A stretch of 41,889 nucleotides of DNA, taken from positions 1 through 41,889 of the forward strand of contig JAMXLF010000037.1 of NCBI GenBank assembly GCA_024281055.1, read 5' to 3'. The translations under genes were made by a program, and so were the position numbers. Positions 1-41,889 of the stretch are shown in pieces; position 1 is the first letter of the stretch; each line of letters starts with the position of its first letter. The notes under the pieces were generated by a model. That model was given only the letters and a program-made list of their open reading frames with translations, was not told where the DNA came from and ran no database searches. Source of the DNA: Geobacteraceae bacterium. Lineage in GTDB: Bacteria > Desulfobacterota > Desulfuromonadia > Geobacterales > Geobacteraceae.

Positions 1-108
1 CATAACGCAACAAGCGCCAAGCCGTTCAAGTGGACCAAGAGCGCATCAGCAATTATTGAATCAGTTCAAAGAGCAAAACAAAGTGCAAATATTACTAGAA
101 AGAACTAA
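1..108 (+). mobile_element. 3' end of an IS630-like transposase (cut by window edge)
   Basis: Frame 1 is open from the first base and codes for 35 residues ending in a TAA stop at 106-108. The peptide contains AKPFKWT near its start, which resembles the conserved tail of IS630/Tc1-type DDE transposases. The catalytic part would lie left of the window. The bases just after the stop (about 112-125, GGGACACTAGG) could be the end of the element, but the other inverted repeat is not visible, so the boundary is a guess. From there to the mqsA stop at 310 I see no gene, only a loose CCAACG...CGTTGG inverted repeat around 228-266. Whether the transposase is intact cannot be judged here. Confidence 0.5.
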
Positions 109-309
109 CCAAACGGGACACTAGGGATGTCGCGCAATGGAGTCATGATTGCGGCAAGACGGCACGAGTCATTGGTGACTACTGGCGGAAATCCAGATAT
201 TTAAGCTGTACAAGTTGGCAGAAAATACCAACGTCCCCTTGGGTCCACACAGAAGTCCCGTTGGGGTGGCGATGACTACTTAATGGAAGTGATTACAGAG
301 TCATAAAGT

Positions 310-723
310 CTACGCGGCCTTAGTATGCGCCTTGAGCACCGACAATCCCTCAGGGTCATGATCCAGCAAGACAAGAGCGTTACTGACAGCACGACTAGGC
401 AACAGATCACCGCTTTCGTATTTCTGGAAAGCCCGTGGGCCGCCGCCGATCAAGAGGCCTGCAGCTTCCTGCGTCAAATGAAGTTTCTTGCGAATACGGC
501 GTATTTCCTCTGGCTCAAGCAGCCCTTCGCATCTTGCCTTGAGAAGGTTCAACGTCCGGTCGGAAACTTTCATATCCTCGCCGGTATGAATGCTTTCGTC
601 TGATTGGTCACAATACCAGCCGGGCATATCGAAAGTTATGCTCTTCCCTTTGTAAGAAAGGGTCATGGGGCGCACCCCGCGATGCATCGGTGCCCCTGTT
701 TCCGGACAGACGGGATTAGTCAT
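310..723 (-). CDS. mqsA: MqsA-family antitoxin (type II toxin-antitoxin)
   Basis: 137 residues. The N-terminal part matches the small MqsA zinc domain and the C-terminal part is a helix-turn-helix (RRIRKKLHLTQEAAG, GGGPRAFQKYESG) like that of E. coli MqsA, so it should bind the toxin with one half and operator DNA with the other. It overlaps the end of mqsR by 8 bases, in the usual toxin-first order. Oddity: E. coli MqsA holds zinc with C3, C6, C37 and C40; here the equivalents read N3, C6, C38 and S41, so one cysteine of each pair is missing and normal four-cysteine zinc binding is unlikely. The family call is firm; the consequence of the lost cysteines is inference. Confidence 0.88.
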   Translation of the reverse strand: MTNPVCPETGAPMHRGVRPMTLSYKGKSITFDMPGWYCDQSDESIHTGEDMKVSDRTLNLLKARCEGLLEPEEIRRIRKKLHLTQEAAGLLIGGGPRAFQKYESGDLLPSRAVSNALVLLDHDPEGLSVLKAHTKAA

Positions 724-1033
724 TGTTTTTCTCCTTGAACGACAGCAGCAAAAACTCGGTTATGACATCGGCGGTAAATTTCACATACAACATCCCCACC
801 GGAGACGGGACATGATACACATCCTGCCATAACCGGGAGTCGGCATAAGCCGTCATCGATTTGTAGAAATGGCCGCGCTGCATTGTCTGGATGGCAGCCA
901 CAATCTCGGCACGTCCGTAACCAAGTGCGGCAGCACTGCGAAGCGCCGTGCCAGTAACGGCAAGCCTCTCAACACTAGCAAAGGTGGCCTTAAACGCATC
1001 AAGATCGTATGCCGGTTTCCGTTTTTCGGCCAT
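716..1033 (-). CDS. mqsR: MqsR-family mRNA interferase toxin
   Basis: 105 residues from the ATG at 1033, close to the 98 of E. coli MqsR. The RelE-like core is recognisable from HFYKSM, RLWQDVY and LLLSFKEK. K58, Q70 and Y83 align with E. coli K56, Q68 and Y81, the residues implicated in RNA cleavage, so the toxin looks intact. The frame stays open to 1129, but those extra residues would start upstream of the predicted promoter, and the family normally begins near MAEKRKP. There is no good Shine-Dalgarno sequence before 1033; the predicted transcription start falls at or very near the ATG, so translation may be leaderless. MqsA, encoded next, should neutralise it. Confidence 0.88.
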   Translation of the reverse strand: MAEKRKPAYDLDAFKATFASVERLAVTGTALRSAAALGYGRAEIVAAIQTMQRGHFYKSMTAYADSRLWQDVYHVPSPVGMLYVKFTADVITEFLLLSFKEKNND

Positions 1034-1039
1034 GAGAAT

Positions 1040-1068
1040 TATATACACCTTTATGGTGTAATTTGCAA
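1040..1068 (-). promoter_or_regulatory. mqsRA promoter with palindromic operator
   Basis: On the reverse strand TTGCAA (1068-1063) and TATATA (1045-1040) are 17 bases apart. Between and just into them lies a perfect palindrome, TACACC-5 nt-GGTGTA (1044-1060), similar in design to the AACCT...AGGTT operators bound by E. coli MqsA. Antitoxin binding there would block RNA polymerase. The start of transcription would fall about 7 bases after the -10, at the mqsR ATG. Confidence 0.65.
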
Positions 1069-1259
1069 GACGAATGTCCAACTTTCGCCACAACCGGGCA
1101 AGCCGGTCAGGCTTATGATGTAATCCCAATTTAAAGAGGAGTGAAAAGATAAAATGCCGAATACTTGTAATGATCCGAATGCATGGAAATGACAGATAGC
1201 CCTGCTGCGGAAAACGTGGCGATCAGGTAGCTAGGGAATTACCAGGAGCCGATCCCGCC

Positions 1260-2300
1260 TCACCGGAGCGGCTCCACTTTCCAGATCCTCTCGCAGTACT
1301 CCCTGATGGCGCGGTCCGATGAAAATTTCCCCATCCGCGCCACATTCAGGATCGACATCCTCGTCCAGCGCGGCTGATCGCGGAAGGCCGATGCCACCAG
1401 GTCCTGGCAGTCGATATACGGCTGGTAGTCGGCGCAGAGGAGATACTCGTCCCGCTGCACGAGCGTATCGACGAGCGGCGCGAAGAGCTGCGTGTCCCCC
1501 CCGGAGAAATGCCCCGAACGGATGAGCTCGATCGCCTCCCCGAGCGCGGTGTTGGCCGCGCAGTATGCGCCCGGGTCATACCCCCGGCCCTTCAGCTCCT
1601 GCACCTCGTCCGCCCTCAGGCCGAAGTGGAAGAAATTCCCGGCCCCCATCTCGTCCCGGATCTCCACGTTGGCCCCGTCGAGGGTGCCGATGGTCAGGGC
1701 ACCGTTCAGGGAGAACTTCATGTTTCCCGTTCCCGACGCCTCCTTCCCCGCCAGGGATATCTGCTCGGAGAGGTCCGCCGCCGGGTAGACGTGCTGGCCG
1801 AGCTTCACGTTGAAGTCGGGGAGAAAGACCACCTTCAGCCGGTCGCCGATATCGGGATCGTCGTTGACCACCCCGGCCACCGATTTGATGAGCTTGATGA
1901 TGAGCTTGGCCATGGCATAGCCCGGCGCGGCCTTGCCACCGAAGATGACCGTGCGGGGGATGCAGTCGGCTGCGGGGTTCCGCTTCAGCCTTGCATAGAG
2001 CGTGATGACGTGGAGGATGTTCAGGTGCTGGCGCTTATACTCATGCAGGCGTTTTACCTGGATGTCGAAGAGATCCTCCAGATTGAAACCGAGCTGCTCC
2101 ATGGCCTCGCGGGCCGCGTCGTAAATGCCCAGGTTGAGGATGTTGTTCCCCAGGTGCGGCCCGGGGAGATACTCCGCCGAAAGGTAGCAGACGAACCTGA
2201 TGGTTTTTTTCGCGTCCACCCGCGAAAAGTCCTGCATCTGCGCGACCCAGCGGGCCGCAAGCCGGTCACGGACCGTATGGGCGAGCGCAAGGTAAAGATT
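1260..2300 (-). pseudogene. glgP: glycogen phosphorylase remnant with large internal deletion
   Basis: The frame is open but only about 345 codons resemble glycogen/starch phosphorylase, against roughly 830 in the intact enzyme. Reading 5' to 3', the first part matches the N-terminal region ([48 protein letters not shown]). It then jumps, at about 2070, straight to the C-terminal half ([14 protein letters not shown]). The missing middle should be about 450 residues. The PLP lysine region ([20 protein letters not shown]) is intact, but half of the active site is gone. The extreme N-terminus is also missing: before about 2300 the frame runs back through the terminator of the neighbouring gene to a GTG at 2432, and that stretch is not phosphorylase. 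I read it as an inactivated gene. A functional mini-phosphorylase is very unlikely. Confidence 0.85.
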
Positions 2301-2353
2301 CAGGGGGATTAGCTCGGTCTGACCCCGAAAGCAGAAAGCTCCCGATCTAAAAG

Positions 2354-2377
2354 AAAGGGCTCCCGAAAGAGCCCTTT
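2354..2377 (-). terminator. intrinsic terminator after the Ig-like lipoprotein gene
   Basis: A perfect 9-bp stem (AAAGGGCTC / GAGCCCTTT) with a 6-base loop, followed on the reverse strand by CTTTT. It sits about 55 bases after the stop of the gene at 2432-3823. The forward strand also has TTTT after the stem, so it may work in both directions. Confidence 0.8.
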
Positions 2378-2431
2378 TGTTATAAAAGCCGGTATTACAA
2401 ACCAAGGTGTTTTTACGGGCAAATTTAATCA

Positions 2432-3823
2432 CTAGTGTAATACGCCGGCAATTGCTGAAAGTGTTGCGGCACCCAGACTTGACAGGAAGCCCATGTTGCC
2501 GGTATTGGCAGCGATGGCGGCGTTGAGTGCGGTTATGCTGCTTGGAAAAGGTATCGCGGCTCCGCTCACCCCTACGCCGGGCGTCAGTGTCCCGTGACAG
2601 CTAGAGCAATTCGTAGTAAAGGCTGCCAAGCCGGCAGCTGTACTTGAAGTTATCGAGAGGGCCTGTGAAGCGGTGTTTGCGAGCGAGTCGGTAACCTTCA
2701 CGGTGAAATTCGCTGTCGTGGCTATGGTCGGAGACCCGGAAATGACGCCGGTCGCCGGTGCAAGGGTCAGCTCTGTCGGGAGGGCGCCGGCGGAAATCGA
2801 CCAGGTTAATGCGCCAGTGCCGCCGGTCGCGGTAAGGGTCTGGTTGTAGGCCGTTCCGAGAACTTCCACAGGCAGTGACGTCGTTGTTATAGTCAATGCG
2901 CTGGGAGCCGCGGCCACGGTTATCGAGAGGGGCTGTGTCGCGGTGTTAGCCGTCGGGGTGGCCGAGTCGGTAACCTTCACGGTGAAATTGGCGGTCGCAG
3001 CAGTGGTCGGCGTCCCGGAGATAAGGCCGGTAGTCGGATTGAGGCTCAGCCCCGCCGGGAGGGCGCCGACGGAAATTTGCCATGTTAATATGCCGGTACC
3101 GCCGGTGGCTGCGAGGGTCTGGTTGTAAGCCGTCCCGACGGTGCCGCCGGGAAGTGAGGTCGTGGTGATGGTCAGTACGCTCGGAGCAGCGACCACGGTT
3201 ATCGAGAGGGCCTTTGTCGCGGTGTGTGGCGTCGGGGTTGCGGAGTCGGTGACCATCACGGTGAAATTCGCGGTCGCAGCAGTTGTCGGAGTCCCGGAAA
3301 TAACGCCGGTCGCCGGTGTAAGACTCAGCCCCGCCGGAAGCGCACCGGTGGAAATCGACCATGTCAATGCGCCAGTCCCGCCTGTGGCTGCAAGGGTCTG
3401 GTTGTAAGCCGTCCCGACAGTGCCGCCGGGCAGTGAGGCCGTGGTGATGGTCAATGCCCCGACTGCGCTCACGGTGAGCGAGAACTGCTTCGATGTGGTA
3501 TGGGTGGCCGAGTCAGTGACGGTAATGGTGAAGGTGGAGGTTGCGGCGGTGGTCGGGGTTCCGGAAATGACGCCGGCCGCACTCAAGGTCAGGCCTGCCG
3601 GGAGGGTGCTGCCGGTGGCAAGCGCCCAGGTAAACGGGGCCGTGCCGCCGCTGACTGCGAGGGTCTCGCTGTACGCCACGCCGACGGTGCCGGCGGGAAG
3701 TGGCGAGGCCGTGGTGATTGTTATTGCTGGCGGAAAGAAAATGAAGCCAGGGCCGCTATCCCCACACCCGGCAAACATCAACACGGATAGCGACAACAGA
3801 ATTCCCGAAATCAGCCTTTTCAT
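2432..3823 (-). CDS. lipoprotein with four Ig-like (He_PIG) modules and a C-terminal haem motif
   Basis: 463 residues. A lipoprotein signal peptide ends in LMFAGC (lipid-modified C20). Four Ig-like modules of the He_PIG type follow (about 33-119, 122-211, 216-303, 308-392), each with a G-T-x-Y-x-x-T-L start and a GLS-L...G-ISGTPT core. The last 70 residues hold one CSSCH haem c site (406-410) in a small domain ending in hydrophobic alanine-rich helices. The start is fixed by AGGAGGT just upstream of the ATG at 3823. It is probably an outer-surface protein that places one haem at the end of a rod of Ig domains; whether it carries electrons or anchors something is not shown. No distal methionine ligand is obvious beyond the M in NTGNMGF. 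The gene stands alone with its own terminator. Confidence 0.75.
2648..3727 (-). repeat. four tandem Ig-module repeats inside the lipoprotein gene
   Basis: DNA segments of roughly 270-280 bases, each coding for one He_PIG module. The second and third (about residues 122-303) are nearly identical at both DNA and protein level, which points to recent tandem duplication; the first and fourth are more diverged. Such a block can gain or lose modules by recombination. Confidence 0.75.
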
Positions 3824-4299
3824 ATGACCTCCTGTTCTTGGATGGACTCCGGTTTAACTGCGTGCTTGTGTTTTTACGTTCCCTTTTTATTCTCTTTGCT
3901 CCCTTCCGTTCTCCTTTCCGGCCTGTTGGCCTGACATCCAGAGTGTCTTCATTTTGGCCGAGCTTCACATGATAACGTCATGATATTTAATAAGAATTTC
4001 GGCGTTGGTCGCCAAGCCCCGACGCTTTTCAAGCATAGCATTGCATGTGTGGTATGCAAGAGGACGAGGAATGATTATTTGTTCGATCCGAAAGATGGAA
4101 AAAGGCCATCCGGATCCGGACGACCGAATACACGATCCGATAACTCCCTTGGCGGACCCGATACAGTCCGGCGAGTTTCTCCGCGCCCGACTTCTTGATA
4201 AAGTCTCGTTTGTGGTTGAAATTATGTCGAAATTAAAGTAATATCCGTTACGGTAATTCCGGTTACCCAATTACAGTCCAACCTGAAGGACAAAGCGAC
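3824..4299 (+). other. intergenic stretch with no recognisable gene
   Basis: 476 bases between the divergent lipoprotein and ATPase genes. The part near 3824 should hold the lipoprotein promoter, but I see no clean -35/-10 pair. Around 3980-4241 several short frames overlap, including one ending ...VVEIMSKLK at 4241, but none has a good ribosome-binding site or a familiar motif. The base composition is lower in GC than the flanking genes, so this may be decayed or acquired DNA. Confidence 0.5.
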
Positions 4300-5619
4300 A
4301 TGAAATTCTACAACCGCGCCAACGAGCTTGCCGAACTTGGAAAGTTGTATGAACAGGCGAATGAAGCCGCCCGGATGACGGTCATAACCGGGAGAAGGCG
4401 GGTCGGCAAAACAATGCTGGCCCTTGAGTTTGCAAAGGGCCATCGCTCACTCTATCTCTTCGTTTCCAAGAAGTCGGAACCGCTGCTGTGTGCCGAATAT
4501 CTGGAAGAGATCAGGAAGACATTTGAAGTTCCTGTGTACGGCGAGATAAAACACTTCCGGGAAGTTTTTGCCTTACTTCTTGATCTGGCCAAGAAGGAGC
4601 GCTTCACTCTGATCATCGATGAATTCCAGGAATTCTATGGCATCAATCCGGCGGTCTATTCCGAAATCCAGCATCTCTGGGACGTGAACAAGTCAACGTG
4701 CAGAATGAACCTGATCTGCATCGGTTCCGTTTACTCCCTCATGCACCGGATCTTCGAAGAAGCAAAGGAGCCTCTCTTTGGCCGCGCGGATCGCATCCTG
4801 TTGCTCCGGCCCTTTTCCATCAAGAACATCCGGACGGTGCTGCGCGATTACAAAAGAGACGACCTGAAGACGCTCTTCGACTGCTACGCCCTGACCGGCG
4901 GACTTCCGAAGTACCTGGAGATCCTCGTAGCAAGCGGGGCTTTTTCGTATGACGAGATGCTCAAGCTGATGCTCAACGAGCACTCTCCTTTCATCAATGA
5001 AGGGAAGAACCTCCTGGTCGAGGAGTTCGGCAGGGAGTACGGTACGTACTTTTCCATTCTGGAGCTGATAGCGAGCGGAAAAACAGCCCGGACGGAGATC
5101 GAATCCATTCTGGAGATCCACGCCGGGGCGTACCTGGCAAGGCTTGAGCAGGATTACGGGATCATCTCCCGGCGCAAGCCGTTCAATGCCCGCCCCAACG
5201 CCCGGCTGCTGAAATACTTCATCAACGACAATTTCCTGAATTTCTGGTTCCGGTTCATTTTCCGCAACCGGTCTGCCGTGGAAACGGGGAACTACGCCTA
5301 CATCAGGGAAGTCATCGACCGGGATTATGCTACCTGGTCGGGATTCATGCTGGAACGCTACTTCCACGATCTCTTTGCCGAAAGCGGCGATTACAATGTC
5401 ATAGGTTCCTACTGGGAAAAGGGAAATCAGAACGAAATTGATCTGGTGGCGGTCAACGATCTGAAGAAGAAACTTGTCGTGGCGGAAATCAAGATGAACA
5501 AAGCGAGGATCAATATGGATGCCCTGAAGAAGAAGGGTGAGAGGCTGCTGGAGTCGTATCAGGGGTATGAAGTGACGTGGCTGGCGCTTGGGCTGGAGGA
5601 TGCTGCGGACTATCTCTGA
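4300..5619 (+). CDS. AAA-type ATPase with C-terminal DUF234 nuclease-like domain
   Basis: 439 residues. The N-terminal P-loop domain has Walker A GRRRVGKT (31-38) and Walker B TLIIDEFQEF (103-112), of the archaeal-type STAND/AAA ATPase family. A winged-helix-like middle follows. The C-terminal region resembles DUF234, with EID at 379-381 and AEIK at 395-398: D381, E396 and K398 fit the D...ExK spacing of PD-(D/E)XK nuclease folds. The ATG at 4300 follows GAAGGA by 9 bases. Its role is not established; family members are often solitary, patchily distributed and sometimes linked to mobile elements or defence. It has no operon partner here. The ATPase call is firm, nuclease activity is inference. 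Confidence 0.85.
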   Translation: MKFYNRANELAELGKLYEQANEAARMTVITGRRRVGKTMLALEFAKGHRSLYLFVSKKSEPLLCAEYLEEIRKTFEVPVYGEIKHFREVFALLLDLAKKERFTLIIDEFQEFYGINPAVYSEIQHLWDVNKSTCRMNLICIGSVYSLMHRIFEEAKEPLFGRADRILLLRPFSIKNIRTVLRDYKRDDLKTLFDCYALTGGLPKYLEILVASGAFSYDEMLKLMLNEHSPFINEGKNLLVEEFGREYGTYFSILELIASGKTARTEIESILEIHAGAYLARLEQDYGIISRRKPFNARPNARLLKYFINDNFLNFWFRFIFRNRSAVETGNYAYIREVIDRDYATWSGFMLERYFHDLFAESGDYNVIGSYWEKGNQNEIDLVAVNDLKKKLVVAEIKMNKARINMDALKKKGERLLESYQGYEVTWLALGLEDAADYL

Positions 5620-5765
5620 AATTATGATTTTGAGGTGATCAGAAAGCCTGATGTAGCGTCCTCCTGTGTCAAGTATCATGGCTTGTATCGCAGCGTCATT
5701 GATGGTAATATTTTGAAGGCCTCGGTCTATCCCGCCACGTAAGTCAGTTCCGGAGAATAATTCCT

Positions 5766-7457
5766 ATGCCATCGTCATTCCTCTGGGAGGCGCTCGGAGG
5801 GCTTGGTCTCTTTATCCTCGGCATGAAATCCATGTCCGAAGGGCTGCAAAAAATTGCCGGTGAAAGACTCCGGCGTCTGCTGGAAAAAATTACCGGCAAC
5901 CGCCTGACCGCGGCGCTTATGGGAAGCTGTCTCGCTTCGCTGCTCCAGTCCAGCAGTGCCGCATCGATTCTCGTGGTAGGGTTTGTCAATGCCGGTCTGA
6001 TATCGCTTTATCAGGCCCTCGGCGTTCTCCTCGGCACGGGGATCGGTACCACGATAGCAATACAGTTCATCGCCTTCAAGATCTCGTCCCTTGCCTTGCC
6101 CGCAATCTTTATCGGTGTCATCCTCAAGTTTTTCGGCAGAAGACGGAGATGGGTATACACGGGGGAGCTCCTTCTGGGCGCCGGTCTGGTATTCCTCGGG
6201 CTGCAGACGATGGAAGCCGGTTTTGCCCCCGCCAGCCAGAGCACAATCGCTGCCGTGTTCCATAGCAGTTTTCTTTCCTGGCGCGTCTCCGCGGTCCTGT
6301 GCGGGACCGTCCTGACCTTCCTCATTCAATCGAGCAGTGCGGCCACCGGGATTGTCATCGCCATGGCGGGGAGCGGACTGGTGGGGTTCGAAACCGGCGT
6401 TGCCATGATTATCGGTGAAGTGCTGGGGACTTCCCTGATAGCGATCATAGCAACCATAAGCGGTACGCTGGCCGCCAGGCGAACAGCGCTCATCTATCTC
6501 TGCATGAATGTTTTCGCCGTCTGCCTGGTGCTCCTCTTCTTTCATGCGTTCCTGAACATCGTGCATCTTGTTTCCCCCGGCGACGCCGAATTGACGGTTA
6601 TGCAGGGGATGAATCCCGCGGGGCTTCTGCGTCCCAACATAGCCCGCCACCTCGCCAATGCCCACACGATTTTCAGTGCCCTGAACGTTCTGCTCTTTCT
6701 CCCCCTCCTCGGCTTCTTCGCCCGCTCGGCAATGGTCATTCTTCCCGGCAGGGAAGGGGAGATCGATATCGAGCCCCGTCCCAAATTCATCGATCAACGG
6801 GTTATCAATACCCCCACGATCGCCTTCCTGCAGGCCAAGAACGAAGTCAAGCGGATGGCGGAGATTGCCGAGTCCATGTACGCCGACCTGGTGGAGCAAT
6901 TCTCCCACTACGATCCCAAACGGTCATTGCAGATCAGGCAGAAGGAAGAGACGCTGGATGTGCTGCAGCGGGAGATTTCGGCCTTCCTGGTGACGCTGTC
7001 GCGCCAGACGGTGCCCCAGGAGGTTTCCGTCGAGATCCCGACCACGCTCCATCTCATCAACGAACTGGAGCATATCGGCGACCAGAGTGAGGACGCGGCG
7101 TTGCACCTGCAACGCAAGAAGGAGGACAATGTCTACTTTTCCATGGCCGCCATGGATGAGCTGAAGGGGATTGCCGCCACCGTGAGGGAAATGGTGCGGC
7201 TGGCCGTGGCATTTCTCGAAAATCCCGCCGGGGAAACCGTCACCAGAATGCAGGAACTCAAGGTCAAGGTCGGACAGTTGCAGGAAATCAGCAAGAACAA
7301 CCATCTCAAGCGGCTGAGCAACGGCAGGTGTACCGTGATTGCCGGACTTCTTTTCGGCGACATCATCGCGTGCTTTGCAAAGATCGCCCAGTTTTCCGTG
7401 AATATCGTCGAATCAGAAAGGGATTTTCTCGATGTCTCAGCCAGCGGCAGCGATTGA
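5766..7457 (+). CDS. Na/phosphate cotransporter family protein with PhoU-like tail
   Basis: 563 residues. The membrane half carries the two inverted QSSS repeats typical of the NptA/type II Na-Pi family: QSSSAAS from residue 61 and QSSSAATG from residue 188, each followed by a G-T-rich loop (GTGIGTT, GEVLGTS). About eight hydrophobic segments lie within residues 1-330. The last 200 residues are hydrophilic and helical like PhoU (EIAESMYADLVEQF, LINELEHIGDQSEDAALH), a common fusion in bacteria. It probably takes up phosphate, or exports or balances it; the substrate is inferred from the family. Its 3' end overlaps the phosphatase gene by 26 bases, tying phosphate transport to polyphosphate or ppGpp turnover. 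Confidence 0.88.
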   Translation: MPSSFLWEALGGLGLFILGMKSMSEGLQKIAGERLRRLLEKITGNRLTAALMGSCLASLLQSSSAASILVVGFVNAGLISLYQALGVLLGTGIGTTIAIQFIAFKISSLALPAIFIGVILKFFGRRRRWVYTGELLLGAGLVFLGLQTMEAGFAPASQSTIAAVFHSSFLSWRVSAVLCGTVLTFLIQSSSAATGIVIAMAGSGLVGFETGVAMIIGEVLGTSLIAIIATISGTLAARRTALIYLCMNVFAVCLVLLFFHAFLNIVHLVSPGDAELTVMQGMNPAGLLRPNIARHLANAHTIFSALNVLLFLPLLGFFARSAMVILPGREGEIDIEPRPKFIDQRVINTPTIAFLQAKNEVKRMAEIAESMYADLVEQFSHYDPKRSLQIRQKEETLDVLQREISAFLVTLSRQTVPQEVSVEIPTTLHLINELEHIGDQSEDAALHLQRKKEDNVYFSMAAMDELKGIAATVREMVRLAVAFLENPAGETVTRMQELKVKVGQLQEISKNNHLKRLSNGRCTVIAGLLFGDIIACFAKIAQFSVNIVESERDFLDVSASGSD

Positions 7458-8358
7458 TCTGGGAACCAACACCGCACGGTTGCTCATCGGCTCTGTCGAT
7501 GCAGCGGGAGCTATCAAACCGCTCCTGGTGAAGAGATGCATAACAAGGCTCGGTGGCGGTTTTACCCGCGAGCGGGGCATTTCCGAGGAAGCCTGCTTCC
7601 GGACCGTTGCCACCCTGAAGGAGTTTGCCGACGAGATGGAACGTTACGGTGTCACCCAAGTCAGGGCCGTGGCCACAAGTGCCGTGCGGGACGCGGTGAA
7701 CGGCGGGGAATTCTGCGCTATCATTCTCCGGGAAACCGGCATCCGTCTCGAAGTTATCGACGGCCGGCAGGAAGGTCTTCTGACGCTGCGGGGGGTTCTT
7801 GCCGGGCTCGATGCGACGACCGGCAACCTGCTCGTATTCGACGTAGGCGGGGGGAGCACCGAGTATACCGTCAGCACGGGGATGAACCCCCTGTTTTCCC
7901 TGAGCCTCCCCCTCGGCGTCGTCAGGCTTACCGAGGGAAAGAGGTCTACGGAAGCGATGCGGGAGAAGATTGTCCGGGAATTGGCGATGCTCCGGGCAGA
8001 GCTCGACGCGAGAAACCTGCGCCGGGTGCTCGATGGCGCCACCCTGGTCGGTACGGCCGGGACCGCGACCACCCTGGCGGCGATCAGCCTGGGCATGACC
8101 GACTATGACTATCGCCGGGTTAACAATCATACCCTGGCTCTGGACGAGATCCGGCAGATCTTTTCACGCCTTCTCCCCCTGACCCCGGCCGAGCGCCTCA
8201 CCGTTCCCGGGCTGGAGCAGGGGCGGGAAGACCTGATCATCGCCGGTATCCTGATCACCGTTGCAACCATGGAAACCTTCGGGTTTTCCCGGCTCAAGGT
8301 GAGTGACTTCGGCCTCCTTGAAGGGGTGCTGCTGGAGGAGCTCCTGCCCGTCTGCTGA
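7432..8358 (+). CDS. Ppx/GppA-family exopolyphosphatase
   Basis: 308 residues, an ASKHA-fold phosphatase. It has the first phosphate loop (AIDLGTNTARLL, about residues 7-18), ATSAVRDA, and the second loop FDVGGGSTEYT (from about 136). It hydrolyses either polyphosphate or pppGpp; sequence alone cannot choose. At this length it holds only the two actin-like lobes and lacks the C-terminal HD-like domain of E. coli Ppx (about 510 residues), as is usual for short Ppx proteins. An AGAAAGGGA ribosome-binding site lies inside the end of the transporter gene, so the two are translated together. Confidence 0.88.
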   Translation: MSQPAAAIDLGTNTARLLIGSVDAAGAIKPLLVKRCITRLGGGFTRERGISEEACFRTVATLKEFADEMERYGVTQVRAVATSAVRDAVNGGEFCAIILRETGIRLEVIDGRQEGLLTLRGVLAGLDATTGNLLVFDVGGGSTEYTVSTGMNPLFSLSLPLGVVRLTEGKRSTEAMREKIVRELAMLRAELDARNLRRVLDGATLVGTAGTATTLAAISLGMTDYDYRRVNNHTLALDEIRQIFSRLLPLTPAERLTVPGLEQGREDLIIAGILITVATMETFGFSRLKVSDFGLLEGVLLEELLPVC

Positions 8359-8407
8359 GAGTGAACGAGCCGGCAAGGTCCGTTCCGACGGCCTGCCGGC
8401 CTCGCCG

Positions 8408-8722
8408 TTACTTTGCAGGACTAGCGAAGGTCCGGATGTACATGATCATGGACTTCATGTCGTCCGAGCCGGTGGGGAGCGGTTTTCCCGCAAGCGGCTT
8501 CCTGATGCAGGTGTTGATGATCTCCGCCAGGTCGTCCTCGGCATAGGTAGCGGCCTTTTCCAGTTTCCGCCCGCCGGGATGGCACCCCGCGCAACTCTTG
8601 CCGTTGGTCCCCAGCGTGCTCCCGTTGAAGAGTTCCTTTCCGCGCTCCACCGAAGGTCCTTCACCGGCTGCCAGGATGGCCGGCAGCGCCAGCAGCAGGA
8701 ATAGCACAGCTCCCTTTTTCAT
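8408..8722 (-). CDS. small periplasmic monohaem cytochrome c
   Basis: 104 residues from the ATG at about 8722, chosen because GGAGGTG lies 6 bases upstream and a signal peptide (MKKGAVLFLLLALPAILAA) follows; the frame is open further upstream but without support. One CAGCH haem site sits in RGKELFNGSTLGTNGKSCAGCH, typical of class I cytochromes c, and a methionine in DDMKSMIMYIRTF could be the distal ligand. It is probably a soluble periplasmic electron carrier. It is convergent with the phosphatase gene and divergent from iorA, so it is a single-gene unit. Confidence 0.85.
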   Translation of the reverse strand: MKKGAVLFLLLALPAILAAGEGPSVERGKELFNGSTLGTNGKSCAGCHPGGRKLEKAATYAEDDLAEIINTCIRKPLAGKPLPTGSDDMKSMIMYIRTFASPAK

Positions 8723-8825
8723 TGTTACACCTCCGCTCGGTATTTCATTAAAGGGTGCCTGAAAAAAGCCGCTTGTCAAGGGTAGCCGGATGGTCGCGTT
8801 TGCGGAACCGTGTTCTATAAAGCAG

Positions 8826-8855
8826 TTGACATAACCGGTTACTATTCTGTATATT
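8826..8855 (+). promoter_or_regulatory. sigma-70-like promoter of the ior-paaK-liv operon
   Basis: TTGACA (8826-8831) and TATATT (8850-8855) are 18 bases apart, giving a start near 8862 and a leader of about 38 bases before iorA. The box match is good. No terminator-like break follows until 15682, so this promoter may serve the whole cluster. Confidence 0.6.
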
Positions 8856-8899
8856 TCCAAGGCTAAATCCCCCTATTTTGTTGAGTAGAAGGCAGGTTC

Positions 8900-10681
8900 A
8901 TGAAAGAAATTCTGTCCGGCAATGAAGCCATCGCCCGCGGGGCGTTCGAGGCGGGGTGCCGCGTGGCGTGCGCCTACCCGGGAACGCCGTCCACCGAGAT
9001 CCTCGAGAACACGGTCAATTACAAAGAAATCGATTCATCCTGGGCCCCCAACGAGAAGGTGGCCCTGGAGGTGGCTATCGGCGCCTCCTTCGGCGGGGGC
9101 AGGGCGCTGGCCACCATGAAGCACGTTGGTGTGAACGTGGCGGCCGACCCGCTCTTCACCCTCTCCTATACGGGCGTTAACGGCGGGCTGGTGCTGGTCA
9201 CGGCCGACGACCCGGAGATGCACTCCTCACAGAACGAGCAGGACAACCGCAATTACGCCAAGTTTGCCAAGGTCCCGCTGCTGGAGCCGTCAGACTCCCA
9301 GGAGTGCAAGGATTTCACACGGCTCGCCTTCGAGCTCTCCGAGCAGTACGATACCCCGGTCATGCTCCGCACGACGACGCGCATCTCCCACAGCAAGTCG
9401 ATCGTCGCCCTGGGGGACCGGGTGACCGGGCTCCCCGAGCCGAAGCTGGTCAAGAATGCCGCCAAGCTGGTGATGCTCCCCGGCAATGCCCGCGTCCGGC
9501 ATCCGCTGGTGGAAGAGCGCATCGTCAGGCTTGGCGCGGACGGCGCCACCATGGCCCTCAACCGCCTGGAGCTGCGCGACCCCTCCATCGGCATCATTAC
9601 CTCCGGGGTCTGCTACCAGTACGTGCGCGAAGTGCTCCCCCATGCCTCCACCCTCAAGCTGGGGATGGTGCACCCCTTGCCTGCCGCCCTGATCCGCGAG
9701 TTTGCGGCCAAGGTCGCGAAGCTGTACGTGGTGGAGGAGCTGGATCCCTTCATCGAGGAACAGGTGAAGGCCATGGGAATAGCCGTGGCCGGAAAGGATA
9801 TTTTCCCGATCTGCGGCGAGCTTACCCCGGGACGAATCCGGCAGGTCTTCGCCAAGGCCGGCGTCATTCCTGCGGATCAGGCTGCGCCACAGCCGGAAAC
9901 CGCGGCGATACCTCTCCCGCCGCGCCCGCCCAACATGTGCCCGGGTTGCCCGCACCGCGGTGTCTTCTACGCCCTCAACCAACTCAAGGCGTATGTCACC
10001 GGCGATATCGGCTGCTATACCCTCGGCTTCATGCCCCCCCTCTCGGCCATGGATACCTGTATCTGCATGGGAGCCTCCATCGGCACCGCAACCGGCGTGG
10101 TCAAGGTGGTACCCGAGGAGGAGCGGAACAAGGTGGTGGCGGTCATCGGCGATTCCACGTTCCTGCACACCGGCATCAACGGCCTCATGGACATGGTCTA
10201 CAACAACGCGCCGGCGACGTTGGTCATCCTCGACAACCGCATCACCGCCATGACCGGCCGCCAGGATAACCCGGCCTCCGGCTTTACTCTCATGAACGAC
10301 CCCACCAACAGCATCGATTTTCCCCTCCTCTGCAAGTCCCTGGGGGGCAAGCATATCCGCACGATCAACCCCTTTGACCTCGAGCAGACGCGCACGGTGC
10401 TCCAGGAGGAGATGAACCGTCCCGAACCCTCGGTGATCATCACCAACAAACCCTGCGTACTGGTCAAGCGGGAAGGGGTCTTCCAGAAGGGGCCGGTCTA
10501 CACGGTGGAGGCGGAAAAGTGCACCAGTTGCCGCGCCTGCCTCAAGATCGGCTGCCCGGCCATCGAATGGCGGTCGGGCGCGGGTGCGAAAGGCAAGGCT
10601 TACATCGATCCGCTGCTCTGTACCGGTTGTGACGTCTGCCGGCAGTTGTGCAAGTTCGACGCGATCGGGAGGAGCAAATGA
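8900..10681 (+). CDS. iorA: indolepyruvate ferredoxin oxidoreductase, alpha subunit
   Basis: 593 residues. The enzyme oxidatively decarboxylates aryl pyruvates (from Trp, Phe, Tyr) to aryl-acetyl-CoA and reduces ferredoxin. The N-terminal pyrimidine-binding domain begins GNEAIARGAFEAGC...YPGTPSTEI. The TPP-binding domain has CPGCPHRG, GDIGCYTLG and GDSTFLHTGINGLMDMVYN. Two [4Fe-4S] motifs close the protein: CTSCRACLKIGC from residue 541 and CTGCDVCRQLC from 574. This is the normal size for IorA. Its stop overlaps the iorB start (ATGA). The adjacent phenylacetate-CoA ligase and amino-acid transporter support a role in aromatic amino acid use, though branched 2-oxo acids are possible. Confidence 0.93.
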   Translation: MKEILSGNEAIARGAFEAGCRVACAYPGTPSTEILENTVNYKEIDSSWAPNEKVALEVAIGASFGGGRALATMKHVGVNVAADPLFTLSYTGVNGGLVLVTADDPEMHSSQNEQDNRNYAKFAKVPLLEPSDSQECKDFTRLAFELSEQYDTPVMLRTTTRISHSKSIVALGDRVTGLPEPKLVKNAAKLVMLPGNARVRHPLVEERIVRLGADGATMALNRLELRDPSIGIITSGVCYQYVREVLPHASTLKLGMVHPLPAALIREFAAKVAKLYVVEELDPFIEEQVKAMGIAVAGKDIFPICGELTPGRIRQVFAKAGVIPADQAAPQPETAAIPLPPRPPNMCPGCPHRGVFYALNQLKAYVTGDIGCYTLGFMPPLSAMDTCICMGASIGTATGVVKVVPEEERNKVVAVIGDSTFLHTGINGLMDMVYNNAPATLVILDNRITAMTGRQDNPASGFTLMNDPTNSIDFPLLCKSLGGKHIRTINPFDLEQTRTVLQEEMNRPEPSVIITNKPCVLVKREGVFQKGPVYTVEAEKCTSCRACLKIGCPAIEWRSGAGAKGKAYIDPLLCTGCDVCRQLCKFDAIGRSK

Positions 10682-11256
10682 GCGACCAGGTAACCAACAT
10701 CCTCCTCGTCGGAGTCGGAGGGCAGGGGATCCTCCTCGCCTCGGAGATTCTCTCCGAGACCTTCATGCTGGCCGGTTTCGACGTCAAGAAGAGCGAGATC
10801 CACGGCATGTCCCAGCGTGGCGGCAGCGTCGTGTCCCATGTCCGCTACGGCAAGGAAGTTTTTTCTCCCATTGTCCCGGAAGGAGAGGGGGATATCCTCT
10901 TCGGCTTCGAGTTGATGGAAACCTGCCGCTCCCTTCCGCTGCTGAAAAAAGGGGGGAAGGTGGTGGTCAACGACCTGTGCATCGCGCCGCCGTCGGTGCT
11001 GATGGGGCAGGAACCCTATCCCGAGGGGCTGGTCGACAGGATACGGGCCGGATTCCCCGACGTTCTCCTGGTGGACGGCCAGCAGTTGGCCACGGAGGCG
11101 GGCAACCCCCGCGCCGCCAATACCGTCCTCCTGGGAGCGGTTTCCAAACGTCTGGACATAGCCGAGGAGTTCTGGCTTGCGGCGCTGGAAAAAATGGTGC
11201 CGAAGAAGGCGTTCGCCGTGAATCTCAAGGCGTTCCTGCTGGGAAGGGAGCTGTAG
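10678..11256 (+). CDS. iorB: indolepyruvate ferredoxin oxidoreductase, beta subunit
   Basis: 192 residues from the ATG at 10678, which overlaps the iorA stop by 4 bases and has GGGAGGAG just upstream; an upstream in-frame ATG inside iorA is less likely. It matches the gamma domain of 2-oxoacid:ferredoxin oxidoreductases, with NILLVGVGGQGILLASEIL at the start and EIHGMSQRGGSVVSHVRYG, which bind CoA and contact TPP in relatives. It forms the active enzyme with IorA. Confidence 0.93.
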   Translation: MSDQVTNILLVGVGGQGILLASEILSETFMLAGFDVKKSEIHGMSQRGGSVVSHVRYGKEVFSPIVPEGEGDILFGFELMETCRSLPLLKKGGKVVVNDLCIAPPSVLMGQEPYPEGLVDRIRAGFPDVLLVDGQQLATEAGNPRAANTVLLGAVSKRLDIAEEFWLAALEKMVPKKAFAVNLKAFLLGREL

Positions 11257-11285
11257 CTCAAGTTTCTCCTTCCAACACCGCTTCT

Positions 11286-11374
11286 CCCCTCACCCCTGCC
11301 CCTCTCCCTCAGGGCGAGGGGGGGGAATCGACCCTCTCCCAGCGGGAGAGGGTGGCCGAAGGCCGGGTGAGGGG
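11286..11374 (+). repeat. dispersed palindromic repeat, iorB-paaK junction
   Basis: An imperfect palindrome of about 89 bases. The outer arms are CCCCTCACCC (11286-11295) and GGGTGAGGGG (11365-11374); inside are smaller stems such as CTCTCCC-AGC-GGGAGAG. It has the look of widely dispersed intergenic repeats of high-GC proteobacteria. It lies between two co-directional genes and may affect mRNA stability. Confidence 0.7.
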
Positions 11375-11403
11375 AAAAACCATTCGGAACGTGAGGTAAC
11401 CGT

Positions 11404-12708
11404 ATGTTCTTCAACGAGGAATTCGAGACGCTTCCCCGGCCGGCACTGGAGGCGCTGCAGCTGAAACGGTTGCAAACGGTGCTGGAACGGGTCTACGCCA
11501 GTGTCCCCTTCTATAAGGCTTCCTTCGACCGGGCTGGGATCAAGCCTGCCGACGTCGCTTCCCTGGCCGATCTGCAGCGGCTTCCCTTCACGACCAAGCA
11601 GGACATGCGGGATGCCTACCCCTACGGCCTGTTTGCCGCGCCGATGGAGGACATCGTCCGCATCCATGCCTCATCCGGCACCACCGGCAAGCCGACCGTC
11701 GTCGGTTATACCCAGCGGGACATCGAGACCTGGACCGACCTCATGGCGCGCTCGCTGGCTGCGGCCGGGGTGCACCGGGGGGACATCATCCACAATGCCT
11801 ACGGTTACGGCCTCTTTACCGGCGGCCTCGGTGCCCATTACGGGGCGGAACGGCTCGGGGCCTCGGTGATCCCGATATCCGGGGGGAACACCAAGCGCCA
11901 GATCATGATCATGAAGGACTTCGGCTCCACGGTACTCACCTGTACTCCCTCCTACTCGCTCTTCATGGCCGAGGCGGCCCGCGAGGAAGGGGTGGATTTC
12001 CGCAACCTCAAGCTGCGGGTGGGGATCTTCGGGGCCGAGCCCTGGTCGGAGGCGATGCGCGGGGAGATCGAGGAGAAGCTCAACCTGGCGGCCATCGACA
12101 TCTACGGTCTCTCCGAGATCATGGGGCCGGGGGTTGCCATCGAGTGCATCGAAGCCAAGCACGGCCTGCATATCTGGGAGGACCACTTCCTCCCCGAGAT
12201 CATCGATCCCGAGACCGGCATGTGGGTAGCCCCGGGGGAGAAGGGCGAGCTGGTCATCACCACCATCACCAAGCAGGGGATTCCGCTCATCCGGTACCGT
12301 ACGCGTGACATCACCAGCCTCTCGTACGAGCCGTGCCCGTGCGGTCGTACCCACGCCCGCATTGCCCGCATGAGCGGCCGCAGCGACGACATGCTGATCA
12401 TCCGCGGGGTCAATGTGTTTCCTTCCCAGATCGAGGCGATCCTCGTGGGGATCGAGGGGGTCGAACCGCACTATCTTCTCATCGTCGACCGCAAGGATAA
12501 TCTGGACACCCTGGAGGTGCAGGTGGAGGTCGACGAACGGCTCTTCTCCGACGAGGTCAAGGTGCTGCAGGGGCTGGCAAAGCGAATCGAGAAGGAGATC
12601 AAGGACATGCTCGGGGTCACCTGTACCGCCAAGCTCGTGGAACCGAGAACCATCGCGCGGAGCGAAGGGAAGGCGAAGCGGGTCATCGACAACAGGCAAT
12701 TGGTGTAG
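11404..12708 (+). CDS. paaK: phenylacetate--CoA ligase family protein (copy 1)
   Basis: 434 residues, normal for PaaK. ATP-dependent formation of aryl-acetyl-CoA through an acyl-adenylate. The P-loop is [24 protein letters not shown] is the adenylate-forming A5 motif; RYRTRDIT and [20 protein letters not shown] mark the hinge and C-terminal domain. GTGAGG lies just before the ATG. Next to iorAB it probably re-activates free phenylacetate or indoleacetate, or runs backward to make ATP from the acyl-CoA. It is clearly paralogous to the copy at 19237 but the N-termini differ, so substrates may differ. Its TAG stop falls inside the next repeat. Confidence 0.9.
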
Positions 12709-12761
12709 GGGCGAATCTTGTATTCGCCCGTTTGAAGGGCGATCACAGGGATCGCGCCTAC
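12705..12761 (+). repeat. palindromic repeat (GTAGGGGCGA family), copy 1
   Basis: Arms GTAGGGGCGA (12705-12714) and TCGCGCCTAC (12752-12761) pair with one mismatch, with inner hairpins GGGCGAAT...ATTCGCCC and GGGCGATC...GATCGC. It is the same family as the element at 14407-14472. The first TAG of the element is the stop codon of the upstream paaK gene. Confidence 0.75.
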
Positions 12762-12774
12762 AAAGGGGGCACAC

Positions 12775-13206
12775 ATGAAAGTTGAGCAGATTTCCGTATT
12801 CATCGAAAACAAATCGGGCCGGCTCGCCGAGGTCACCCGCCTTCTCGGGGACGCGGGCGTCAACATCCGTGCCCTCTCCCTGGCTGATACCTCGGACTTC
12901 GGCATCCTGCGGCTGATCGTCAATGACCGGGAAAAGGCCAAGACGGTCCTCAAGGAGAACGGTTTCACCGTCAGCAAGACCGAGGTGGTGGCGGTGGAAG
13001 TTCCCGACCGCCCCGGCGGGCTGTCCCAGATCCTCCAGACCCTGGACAGCAATTCCATCAACGTGGAGTACATGTACGCATTCGTGGAGCGTTGCGGTGA
13101 GAACGCCGTGATCATCTTCCGCTTCGACGAAACCGACAAGGCGATACAGGCTTTGCAGGACAAGGGTTTCACCGTGCTCGCGGGAGAACGGTTATACAGC
13201 ATGTAG
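12775..13206 (+). CDS. tandem ACT-domain protein
   Basis: 143 residues forming two ACT folds: [32 protein letters not shown] at the start, and [31 protein letters not shown] from about residue 72. ACT domains bind amino acids and regulate linked enzymes. Stand-alone double-ACT proteins of this type often lie beside paaK/ior genes, where sensing of an aromatic or branched amino acid is likely but unproven. AAAGGGGG precedes the ATG. The gene is framed by two copies of one repeat family together with livK1. Confidence 0.85.
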
Positions 13207-13249
13207 CATGTTTGCCCCCAGGGCGCTTACAATGAGAGGGAGGGTCAGA

Positions 13250-14389
13250 ATGAAAAGAATGTTGCCAGTCGTAATGTGCTGCATACTGCTGTTGTCCGCC
13301 GCAACCGCCATGGCCGCGGCTCCGATCCGTATCGGAGCTTTGTTCTCGGTCACCGGCCCCGCTTCGTTCCTGGGCGAGCCGGAGAAGAACACCCTGGAAA
13401 TGCTCGTGAAGGAGATCAATGCCAAGGGAGGCATAAAGGGGAGCAAGATCGAGCTCATGGTCTACGACACCCAGGGTGATGCCACCAAGGCGAAGCAGCT
13501 GGCCACGAAGCTCATCAAGAACGACAAGGTGGTGGCCATCATCGGTCCCAGCACCACCGGCGATACCATGGCCATCATCGATGATGCGGAAAAGGCCGGC
13601 ATCCCGCTGGTCTCCTGCGCCGCCGGGATCAAGATCACCGAACCGGTAAAGAAGTGGGTGTTCAAGACCCCTGCCAACGACCATGTGGCAGCGGAAAAGA
13701 TCCTCAACTACGCCAAGCAGCAGGGCCAGAAAAAAATCGCCCTCCTGACGGTTTCCGATGCCTTCGGCTCGTCGGGACGCGAACAGCTGAAGCAGCTGGC
13801 CGCCCGGAAGGGATTCTCGATCGTTGCGGACGAGGTCTATTCCCCCAAGGATACCGACATGACCGCCCAGTTGACCAAGATCCGCGGTGTCAAGCCCGAC
13901 GCGATCATCTGCTGGGGGACCAATCCGGGGCCCGCGGCCGTGACCAAGAACGTGAAGCAGCTGGGAATCAAGATCCCCCTCTACATGAGCCACGGGGTTG
14001 CCTCGAAGAAGTACATCGAGCTTGCGGGAGCTGATGCCGCCGAGGGGGTCATGCTCCCGGCCGGCAAACTGGCCGTCTATGATAAGCTGAAGAAGAACGA
14101 TCCCCAGGCAAAGGTCCTGAAGACCTACGACCAGGACTACAAGAAGGCGTACGGCGTCGAGGCGTCCACGTTCGGCGGCTATGCCTATGATGCGTTCCAG
14201 CTGATCGTCGGTGCCATCAGGAAAGGTGGCGCGGCTCCCGACCAGATCAGGAACGGCATCGAGCAGACCAAGAAGATGGTTGGTGTCTCCGGGGTGTTCA
14301 CCATGTCGCCCACCGACCATAACGGCCTGGACCTGTCGGCGTTCGAAATGGTCAAGGTAAGCAAGGGTGACTGGGTAATTATCAAGTAG
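13250..14389 (+). CDS. livK: Liv-type ABC transporter substrate-binding protein (copy 1)
   Basis: 379 residues from the ATG at 13250, chosen for GGAGGG 5 bases upstream and a clean signal peptide (MKRMLPVVMCC...AMAAA); an in-frame ATG at 13208 lacks both. The mature part begins APIRIGALFSVTGPASFLGEPE, the type 1 periplasmic-binding fold of LivJ/LivK. It should bind an amino acid or related acid and deliver it to LivHM. It is strongly similar to the next gene, so the two arose by tandem duplication. Confidence 0.9.
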   Translation: MKRMLPVVMCCILLLSAATAMAAAPIRIGALFSVTGPASFLGEPEKNTLEMLVKEINAKGGIKGSKIELMVYDTQGDATKAKQLATKLIKNDKVVAIIGPSTTGDTMAIIDDAEKAGIPLVSCAAGIKITEPVKKWVFKTPANDHVAAEKILNYAKQQGQKKIALLTVSDAFGSSGREQLKQLAARKGFSIVADEVYSPKDTDMTAQLTKIRGVKPDAIICWGTNPGPAAVTKNVKQLGIKIPLYMSHGVASKKYIELAGADAAEGVMLPAGKLAVYDKLKKNDPQAKVLKTYDQDYKKAYGVEASTFGGYAYDAFQLIVGAIRKGGAAPDQIRNGIEQTKKMVGVSGVFTMSPTDHNGLDLSAFEMVKVSKGDWVIIK

Positions 14390-14406
14390 AGCAGCGCCAC
14401 TGGTTT

Positions 14407-14472
14407 GTAGGGGCGATTCGTGAATCGCCCTTTCTACAGGTGCCATCAGGGCGATTAACGAATCGCCCCTAC
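14407..14472 (+). repeat. palindromic repeat (GTAGGGGCGA family), copy 2
   Basis: The outer arms GTAGGGGCGATTCGT (14407-14421) and ACGAATCGCCCCTAC (14458-14472) are perfect 15-bp complements. Two smaller hairpins are nested inside (GGGCGATTC/GAATCGCCC and GGGCGATT/AATCGCCC). Same family as 12705-12761; it sits between the two binding-protein genes. Confidence 0.8.
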
Positions 14473-14500
14473 ACAACCATACCATAAACGGAGACGTCCC

Positions 14501-15643
14501 ATGATGACGAAAAGACTTCGATTGTTGTCAGCTGTCTTGATGGTCCTTTTCTGCTGCAATGCGGCTCTGGCCGCTTCCACGATCAAGATCGGCGCCCTGT
14601 TCTCGGTGACCGGTCCGGCGGCCTTCCTCGGCGAGCCGGAACGCAATACCGCCCAGATGCTGGTAAACGAGATCAACAAGGCCGGTGGCGTGAAGGGGCA
14701 GAAGCTCGAACTGGTCGCGTACGATACCGGCGGCGATGCCACCAAGGCGGTACAACTGGCCACCAAGCTGATCAAGGACGACAAGGTGGCGGCCATTATC
14801 GGTCCCAGCACCACAGGCGAGTCCATGGCGGTCATCCCGGTGGCGGAAAAAGACCAGGTGCCTCTCATCTCCTGCGCCGCCGGGATAAAGATCACCGAGC
14901 CGGTCAAGAAATGGGTCTTCAAGACCGCCCAGAACGATACCCTGGCCGTTGCTAGAATCTTCGAGTATCTGCAGAAGCACAAGGTTTCCAAAGTGGCCAT
15001 CCTGACGGTCTCCGACGGCTTCGGCGCCTCCGGACGGGAGCAGCTCAAGGCCCAGGCCGGCAAATACGGCATCCAGATCCTCATCGATGACACCTTCGGG
15101 CCCAAGGACACCGACATGACCGCCCAGCTGACAAAGATTCGTGGCTCCCAGGCCCAGGCCATCATCTGCTGGGGGACCAATCCCGGCCCGGCAATCGTCG
15201 CCAAGAATGCCAGGCAGCTCGGCATCAAGATTCCCCTCTACATGAGCCACGGCGTTTCCTCCAAGAAGTTCATCGAGCTGGCAGGCAACGCCGCTGAAGG
15301 GATCAGGCTCCCCTCCGGCAAGGTGATCGTGGCCGACCTGCTTCCCAAGTCCGATCCGCAGAGGAAGTCGCTCATGGCCTTTGTCCAGGACTACCAGAAA
15401 CACTACAAGGTTGAAGGCGATCACTTCGGCGGTCACGCCTGGGATGCGGTCATGCTGCTCAAAGGCGCCATCGAGCGGGGAGGGACCACGCCGGCGACCA
15501 TCCGCGACCAGCTGGAGAAGACGAAGAACTACCACGGCATCGGCGGCACCTTCACCTATTCGCCCGCCGATCACGCCGGTCTGACCAAGGATGCCTTCGT
15601 CCTGGTCGAAGTAAAGAACAAGGACTGGGTACTGGTCAAGTAG
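14501..15643 (+). CDS. livK: Liv-type ABC transporter substrate-binding protein (copy 2)
   Basis: 380 residues with a signal peptide (MMTKRLRLLSAVLMVLFCCNAALA) and a mature start STIKIGALFSVTGPAAFLGEPE, nearly the same as copy 1. Long shared blocks (IIGPSTTGES/D, SCAAGIKITEPVKKWVFKT, CWGTNPGPA, PLYMSHGV) show recent duplication, while the C-terminal ligand-pocket half is more diverged, which suggests different ligand preference. A stem-loop with a T-run follows before livH and may keep binding-protein mRNA more abundant than permease mRNA. Confidence 0.9.
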   Translation: MMTKRLRLLSAVLMVLFCCNAALAASTIKIGALFSVTGPAAFLGEPERNTAQMLVNEINKAGGVKGQKLELVAYDTGGDATKAVQLATKLIKDDKVAAIIGPSTTGESMAVIPVAEKDQVPLISCAAGIKITEPVKKWVFKTAQNDTLAVARIFEYLQKHKVSKVAILTVSDGFGASGREQLKAQAGKYGIQILIDDTFGPKDTDMTAQLTKIRGSQAQAIICWGTNPGPAIVAKNARQLGIKIPLYMSHGVSSKKFIELAGNAAEGIRLPSGKVIVADLLPKSDPQRKSLMAFVQDYQKHYKVEGDHFGGHAWDAVMLLKGAIERGGTTPATIRDQLEKTKNYHGIGGTFTYSPADHAGLTKDAFVLVEVKNKDWVLVK

Positions 15644-15681
15644 GACGTAAGTTTTCTCGCGGCGTACAGCGTACATTCATG

Positions 15682-15714
15682 GCGCAGGCGGTGTCCCCGC
15701 CTGCGCTCCTTTTT
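15682..15714 (+). terminator. terminator-like hairpin between livK and livH
   Basis: A perfect 10-bp GC-rich stem (GCGCAGGCGG / CCGCCTGCGC), a 5-base loop, then TCC and five T. It lies 15 bases before the livH ATG, inside an otherwise continuous operon. It probably causes partial termination, lowering permease relative to binding protein. It could also belong to a dispersed repeat family. Confidence 0.65.
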
Positions 15715-15728
15715 CCACAACGGACCCC

Positions 15729-16613
15729 ATGGAACTACACCAGCAGATATTGCAGTACCTCCTTTCCGGCTTCTCCACCGGGGCGATCTACGCGCTGATC
15801 GGTTTCGGCTTTGCCATCATCTATAACGCCACCACCATCATAAACTTCGCCCAGGGTGAATTCGTCATGCTGGGGGGGATGCTGAGCTACTTTTTTCTTT
15901 CCGTCGTCCATCTGCCGCTGCCGGCGGCGGTGGTGCTCGCCGTTCTCGCCACGACGGCGGTCGGCATCGCCTTCGAGCGCCTGGCCATCCGGCCCCTCAA
16001 AAACGCGACGCCGCTCAGCCTCGTGATAATAACCATCGGCGGGAGTATCCTCATCCGCGGCCTGACCATGCTCATCTGGGGCAAGGACACCCATGCCCTG
16101 CCGAGTTTTTCCGGCAGCGAGCCGATCGACATCGGCGGGGCGACCATTCTCCCCCAGAATCTCTGGATCTTCGGCATCACCATCGTGATCATCGTCGTCA
16201 ACAAGCTCTTTTTCAATTACAGTATCACCGGCAAGGCGATGCGGGCCTGCGCCACCAACCGGCGGGCCGCGAGTCTCGTGGGTATCGACGTGAGACGGAT
16301 GGTCCTCTTCTCTTTCGTCATCAGTTCGGCTATGGGGTCGATGGCCGGGATTATCATCGCGCCGCTCACCATGACCGCCTACGACGTGGGGATCATGCTC
16401 GGCCTCAAGGGGTTCTGCGCCGCCATCATCGGAGGGCTCTCCAGCGGCTTCGGTACGGTTCTCGGTGGACTCCTCCTCGGCGTTCTCGAATCCCTGGGGG
16501 CGGGTTTGATTTCGTCGGGGTACAAGGACGCCATCGCCTTTGTCATCCTGCTGCTCATACTCTTCATCAGGCCCCAGGGCCTGTTCAAGAAGGCCGATTC
16601 CGAACGGGTCTGA
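15729..16613 (+). CDS. livH: branched-chain/aromatic amino acid ABC permease LivH
   Basis: 294 residues, mostly hydrophobic, with about eight membrane spans. It has the LivH start LLSGFSTGAIYALIGFGFAIIYNATTIINFAQGEFVMLGG and the permease loop ACATNRRAASLVGIDVRRM that contacts the ATPases. It forms the channel with LivM in the inner membrane. It follows the terminator-like hairpin and is 21 bases from livM. Confidence 0.93.
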   Translation: MELHQQILQYLLSGFSTGAIYALIGFGFAIIYNATTIINFAQGEFVMLGGMLSYFFLSVVHLPLPAAVVLAVLATTAVGIAFERLAIRPLKNATPLSLVIITIGGSILIRGLTMLIWGKDTHALPSFSGSEPIDIGGATILPQNLWIFGITIVIIVVNKLFFNYSITGKAMRACATNRRAASLVGIDVRRMVLFSFVISSAMGSMAGIIIAPLTMTAYDVGIMLGLKGFCAAIIGGLSSGFGTVLGGLLLGVLESLGAGLISSGYKDAIAFVILLLILFIRPQGLFKKADSERV

Positions 16614-16634
16614 AAAACGGGCCCAGGGTGTTTT

Positions 16635-17600
16635 GTGAAACGTGAAATCGTCAAATTTCTGATCCTGGCCCTCCTCGTCCTGGTGGTCCCTTTGCTGCTC
16701 AAGGGGGGCTACCTCATGAACGTGCTGGTCTTCGTCGGCATCAATACCATGCTGGCCGTCGCCCTGAACCTTCTGCTCGGCTTTGCCGGCCAGATTTCCC
16801 TCGGGCATGCGGCATTTTTCGGCATCGGCGCATACTGTTCCGGAATCCTGACGGCGACGTTCGGCTTGAATCCCTGGCACGCCATGGCCGTCGCGGCCTG
16901 TGCCGGAACGGTCCTGGCCTTTGTCGTCGGCTTTCCCATTCTGAAGCTCAAGGGGCATTACCTGGCCATGGCCACCCTCGGCCTCGGCATCATCGTCTAC
17001 ATCGTCTTCAACGAGGCCGTCAACCTGACCGGCGGCCCTTCCGGGCTCTCGGGGATACCGAACCTCTCCGTGGGAAAGACGGTTTTCGACAGCGATACGA
17101 AAAACTACTACCTGATCTGGGGCTTTACCCTGGCCACGATCCTCCTTTCCCTGAACCTTGCCCATTCGCGGATCGGCCGGGCATTGCGGGCAATTCACGA
17201 TTCCGAGGTGGCCGCTCGGGTGATGGGGGTCAATGCCCGGCTCCTGAAGGTCCGGATATTCGCTCTGTCGGCGTTCATCTCCGCCGTTGCCGGCAGCCTC
17301 TATGCCCATACGATGACCTTCCTCTCGCCCGCCTCGTTCGGCTTCAATTTTTCCGTGGAGCTGGTGACGATGGTGGTGATCGGCGGGCTGGGGAGCATCT
17401 ACGGCTCGCTCTTCGGGGCTGTCCTTCTGACGCTGCTGCCGGAGATGCTGCGCACCTTCCAGGATTACGACATCGTGGTCTACGGCCTCATCCTGATCCT
17501 GATGACCATGTTCATGCCCGGCGGCCTGGTTCGCGGCATTCCGGCCATGATCGGCGCTGTCTCGGCCAGGCGCGGCAACGGGGGGAACGAGCATGCTTAG
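16635..17600 (+). CDS. livM: branched-chain/aromatic amino acid ABC permease LivM
   Basis: 321 residues starting at GTG 16635 with AGGGTG upstream. It has the LivM hallmarks LNLLLGFAGQISLGHAAFFGIGAY and the cytoplasmic coupling loop IGRALRAIHDSEVAARVMGVN. The second half of the channel with LivH. Its end overlaps livG by 8 bases. Confidence 0.93.
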   Translation: MKREIVKFLILALLVLVVPLLLKGGYLMNVLVFVGINTMLAVALNLLLGFAGQISLGHAAFFGIGAYCSGILTATFGLNPWHAMAVAACAGTVLAFVVGFPILKLKGHYLAMATLGLGIIVYIVFNEAVNLTGGPSGLSGIPNLSVGKTVFDSDTKNYYLIWGFTLATILLSLNLAHSRIGRALRAIHDSEVAARVMGVNARLLKVRIFALSAFISAVAGSLYAHTMTFLSPASFGFNFSVELVTMVVIGGLGSIYGSLFGAVLLTLLPEMLRTFQDYDIVVYGLILILMTMFMPGGLVRGIPAMIGAVSARRGNGGNEHA

Positions 17601-18345
17601 GCTGGAGGGGATAACCCAGGTGTTCGGCGGCATCAGGGCGCTGGAAGATGTTTCGTTCACCGTTAACGGGGGCTCCATCACCGGGGTCATCGGTCCGAAC
17701 GGCGCCGGCAAGACCACCCTGTTCAACGTCATCTCCGGTCTCTACACCCTGACGTCCGGCAACGTCTATCTCGATGACCGCACCATAACCGGGTTTCCCC
17801 CGGAAAAGCTCGCTCCCCTCGGAGTGGTGCGCACGTTCCAGAATATCGAGCTCTTCGGCCAGATGACGGTGCTGGAAAACGTCATGGTCGGCCTGCACAC
17901 GAAGAGCACGAGCGGCATCATCGCCTGCGCCTTCAAGCTTCCCGGCCATCTCCGGGAAGAGCGCATCATCAGGGAGCGGGCCAGGCACTGGCTCGATTTT
18001 ACCGGTATCGGCGAGCTGGCCGGCACGGTGGCGGGGAGTCTTCCGTTCGGCAAGGGACGGCTCCTGGAGATCGCCCGGGCGCTCGCCCTCGAACCCCGGA
18101 TCATCCTGATGGACGAGCCTGCCGCCGGGCTCAACAGCAGGGAGACCGCCGACCTGGCCGGGCTCATCGGCAGGATTCGCGAGGCGGGCATAACAGTTGT
18201 CCTTGTCGAACACGACATGGAGCTGGTGATGGATATCTGCGACGACATCCTGGTGCTCAACCTGGGGCGCAAGCTGGCGGAAGGGACGCCGCGCGAGATC
18301 CAGGAAAACCCCGCGGTCATAGCCGCGTATTTAGGGGAAGGATAA
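17593..18345 (+). CDS. livG: ABC transporter ATPase LivG
   Basis: 250 residues. Walker A GPNGAGKTT, signature LPFGKGRLLEIARAL (a variant of LSGGQ common in LivG) and Walker B ILMDEPAAGLN, followed by the switch histidine in LVEHDMELVM. It powers uptake together with LivF. The start lies inside the end of livM, so the two are translationally coupled. Confidence 0.93.
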   Translation: MLRLEGITQVFGGIRALEDVSFTVNGGSITGVIGPNGAGKTTLFNVISGLYTLTSGNVYLDDRTITGFPPEKLAPLGVVRTFQNIELFGQMTVLENVMVGLHTKSTSGIIACAFKLPGHLREERIIRERARHWLDFTGIGELAGTVAGSLPFGKGRLLEIARALALEPRIILMDEPAAGLNSRETADLAGLIGRIREAGITVVLVEHDMELVMDICDDILVLNLGRKLAEGTPREIQENPAVIAAYLGEG

Positions 18346-18359
18346 CGACAAAGTTCAAG

Positions 18360-18426
18360 GTTCAACGTTCAAGGTTCAAGGTTAAAAGACTGACGAACAT
18401 TGAACATTGAACCTTGAACGTTGAAC
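18360..18426 (+). repeat. 20-bp perfect inverted repeat, livG-livF junction
   Basis: The left arm (18360-18379, starting GTTCAACG) and right arm (18407-18426, ending CGTTGAAC) are exact complements over 20 bases, with a 27-base spacer. The arms are built from short GTTCAA/GGTTCAA units, and similar units continue outside the left arm. It ends 8 bases before the livF ATG. Confidence 0.85.
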
Positions 18427-18433
18427 AGATTTT

Positions 18434-19177
18434 ATGCTGAAAGTCAAAAACATCAACACCTATTACGGCCAAGTGCACGCGTTGAAAAACGTCTCGCTCC
18501 ACCTCAGGGAGGGGGAGATCGTGACCCTGATCGGTGCAAACGGCGCGGGCAAGACCACCACTCTCAATTCGCTGTCGGCGCTCATCCCGCCGAAGAGCGG
18601 CGAGATCCTCTTCAACGGCGCCCCCATCGCTTCCCTTTCTCCCGACCGGATCGTTGAGCTGGGGATCTCCCAGGTACCCGAGGGTCGCCAGGTGTTCAAG
18701 CCGCTTTCCGTGGAGGACAACCTGGAGCTTGGGGCCTATCTCCGTTACCGGCGCCGGGAGAAGCGAAGCGAGATACGAAAGGACCTGGAGCAGGTCTTCG
18801 CCCTGTTTCCGCGCCTGCTCGAACGCCGCAAACAGCCGGCGGGCACCCTGTCCGGCGGTGAGCAGCAGATGCTCGCCATCGGCCGGGCGCTCATGGCGCG
18901 GCCGAAACTCCTTCTCCTCGACGAACCTTCCATGGGACTCGCACCGCTGGTGGTACAGGAGATTTTCGCGGTGATCGAGACCCTGCGCCGGGAAAAGGGG
19001 ACCACCGTGCTGCTGGTGGAGCAGAACGCCCGTGCCGCCCTGAAGATGGCCGACCGCGGGTACGTCATGGAAACGGGCAAGGTGATCCTCGAAGGGGAGG
19101 CGGCCGAGTTGCTGGAAAACAGGGACGTGCAGCGGGCGTATCTGGGCCGGGATAAGAAGGAAATCTGGGAACGGTGA
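18434..19177 (+). CDS. livF: ABC transporter ATPase LivF
   Basis: 247 residues. MLKVKNINTYYGQVHALKNVSL is the standard LivF beginning, so the start at 18434 is firm. Walker A GANGAGKTT, signature LSGGEQQMLAIGRAL, Walker B LLLLDEPSMGLAP, switch H replaced by Q as usual (LLVEQNARAAL). Odd: no Shine-Dalgarno sequence is visible, because the right arm of the palindrome lies directly upstream and the gap to the ATG reads AGATTTT. Translation may rely on an unstructured leader or on upstream ribosomes. Confidence 0.93.
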   Translation: MLKVKNINTYYGQVHALKNVSLHLREGEIVTLIGANGAGKTTTLNSLSALIPPKSGEILFNGAPIASLSPDRIVELGISQVPEGRQVFKPLSVEDNLELGAYLRYRRREKRSEIRKDLEQVFALFPRLLERRKQPAGTLSGGEQQMLAIGRALMARPKLLLLDEPSMGLAPLVVQEIFAVIETLRREKGTTVLLVEQNARAALKMADRGYVMETGKVILEGEAAELLENRDVQRAYLGRDKKEIWER

Positions 19178-19181
19178 GAGA

Positions 19182-19214
19182 GTTTCGAGTTCCGGGTTTC
19201 GAGTTTCGGAGTTG
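19182..19214 (+). repeat. short tandem TTTCGAG-type repeat
   Basis: Three loosely repeated units of the form GAGTTTCGGG/TTTCGAGTT between livF and the second paaK. It looks like half of a palindromic repeat of yet another family. The paaK ribosome-binding site (GAGGAGGGG) lies 3' of it and is unaffected. Confidence 0.45.
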
Positions 19215-19236
19215 GCACTGAAGAAGAGGAGGGGCA

Positions 19237-20538
19237 ATGGCGATCTGGGATGCCGTACATGAAAGCATGCCGCGGGAGGAACTGGAGCAGCTGCAGCTGG
19301 AAAGGCTGCAGGCCACCCTTAACCGCGTCTACAAGAACGTCACCTGTTACCGCAACAAGTTCAACGAGGCCGGGATCGTGCCCGAGGACGTGCAGTCCCT
19401 GGCCGACCTGAAAAAGCTCCCCTTCACCACCAAGGAGGACCTCCGCCTCAATTATCCCTACGGGATGTTCGCCGTTCCCCTGCGGGAAGTGGTGAGGATC
19501 CACTCCTCCTCCGGCACCACCGGGAAACCCACGGTCGTGGGGTACACCCGGAACGACATCAAGACCTGGTCGAACCTGGTGGCCCGGTTCATGACCGCCG
19601 CCGGGGTGACCCATGACGACGTGGTGCAGATCGCCTTCGGCTACGGGATGTTCACCGGCGCCTTCGGCCTGCACTACGGGGCAGAGACCATCGGCGCCTC
19701 GGTAATCCCCATGGGGTCCGGGAACACGGAAAAGCAGATCATGATCATGCAGGATTACAAGAGCACCGTCCTGGTCGGCACCCCCAGCTACGCCATCACC
19801 CTGGCCGACCGGATGGAGCGGATGGGTGTCGATCCCAAGGGGCTCTCGCTCAAAGTCGGCCTGTTCGGCGGGGAACCGTGGTCCGAGGCGATGCGCCGGG
19901 AGATCGAGACCCGGCTCTGCCTCAGCGCCACCGACAACTACGGCCTGTCTGAGATCATCGGTCCGGGGGTGGCCGGGGAGTGCCAGTGCAAGTGCGGCAT
20001 GCACATCTTCGAGGACGCCTTCATCCCTGAAATCATCGACCCGGACACCGGCGAGACGCTGCCGCCGGGGAGCGTCGGCGAGCTGGTGCTCACCACCCTC
20101 ACCAAGGAAGCCTTCCCCATGATCCGCTACCGGACCAGGGACATGACCAGCCTCGACTACGCGCAGTGCGACTGCGGCCGCACCATGGTGCGCATGAAGA
20201 AGACCATGGGGCGCAGCGACGACATGCTGATCATCAAGGGGGTGAACGTCTTCCCCTCCCAGATCGAAGAGGTGCTCGTCGCCATCGAGGGGTGCGAGCC
20301 CCACTATCAGCTCGTGGTCGACCGGCACGGGGCGCTGGACGTCCTTGAGGTGCGGATCGAGGTGACGGAAAACATCTTCTTCGACGAGATGAAGATGCAG
20401 CGCGCCTTCCTGGAAAAGGTCGAGAAGCGGATCGAATCGGTGCTCGGGGTCGGGGTCACGGTGAAGCTGGTGGAGCCGAACAGCATTCCGCGGCACGAGG
20501 GGAAGGCGGCGCGGGTGATCGATCTGCGCAAGATCTAG
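19237..20538 (+). CDS. paaK: phenylacetate--CoA ligase family protein (copy 2)
   Basis: 433 residues. [15 protein letters not shown] (P-loop), [10 protein letters not shown] and [21 protein letters not shown] identify an adenylate-forming aryl-acetate CoA ligase. It resembles copy 1 along its whole length. GAGGAGGGG precedes the ATG. As the last gene of the operon, before a clear terminator, it may act on a different acid (for example indoleacetate or 4-hydroxyphenylacetate versus phenylacetate); this is inference. The duplicated ligase and duplicated binding protein suggest two related substrates. Confidence 0.9.
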
Positions 20539-20575
20539 CCCCGACTTTCTATAACAACATTTCCTCTTCTGCATC

Positions 20576-20604
20576 AAGAGGCCTCCCATTTCGGAGGCTT
20601 CTTT
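20576..20604 (+). terminator. terminator at the end of the ior-paaK-liv operon
   Basis: Stem AAGAGGCCTCC / GGAGGCTTCTT (11 bp with one G-T pair), loop CATTTC, followed by TTGTTTTT. It lies 37 bases after the paaK stop and before the convergent M23 gene. Confidence 0.85.
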
Positions 20605-20626
20605 GTTTTTGGCGATGCTGGAGTGT

Positions 20627-21421
20627 TTACCGCTTATGGCATCGGCCAAGAATCGGGTAGGGATCTACCGGTATCAGGGTGTCCTTGCCGATATGCAGGA
20701 GGGTGAGGTGGAGATGGGTCGGTGACCGTTTCTTGTGGGCATTGAAACCGGTCCTCCCCACCGTTGCGATCCGGTCGCCGGGTTTGACGATGGTGCCGAG
20801 GCCGACCATAAGTTCACGGTTATGGGCGTAGTAGACGAGGGTTTCGGTTGAGGGGTCGTAGATCCAGAGGTATTTCCCGCCGCGCAGCCCGCTTCCCGGT
20901 TCCCAGGCCGTTTCCAGCGCGACGACGACGCCGCCGGTCAGGGAGAGGACCGGTACCGGTTGGCCGGTCCGGTCGTCCCGCTCGTCCTGGTCGCGGTCGC
21001 GGATGAAGATGTCGAGGGCCGGGTGTCCCTTGTGCCGGTTGCCGTCGAGCCAGTCGTAGCCCCGGGGCTCGTAACCGTGCCTCCCGCCGCCATTGATCGC
21101 CCGCAGCGTGTATCCGGCGAGGGGGAACACCCACTCCGACCGGTCGTAGTTCTTACCGCCGTGGCGGTAGTAGTAAGAGCTGATGGCGGGAAGGAGGCGG
21201 GACAGCTCATCCCGCGCCTGCCGCCGGGCGATCTTGCCGTCCCGCACGCTTGTGTTGAGTGCATTGAATGCGGCGCACGGCTCGCAGGTCATGGCCGGCG
21301 GTGTCTCACGACCGGTCGAATACCGTCCATAGCCAGAGGCGCTGATTCCCGGGGAAGCTGAGGCGGCAAGGCCGAAGATGGCGAGCAGGGCGAAGAAGAG
21401 TCGTTGAAAATTCGAGGACAT
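20627..21421 (-). CDS. M23-family metallopeptidase, periplasmic
   Basis: 264 residues from the ATG at 21421, supported by GGAAGG upstream and a signal peptide (MSSNFQRLFFALLAIFGLAASA). The frame extends upstream through a terminator, which argues against the longer start. The LytM/peptidase_M23 domain has the first zinc motif KGHPALD (HxxxD) and the second THLHL (HxH), so it should be an active zinc endopeptidase that cuts peptidoglycan cross-links. The N-terminal half (about 50-130) has a conserved-looking CEPCAAFN segment and many aromatics of unknown role. It is transcribed alone. Confidence 0.85.
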   Translation of the reverse strand: MSSNFQRLFFALLAIFGLAASASPGISASGYGRYSTGRETPPAMTCEPCAAFNALNTSVRDGKIARRQARDELSRLLPAISSYYYRHGGKNYDRSEWVFPLAGYTLRAINGGGRHGYEPRGYDWLDGNRHKGHPALDIFIRDRDQDERDDRTGQPVPVLSLTGGVVVALETAWEPGSGLRGGKYLWIYDPSTETLVYYAHNRELMVGLGTIVKPGDRIATVGRTGFNAHKKRSPTHLHLTLLHIGKDTLIPVDPYPILGRCHKR

Positions 21422-21465
21422 GTACCTTCCGCTGGCGAACAGGCCGGTGGTGCCTGTCTGAAAAA

Positions 21466-21491
21466 GAAAGGCCCGCAACGTGCGGGCCTTT
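21466..21491 (-). terminator. terminator after the lipoprotein gene
   Basis: Perfect 10-bp stem AAAGGCCCGC / GCGGGCCTTT with a 5-base loop, followed on the reverse strand by CTTTTT. It lies directly after the stop of the 21493-22014 gene. Confidence 0.85.
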
Positions 21492-21492
21492 G

Positions 21493-22014
21493 TCATTTCT
21501 TGCGTTCCAGCTCCAGGTCGAGATCTTTCAGCCGCTCGATGCTCTGGCGCAATTCCTTGTTTTCCCGGGCCAGGGAGAGATTCAGGTCTTTGTAGGATCT
21601 GACCTGACGACGCAACTCCTGGGCCTTCTGGAGCTTTTCCGTGTGTTCATCGAGAAAATCGGCGACGGGGGCAGCCTGGGCAGTCCAGGCACTGTCGGGG
21701 TATTCGTTCTGGAGCCTGCCGAGCAGCTTCAACGTTGTGGCGATGTTGTTACGGTCGAGTTCCGTGTCGATTGACAGGAGCGCCAGCCGGAAGAGGGCTT
21801 CATCGGTGATCCCGGGAACTCCTTTTTCGGCGCAGATCTGTTTGAGCAGCCTGGCCGCATTGTAGGGATTGCCCTTTTGGAGCGACTCTACCGCATCGGA
21901 CAGCTTTTGTTTCTGGGAGTAACGCGCGACGAAACCCTGGCCCTTGAGGGAGGCGCAGCCTGAAGAAGCCAGGGTTAGTGCCGTAACAACCGCGATGATG
22001 ACCTGTCTTTTCAC
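21493..22014 (-). CDS. lipoprotein with helical repeats and C-terminal coiled coil
   Basis: 173 residues. Lipobox LASSGC (lipid-modified Cys 20). The middle (AVESLQKGNPYNAARLLKQIC... LLGRLQNEYPDSAWTAQA) resembles TPR-type repeats of outer-membrane lipoproteins such as the BamD/YfgC style. The last 50 residues are a charged coiled coil (LARENKELRQSIERLKDLDLELERKK). It overlaps the GGDEF gene by 4 bases, so they are co-translated; it may be the envelope partner of that protein. I cannot assign a function beyond a probable scaffold. Confidence 0.75.
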   Translation of the reverse strand: MKRQVIIAVVTALTLASSGCASLKGQGFVARYSQKQKLSDAVESLQKGNPYNAARLLKQICAEKGVPGITDEALFRLALLSIDTELDRNNIATTLKLLGRLQNEYPDSAWTAQAAPVADFLDEHTEKLQKAQELRRQVRSYKDLNLSLARENKELRQSIERLKDLDLELERKK

Positions 22015-23330
22015 CGAGCACCTCTTCCCCGGTTGATGAAATAATTGCTGCCCGACATTCCCTTGAGACGGTCCTTGATCGCCAGGGCGGCCTCGGCAAT
22101 TTCCGTGGCCGAGCCGTATTCTCCCTTGCGACAGACGAGCGCTGCAATCGAGATGGTCATGATCGGAAACGTCCGATGCACCCCATAGCGATCGACCCCT
22201 TCGATTGCGCCTCTGGTAAGATCCTCAGCGCTATATTGCTGTACGATCATGGCGCTGAAGGCGTCGATCACCGTTTCGCAGATGGCGGCTGCCTTCTCCG
22301 GCGGAACGACCATGACAAAATCATCGCCGCCAACGTGGCCGACAAAAGCACTCTCTCCGGCAAGATTAGTGACCGTCTCGCAGATGATGTCGCCCGTCAT
22401 CTTGATCACGTCGCTGGCCTTGATGTAGCCGTAATGGTCGTTGTACGCCTTGAAGTTGTCCAGGTCGCCATAGCAGACTGCAAACGGTTCGTCTTGTTCG
22501 AGTTTCTGCGTGAGAAGCCGCTCGATGGCGATATTGCCGGGAAGCCTCGTCAGGGGGCTGGCGTCCAGGCACATCTGCTCCAGGTCCTTGAGCTTTTTCG
22601 CCATCCGGGCAAAGTCCTCGGCAAGATCCCCGATCTCGTCTCCGGGAGAGATCTGAAGGTTGAAATCGAAGTCGCCCGCCGCTATCCGGTGGGTCCCTTT
22701 TTTCAGTTTGCGCATCGCGGACGATATGTTGTAGGCGAAGATGCCGGCGACGGAAAGGGCAAGGATGAAGCCGGCGAGCGCGAGCACCAGGGTGAGCCGG
22801 ACGGTCGTCGTTTCGCGCCGGTCCGCTTCGGTTAGCTTGTCGCCGAGGAGCAGTTGACGATTGGCGGAGATTGTCTGGATGTCGTTGAAGACGCGTTCGG
22901 TAATCACCTTGTCGGGCGCGGGGGGGGTGCCGGATGTCGAAGCGAACAGTGCCTCTATCCGCTGCCGGTAATCCTGATAGTCGGCGGTAAGCCGGGCGGT
23001 GAAGGCGTCAGGGCTCTTTTGTCCCATCTCGGCGATGATCTTGAGGAACTCCGCTTCCTTCCGGTGAAAAAGGTCCCGGAACTCGGGACTCTTGAGAATG
23101 AGGTATTTCCCTGCGTACCGCTCCTGGGCGAGCAGCGATTCACGCAGCTGGTTGGCCGCGTTGATCACCGGCAGGTCCGTCATGATGATATCTTTGGCCG
23201 TCTTGTTGAGGGAGTATAGTCCGACAATCGAAAAGACAAGGGCAGCCGTGGTGAAGAACAGCATGGCTGCGTAGCTGACGATGAGCTTTTGAACGAGTGT
23301 GAGTCTTTTACGTGATCTTTTTGTATTCAT
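22011..23330 (-). CDS. membrane HAMP-GGDEF protein, Hypr-like (possible cGAMP synthase)
   Basis: 439 residues from the ATG at 23330; the longer frame would begin inside the promoter. Two membrane spans (about 15-40 and 180-205) flank a periplasmic helical sensor, then a HAMP linker (AMRKLKKGTHRIAAGDF) and a GGDEF domain. The signature reads GGDDF (334-338), and the metal-binding YGDLDNFK and base-binding N of AYND are present, so catalysis is plausible. Where diguanylate cyclases have GHxxGD, this protein has GYIKAS: serine 306 aligns with PleD D344. The same Asp-to-Ser change marks Hypr GGDEF enzymes (Geobacter GacA) that make cyclic AMP-GMP. The inhibitory RxxD site is absent (GESA). The product is inference. 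It is co-translated with a lipoprotein and divergent from the ACIII-like operon. Confidence 0.85.
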   Translation of the reverse strand: MNTKRSRKRLTLVQKLIVSYAAMLFFTTAALVFSIVGLYSLNKTAKDIIMTDLPVINAANQLRESLLAQERYAGKYLILKSPEFRDLFHRKEAEFLKIIAEMGQKSPDAFTARLTADYQDYRQRIEALFASTSGTPPAPDKVITERVFNDIQTISANRQLLLGDKLTEADRRETTTVRLTLVLALAGFILALSVAGIFAYNISSAMRKLKKGTHRIAAGDFDFNLQISPGDEIGDLAEDFARMAKKLKDLEQMCLDASPLTRLPGNIAIERLLTQKLEQDEPFAVCYGDLDNFKAYNDHYGYIKASDVIKMTGDIICETVTNLAGESAFVGHVGGDDFVMVVPPEKAAAICETVIDAFSAMIVQQYSAEDLTRGAIEGVDRYGVHRTFPIMTISIAALVCRKGEYGSATEIAEAALAIKDRLKGMSGSNYFINRGRGAR

Positions 23331-23364
23331 TTCGCAGGGGATCTTGTTCGTCGTTAAAGTGCAT

Positions 23365-23393
23365 ATTGTAAAACAGCGAGGTGGGGAAGTCAA
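23365..23393 (-). promoter_or_regulatory. promoter of the GGDEF-lipoprotein operon
   Basis: On the reverse strand TTGACT (23393-23388) and TACAAT (23370-23365) are exactly 17 bases apart, giving a start near 23358 and a leader of about 28 bases. It excludes the longer upstream start for the GGDEF gene. Confidence 0.65.
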
Positions 23394-23531
23394 TCTTAAC
23401 GCGTGGAACCCGGTCCGGCCGTGCAGTAGGACACGGTCTACTGTGTGGGATTTCCCGGTTGGAGCCCTGGTTGGCTCTTTCCGTGCGCGGCGGAAGTGGA
23501 ATAGCTGTCCGGCAGCATACCTCGCGCCTGT

Positions 23532-23559
23532 TTGACAGCCGATATCCGTCTGCTACGAT
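23532..23559 (+). promoter_or_regulatory. promoter of the ACIII-like operon
   Basis: TTGACA (23532-23537), 16-base spacer, TACGAT (23554-23559); start near 23566 and a leader of about 57 bases before the pentahaem gene. It faces away from the GGDEF promoter about 140 bases to the left, so both units share one control region. Confidence 0.55.
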
Positions 23560-23622
23560 TAATTATATCGGGTCGAGTTTCGCCCCGATCGCCATTTTCC
23601 CGGTTTCTCTCTGGGGAACAGT

Positions 23623-24138
23623 ATGAAACTTTCGTGGCTTATCGGCGCGCTCGCCGTTGTGGCTGTCGCTCTTTTCGTCGTCCTGGCGTGGATGTACATT
23701 CTCCCGATGGATCTCCGGGACCGCTCACCGGTCCAGCCGATTGCCTTCAGCCATAAGGTGCATGCCGGTACGAACGGCATCCAGTGTCTCTTCTGCCACA
23801 GCTCAGCCTCGAAGTCGCCGGTTGCCAGCATACCGGCGGTGGCGGAGTGCCGGGCCTGCCACCTGTTCATCGCCCCGGATGCGCCGGAAATCAAGAAACT
23901 GATGGGATACTGGGATAGAAAGGAGCCGATCCCCTGGGTCAGGGTATACAGCCTGCCGGACTTCGTCTATTTCCCGCACATGATGCACGTCCGGGCCGGG
24001 CTTGGCTGTGCTCGCTGCCATGGCGTGGTGGCCACCATGGACCGGATCACCAGGTCCGTCAAGCTCAAGATGGGGTGGTGCCTGGACTGCCACCGGAAGC
24101 ACAAGGCCAGTATCGACTGCTGGACCTGCCACATCTAA
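23623..24138 (+). CDS. actA: pentahaem cytochrome c subunit of an alternative-complex-III-like enzyme
   Basis: 171 residues. One N-terminal membrane span (about 5-27) anchors a periplasmic domain with five haem sites: CLFCH 55-59, CRACH 76-80, CARCH 129-133, CLDCH 153-157 and CWTCH 166-170. Extra histidines (FSHKVH, FPHMMH, HRKH) can be the second axial ligands. This fits ActA, which passes electrons from quinol oxidation to the monohaem subunit or to soluble cytochromes. QrcA of sulfate reducers is a relative, but the downstream actD and actE homologues favour ACIII. It is the first gene of the operon, 17 bases before actB1. Confidence 0.8.
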   Translation: MKLSWLIGALAVVAVALFVVLAWMYILPMDLRDRSPVQPIAFSHKVHAGTNGIQCLFCHSSASKSPVASIPAVAECRACHLFIAPDAPEIKKLMGYWDRKEPIPWVRVYSLPDFVYFPHMMHVRAGLGCARCHGVVATMDRITRSVKLKMGWCLDCHRKHKASIDCWTCHI

Positions 24139-24155
24139 GTTAGATAGAGGGCCGC

Positions 24156-26354
24156 ATGAAACGGAGAACCTTTTTGCAGCTCGGCACGATGACGGCCGCC
24201 GCTTCCTGGCTTTCGGGGTGCCGCTCGGCAAACGAGAAGCTCATCCCCTACCTGACCCCGCCGGACGAGGGGGTGACTCCCGGCATGGCCGTATACTACG
24301 CCAGCTCCTGCCGGTTCTGTCCGGCAGGGTGCGGTATCCTGGTGCGGGTGTCGGAGGGACGGGCCAAGAAAATAGAGGGAAACCCCGCTCACCCCCTCAA
24401 CAGGGGAAAGCTCTGCGCCCGGGGCCAGGCCGTTGTCCAGGAACTCTACCATCCCGACCGGGTGACGCAGCCCCTCAAGCGGAGCGGTCCCCGCGGCTCC
24501 GGACAATTCACGCGGATTTCCTGGGAAGAGGGGCTCGCGCTCCTCACGGAGCAGCTCGGGAAGCTGCAACGGGAACGGGCCACGGACCGGCTGGCCCTGG
24601 TGACGCCGCCTCTCCGGGGAACCCTGGCGGAACTCGCGGCTGGTTTCATGCGTTCTTTCGGTTCCCCCCGGCACCTCTCCTACGAACTCCTCGGCCCCGA
24701 CTGGCTTCGCACCGCCGCGCGCCGCAGTTTCGGCCAGCCGAGCCTCCCGTACTACGACATCGCCGAGACCCGTTATCTCCTCAGCTTCGGCGCCGATTTC
24801 GTGGAATACCACCTGTCGCCGGTCCAGTACGGCTTCGCCTTTGGCAGGATGCGCCAGGGGCGGGACACGGTCCGCGGCCATTTCACCTATGTCGGCGGGC
24901 GCATGTCCCTCACCGCCGCCTCGGCCGACCGCTGGATGGCGGCCCGACCGGGCAGCGAAGGGATGCTGGCTCTGGGCATTGCCCGCCTGATCCTGGCCGA
25001 GTCTCTTTTCGACGCGGGTTCCCTCACTGCGAACGGCCTGCGGGCCGATGACCTCCTGCGCCGGCTGGAGGCGTACGATCTTGACCGGGTGGCGCATCTT
25101 TCCGGCCTTCGTCAGGATGTCATCGCGGAGGTAGCCAGGGAGTTTGCCACGACCCGACCGGCGCTGGCCATGGCGGGGGAGCCGGTCGCCTTCCAGACGA
25201 ACGGCCCGGATGCAGTCCGCGCCGTCCAACTGCTCAACGTGCTGGTGGGAAACCTCAACCGGCCGGGGGGAATCTACCCCGATGCCGGGGAGACGACCGG
25301 CCCCGAGGACTCATTTGCCGAGCTCCTTTCCCTGGTCGACAGGATGCTCGGTGACCGGATCAGTGTTGTCATGGTTCATGGTGACCCCGTGCACGCCGTT
25401 CCGCCTGCCACCGGTTTCCAGGAAGCGCTGGCGAGGGTGCCGTTTATCGCGAGCTTCTCCTCGCTCCTGGACGACACCGCCCTGCAGGCGGACTTGGTCC
25501 TGCCGGACCACGCTGCCCTGGAGAGTTGGGGAGACGTGATTCCCCTGGCCGGGACGCGGGAACCGGTGATCGGGCTCATGCAGCCTGTGGTAACGCCACT
25601 TTACGATACCCGCCAGTTCCCCGAGGTGTTGATGGCGACGGCCCGCGGGCTGGGGGGGACGATGGCGGCGGCTTTTCCCTATCAGTCGTACCTTGAGATG
25701 TTGAAAAGTTCGATTAAAAAGCGGGTCGGTCCTGCGGGTGGGGGCGATTTCGAAGTGGTGTGGGTGGATCTGCTCCGGCAGGGGGGGCTCTTCAAAGCAA
25801 ATAACGGCCAGGGGAAGTCGCTTCGATGGGCCGCGGGCGCAACTCTGCCCGACCCGGGCGAGCCCCGGTTTGCCGGGGATGAGAAGCAGTTTCCGCTCCA
25901 TCTGCAGGTTTACCCCTCCACCGCCTTCCTTGACGGCAGAGGTGCGCCGCTTCCCTGGCTGCAGCAGCTCCCCGACCCGATGACCACCGTGGTCTGGGAC
26001 AGCTGGGTCGAGCTCAATCCCGAAACCGCGGTCTGGCTGGGAATCTCTTTCGGCGACCTGGTGGAGGTGACCTCGCCTCAGGGCTCGCTGCGTCTGCCGG
26101 CGGTGATCTACCCCGGCATCCGCCCCGACACGGTGGCGATCCCGCTGGGGCAGGGGCACCACGGGGGAGGGCGTTACGCAAAAGGGAGAGGGGCGAATCC
26201 TCTTGCGCTGGTAGCGCTTATGGGCATTAACAGGGAACCGCAACCCGCCTGGAACGCCACCATGGTGCGGGTGACGCGGATTTCCGAGAAAGGCGAACTG
26301 GTGACCGCCGGAAACCCACAGGGGAGCTACCGGAGCGAGCTGATAGAGATATGA
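24156..26354 (+). CDS. actB1: molybdopterin-oxidoreductase-family subunit (ActB1-like)
   Basis: 732 residues. The N-terminus is a twin-arginine signal (KRRTFLQLG) ending in a possible lipobox (LSGC, C22). Next comes C52-x2-C55-x3-C59-x27-C87, the spacing that holds the first [4Fe-4S] cluster in catalytic DMSO-reductase-family proteins. The typical NPAHPLNRGKLCARGQA, a central alpha/beta region, and the C-terminal beta-barrel domain follow. In known ACIII complexes the equivalent domain carries no Mo cofactor and, as far as I know, no cluster, so these cysteines are unusual. I cannot identify a Mo ligand with confidence. Here B1 and B2 are separate genes, unlike the fused ActB of Rhodothermus. 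It probably sits on the periplasmic face, joined to ActB2 and ActC. Confidence 0.82.
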   Translation: MKRRTFLQLGTMTAAASWLSGCRSANEKLIPYLTPPDEGVTPGMAVYYASSCRFCPAGCGILVRVSEGRAKKIEGNPAHPLNRGKLCARGQAVVQELYHPDRVTQPLKRSGPRGSGQFTRISWEEGLALLTEQLGKLQRERATDRLALVTPPLRGTLAELAAGFMRSFGSPRHLSYELLGPDWLRTAARRSFGQPSLPYYDIAETRYLLSFGADFVEYHLSPVQYGFAFGRMRQGRDTVRGHFTYVGGRMSLTAASADRWMAARPGSEGMLALGIARLILAESLFDAGSLTANGLRADDLLRRLEAYDLDRVAHLSGLRQDVIAEVAREFATTRPALAMAGEPVAFQTNGPDAVRAVQLLNVLVGNLNRPGGIYPDAGETTGPEDSFAELLSLVDRMLGDRISVVMVHGDPVHAVPPATGFQEALARVPFIASFSSLLDDTALQADLVLPDHAALESWGDVIPLAGTREPVIGLMQPVVTPLYDTRQFPEVLMATARGLGGTMAAAFPYQSYLEMLKSSIKKRVGPAGGGDFEVVWVDLLRQGGLFKANNGQGKSLRWAAGATLPDPGEPRFAGDEKQFPLHLQVYPSTAFLDGRGAPLPWLQQLPDPMTTVVWDSWVELNPETAVWLGISFGDLVEVTSPQGSLRLPAVIYPGIRPDTVAIPLGQGHHGGGRYAKGRGANPLALVALMGINREPQPAWNATMVRVTRISEKGELVTAGNPQGSYRSELIEI

Positions 26355-26375
26355 TGTCGACACCGTTGGTTAATA

Positions 26376-26488
26376 AATCCCCCTCCCTTGATGGGAGGGG
26401 GGTAGGGGGAGGGTGAAACTGCTGGCGACATCAAAGGTGGCAACTTCCCCCCCACCCTGACCCTCCCCCACTAAGGGGGGAGGGGACT
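26376..26488 (+). repeat. palindromic repeat at the actB1-actB2 junction
   Basis: Arms beginning AAATCCCCCTCCC and ending GGGGGGAGGGGACTT pair with each other, with inner G-run/C-run stems (GGGTAGGGGGAGGGT against ACCCTGACCCTCCCCC). It belongs to the common AATCCCCCTCCC type of dispersed repeat. Its last arm provides the purine-rich AGGGGGGAGGGG that stands as the ribosome-binding site of actB2. Confidence 0.7.
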
Positions 26489-26494
26489 TAATTA

Positions 26495-27229
26495 ATGGTA
26501 CAAGTTGAGACACCCATGGAAAAAATGACGAGCCCGTACAGATGGGGAATGGTGGTCGACCTCGACCGCTGCACCGGCTGCGGCGCCTGTGTGGTTGCCT
26601 GCCAGGCGGAGAACAACGTGGGCATCTGCGGAAAGCGGGAGATCGCCGAGGGGCGCGATATGCACTGGCTGCGTATCGAGCGGTTCTGGGTTGGGGAATA
26701 CCCCAACGTGAGGGTCCGTTTTCTCCCCGTTCTCTGCCAGCACTGCCACGACGCGCCCTGCGAGCCTGTCTGTCCGGTCTACGCCAGCTACCACAACCCC
26801 GAGGGGCTGAACGGCCAGGTCTACAACCGCTGCGTCGGCACCCGGTACTGCGGCAACAACTGTCCCTATGCCGTGCGGGTTTTCAACTTCTACAGCCATG
26901 AATGGCCGAAGCCCCTGGACAACCAGCTCTCCCCCGACATTACCGTCCGTCCCCGGGGGGTGATGGAAAAATGCACCTTCTGCATCCAGCGGATCCGCAG
27001 GGCCAGGGAGGACGCCGAGGGTGAGGGGCGCAAGATCCGGGACGGCGAAGTCCAGCCGGCCTGCGCCCAGACCTGCCCGACCGAGGCTCTGGTCTTCGGG
27101 AATCTGGCCGACCCGCGCAGCCGCGCGGCGCGCCTTTCTCGCAGCCCCCGCGGCTTCCGCCTCCTGGAGCACCTGGGGACCCATCCTTCGATAACGTACC
27201 TCAAGGGAGGAGGCAGAGAGCATGTCTGA
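26495..27229 (+). CDS. actB2: four-cluster iron-sulfur subunit (ActB2-like)
   Basis: 244 residues. Four cysteine groups are visible: CTGCGACVVAC (26-36), CQHCHDAPCEPVC (81-93), CVGTRYCGNNCPY (from 113) and the pair CTFC (about 167)/CAQTCP. The CVGTRYCxNNCPYxVRxF string is characteristic of ACIII ActB2. It should conduct electrons between the quinol site in ActC and ActA. The ATG at 26495 follows the repeat-borne AGGGGGGAGGGG by about 10 bases; a second ATG at 26516 is possible. The gene overlaps actC by 8 bases. Confidence 0.88.
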   Translation: MVQVETPMEKMTSPYRWGMVVDLDRCTGCGACVVACQAENNVGICGKREIAEGRDMHWLRIERFWVGEYPNVRVRFLPVLCQHCHDAPCEPVCPVYASYHNPEGLNGQVYNRCVGTRYCGNNCPYAVRVFNFYSHEWPKPLDNQLSPDITVRPRGVMEKCTFCIQRIRRAREDAEGEGRKIRDGEVQPACAQTCPTEALVFGNLADPRSRAARLSRSPRGFRLLEHLGTHPSITYLKGGGREHV

Positions 27230-28628
27230 GATATCGGATCAGACTGGTCGGACAATTCCGACAGGCCCGACATCATCAACCACCAAGAGCGCCACGCAAC
27301 TCAACGACGAGCTCCTCTCCTCGCTCCGAACCCCCACCTGGAAGTGGTACGGGCTCGCCCTGTTCCTCGGGGCGGTTGTCGCATGGGGCCTCGCGGCATT
27401 CTCCTACCAGATGTACACCGACATGAGCGTGACCGGTCTCGACCGGCCGGTCATGTGGGGGGTCTACATCGTCAACTTCGTCTTCTGGATCGGACTTTCC
27501 CACTCCGGGACCATGGTGTCCGCCATCCTGCGCCTCTGCCAGGCCAACTGGCGCCGGCCGATTCTGCGCGCCGCCGAAACCATGACCGTCTTCACCGTGG
27601 CCGTAGGGGGACTCTTCCCCCTCATCCACCTGGGGCGCAACTGGGTCTTCTTCTACCTGATCCCGTATCCCAACCAGCGGGGACTCTGGCCCAACTTCCG
27701 CTCGGCACTCCTCTGGGACGCGACGGCGATCTTCACCTACATCATCGGCAGTTCCCTCTTCCTCTACCTGGGGATGCTCCCGGACCTCGCGGTGGCCCGG
27801 GACCGGGCCAGCGGCTGGCGGCTCAAGCTGTACACCGTGCTGGCCATGGGGTGGCGGGGGACGGCCCGTGAGTGGGTGGTCTTCCAGAAGGCCTCCACCC
27901 TGATGGCGGCCCTGATCATCCCGGTGGCCGTGTCGGTCCACTCCATCGTCGCCTGGGACTTCGCCGTCACCGTGATCCCCGGTTGGCACAGCACCATCTT
28001 CCCACCGTACTTCGTCATCGGCGCCATCCATTCCGGGGTGGCGGCCGTCATCACTCTGATGATCATCATCCGCAAGGCCTTCCACCTGGAGGAGTACCTG
28101 ACGCCGCTCCACTTCGACAACATGGGGAAGCTCCAGCTGGTCATCGCACTGCTCTGGTCCTACGCCTACTTCGTCGAGGTGCAGACCACCTGGTACGCCC
28201 ACGAGCCGATCGAATGGGAGGTCTACGGCTTCATGGCACACAAGTACACCTTCATCCTCCTCCTGATGCTCGTAGGCAACGCGATCCTGCCGATCATCTG
28301 CCTCTGCTTCAAGCGGCTGCGCCGCTCAATTCCGGTCATGCTGGTGATCACGCTGCTCATCAACGTCGGGATGTTCATCGAGCGCTTCCTGATCATCGTG
28401 CCGTCCCTTTCCCACAAGAACATGCCGTTCGTATGGGGGACTTACCGTCCCACCTGGGTGGAGATATCTGTCACCGCGGGGGCCTTCGCAGGCTTCGCCC
28501 TCATGTACACCCTCTTCGCCAAGACCTTCCCGATGGTGGCTACGACCGACGTGCGGGAGTACGAGACGCAGAAGAGACTGGTCCCCGTCGGCCGGACCCG
28601 CCTGCCGTCGCTTGCGGGAAAGGAGTAA
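27222..28628 (+). CDS. actC: NrfD/PsrC-like quinol-binding membrane subunit (ActC-like)
   Basis: 468 residues with about ten hydrophobic membrane spans. Recognisable family segments are YIVNFVFWIGLSHSGTMVSAIL, the conserved H in GLFPLIHLGRNW, and SIVAWDFAVTVIPGWHSTIFPPYFVIGAIHSG. This is the subunit that binds and oxidises menaquinol in ACIII and may move protons. GGAGGAGG lies before the start inside actB2. Only this one NrfD-like gene is present; the second one of classical clusters (ActF) is absent from the window. Confidence 0.9.
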   Translation: MSEISDQTGRTIPTGPTSSTTKSATQLNDELLSSLRTPTWKWYGLALFLGAVVAWGLAAFSYQMYTDMSVTGLDRPVMWGVYIVNFVFWIGLSHSGTMVSAILRLCQANWRRPILRAAETMTVFTVAVGGLFPLIHLGRNWVFFYLIPYPNQRGLWPNFRSALLWDATAIFTYIIGSSLFLYLGMLPDLAVARDRASGWRLKLYTVLAMGWRGTAREWVVFQKASTLMAALIIPVAVSVHSIVAWDFAVTVIPGWHSTIFPPYFVIGAIHSGVAAVITLMIIIRKAFHLEEYLTPLHFDNMGKLQLVIALLWSYAYFVEVQTTWYAHEPIEWEVYGFMAHKYTFILLLMLVGNAILPIICLCFKRLRRSIPVMLVITLLINVGMFIERFLIIVPSLSHKNMPFVWGTYRPTWVEISVTAGAFAGFALMYTLFAKTFPMVATTDVREYETQKRLVPVGRTRLPSLAGKE

Positions 28629-28631
28629 GGC

Positions 28632-29216
28632 ATGGAACTCCTGGGGATTTTCAGGGACGTGGAGAGTGCGGCGGGCGCGGTGGAGCGGCTGGTGCGGGAA
28701 GGGTTCACCGAGGCCCAGATCACCTCACTCACCTCGTCCCCCTATCCAGACGGCGTGCTCGTGAAGACCGACCAGCGCTCGTGGTTTCGCTGGTTCACCC
28801 TGGCATGCGGCTTCGCCGGCGCGGGCGCCGGCTTTCTCCTGGCTGCCGGCACCGCCTGGCTCTACCCGGTCAGGACCGGCGACAAGCCGATCATCGCCTT
28901 CTACCCGACCGGTATCGTTACCTACGAGCTCACCATGCTCTTCTTCCTGGTGGGAACCATTGTGGGAATGTTCCTGGAGATGAGGCTTCCACCGCGGGGA
29001 AAACGCCTGTACGCCCCGGAGATCAGCGAGGGGTGCATCGGCATCGGTATCACCATTCACGCGGGGGGGGAGGCGGTGGCCTGCGGTGAGGGGTTGAAGC
29101 CGGGCGAGTGTGTCGGTGGCATCGCCGTCCTTCCGGCCGATGAACAGAAGCGCCGGGCGGAGGAGATCATGAAAGAGGCAGGGGCGCTTCGCATGGTTAC
29201 CGAGGCTACGTTATGA
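28632..29216 (+). CDS. actD: DUF3341 membrane protein (ActD-like)
   Basis: 194 residues. The N-terminal ferredoxin-like region (LGIFRDVESAAGAVERLVREGF) and two membrane spans (about 57-78 and 97-116) match DUF3341, the ActD family found almost only in ACIII clusters. The C-terminal part (about 130-194) is a charged periplasmic or cytoplasmic tail ending in an LRMVTEATL helix. AAGGAG precedes the ATG; the end overlaps actE by 4 bases. Its role in the complex is structural as far as is known. Confidence 0.85.
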   Translation: MELLGIFRDVESAAGAVERLVREGFTEAQITSLTSSPYPDGVLVKTDQRSWFRWFTLACGFAGAGAGFLLAAGTAWLYPVRTGDKPIIAFYPTGIVTYELTMLFFLVGTIVGMFLEMRLPPRGKRLYAPEISEGCIGIGITIHAGGEAVACGEGLKPGECVGGIAVLPADEQKRRAEEIMKEAGALRMVTEATL

Positions 29217-29668
29217 AACGCTTCGCGAAAGTGGTCATTCTCGTCGCTGCGCCCTTGTTGACGGCGGCGATCTGGCTGGACAAACAACCCTCGTACAAGC
29301 CCTACCAGGCGCCGGTCCTCTCCCCGCCTCCGGACTCCGTGCCGGTATCCGGGAAGGAAATCGTCCCGCAGGAGGCTGGGCAGAAGAATCCCGTCGCTCC
29401 CACCGAAGAGTCCCTGGCAGCGGGGAAAGCACTCTTCGAGATCAACTGCGTCATGTGCCACGGCCAAACCTCGGCAGAGCGGGGGCCTGTAGGCAAAAAG
29501 CTCGTTCCACCCCCTCCGGCGCTCGACCACGACATGGTGCACGGGTTGAGCGACACCACGATATTTACCGCCATTACCCAGGGCTTCGGCCGCATGCCGC
29601 CGTTCCAGAACAAACTCACGCCCCGGGAGCGGTGGGAACTGGTCAATTTCCTGCGAACCCGCAGATGA
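29213..29668 (+). CDS. actE: membrane-anchored monohaem cytochrome c (ActE-like)
   Basis: 151 residues. One N-terminal membrane span (about 5-21) without a lipobox cysteine, a proline-rich linker, then a class I cytochrome with CVMCH (79-83) and the probable distal ligand M128 in GFGRMPPF. ActE of Rhodothermus is a lipoprotein, so the anchoring differs. It would take electrons from ActA and pass them to a soluble carrier or terminal oxidase. Its stop overlaps the ATPase start (ATGA). Confidence 0.85.
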   Translation: MKRFAKVVILVAAPLLTAAIWLDKQPSYKPYQAPVLSPPPDSVPVSGKEIVPQEAGQKNPVAPTEESLAAGKALFEINCVMCHGQTSAERGPVGKKLVPPPPALDHDMVHGLSDTTIFTAITQGFGRMPPFQNKLTPRERWELVNFLRTRR

Positions 29669-32091
29669 CGATGCCTTCTTCCCCGGAAGAGCCGCGACGT
29701 AAATCACCGCCGGATGCCGAAGCTGAGACCTGTTCGTCTCCCGATGGGCTCAGCCGCGAAGAGGCAGCGCGCCGCCTTGCGGAGTACGGGCCGAACGAAC
29801 TCCCGGAGAAGAAGGAGAATCCGCTCCTCAAGTTCCTCTCCTACTTCTGGGGACCCATACCCTGGATGATCGAGGCCGCGGCCGTTCTCTCTGCCGTGGT
29901 GCAGCACTGGGCGGACTTCGTCATCATCCTTGTGCTGCTTGCAATGAACGCGCTGGTCGGCTTCTGGGAGGAGTACCAGGCGGGAAACGCCATTGCCGCC
30001 CTCAAGGCCAAGCTGGCGCTGGTGGCAAAAGTGCGCCGGGACGGCGCCTGGACCACGGTGCCGTCCCGCGAGCTGGTGCCGGACGACCTGATCCGGGTCC
30101 GCATCGGCGATATTGTCCCGGCCGATGCCCGGCTCGTTTCCGCTGAGGAGATGGAGGTAGACCAGTCGGCCCTGACCGGCGAGTCTCTCCCGGTCACCCG
30201 CGGCGAGGGGGAAACGGTCTATTCCGGCTCCATCGTCAGGCGCGGCGAGGGGGACGCGGTGGTTACGGCTACCGGCCAGCAGAGTTACTTCGGCAAGACC
30301 GCCCGCCTCGTGGAGGAGGCGCACACGGTCAGCCATTTCCAGCGGGCCGTGCTGAAGATCGGCAACTACCTGATCGTCATCGCCCTGGCGCTGGTGACCC
30401 TGATCCTCGCGGTCGCCCTGTCACGGGGGGACAGCCTGGTCACTTCCCTCCAGTTCGCACTGGTCCTCACCGTGGCGGCCATCCCGGTCGCCATGCCGAC
30501 GGTGCTGTCGGTGACCATGGCGGTCGGCTCCCGGACGCTCGCCCGGCGGCAGGCGATCGTCAGTCGGCTTTCCTCGATCGAGGAGCTGGCCGGGATGGAC
30601 ATCCTCTGCTCCGACAAGACCGGCACCCTCACCCAGAACCGCCTCACCATGGGGGAACCGTTCGTGGTCGGCGGGAGCAGCGTGACGGAGGTGCTCGGCT
30701 GCGCGGCCCTTGCCTCCCGGGCCGAGGACCGGGACCCGATCGACCTGGCCGTGCTCGAAGGGGCCGGTGATGCTGCGCTGGAAGGCGGGACGGTGACCGG
30801 CTTTTCCCCTTTCGACCCGGTCCGGAAAAGGACCGAGGCGGAGGTGCGGGGCCCGGATGGTGAGCGGTTCAGGGTGGCCAAGGGGGCGCCCCAGGTGATC
30901 ATGGGGCTCGCAGTCAATGCGGCCGAAGTGGGGCCGGAGGTGGATCGCGCCGTGGAGGCCTTTGCCGGCCGCGGCTTCCGCTCGCTGGGGGTGGCCAGGA
31001 GCGCGGAAGGGGAGGGGTGGAAGTTCATCGGCGTCATCCCCCTGTACGATCCACCGCGCGAGGATTCGAAGGAAACCATCGAGACTGCCGCCCGGATGGG
31101 GGTGGAGGTCAAGATGGTGACCGGCGACCAGCTCGCCATCGCCCGGGAGATTGGGAACCAGCTCGGGCTTGGCGCCACTATCGTCGATGCCGGGGTGTTC
31201 GACAGCCCCGAGACGCATCAAGCGGGGCTCATTGCCGCCATCGAGCAGGCCGACGGTTTCGCCCAGGTTTTTCCTGAGCACAAGTTCCGCATCGTGGAGG
31301 CGCTGCAAAGCCAGGGGCACATCGTCGGGATGACCGGCGACGGGGTAAACGATGCACCGGCCCTCAAGAAGGCCGATGCGGGGATCGCCGTTTCCGGGGC
31401 GACCGATGCGGCCCGGGCGGCGGCTGCCATCGTGCTCCTCACCCCCGGGCTGTCGGTGATCATCGACGCCATCAGGGAGAGCCGCACCATCTTCCAGCGG
31501 ATGAACAGCTATGCCATCTACCGGATCTCCGAGACCATCCGGGTCCTCCTCTTCATGACCCTGTCGATCCTGGTCTTCAACTTCTACCCGGTGACAGCCG
31601 TGATGATCGTCCTGCTGGCGCTTCTGAACGATGGCGCCATCCTGGCCATCTCCTACGACCGGGCCCGCCCCTCGGAGCGACCCGAGGCGTGGAACATGCG
31701 GAACGTGCTGGGAGTGGCGACGGTCCTCGGCTGCATCGGCGTGGTTGCCTCCTTCGGGCTGTTCTATCTTGGAGAAAGGGTGTTCCACCTCGGCCGGGAC
31801 ATGATCCAGTCGTTGATGTACCTGAAGCTGTCGGTGGCGGGGCACCTGACCATCTTCCTGACCCGCACCCGCGGTCCGTTCTGGTCGACACCCCCGGCAC
31901 CGATCCTGTTTGCCGCGGTCGTCGGCACCCAGACGCTCGCCACCCTCATCGCGGTGTACGGAGTGTTCATGGCGCCGACCGGTTGGGTGTGGGGGGCTTT
32001 CGTCTGGGGATACGCGCTCTGCTGGTTTCTGGTGAACGACCGGGTGAAGCTTCTGGCCTGGCGGCTGTTAGCCGGTAAAACGTTCCCTTAA
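29665..32091 (+). CDS. proton-translocating P-type ATPase (type IIIA)
   Basis: 808 residues from the ATG at 29665, which overlaps the actE stop. All P-type landmarks are present: cation-transporting N-terminal helix pair (LSREEAARRLAEYGPNEL), ALTGESLPVT, the phosphorylated D317 in CSDKTGTLTQ, FSPFDPVRKRTEAEV, and GMTGDGVNDAPALKKADAGIAV. The order and the lack of metal-binding domains fit plasma-membrane H+-ATPases like Pma1; the long C-terminal autoinhibitory tail of fungal and plant pumps is missing. It would export protons at the cost of ATP, or possibly work in reverse at high proton-motive force. Direct coupling to a respiratory complex is unexpected. Confidence 0.9.
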   Translation: MTMPSSPEEPRRKSPPDAEAETCSSPDGLSREEAARRLAEYGPNELPEKKENPLLKFLSYFWGPIPWMIEAAAVLSAVVQHWADFVIILVLLAMNALVGFWEEYQAGNAIAALKAKLALVAKVRRDGAWTTVPSRELVPDDLIRVRIGDIVPADARLVSAEEMEVDQSALTGESLPVTRGEGETVYSGSIVRRGEGDAVVTATGQQSYFGKTARLVEEAHTVSHFQRAVLKIGNYLIVIALALVTLILAVALSRGDSLVTSLQFALVLTVAAIPVAMPTVLSVTMAVGSRTLARRQAIVSRLSSIEELAGMDILCSDKTGTLTQNRLTMGEPFVVGGSSVTEVLGCAALASRAEDRDPIDLAVLEGAGDAALEGGTVTGFSPFDPVRKRTEAEVRGPDGERFRVAKGAPQVIMGLAVNAAEVGPEVDRAVEAFAGRGFRSLGVARSAEGEGWKFIGVIPLYDPPREDSKETIETAARMGVEVKMVTGDQLAIAREIGNQLGLGATIVDAGVFDSPETHQAGLIAAIEQADGFAQVFPEHKFRIVEALQSQGHIVGMTGDGVNDAPALKKADAGIAVSGATDAARAAAAIVLLTPGLSVIIDAIRESRTIFQRMNSYAIYRISETIRVLLFMTLSILVFNFYPVTAVMIVLLALLNDGAILAISYDRARPSERPEAWNMRNVLGVATVLGCIGVVASFGLFYLGERVFHLGRDMIQSLMYLKLSVAGHLTIFLTRTRGPFWSTPPAPILFAAVVGTQTLATLIAVYGVFMAPTGWVWGAFVWGYALCWFLVNDRVKLLAWRLLAGKTFP

Positions 32092-32125
32092 GGGGGGCGG
32101 TAATGTGCCGCCCGGGTGAGAAAAG

Positions 32126-32794
32126 ATGAAGGCATCGAGCGTCAAACCCCGGCTCCGCATCGAACTGGTCACGATCGCGATTCTGGCCACCCTTTTCCTG
32201 GTGGTGTTTCCGCGGCGGAGCATCCTTCTCGACATCGCCCTCGCTCTGTTCGCCCTGGTGCTCCTGTCCTTCGATGCCAGGTTCACCACCAACATGGTAT
32301 GGGGCCGGATCGAGTCGCCGGTGCCAGAAGCGCGGAGGCTGCGTGGAGTCCTGTCGGTACTCGTCCCGTTGACCGTCCTGCTTCTTTTTCTTTGCTTCGG
32401 CACCGGCGTCCTGCTCGGCTACATGGCGGGGGGCTGGCAGGGGGCCATGGCTCGTGTGGGGCGGTGGCAGATCTTGCTGGCGGTGGGTTTCTATCTCCCT
32501 TGGGCGCTTCTCCAGCAGACCCTCTTCCAGTTCTACCTGTTCGGCCGGCTCCTCGTGCTTCTCCCTCCGTGGATGGCCGTGATCTGTACCGCCTTGGCAT
32601 ACGGCCTCGTGCACCTTCCTGATCTGGGGCTCTCCGTTGCCGCTGTGTTTGCCGGGGTCATCTGGACCGTCATGTACTACCGCTACCGCCGGCTCATCCC
32701 CCTGGCCTTTTCCCATGCCTGCCTCGGCGCGGCGTTTCATTACTGGATCTACAATATCGACCTGGCCCAGGAGTGGCGCGCCCTGTTCGGCTGA
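32126..32794 (+). CDS. CPBP (CAAX protease/bacteriocin-immunity)-family membrane protein, degenerate
   Basis: 222 residues with about six membrane spans. The CPBP fold is suggested by LLQQTLFQFYLFGRL, LAYGLVHLPDLG and FSHACLGAAFHY, which line up with motifs 1, 2 and 3. Active family members have EExxxR in motif 1; here it reads Q130-Q131-x3-Q, so both acidic residues and the arginine are lost, while the motif 2 and 3 histidines remain. Proteolysis by the usual mechanism is therefore doubtful. It is 34 bases downstream of the ATPase gene and could belong to the same operon. The ribosome-binding site is weak. The function is unknown. Confidence 0.65.
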   Translation: MKASSVKPRLRIELVTIAILATLFLVVFPRRSILLDIALALFALVLLSFDARFTTNMVWGRIESPVPEARRLRGVLSVLVPLTVLLLFLCFGTGVLLGYMAGGWQGAMARVGRWQILLAVGFYLPWALLQQTLFQFYLFGRLLVLLPPWMAVICTALAYGLVHLPDLGLSVAAVFAGVIWTVMYYRYRRLIPLAFSHACLGAAFHYWIYNIDLAQEWRALFG

Positions 32795-32797
32795 CCG

Positions 32798-33181
32798 TCA
32801 GCGGGGGCTCCCTAGGCGATGTCGGAGCGACGACGCTTTTTTTCCGAAATAGAGCCAGAAATTGAAGAGACAGAGCAGGATGGTGGATACCTCGACGAAG
32901 TGGAACGGCAGGTCTATGTGGAGGAGCTTGTCGGCGTAATAGCCGATGAAGTGGCCTGTATACGTGGTATGGGGATTATACCTTTCGAGGAGCCAGAGCC
33001 TCAGGGTGGATAATGGGCACGGCGCGTCGAACGGGACGGTGACGCCGGCATAGACGAGCCCCAGAACATGAACGAGCCGTACAGCTCTGGAGCGTACCCC
33101 CCACCAGGCGCCGATGACGAGAAATAAGGTCCAGAGTGTATGGACCAGGACGACGATGTCTGCCAACACCATGTAGGTCAT
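32798..33181 (-). CDS. DUF2784 membrane protein
   Basis: 127 residues with three to four membrane spans and the DUF2784 pattern (LVHTLWTLFLVIGAWWG, the CPLSTLRLW segment, and YTGHFIGYYADKLLH). The role of this family is unknown. It is convergent with the CPBP-like gene, with 3 bases between the stops, and stands alone. Confidence 0.8.
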   Translation of the reverse strand: MTYMVLADIVVLVHTLWTLFLVIGAWWGVRSRAVRLVHVLGLVYAGVTVPFDAPCPLSTLRLWLLERYNPHTTYTGHFIGYYADKLLHIDLPFHFVEVSTILLCLFNFWLYFGKKASSLRHRLGSPR

Positions 33182-33288
33182 TGGTGATCGCCTTTAGTCG
33201 GTATTTGTATCAAAGCATATCGGTGGATGGCCGAGTGTCAACCTTGACGATGGCCCGGGTGAGCTGTTGCGGCAGGCAGACCTTTCTT

Positions 33289-34464
33289 CTACACCCGCTC
33301 GAAGATCACCGCGACGGCCTCTCCCCCGCCGATGCAGAGCGTTGCCAGTCCATACCTGGCCTGCCGTCTGTGCAATTCGCGGATCACCGTGGCCGCCAGT
33401 CTGCCACCGCTGGCCCCGATCGGATGGCCGAGGGCGCAGGCACCACCGTTCACGTTGACCTTGTTAATGTCGAGCTTCAGTGATTTGATTGCGATGAGCA
33501 CGACCGAGGCGAACGCCTCGTTGATTTCGAACAGGTCGATATCGGCGAGAGAGAGGCCCGCCCGGGCGCACACCTTTTCGATACCTCCGACGGGCGCCTC
33601 GGGGAAATGGTCCGGATGGCGGCTTTCGGTGGCCATCGCCACGACCCGCGCCTTTGGCTTCAGGTTATGCTTCTTCAGTCCCGCCTCGTCGGTAAGGAGC
33701 GCAAGCGCCGCGCCATCGGTGATGCTGGAGGCATTGCCGGCAGTGATGGTCCCCTCCTTGCCGAACACCGGTCGCAGCTCACTCAGCTTGCCGATATCCC
33801 CCTTGAACGGGTCTTCGTCGGTGGCTATCGTCTCAACGCCTTTCTTCCCCTTCTTCACCACCGGTACGATTTCCCCCGCGAATATCCCTTCGTTGACCGC
33901 AGCCTGGGCCAGCCGGTAAGAGCGCAAGGCGTATTCATCCTGCTCCGCGCGGCCGATGCCGTTTCGTGCGGCGCTTGCGTCGCCGATTTCTCCCATGTGA
34001 CGCCCGGAATACGGGTCCTGAAGCCCGTCAAAGATCATCAGATCGAATATCTCGCCATGCCCCATGCGGTAACCGGTACGGGCTTTCCTGAGAAAGTACG
34101 GGGCGAGCGACATGCTCTCCATTCCCCCGGCGATCACCACTTCGGCATCTCCGAGCCGCAGCGCGCCGGCGCCGAGCATGATCGCTTTCAGGCCGCTCCC
34201 GCACACCTTGTTGATCGTCATCGCATGGGTCGAGTCCGGAATCCCCGCGAAGCGCATGGCCTGCCGCGCCGGCGCCTGCCCGCATCCTCCCGGCAGCACC
34301 TGGCCGACGATTACCTCGTCCACGGCTTCGGAAGCGAGGCTAGCCCTCTGCAGCAGCCCCGTTATAACGGCAGCCGCAAGTTTCGGTGCCTCGACATCGG
34401 CCAAAGCGCCGCAGAATGAACCGAACGGCGTGCGTAACGCTTCCACTACGAAGACATCTTTCAT
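33289..34464 (-). CDS. acetyl-CoA C-acetyltransferase (thiolase)
   Basis: 391 residues from the ATG at 34464 (GGAAGGTGG upstream; MKDVFVVEALRTPFG is the usual thiolase start). The nucleophile cysteine is in NKVCGSGLKAI, the catalytic histidine in ALGHPIGASGGR and the second cysteine in TLCIGGGEAVAVIFERV. All are intact and the length is standard for biosynthetic or degradative thiolases. It interconverts two acetyl-CoA and acetoacetyl-CoA. It has no pathway neighbours here, but in this organism type it could serve acetate, butyrate or aromatic degradation ends. Confidence 0.93.
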   Translation of the reverse strand: MKDVFVVEALRTPFGSFCGALADVEAPKLAAAVITGLLQRASLASEAVDEVIVGQVLPGGCGQAPARQAMRFAGIPDSTHAMTINKVCGSGLKAIMLGAGALRLGDAEVVIAGGMESMSLAPYFLRKARTGYRMGHGEIFDLMIFDGLQDPYSGRHMGEIGDASAARNGIGRAEQDEYALRSYRLAQAAVNEGIFAGEIVPVVKKGKKGVETIATDEDPFKGDIGKLSELRPVFGKEGTITAGNASSITDGAALALLTDEAGLKKHNLKPKARVVAMATESRHPDHFPEAPVGGIEKVCARAGLSLADIDLFEINEAFASVVLIAIKSLKLDINKVNVNGGACALGHPIGASGGRLAATVIRELHRRQARYGLATLCIGGGEAVAVIFERV

Positions 34465-34689
34465 GTTGCCACCTTCCCAACCGGCCATAATTATGCTCCG
34501 GGATCGAGGGTTTACCTACGTTTTGTTGTTGTTGTGGTTCAGGATGTTCTCTAACGGTATCTACTTCTTCTAGCAAACTTTCTGGAGCGCGCAAGAGCAA
34601 GTCAACATTAATTCTTGGGCCTTTCTGGATGAATTTGAGGTCGCTTCCGAAGCGTTTCTCCCTGTACCTGAAAAATTTTTGTCAACGAC

Positions 34690-34716
34690 TTGCATAACTT
34701 CGTAACGCGGTATAAT
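34690..34716 (+). promoter_or_regulatory. promoter of the YtxH-domain gene
   Basis: TTGCAT (34690-34695) and a perfect TATAAT (34711-34716) with a short 15-base spacer; the start would be near 34723. The rest of the 298-base gap from 34465 to 34762 contains no gene that I can see. Confidence 0.5.
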
Positions 34717-34762
34717 TGCGAGTGTTGAAGTCCACAGCACATAAACATAAGGAGGCGGACAA

Positions 34763-35110
34763 ATGGCACGCAAAGAGTACAATCCCATGGCAGATTCCCT
34801 CAAGGTCATCGGCGGCGGAATACTCGGAGCAGGGCTGGCATTGCTGCTTGCGCCGCAAGCGGGAAGAAAGACACGCAAGGACATCGTTCGTTACGCGAAA
34901 ACGGTTGGCGGCAGAACAGACAAGGCCGTCCATCAGTTTTCCGAGAAAATGGACGAATATGTTGATGCGGTGGGACATGACGTATCGGAACTGCTGCACA
35001 ACGGGAAGGAAATGACCCAAGAAGCGAAGAGGGATCTCTTGTCGGTAATTGATAAGGGACAGCAAAGGCTGGAAAAGCAGAAGAGCAAGATTGCACAAAT
35101 GATCAGCTAA
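34763..35110 (+). CDS. YtxH-domain small membrane-associated protein
   Basis: 115 residues. One glycine-rich hydrophobic segment (VIGGGILGAGLALLLAPQAG) followed at once by RKTRKDI, the YtxH signature, then a long amphipathic helix that could form a coiled coil. Members are often stress-induced in other bacteria; the molecular role is unknown. A strong AAGGAGG lies 7 bases before the ATG and the TATAAT promoter is good, so it may be well expressed. Confidence 0.8.
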   Translation: MARKEYNPMADSLKVIGGGILGAGLALLLAPQAGRKTRKDIVRYAKTVGGRTDKAVHQFSEKMDEYVDAVGHDVSELLHNGKEMTQEAKRDLLSVIDKGQQRLEKQKSKIAQMIS

Positions 35111-35188
35111 ACACCCGCCTGAGTTTTGCTGCCGGTGTGCCCCCCTGTCGGCTCTTGGCAGTCGGCCTGGGGGAATTAGTTACATAAA

Positions 35189-35217
35189 AAGCCGGCCCCT
35201 TTTCAGGGTGCCGGCTT
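35189..35217 (-). terminator. terminator of the acs gene
   Basis: Stem AAGCCGGC / GCCGGCTT with a 13-base loop; on the reverse strand it is followed by TTTTT. It lies 26 bases after the acs stop. The forward side has a weaker T-run and may also end the YtxH transcript. Confidence 0.75.
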
Positions 35218-35242
35218 CCTTTACGCGGTGAGGTTGCGGTAC

Positions 35243-37297
35243 TCAGGCTGCATGGGCCAGTTCGTACCGCCCATGGAGTTTCTGGATTTCAGCCACGACC
35301 TCGGGGTTGGCCAGGGTGGTCGTATCGCCGACGTCTGCGCCGCCGGAAATTGCCGCCAGCACACGGCGCATGATCTTACCCGAGCGGGTCTTCGGCATGT
35401 CGGGGACGATCAGCACCGCCCGCGGCCGGGCGATGGGGCCGATTTCCGCCACGACGGCGTCGGAAATCCGCTGCTCCAGCTCCTCGCCGGACGCGTAGCC
35501 CGCTTTCAGGGATACGTACAGCTCGGGCATTCTCCCCTTGATCTCGTCCGCGACCGGGACTACTGCCGCTTCGGCTACCTCGGGGATAACCAGGGCTGCG
35601 GATTCGAGCTCCTTGGAACCGAGCCGGTGGCCCGCCACGTTGATCACGTCGTCGATCCGGCCGAGGATGCGGTAGTAGCCGTCGGCCTCCTGGGTGGCGC
35701 CGTCGCCCGTCAGGTACGGCCAGTCATGCCAGTCGGTGCTCGCGGGGTCTTTGCAGTAGCGGCTGTAGTACTGCCCCACGAAGCGGTCAGGGTCTTTCCA
35801 GATGGTCTGTAAGACGCCCGGCCAGGGGTTGCGGATGCAGATGTTCCCGGCCCGGCCCGACCCTTCGGGGATTTCGTTCCCCTCATCGTCGAAGATGACC
35901 GGGTAGATGCCAGGCATTGCCGGCCCCGTGCTCCCCGGCTTCATCGCGTGGAGCGCCGGCATGGTGCTGGTGAGGAAGCCCCCCGTCTCGGTCTGCCACC
36001 AGGTGTCGACGATGACCGCCTCGCCTTTTCCCACCACATTATAGTACCACCGCCACACCTCGGGCTCGATCGCCTCGCCCACGGTGGTCATCAGCTTGAA
36101 GTGGTACTCGTACTTGGCAGGCTCGTCGGGACCGGCCCGGCGCAGTGCCCGTACCGCCGTCGGGGAGGTGTGGAAGATGTTGACGTCGAGATCCCGGGCG
36201 ATCCGCCACGGACGACCCGCATCGGGCCAGGTGGGAACTCCTTCGTAGACCACCACCGAGGCCCCCAGGGCGAGCGGACCGTAGACGATGTAGGAATGCC
36301 CGGTGATCCAGCCGATGTCGGCCATGCACCAGTAGACGTCCTGCGGATGGATATCCTGGATGTATTTAGCAGTGCCCGCCACGTAGGAGAGGTAACCCCC
36401 CGTGCTGTGCTGGCATCCCTTCGGTTTCCCGGTGGTGCCGCTGGTGTACATCAGGAAGAGCGGGTCGTCGGCCAGCATCTCTTCCGGGGCGACCCGGCGG
36501 CCCCGATACCCTTTCAGCAGGTCGTTGATGATGAAATCCCGCCCTTCAACGAGGGGGGTCGGGCTGGAATAGCGTCCCGGATAGCGCTGCCAGACCAGGA
36601 CCTTGTCGATTTTCTGCCCCGCTTTAGTGGCCAGTTCCACTGCTTCATCGGCATTCTCCTTGTGGTCGAGGAGCTTGCCGCCCCGGTAGTAGGCATCCAT
36701 GGTGATCAATACCCGGCTTTCGGCGTCTGCTGCCCGGTCGGCTACGCTCTTGGCGCTGAAGCCGCTGAATACCTGGGAGTGAATGAGCCCCAGCCGCGCG
36801 CAGGCGAGCATGGTGATGGGCAATTCGGGCACCATCGGCATGTGCAGCGTCACCCGGTCACCCTTCTTCAGACCGGCGAAATCCCGCAACAGCGCCGCGA
36901 ACTCGTTCACCTTCACGAACAGTTCCTGATAGGTGACGTGCTGGGTTGCCTCATCTTCAGGTTCGGGAACGAAGTGGATGGCTGCCTTGTTCCGGTAGTT
37001 CGGCAGGTGCCGGTCGATGCAGTTGTCGCTCGCGTTCAGTTTGCCGCCCGCGAACCAGCGCCAGAATGGGGGATGACTGCTGTCCAGGACCGCGTCCCAC
37101 TTGCGGTACCAGTGCAGAAGGTTGGCATATTCTTCGAAGCTCCCCGGGAACTTGTCGGGGGAGAAACGCTCGTAAACGCCCTTGTCCGTCAGGTTAGCCT
37201 GCTCCACGAACGACTCGGGCGGTTGATAGTACTCTTCTTCCTGCCAGTGAACGGCGATTTCAGCCTCCGATACTCTTTCTCCTTTCTCGGTTTTCAT
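35243..37297 (-). CDS. acsA: acetyl-CoA synthetase (acetate--CoA ligase)
   Basis: 684 residues. Activates acetate to acetyl-CoA with ATP. The N-terminal YRKWDAVLDSSHPPFWRWFAGGKLN, the P-loop MYTSGTTGKPKGCQHSTGG, WWQTETGG and the C-terminal PKTRSGKIMRR (with the lysine that is commonly acetylated) all fit. Length is slightly above the usual 650, through the N-terminal 30 residues (HWQEEEYYQPPESFVEQANL) typical of one subgroup. AAGGAAGGTG precedes the ATG. As acetate is the main fuel in Geobacter-type bacteria, this is a central enzyme; it is transcribed alone, away from a control region with an inverted repeat. Confidence 0.93.
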   Translation of the reverse strand: MKTEKGERVSEAEIAVHWQEEEYYQPPESFVEQANLTDKGVYERFSPDKFPGSFEEYANLLHWYRKWDAVLDSSHPPFWRWFAGGKLNASDNCIDRHLPNYRNKAAIHFVPEPEDEATQHVTYQELFVKVNEFAALLRDFAGLKKGDRVTLHMPMVPELPITMLACARLGLIHSQVFSGFSAKSVADRAADAESRVLITMDAYYRGGKLLDHKENADEAVELATKAGQKIDKVLVWQRYPGRYSSPTPLVEGRDFIINDLLKGYRGRRVAPEEMLADDPLFLMYTSGTTGKPKGCQHSTGGYLSYVAGTAKYIQDIHPQDVYWCMADIGWITGHSYIVYGPLALGASVVVYEGVPTWPDAGRPWRIARDLDVNIFHTSPTAVRALRRAGPDEPAKYEYHFKLMTTVGEAIEPEVWRWYYNVVGKGEAVIVDTWWQTETGGFLTSTMPALHAMKPGSTGPAMPGIYPVIFDDEGNEIPEGSGRAGNICIRNPWPGVLQTIWKDPDRFVGQYYSRYCKDPASTDWHDWPYLTGDGATQEADGYYRILGRIDDVINVAGHRLGSKELESAALVIPEVAEAAVVPVADEIKGRMPELYVSLKAGYASGEELEQRISDAVVAEIGPIARPRAVLIVPDMPKTRSGKIMRRVLAAISGGADVGDTTTLANPEVVAEIQKLHGRYELAHAA

Positions 37298-37374
37298 GGT
37301 GTAGTCACCTTCCTTTTGTCATTAAGTTTCTCCTTTCCTGATTACAGTATACTCCTCTTTCAATGCCAGGGGAT

Positions 37375-37420
37375 GTGTGCAACATGTTAATATAATTACA
37401 TTAAATCGTATGTCGCACAC
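37375..37420. promoter_or_regulatory. possible regulator-binding inverted repeat upstream of acs
   Basis: GTGTGCAACAT (37375-37385) and ATGTCGCACAC (37410-37420) are complementary in 10 of 11 positions, around a very AT-rich 24-base centre. It lies between the divergent acs and phosphatase genes. It could be the site of a transcription factor that bends or loops the DNA, or an mRNA hairpin in the acs leader. Confidence 0.5.
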
Positions 37421-37433
37421 TTTGTGTCATCTG

Positions 37434-37461
37434 TTGATTATCATGATTGCTCCGGTATACT
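37434..37461 (+). promoter_or_regulatory. possible promoter of the phosphatase-HPP unit
   Basis: TTGATT (37434-37439), 16-base spacer, TATACT (37456-37461). The start would be near 37468, with a leader of about 55 bases to the GTG at 37523. Confidence 0.5.
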
Positions 37462-37522
37462 TTCGTTATAAAATCCTGTGCGTTATCCCCTATTGCAGCC
37501 CTTAGCAGGAGGACCATCAAGG

Positions 37523-38305
37523 GTGACACGCGCCAAACCTGGTGACAGATTGCAGATCGACACGTTCGAAATGAGGCTGGCCCGCGAAGTGGAGCGGCTC
37601 CTTTTCCCCAAAAGCTCGCCGGTCTGCACCTGGAACTGCATCGGGGTCAGGAACCGCACGGCCGGCGTCCTGGGCGGAGATTATTTCGATTTTGTCTCCG
37701 TGCCGGACGGCGGACTGGCCGTTTTCATCGGCGATGTGACCGGTCATGGCCTGCACGCCTCCCTGGTGATGGCGCTTATTTACGGTTTCATCCACCGCGC
37801 GGCCCTCGACGCCGTAGCTCCGGTCGAGCTGGCAGCGCAGGTGAACGACTTTCTCCTCCGCTTTGCCGAGCGCTCCCGGACCCTCGATCAATATTTTTCC
37901 TCCACCCTCTTTCTGGGTATCATCGACCCGAAAACCCTGGCAATGGACTATGTCAACGCCGGTCATGTCCCCGCTCTGGTGCGCCGGGGCGGGGAGGTCA
38001 TCGAGCTTGCGCCCACTACCCAGCCACTCGGATATTTCGAGACCATCGACACGACAACCGGGTCGTTCCGTCTGGCGAAGGGAGACCGGCTGCTCCTCTA
38101 TACCGACGGCATCATCGAAGCCGCCGGCGCCTCCGGGGAACGATTCGGTGCAGAGCGTCTCAGGGCGGCACTGACGGGAAGCGAGGCTGGCCACACGGAG
38201 TTCCTGGGCTCTCTCTTCAAGGCCCTGCGGGACTTCGGTATTGCCGATCCGCCGGAAGATGACTGCACCGCCATGGTCGTCGACATCCGGGGGGAGGAGA
38301 AATGA
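37523..38305 (+). CDS. SpoIIE/RsbU-type PP2C serine phosphatase
   Basis: 260 residues from a GTG at 37523 that follows AGGAGG by 10 bases; a GTG at 37478 has no such site. The SpoIIE PP2C fold is shown by AGVLGGDYFDF and FIGDVTGHGLHASLVMALI (metal aspartates), AGHVPALV, LLLYTDGIIEA and DDCTAMVV, so the metal centre looks complete. There is only a short N-terminal helix and no sensor domain. Such proteins dephosphorylate anti-sigma-factor antagonists; no such partner gene is in this window. A short gap separates it from the HPP gene. Confidence 0.88.
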   Translation: MTRAKPGDRLQIDTFEMRLAREVERLLFPKSSPVCTWNCIGVRNRTAGVLGGDYFDFVSVPDGGLAVFIGDVTGHGLHASLVMALIYGFIHRAALDAVAPVELAAQVNDFLLRFAERSRTLDQYFSSTLFLGIIDPKTLAMDYVNAGHVPALVRRGGEVIELAPTTQPLGYFETIDTTTGSFRLAKGDRLLLYTDGIIEAAGASGERFGAERLRAALTGSEAGHTEFLGSLFKALRDFGIADPPEDDCTAMVVDIRGEEK

Positions 38306-38369
38306 ATCGCGGCGGCTTTCCCGATGCCTGCAGCCGCCATTTGCAAACGGTGCGAAGAGAGAGGTGCTC

Positions 38370-38840
38370 ATGTCCAGGATTATCCGCGACAGCCTGAAGG
38401 TTGGCCTTCTTCTCTGCGTGCCGGGCGCAATCGCCTGGGTGACGGGTCGGCCGTTCATCTTTCCGAGCCTCGGCCCATCCGCTTTTTCCCTCGTTATGGA
38501 GAAGAAACCCGGGGATATGCTGCGGACGGTAATCGGCGGCCACCTGATCGGGGTCGTCGGCGGGCTCCTGGCGTATTACACGATTGCAGAGGAGCTCGAC
38601 CTCGGGAATTTGCCGCCGTCCCTTTCCCTCTCTCTGCTCCGTCTTGCAGTCAGCGGGGTGATTTCCGTCATCCTGACGACCGCCGGCATGCTGGCGGCGG
38701 GTGCCAGGCATCCTCCCGCCTGCGCAACCACCCTGATCGTTTCGCTCGGCATCATGGCGACGCTGCGGGATGCATTGTTCATCATGCTCGCGGTCATCAT
38801 CATGTGCGCCGTCCATCGGCTCATGCCGCGGGAGGCCTGA
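38370..38840 (+). CDS. HPP-family integral membrane protein
   Basis: 156 residues from the ATG at 38370 (GAGAGGTG upstream). About four membrane spans, with FIFPSLGPSAFSLVME in the first half and ARHPPACATTLIVSLG in the second, the sequence that names the HPP family. Some family members transport nitrite in plastids and cyanobacteria; for bacteria of this type the substrate is unknown. It follows the phosphatase gene by 64 bases and probably shares its transcript. Confidence 0.8.
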   Translation: MSRIIRDSLKVGLLLCVPGAIAWVTGRPFIFPSLGPSAFSLVMEKKPGDMLRTVIGGHLIGVVGGLLAYYTIAEELDLGNLPPSLSLSLLRLAVSGVISVILTTAGMLAAGARHPPACATTLIVSLGIMATLRDALFIMLAVIIMCAVHRLMPREA

Positions 38841-38862
38841 AGGAAAATGCGGGCCCCAGACA

Positions 38863-38901
38863 CACCAAAGCCCCTGGTGTTAACCGCCCAGGGGCTTGGT
38901 G
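38863..38901 (+). other. strong stem-loop without a T-run after the HPP gene
   Basis: CACCAAAGCCCCTGG (38863-38877) pairs with CCAGGGGCTTGGTG (38888-38901) except for one bulged base. No run of T follows on either side, so it is not a standard intrinsic terminator. It may protect the 3' end of the transcript. From 38902 to the hicB stop at 39032 I see no gene; a fragment reading GGGTCAGACTGG near 38931 is reminiscent of REP-type repeats. Confidence 0.5.
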
Positions 38902-39031
38902 GTATGCCTGTGTCGGTGAGGGTAGAATCAAGGGTCAGACTGGTACGCCTCGCTCTTTCGCTCATTTGCGCTTTAGGCCCTGTGGGTCCTCATGACGTTT
39001 TTCAACAGTCTGATAATGCTTCTAGTTTTGT

Positions 39032-39439
39032 TCAATGCCCGCATACCTCCCTATGCCCGAGACCTTCTGCTATCAGGGCAAGAACCAGCGTATTCAGACT
39101 GACCCCTTCCTGCTTGGCCCGTGCGGCAAGGCGGGCATGCAGGCTCTTGGGGAGGCGGGCGACGAACTTGCCGGAGGCCTCGATCAATTCGACCGGCTTC
39201 GCCGTCGGCTTCGGGACCGGCCGCCCCATGTCGACGACCGCGGAAATCCAGGCGGCAAACGCGTCCCTTCCGTTGGTGATCGCCTCTTCGATGGTTTCTC
39301 CATCGGCCATGCAGCCGGGGAGGTCGGGAAAGGTGATGAGAAAACCGTCACCATCCTCTTTGGGCAGCGGTGTGATTTCGTGCATGTATTCTTCGAATTT
39401 ATAGGGAGGCTTGATGGCTTTGACCTTTTTCACGCTCAT
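39032..39439 (-). CDS. hicB: HicB-family antitoxin
   Basis: 135 residues. The N-terminal half is the partial RNase-H-like HicB fold (GFLITFPDLPGCMADGETIEEAITNGRDAFAAWI). The C-terminal half (about 90-130: GKFVARLPKSLHARLAARAKQEGVSLNTLVLALIAEGL) is a ribbon-helix-helix DNA-binding domain. It neutralises HicA and represses the operon. It overlaps hicA by 4 bases, toxin first. Confidence 0.9.
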   Translation of the reverse strand: MSVKKVKAIKPPYKFEEYMHEITPLPKEDGDGFLITFPDLPGCMADGETIEEAITNGRDAFAAWISAVVDMGRPVPKPTAKPVELIEASGKFVARLPKSLHARLAARAKQEGVSLNTLVLALIAEGLGHREVCGH

Positions 39440-39681
39440 GGCCGTTTCTCCTTTGCCTGGTCGATCAGGACGATAAATTGTTTGATGTACACCGGCTTTA
39501 TCGGTCTGTGGGCCGGGACGCTGACCGCAAGCTCAACGCCGGGATAGGAAAAGATATAATGGCTGCCCCCATGATTCCGGATCTCGATACCATACTTTCC
39601 GGCAACGGTAACAAGGTTCTCTATCCGCCAGTCATGCGGGTTGTGTCGCATGTTTTCCAGTAGCTTCTCGGCTGTGCCCAT
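39436..39681 (-). CDS. hicA: HicA-family mRNA interferase toxin
   Basis: 81 residues, a compact double-stranded-RNA-binding-like fold. The catalytic histidine is H41 in NHGGSHYIFSYPG. The C-terminal half (VPAHRPIKPVYIKQFIVLIDQA) fits the usual helix that follows. No Shine-Dalgarno sequence is seen, and the predicted transcription start lies at the ATG. Confidence 0.9.
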   Translation of the reverse strand: MGTAEKLLENMRHNPHDWRIENLVTVAGKYGIEIRNHGGSHYIFSYPGVELAVSVPAHRPIKPVYIKQFIVLIDQAKEKRP

Positions 39682-39687
39682 GTAATG

Positions 39688-39716
39688 ACGATACTACATG
39701 TGGTACTATAAGTCAA
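39688..39716 (-). promoter_or_regulatory. hicAB promoter with palindromic operator
   Basis: On the reverse strand TTGACT (39716-39711) and TATCGT (39693-39688) are 17 bases apart. The spacer contains TACTACATGTGGTA (39692-39705), a palindrome with one mismatched pair around ACATGT, a natural site for the HicB ribbon-helix-helix domain. Confidence 0.6.
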
Positions 39717-39764
39717 GCTTCGCTCGAATTGGAATTGCAGGGCCGCGGGACGAGACCGCTCCGC

Positions 39765-39797
39765 AAAAAAGCCACATCCTCACCGGAAGCGGCTTTT
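39765..39797 (-). terminator. terminator of the cytochrome b-pentahaem operon
   Basis: AAAAAAGCC (39765-39773) pairs with GGCTTTTT (39791-39798), extended by an imperfect inner stem; on the reverse strand TTTTTT follows. It is about 40 bases after the stop of the pentahaem gene. Confidence 0.65.
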
Positions 39798-39836
39798 TCC
39801 CAACTAACTCCTCACTACAACAAACACAGCGGCCGG

Positions 39837-40646
39837 CTACTTTTCCTTCCGATAGCTCTCGAAGACGAGCAGAGCCACTATCCCCCAGCACACCAGGAGG
39901 GCGACCACGACACCGCCCCAGACCTTGCGGCGTTGCAGCTGGGCTTCGATCGCGGTAATATGCCCCTGGATTTTCTGCAACTCCGTCTGGAAATCAGCGG
40001 TCTGGCTGCGGACCTTGTCCACGTCGACGCTGTGGAAGATGCGGTGGAAGCGGTTCCGCAGGGAGAAGAGCTCGTCCTCCATCTCCTTGGTGACGATGCC
40101 GGTCCGGTGCAGGTCGGCCAGCGACCGGTCGACCTCGGTGATCCTCCGGTCGGTTTCGACTACCGCCGCCTTGATCTGCTCGGCCCGGCCGTAGTCGTGG
40201 CAGCGGCTGCAGCTCTGGCTGTTGATCAGGTCCGGCGTGGCTTTCTGGACGGCGTGGTTGGTGTGGCAGGTGACGCACTGCGGGCCGCCATGGCCGAGTG
40301 CCCGGCCATGGGCGCTGGCGAGGTAATCCTCCTTGACCCCGACGTGGCAGCGCCCGCAGAACGCGGGAATATCGTTCTCCTTGGGTGCGCCGAGGAACCC
40401 CCGGGCCGGGTTCATTGCATTGGCCATGTCGGTTGGATCGCCGCCGTGACAGTTGTGGCAGGAGATGCCGTTGGCGGCATGGATGCTCGTGCGCCATGCG
40501 GCGACCGGGGCGCCGAGGGGGCCGGGTTGGCTGCCGTGGCACTGGATGCAGACCGTCTCCGCCGTCTGGGCGAAGGAGGGGACGGCGAGAAGGGGGAACA
40601 GGAGCGGCCAGGCAGCGAGCAGCAGTCGGAACCGGTTTCGTCTCAT
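39837..40646 (-). CDS. membrane-anchored pentahaem cytochrome c of a Rieske/cytochrome b complex
   Basis: 269 residues from the ATG at 40646, which overlaps the cytochrome b stop. A signal peptide (about 1-26) leads into a periplasmic domain with five haem sites: CIQCH 33-37, CHNCH 63-67, CGRCH 97-101, CVTCH 124-128 and CSRCH 146-150. A long helical coiled-coil stretch (about 155-235) and a C-terminal membrane span (about 243-262) follow. It replaces cytochrome c1 or f as electron acceptor of the Rieske protein. The helical stalk between haems and anchor is unusual and may set the distance from the membrane. Confidence 0.85.
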   Translation of the reverse strand: MRRNRFRLLLAAWPLLFPLLAVPSFAQTAETVCIQCHGSQPGPLGAPVAAWRTSIHAANGISCHNCHGGDPTDMANAMNPARGFLGAPKENDIPAFCGRCHVGVKEDYLASAHGRALGHGGPQCVTCHTNHAVQKATPDLINSQSCSRCHDYGRAEQIKAAVVETDRRITEVDRSLADLHRTGIVTKEMEDELFSLRNRFHRIFHSVDVDKVRSQTADFQTELQKIQGHITAIEAQLQRRKVWGGVVVALLVCWGIVALLVFESYRKEK

Positions 40647-41743
40647 GAGTAATGTCCCCACACGCCGAGTGCCAGGAAGATGGCGATCCCGAGCAGGTAG
40701 ACGGCCACGAAGAGGGGTCGCCGGACCGGCCGCCGCTCCGGAGAGCGGTCGAGGAACGGGAGCACGAGGAGCAGGGTCACCGCCACGCCCTGCACCGCCA
40801 GGCCGAGGAACTCGCTCGGGAAGATCTTGAGGGTCTGGTAGGCCCAGAGGAAATACCACTCCGGCTTGATTCCCTTCGGGGTGACGAAGGGGTTGGCCGG
40901 CTCGAAGGTGGCCGGCGGGAAGAAGAGCGTCGGCGCGAAGAACACTACCGCCAGCAGCAGGGCGAGGAAGAAGGCAACCAGCGCGCCGTCCTTGGCCACA
41001 TAGTGGGGGAAAAAAGGAATCCCGCCCGGATGCTCCTCGTGGTGGAAGGCCTTCGGAGGCTCGGTCGGCCGCCAGTCGGGGCCGAAGGGAGGTTTGGAGA
41101 TGCCGACCCGGCGAACGAAGAAAAGGTGGGACGAAACCAGCAGCCCGAAGAGCAGCGGGAAGCCGATGACGTGCAGCGCGAAGAACCGCCCGAGGGTCGC
41201 CTGGCCCACCGTGGCCCCGCCCCGCAGGAAGCGGAGCACCGCGTCGCCGATCATGGGGATCTCGCCGGAGCTGCTGGTGGCCACCGTGGTTGCCCAGAAG
41301 GAGAGCTGGCTCCAGGGGAGGAGGTAGCCGGTCAGGCACATCCCCAGGGACAGGAGCAGCAGCAGGAACCCCGCCACCCAAGTGAGCTCGCGGGGTGGCT
41401 TGTAGCTCCCCATGAAGAGGACCGAGAGCATGTGCAGCAGGAGCGCCAGGACGATGACGTTGGCCCCCACGGCGTGGACGGTGCGGATCAGCCAGCCGAA
41501 GGGGATATCGTTCATGATCCGCTGGACGCTGTGGAAGGCGCCGTCGGCAGTTGGGGTGTAGTAGACAAGGAGGAGGATGCCGGTGCCGATCTGCAGGGCG
41601 AAGAGGGTCAGCAGCACCGCTCCGAGGGTATACCAGCTGTTGATGTTGCGGGGGAGGAGGTATTTGGTGAGGTTCTGCTCGAGGATGTCGCGAACCCCCA
41701 GCCGCACGTCGATGAAATCAGCGATTTTTTTGCCCAGCCCCAT
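40643..41743 (-). CDS. cytochrome b of a menaquinol:cytochrome c reductase
   Basis: 366 residues. The b-haem ligands are H90/H104 (13 residues between) and H191/H206 (14 between); the 14-residue spacing is the b6 type. The quinol-site PEWY motif is at 294-297 (IKPEWYFLW), so this is a single-chain fusion of the b6 and subunit-IV halves. About seven to eight membrane spans. It oxidises menaquinol with the Rieske protein encoded just upstream. Confidence 0.92.
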   Translation of the reverse strand: MGLGKKIADFIDVRLGVRDILEQNLTKYLLPRNINSWYTLGAVLLTLFALQIGTGILLLVYYTPTADGAFHSVQRIMNDIPFGWLIRTVHAVGANVIVLALLLHMLSVLFMGSYKPPRELTWVAGFLLLLLSLGMCLTGYLLPWSQLSFWATTVATSSSGEIPMIGDAVLRFLRGGATVGQATLGRFFALHVIGFPLLFGLLVSSHLFFVRRVGISKPPFGPDWRPTEPPKAFHHEEHPGGIPFFPHYVAKDGALVAFFLALLLAVVFFAPTLFFPPATFEPANPFVTPKGIKPEWYFLWAYQTLKIFPSEFLGLAVQGVAVTLLLVLPFLDRSPERRPVRRPLFVAVYLLGIAIFLALGVWGHYS

Positions 41744-41754
41744 TGATGTCTCTC

Positions 41755-41889
41755 CTATCCGATCAGCAGGTTGTCGCCAGCAAGGGCGACGGGAATTGAC
41801 GGCAGGGGCTTGGGCGGAGGACCGGCGAGGACCTTGCCGTCGCTGGCGTAGCGCCCGCCGTGGCAGGGGCAGAGGAACTCCTCCTTCTC
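41755..41889 (-). CDS. Rieske iron-sulfur protein, C-terminal part (cut by window edge)
   Basis: The last 44 codons of a Rieske protein, ending in a TAG at 41755-41757. The second cluster-binding box CPCHGG is at the start of the visible part, followed by GRYASDGKVLAGPPPKPLP, the usual end of the cluster-binding fold. It is 11 bases before the cytochrome b ATG, confirming the Rieske-cyt b-pentahaem order. Confidence 0.9.
   Translation of the reverse strand, partial: EKEEFLCPCHGGRYASDGKVLAGPPPKPLPSIPVALAGDNLLIG

Follow-up and report, generated by a model that had tools for sequence, protein, structure and literature searches.

A gene from a bacterium of the Geobacteraceae encodes a GGDEF-fold protein with serine in place of the base-contacting aspartate, raising the questions of which dinucleotide, if any, it makes and through what it receives its signal. 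The gene lies on contig JAMXLF010000037.1 (assembly GCA_024281055.1), whose 41,889 analyzed nucleotides are here called the window. An earlier note on this DNA had read the product, P0001, as a Hypr-like enzyme making cyclic AMP-GMP (cGAMP), bound to the membrane, with an input unlike that of GacA. We favor, with a probability of about 0.7, the reading that P0001 is a membrane-bound, Hypr-like hybrid dinucleotide cyclase whose active-site motif is GGDDF, predicted from sequence to make 3',3'-cGAMP and some c-di-GMP.

Architecture of the locus

The features of the locus are as follows.

22011..23330, minus strand: P0001, predicted membrane-bound HAMP-GGDDF protein of 439 aa, homolog of GSU1937 (ORF, Pfam, homolog comparison)
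22587..22739, minus strand: HAMP domain, residues 198-248 (Pfam PF00672, 43.5 bits, over the cut-off)
22023..22580, minus strand: GGDEF-fold catalytic domain, about residues 251-436 (Pfam and model)
22440..22442, minus strand: codon of Asn297 (PleD Asn335, GacA Asn339; guanine contact; alignment)
22413..22415, minus strand: codon of Ser306 (PleD Asp344, GacA Ser348; alignment)
22317..22331, minus strand: GGDDF motif, residues 334-338 (sequence and alignment)
21493..22014, minus strand: lipoprotein gene with lipobox SSGC, a helical TPR-like part and a C-terminal coiled coil (sequence, profiles, model)
20627-21496: M23 peptidase gene, sharing 4 nt with the end of the lipoprotein gene
23623-26354: cytochrome c7-type and molybdopterin oxidoreductase genes, in divergent orientation to the cyclase gene

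The P0001 reading frame runs from an ATG at 23330 to a stop at 22013-22011, and the protein begins MNTKRSRKRLTLVQKLIVSY and ends KGMSGSNYFINRGRGAR. HAMP and GGDDF are combined without an EAL or HD-GYP domain. The Pfam GGDEF match covers residues 259-357 (43.2 bits, over the cut-off), and a match to the 4HB_MCP sensor falls just short of threshold (26.9 bits; cut-off 27). Placement of P0001 in the membrane with a periplasmic part rests on the HAMP domain, the weak sensor match, hydrophobic stretches and the long helices modeled for the sensor part, all of which agree with the earlier claim of a membrane-bound protein with an input unlike that of GacA. Block pLDDT in the model is 91-98 over residues 261-430. 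Many solved GGDEF domains were matched by the modeled domain in VIA-align, among them 5euh (Z 21.3, rmsd 2.0, 154 residues aligned) and PleD (1w25; Z 19.9); the match of P0001 to the GmGacA fusion 6d9m (Z 19.6, rmsd 5.3, 198 aligned) covers a range that extends beyond the GGDEF domain. The M23 peptidase has no homolog among crude gene calls in 20 other related stretches and was therefore excluded from the module.

Active site of P0001

The segment DNFKAYNDHYGYIKASDVI of P0001 aligns gap-free on DHFKPVNDTYGHLAGDEVI of 3ign, which places Ser306 on the Asp of GHxxGD and, as the earlier note proposed, in the column of PleD Asp344. All 45 other family sequences in the alignment likewise have serine here; a lone or chance substitution is therefore ruled out. 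Metal positions Asp289 and Asp336 are present and the columns of the inhibitory RxxD read GESA, bearing out that the metal site is kept and the inhibitory site missing. The further claim, that the GGDDF signature is kept, stands for metal-binding Asp336 but not for the fourth residue, which is Asp in P0001 and Glu in GacA (Glu375 of GmGacA, the proposed general base; PMC6456294, eLife 2019). According to the same source, Ser348 and a GGDEF Asp form the "Goldilocks" site of GacA, and Asn339 contacts the base, guanine (PMC6456294). P0001 has neither the canonical diguanylate cyclase signature (Asp at PleD 344 plus GG[DE]EF) nor the GacA-type Hypr signature (Ser/Thr plus GGDE[F/Y], eLife 2019), its motif being GGDDF. 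The survey of Hypr proteins in that work counted only motifs taken as active (PMC6456294).

Membership in the GSU1937 family

In G. sulfurreducens, GSU1937, which has HAMP, Ser348 and GGDDF, was described as a second cGAMP synthase, with many homologs in Deltaproteobacteria (Tan et al. 2022, PMC8835794). Its deletion lowers a cGAMP reporter by ~25% on fumarate and 70% on Fe(III) citrate, and double deletion of gacA and GSU1937 lowers it by over 90%. When expressed in E. coli, the GacA-GSU1937 fusion F4 makes cGAMP and c-di-GMP, its GADDF form makes neither, and whole GSU1937 and three fusion constructs are inactive (PMC8835794). In the only other paper found to name GSU1937, its expression is reported as reduced in a gsu1771 mutant (PMC10599522). 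Other GGDDF proteins are mentioned, in the relevant passages of two papers, without a reported activity (PMC6205966, PMC12805831), and Bdellovibrio Hypr is the subject of two more (PMC9140294, PMC9302825).

These data bear on the possibility that P0001 is mainly a c-di-GMP synthase in which the serine merely weakens selectivity for GTP. The c-di-GMP level given by F4 in E. coli was comparable to that of GacA, the authors did not settle how selective GSU1937 is in Geobacter (PMC8835794), and P0001 keeps Asn297, all of which would fit; but deletion of GSU1937 lowers the cGAMP reporter in the native host, and we regard this alternative as improbable.

Inner deletion primers for GSU1937 (PMC8835794), translated in frame, give VQKLIAS and STPGSNY, which are the start and end of the family of P0001. 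VQKLIASY is found in family members L062 and L066, and TPGSNY in L064. In L171, L178, L168 and L167, one of the outer primers (24 nt) matches with 3-4 mismatches about 680-745 nt ahead of the gene start. The left inner primer sits on the gene start in L171 with 3 mismatches and in L168 and L167 with 5 each, and the right inner primer on the gene end in L178 with 4 and in L171 with 6. In 37 of the 50 loci searched, no primer matched with 4 or fewer mismatches; in the remaining 13, where several genes occur twice, the second outer primer was absent (9-10 mismatches). Identity of P0001 to the proteins at the primer sites (L058, L059, L062 and L071) is 54-61%, GSU1937 itself being placed through its primers. 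Strong family matches were found in 45 of 48 family genomes and were absent in G004, G035 and G039, with weaker domain-only matches left out of this count.

Genes beside the family gene at the primer-matched loci are, judging from their sequences, presumably nadC-, birA- and coaX-like. The birA and coaX genes of this genome are on contig C13, and its family genes are on C37 (P0001) and C35. Neither copy is at the nadC-birA place of GSU1937, P0001 having the cytochrome c7-type and molybdopterin oxidoreductase genes as neighbors instead; neighborhood is not family-defining. The C35 copy is a second GGDDF-lipoprotein pair (L185, about 4499-6336), with 54% identity to P0001. Given the location of P0001 away from the nadC-birA place and the presence of a second copy, its function may have drifted.

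P0001 is thereby assigned to the GSU1937 family: both share HAMP, the serine, GGDDF, and the lack of another catalytic domain, and the GSU1937 primers map to the family's start and end. The earlier identification as a Hypr-like cGAMP enzyme is largely upheld, insofar as a homolog is a published cGAMP synthase whose primers fit the family, but P0001 does not belong to the GacA branch.

Descent of the serine

GacA (GSU1658 / Gmet_1914, PDB 6d9m) resembles P0001 in having serine at the base-contacting position and Asp at the third position of the motif. It differs in having a receiver domain, no membrane part, a GGDEF motif with a Glu base, and I-site residue R393 (PMC6456294). Relationships were examined in a quick tree of 91 domains, with several long branches and no bootstrap. 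It samples 20 of the genome's 26 GGDEF domains, 14 of the 46 family rows and 23 of the 58 rows that lack the membrane part. The GGDDF proteins fall into a single clade of 71 (SH-aLRT 100), inside which the membrane proteins form one clade of 48 (SH-aLRT 95). Two proteins of this genome, L010 and L016, pair together among its other GGDEF domains (SH-aLRT 97). Forcing the membrane clade together with L010 and L016, a group named after the tree was seen, is rejected (p-AU 0.00018); the tree and this test rule out a position of P0001 in the GacA branch. The pattern points to two or more origins of the Hypr serine among GGDEF domains.

L010 (G000:C8:68037-68507; GGDEF) and L016 (G000:C95:2553-3011; GGDEY) have the Hypr serine in the same genome as P0001. 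A PDB search with L016 gives 6d9m as by far the closest chain (248 bits, next chain 114 bits), which makes L016 the nearest match to 6d9m found in this genome, and putative receiver and GAF parts can be read from its sequence.

The fewest changes of the PleD-344 residue on the tree number six. Membrane rows with Asn fall inside the serine-bearing membrane clade, and Asn therefore seems to be derived there; L126, which has Asn and no membrane part, falls outside.

Residue patterns across relatives

The residue census covered 141 aligned proteins, with L133-L166 (34 of the 80 loci of their set) left out; 16 domain-only matches were likewise left out of the relative search with 66 listed matches. 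We call relatives soluble if they are without the family's N-terminal part, and mean nothing more by it. At the PleD-344 column, 66 proteins have Ser, 57 Asp, 15 Asn and 3 Ala or Thr. The N-terminal membrane part of the family is present in 64 of 66 Ser, 14 of 15 Asn and none of 57 Asp proteins, and the two exceptions with Ser are a protein starting at a contig end (L255) and a gene in pieces (L256).

In the serine-bearing proteins, Asp289 is kept in 66 of 66 rows and Asp336, Asp337, Lys419 and Lys423 in 65 of 65 covered rows, with RxxD present in one of 66. The PleD Asn335 column holds Asn in 24 of these proteins, Gly in 18, Ser in 14 and Ala in 10, such that Asn is absent in 42 of 66, though P0001 keeps it. 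This column has Asn in 15 of 15 proteins of the Asn set and in 55 of the Asp set (Ser in two), counts biased in the part contributed by L087-L132, which were collected with patterns including FKAYNDHY. Among Asp rows from the phylum search, which were not collected by a pattern holding Asn335, Asn is present in 18 of 18. Fourteen membrane relatives (L087-L092, L199, L203, L204, L207, L208, L210, L212 and L215) have Asn at PleD-344 and keep Asn335. Three distant relatives, L258-L260, have GGDSF with Ala or Thr at PleD-344 and have lost Asp289; a lipoprotein gene is downstream in two of them.

A degenerate GGDEF domain, making no dinucleotide and passing its signal by binding or protein contact, might be read from the Asp that replaces the catalytic Glu in P0001 and from L258-L260, whose retention of the lipoprotein gene in two of three cases indicates that the gene pair can outlive catalysis. 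Against this, metal- and phosphate-side residues are kept in all 65 covered serine rows and the homolog GSU1937 is active (PMC8835794); we consider a loss of catalysis in P0001 unlikely.

A conserved lipoprotein gene and candidate input partner

The start codon of the lipoprotein gene (GTG, 22014) overlaps the stop of the cyclase gene as GTGA and its product has a C-terminal coiled-coil match, in line with the earlier suggestion of a coiled-coil lipoprotein co-translated with the cyclase. The spacing is -7 to +20 nt behind the cyclase gene in 30 of 30 loci (L057-L086), and a profile search finds the lipoprotein gene behind the cyclase gene in 45 of 46 family loci, the one miss (L257) being a cyclase gene split across two contigs. 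A chance neighbor is ruled out by this count.

The pairing extends beyond the family, to three of three loci from the order and to 22 of 25 membrane relatives from the phylum (misses L203, L212 and L221). The profile count, made on a small set, accepted E values as high as 10; of the phylum matches, 20 were at E 7e-4 or better and two, the weakest counted (L216 and L218), at 0.01. All six membrane relatives from the pattern search (Aminicenantes, Halieaceae and Desulfobacterales; L087-L092) have a match at E 1e-5 to 9e-4. A simple search for an ORF with a lipobox found the gene behind L088 and L090, and the other four are profile matches (E 1e-5 to 6e-5). By comparison, none of 40 pattern-search relatives without the membrane part has the lipoprotein gene in flanks of up to 6 kb; the flanks of 18 phylum loci without the membrane part cover only ~0.5 kb, and absence there says little.

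In an alignment of 12 lipoproteins, the lipobox Gly-Cys and TDEA.FRL are invariant, and the C-terminal consensus is ENKELR..IE.LK.LDLELE. The model consists of helices throughout, the C-terminal one spanning 64 residues, and its confidence is low (3 sequences, pLDDT 60.9, pTM 0.33). Weak TPR/YfiO-like and coiled-coil matches were the only ones obtained, which ruled out membership in a named Pfam or NCBIfam lipoprotein family. Under the sorting rule, alanine after the lipid cysteine directs a lipoprotein to the outer membrane, and the alanine found here suggests that location. Because the pairing is conserved, the lipoprotein is a likely input partner of the cyclase, its role being a guess. A literature search on the names GSU1936 and GSU1938 found no paper on them in Geobacter, and the word "lipoprotein" is absent from the main text of PMC8835794.

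Two other lipoprotein genes were observed. A third copy in this genome (G000:C63:10582-11145; L223 about 4083-4709) has no GGDDF gene among ORFs of 130 aa or more within the surrounding 9 kb. A distant relative (L261 2144-3076) has a long C-terminal part, which we take to be L,D-transpeptidase-like.

A similar arrangement is that of YfiN (DgcN), an ordinary c-di-GMP cyclase encoded with the OmpA-like lipoprotein YfiB. Both pairs combine a HAMP-GGDEF membrane cyclase with a co-encoded lipoprotein. Similarity of P0001 to YfiN is distant (NCBIfam DgcN, 47.6 bits against a cut-off of 325), and its lipoprotein, TPR-like with a coiled coil, is unlike YfiB.

Riboswitches in the genome

Genome G000 has 26 GGDEF matches and 41 GEMM-I riboswitch matches; by a stricter count its GEMM-I elements number 40, which is the highest figure in 47 family genomes, the runner-up having 30. 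Fifteen of 30 elements read (L027-L056) are of the ACTAAACC/ACTCAACC form. We assume that the A in this form is GEMM-I position 20. The change A20G turns selectivity of a GEMM-I riboswitch from cGAMP to c-di-GMP (PMC6456294). The 15 elements would then be of the cGAMP (GEMM-Ib) form, and this genome seems well supplied with readers of cGAMP. Of the genomes outside the class, 11 of 14 serine-bearing ones lack a GEMM-I match, while seven of eight Asn-bearing ones have at least one. The messenger of those serine proteins, if they make one, must be read otherwise.

Proposed mechanism and significance

If P0001 is a hybrid cyclase as we favor, a periplasmic helical sensor, probably with the co-encoded lipoprotein, would set the HAMP domain and the dimer. 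Ser306 in the active dimer would let each half-site take ATP or GTP, Asp336 would hold the metal and Asp337 would replace the usual glutamate base, yielding 3',3'-cGAMP with some c-di-GMP. Lacking the RxxD site, P0001 should escape the inhibition by c-di-GMP seen in GacA, and its product may be read by GEMM-Ib-type riboswitches of the same genome. Several observations weigh against this reading: the base is Asp rather than Glu, and whole GSU1937 and three fusions were inactive in E. coli; Asn335 is gone in most serine relatives, though not in P0001; and most serine genomes outside the class are without GEMM-I, with P0001 itself away from the place of GSU1937.

A broader and more tentative proposal, which we think rather less probable than not, is that HAMP-GGDDF and the lipoprotein make up a single conserved envelope sensor, encoded by two genes and present in several phyla. 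The lipoprotein would control a cyclase lineage that gained its purine-promiscuous serine independently of GacA, and a preference for different base pairs, extending to ATP-only products, may be found in members where Gly, Ser or Ala replaces Asn335 or where Asn replaces the serine.

P0001 adds a homolog to a published type of cGAMP synthase, and its novelty is modest, consisting of the separate origin of the serine, the loosening of Asn335 and the conserved lipoprotein. This homolog of an Fe(III)-linked cGAMP synthase type comes from a genome whose set of GEMM-I riboswitches is unusually large, and the lipoprotein is a candidate input partner for this type of cyclase.
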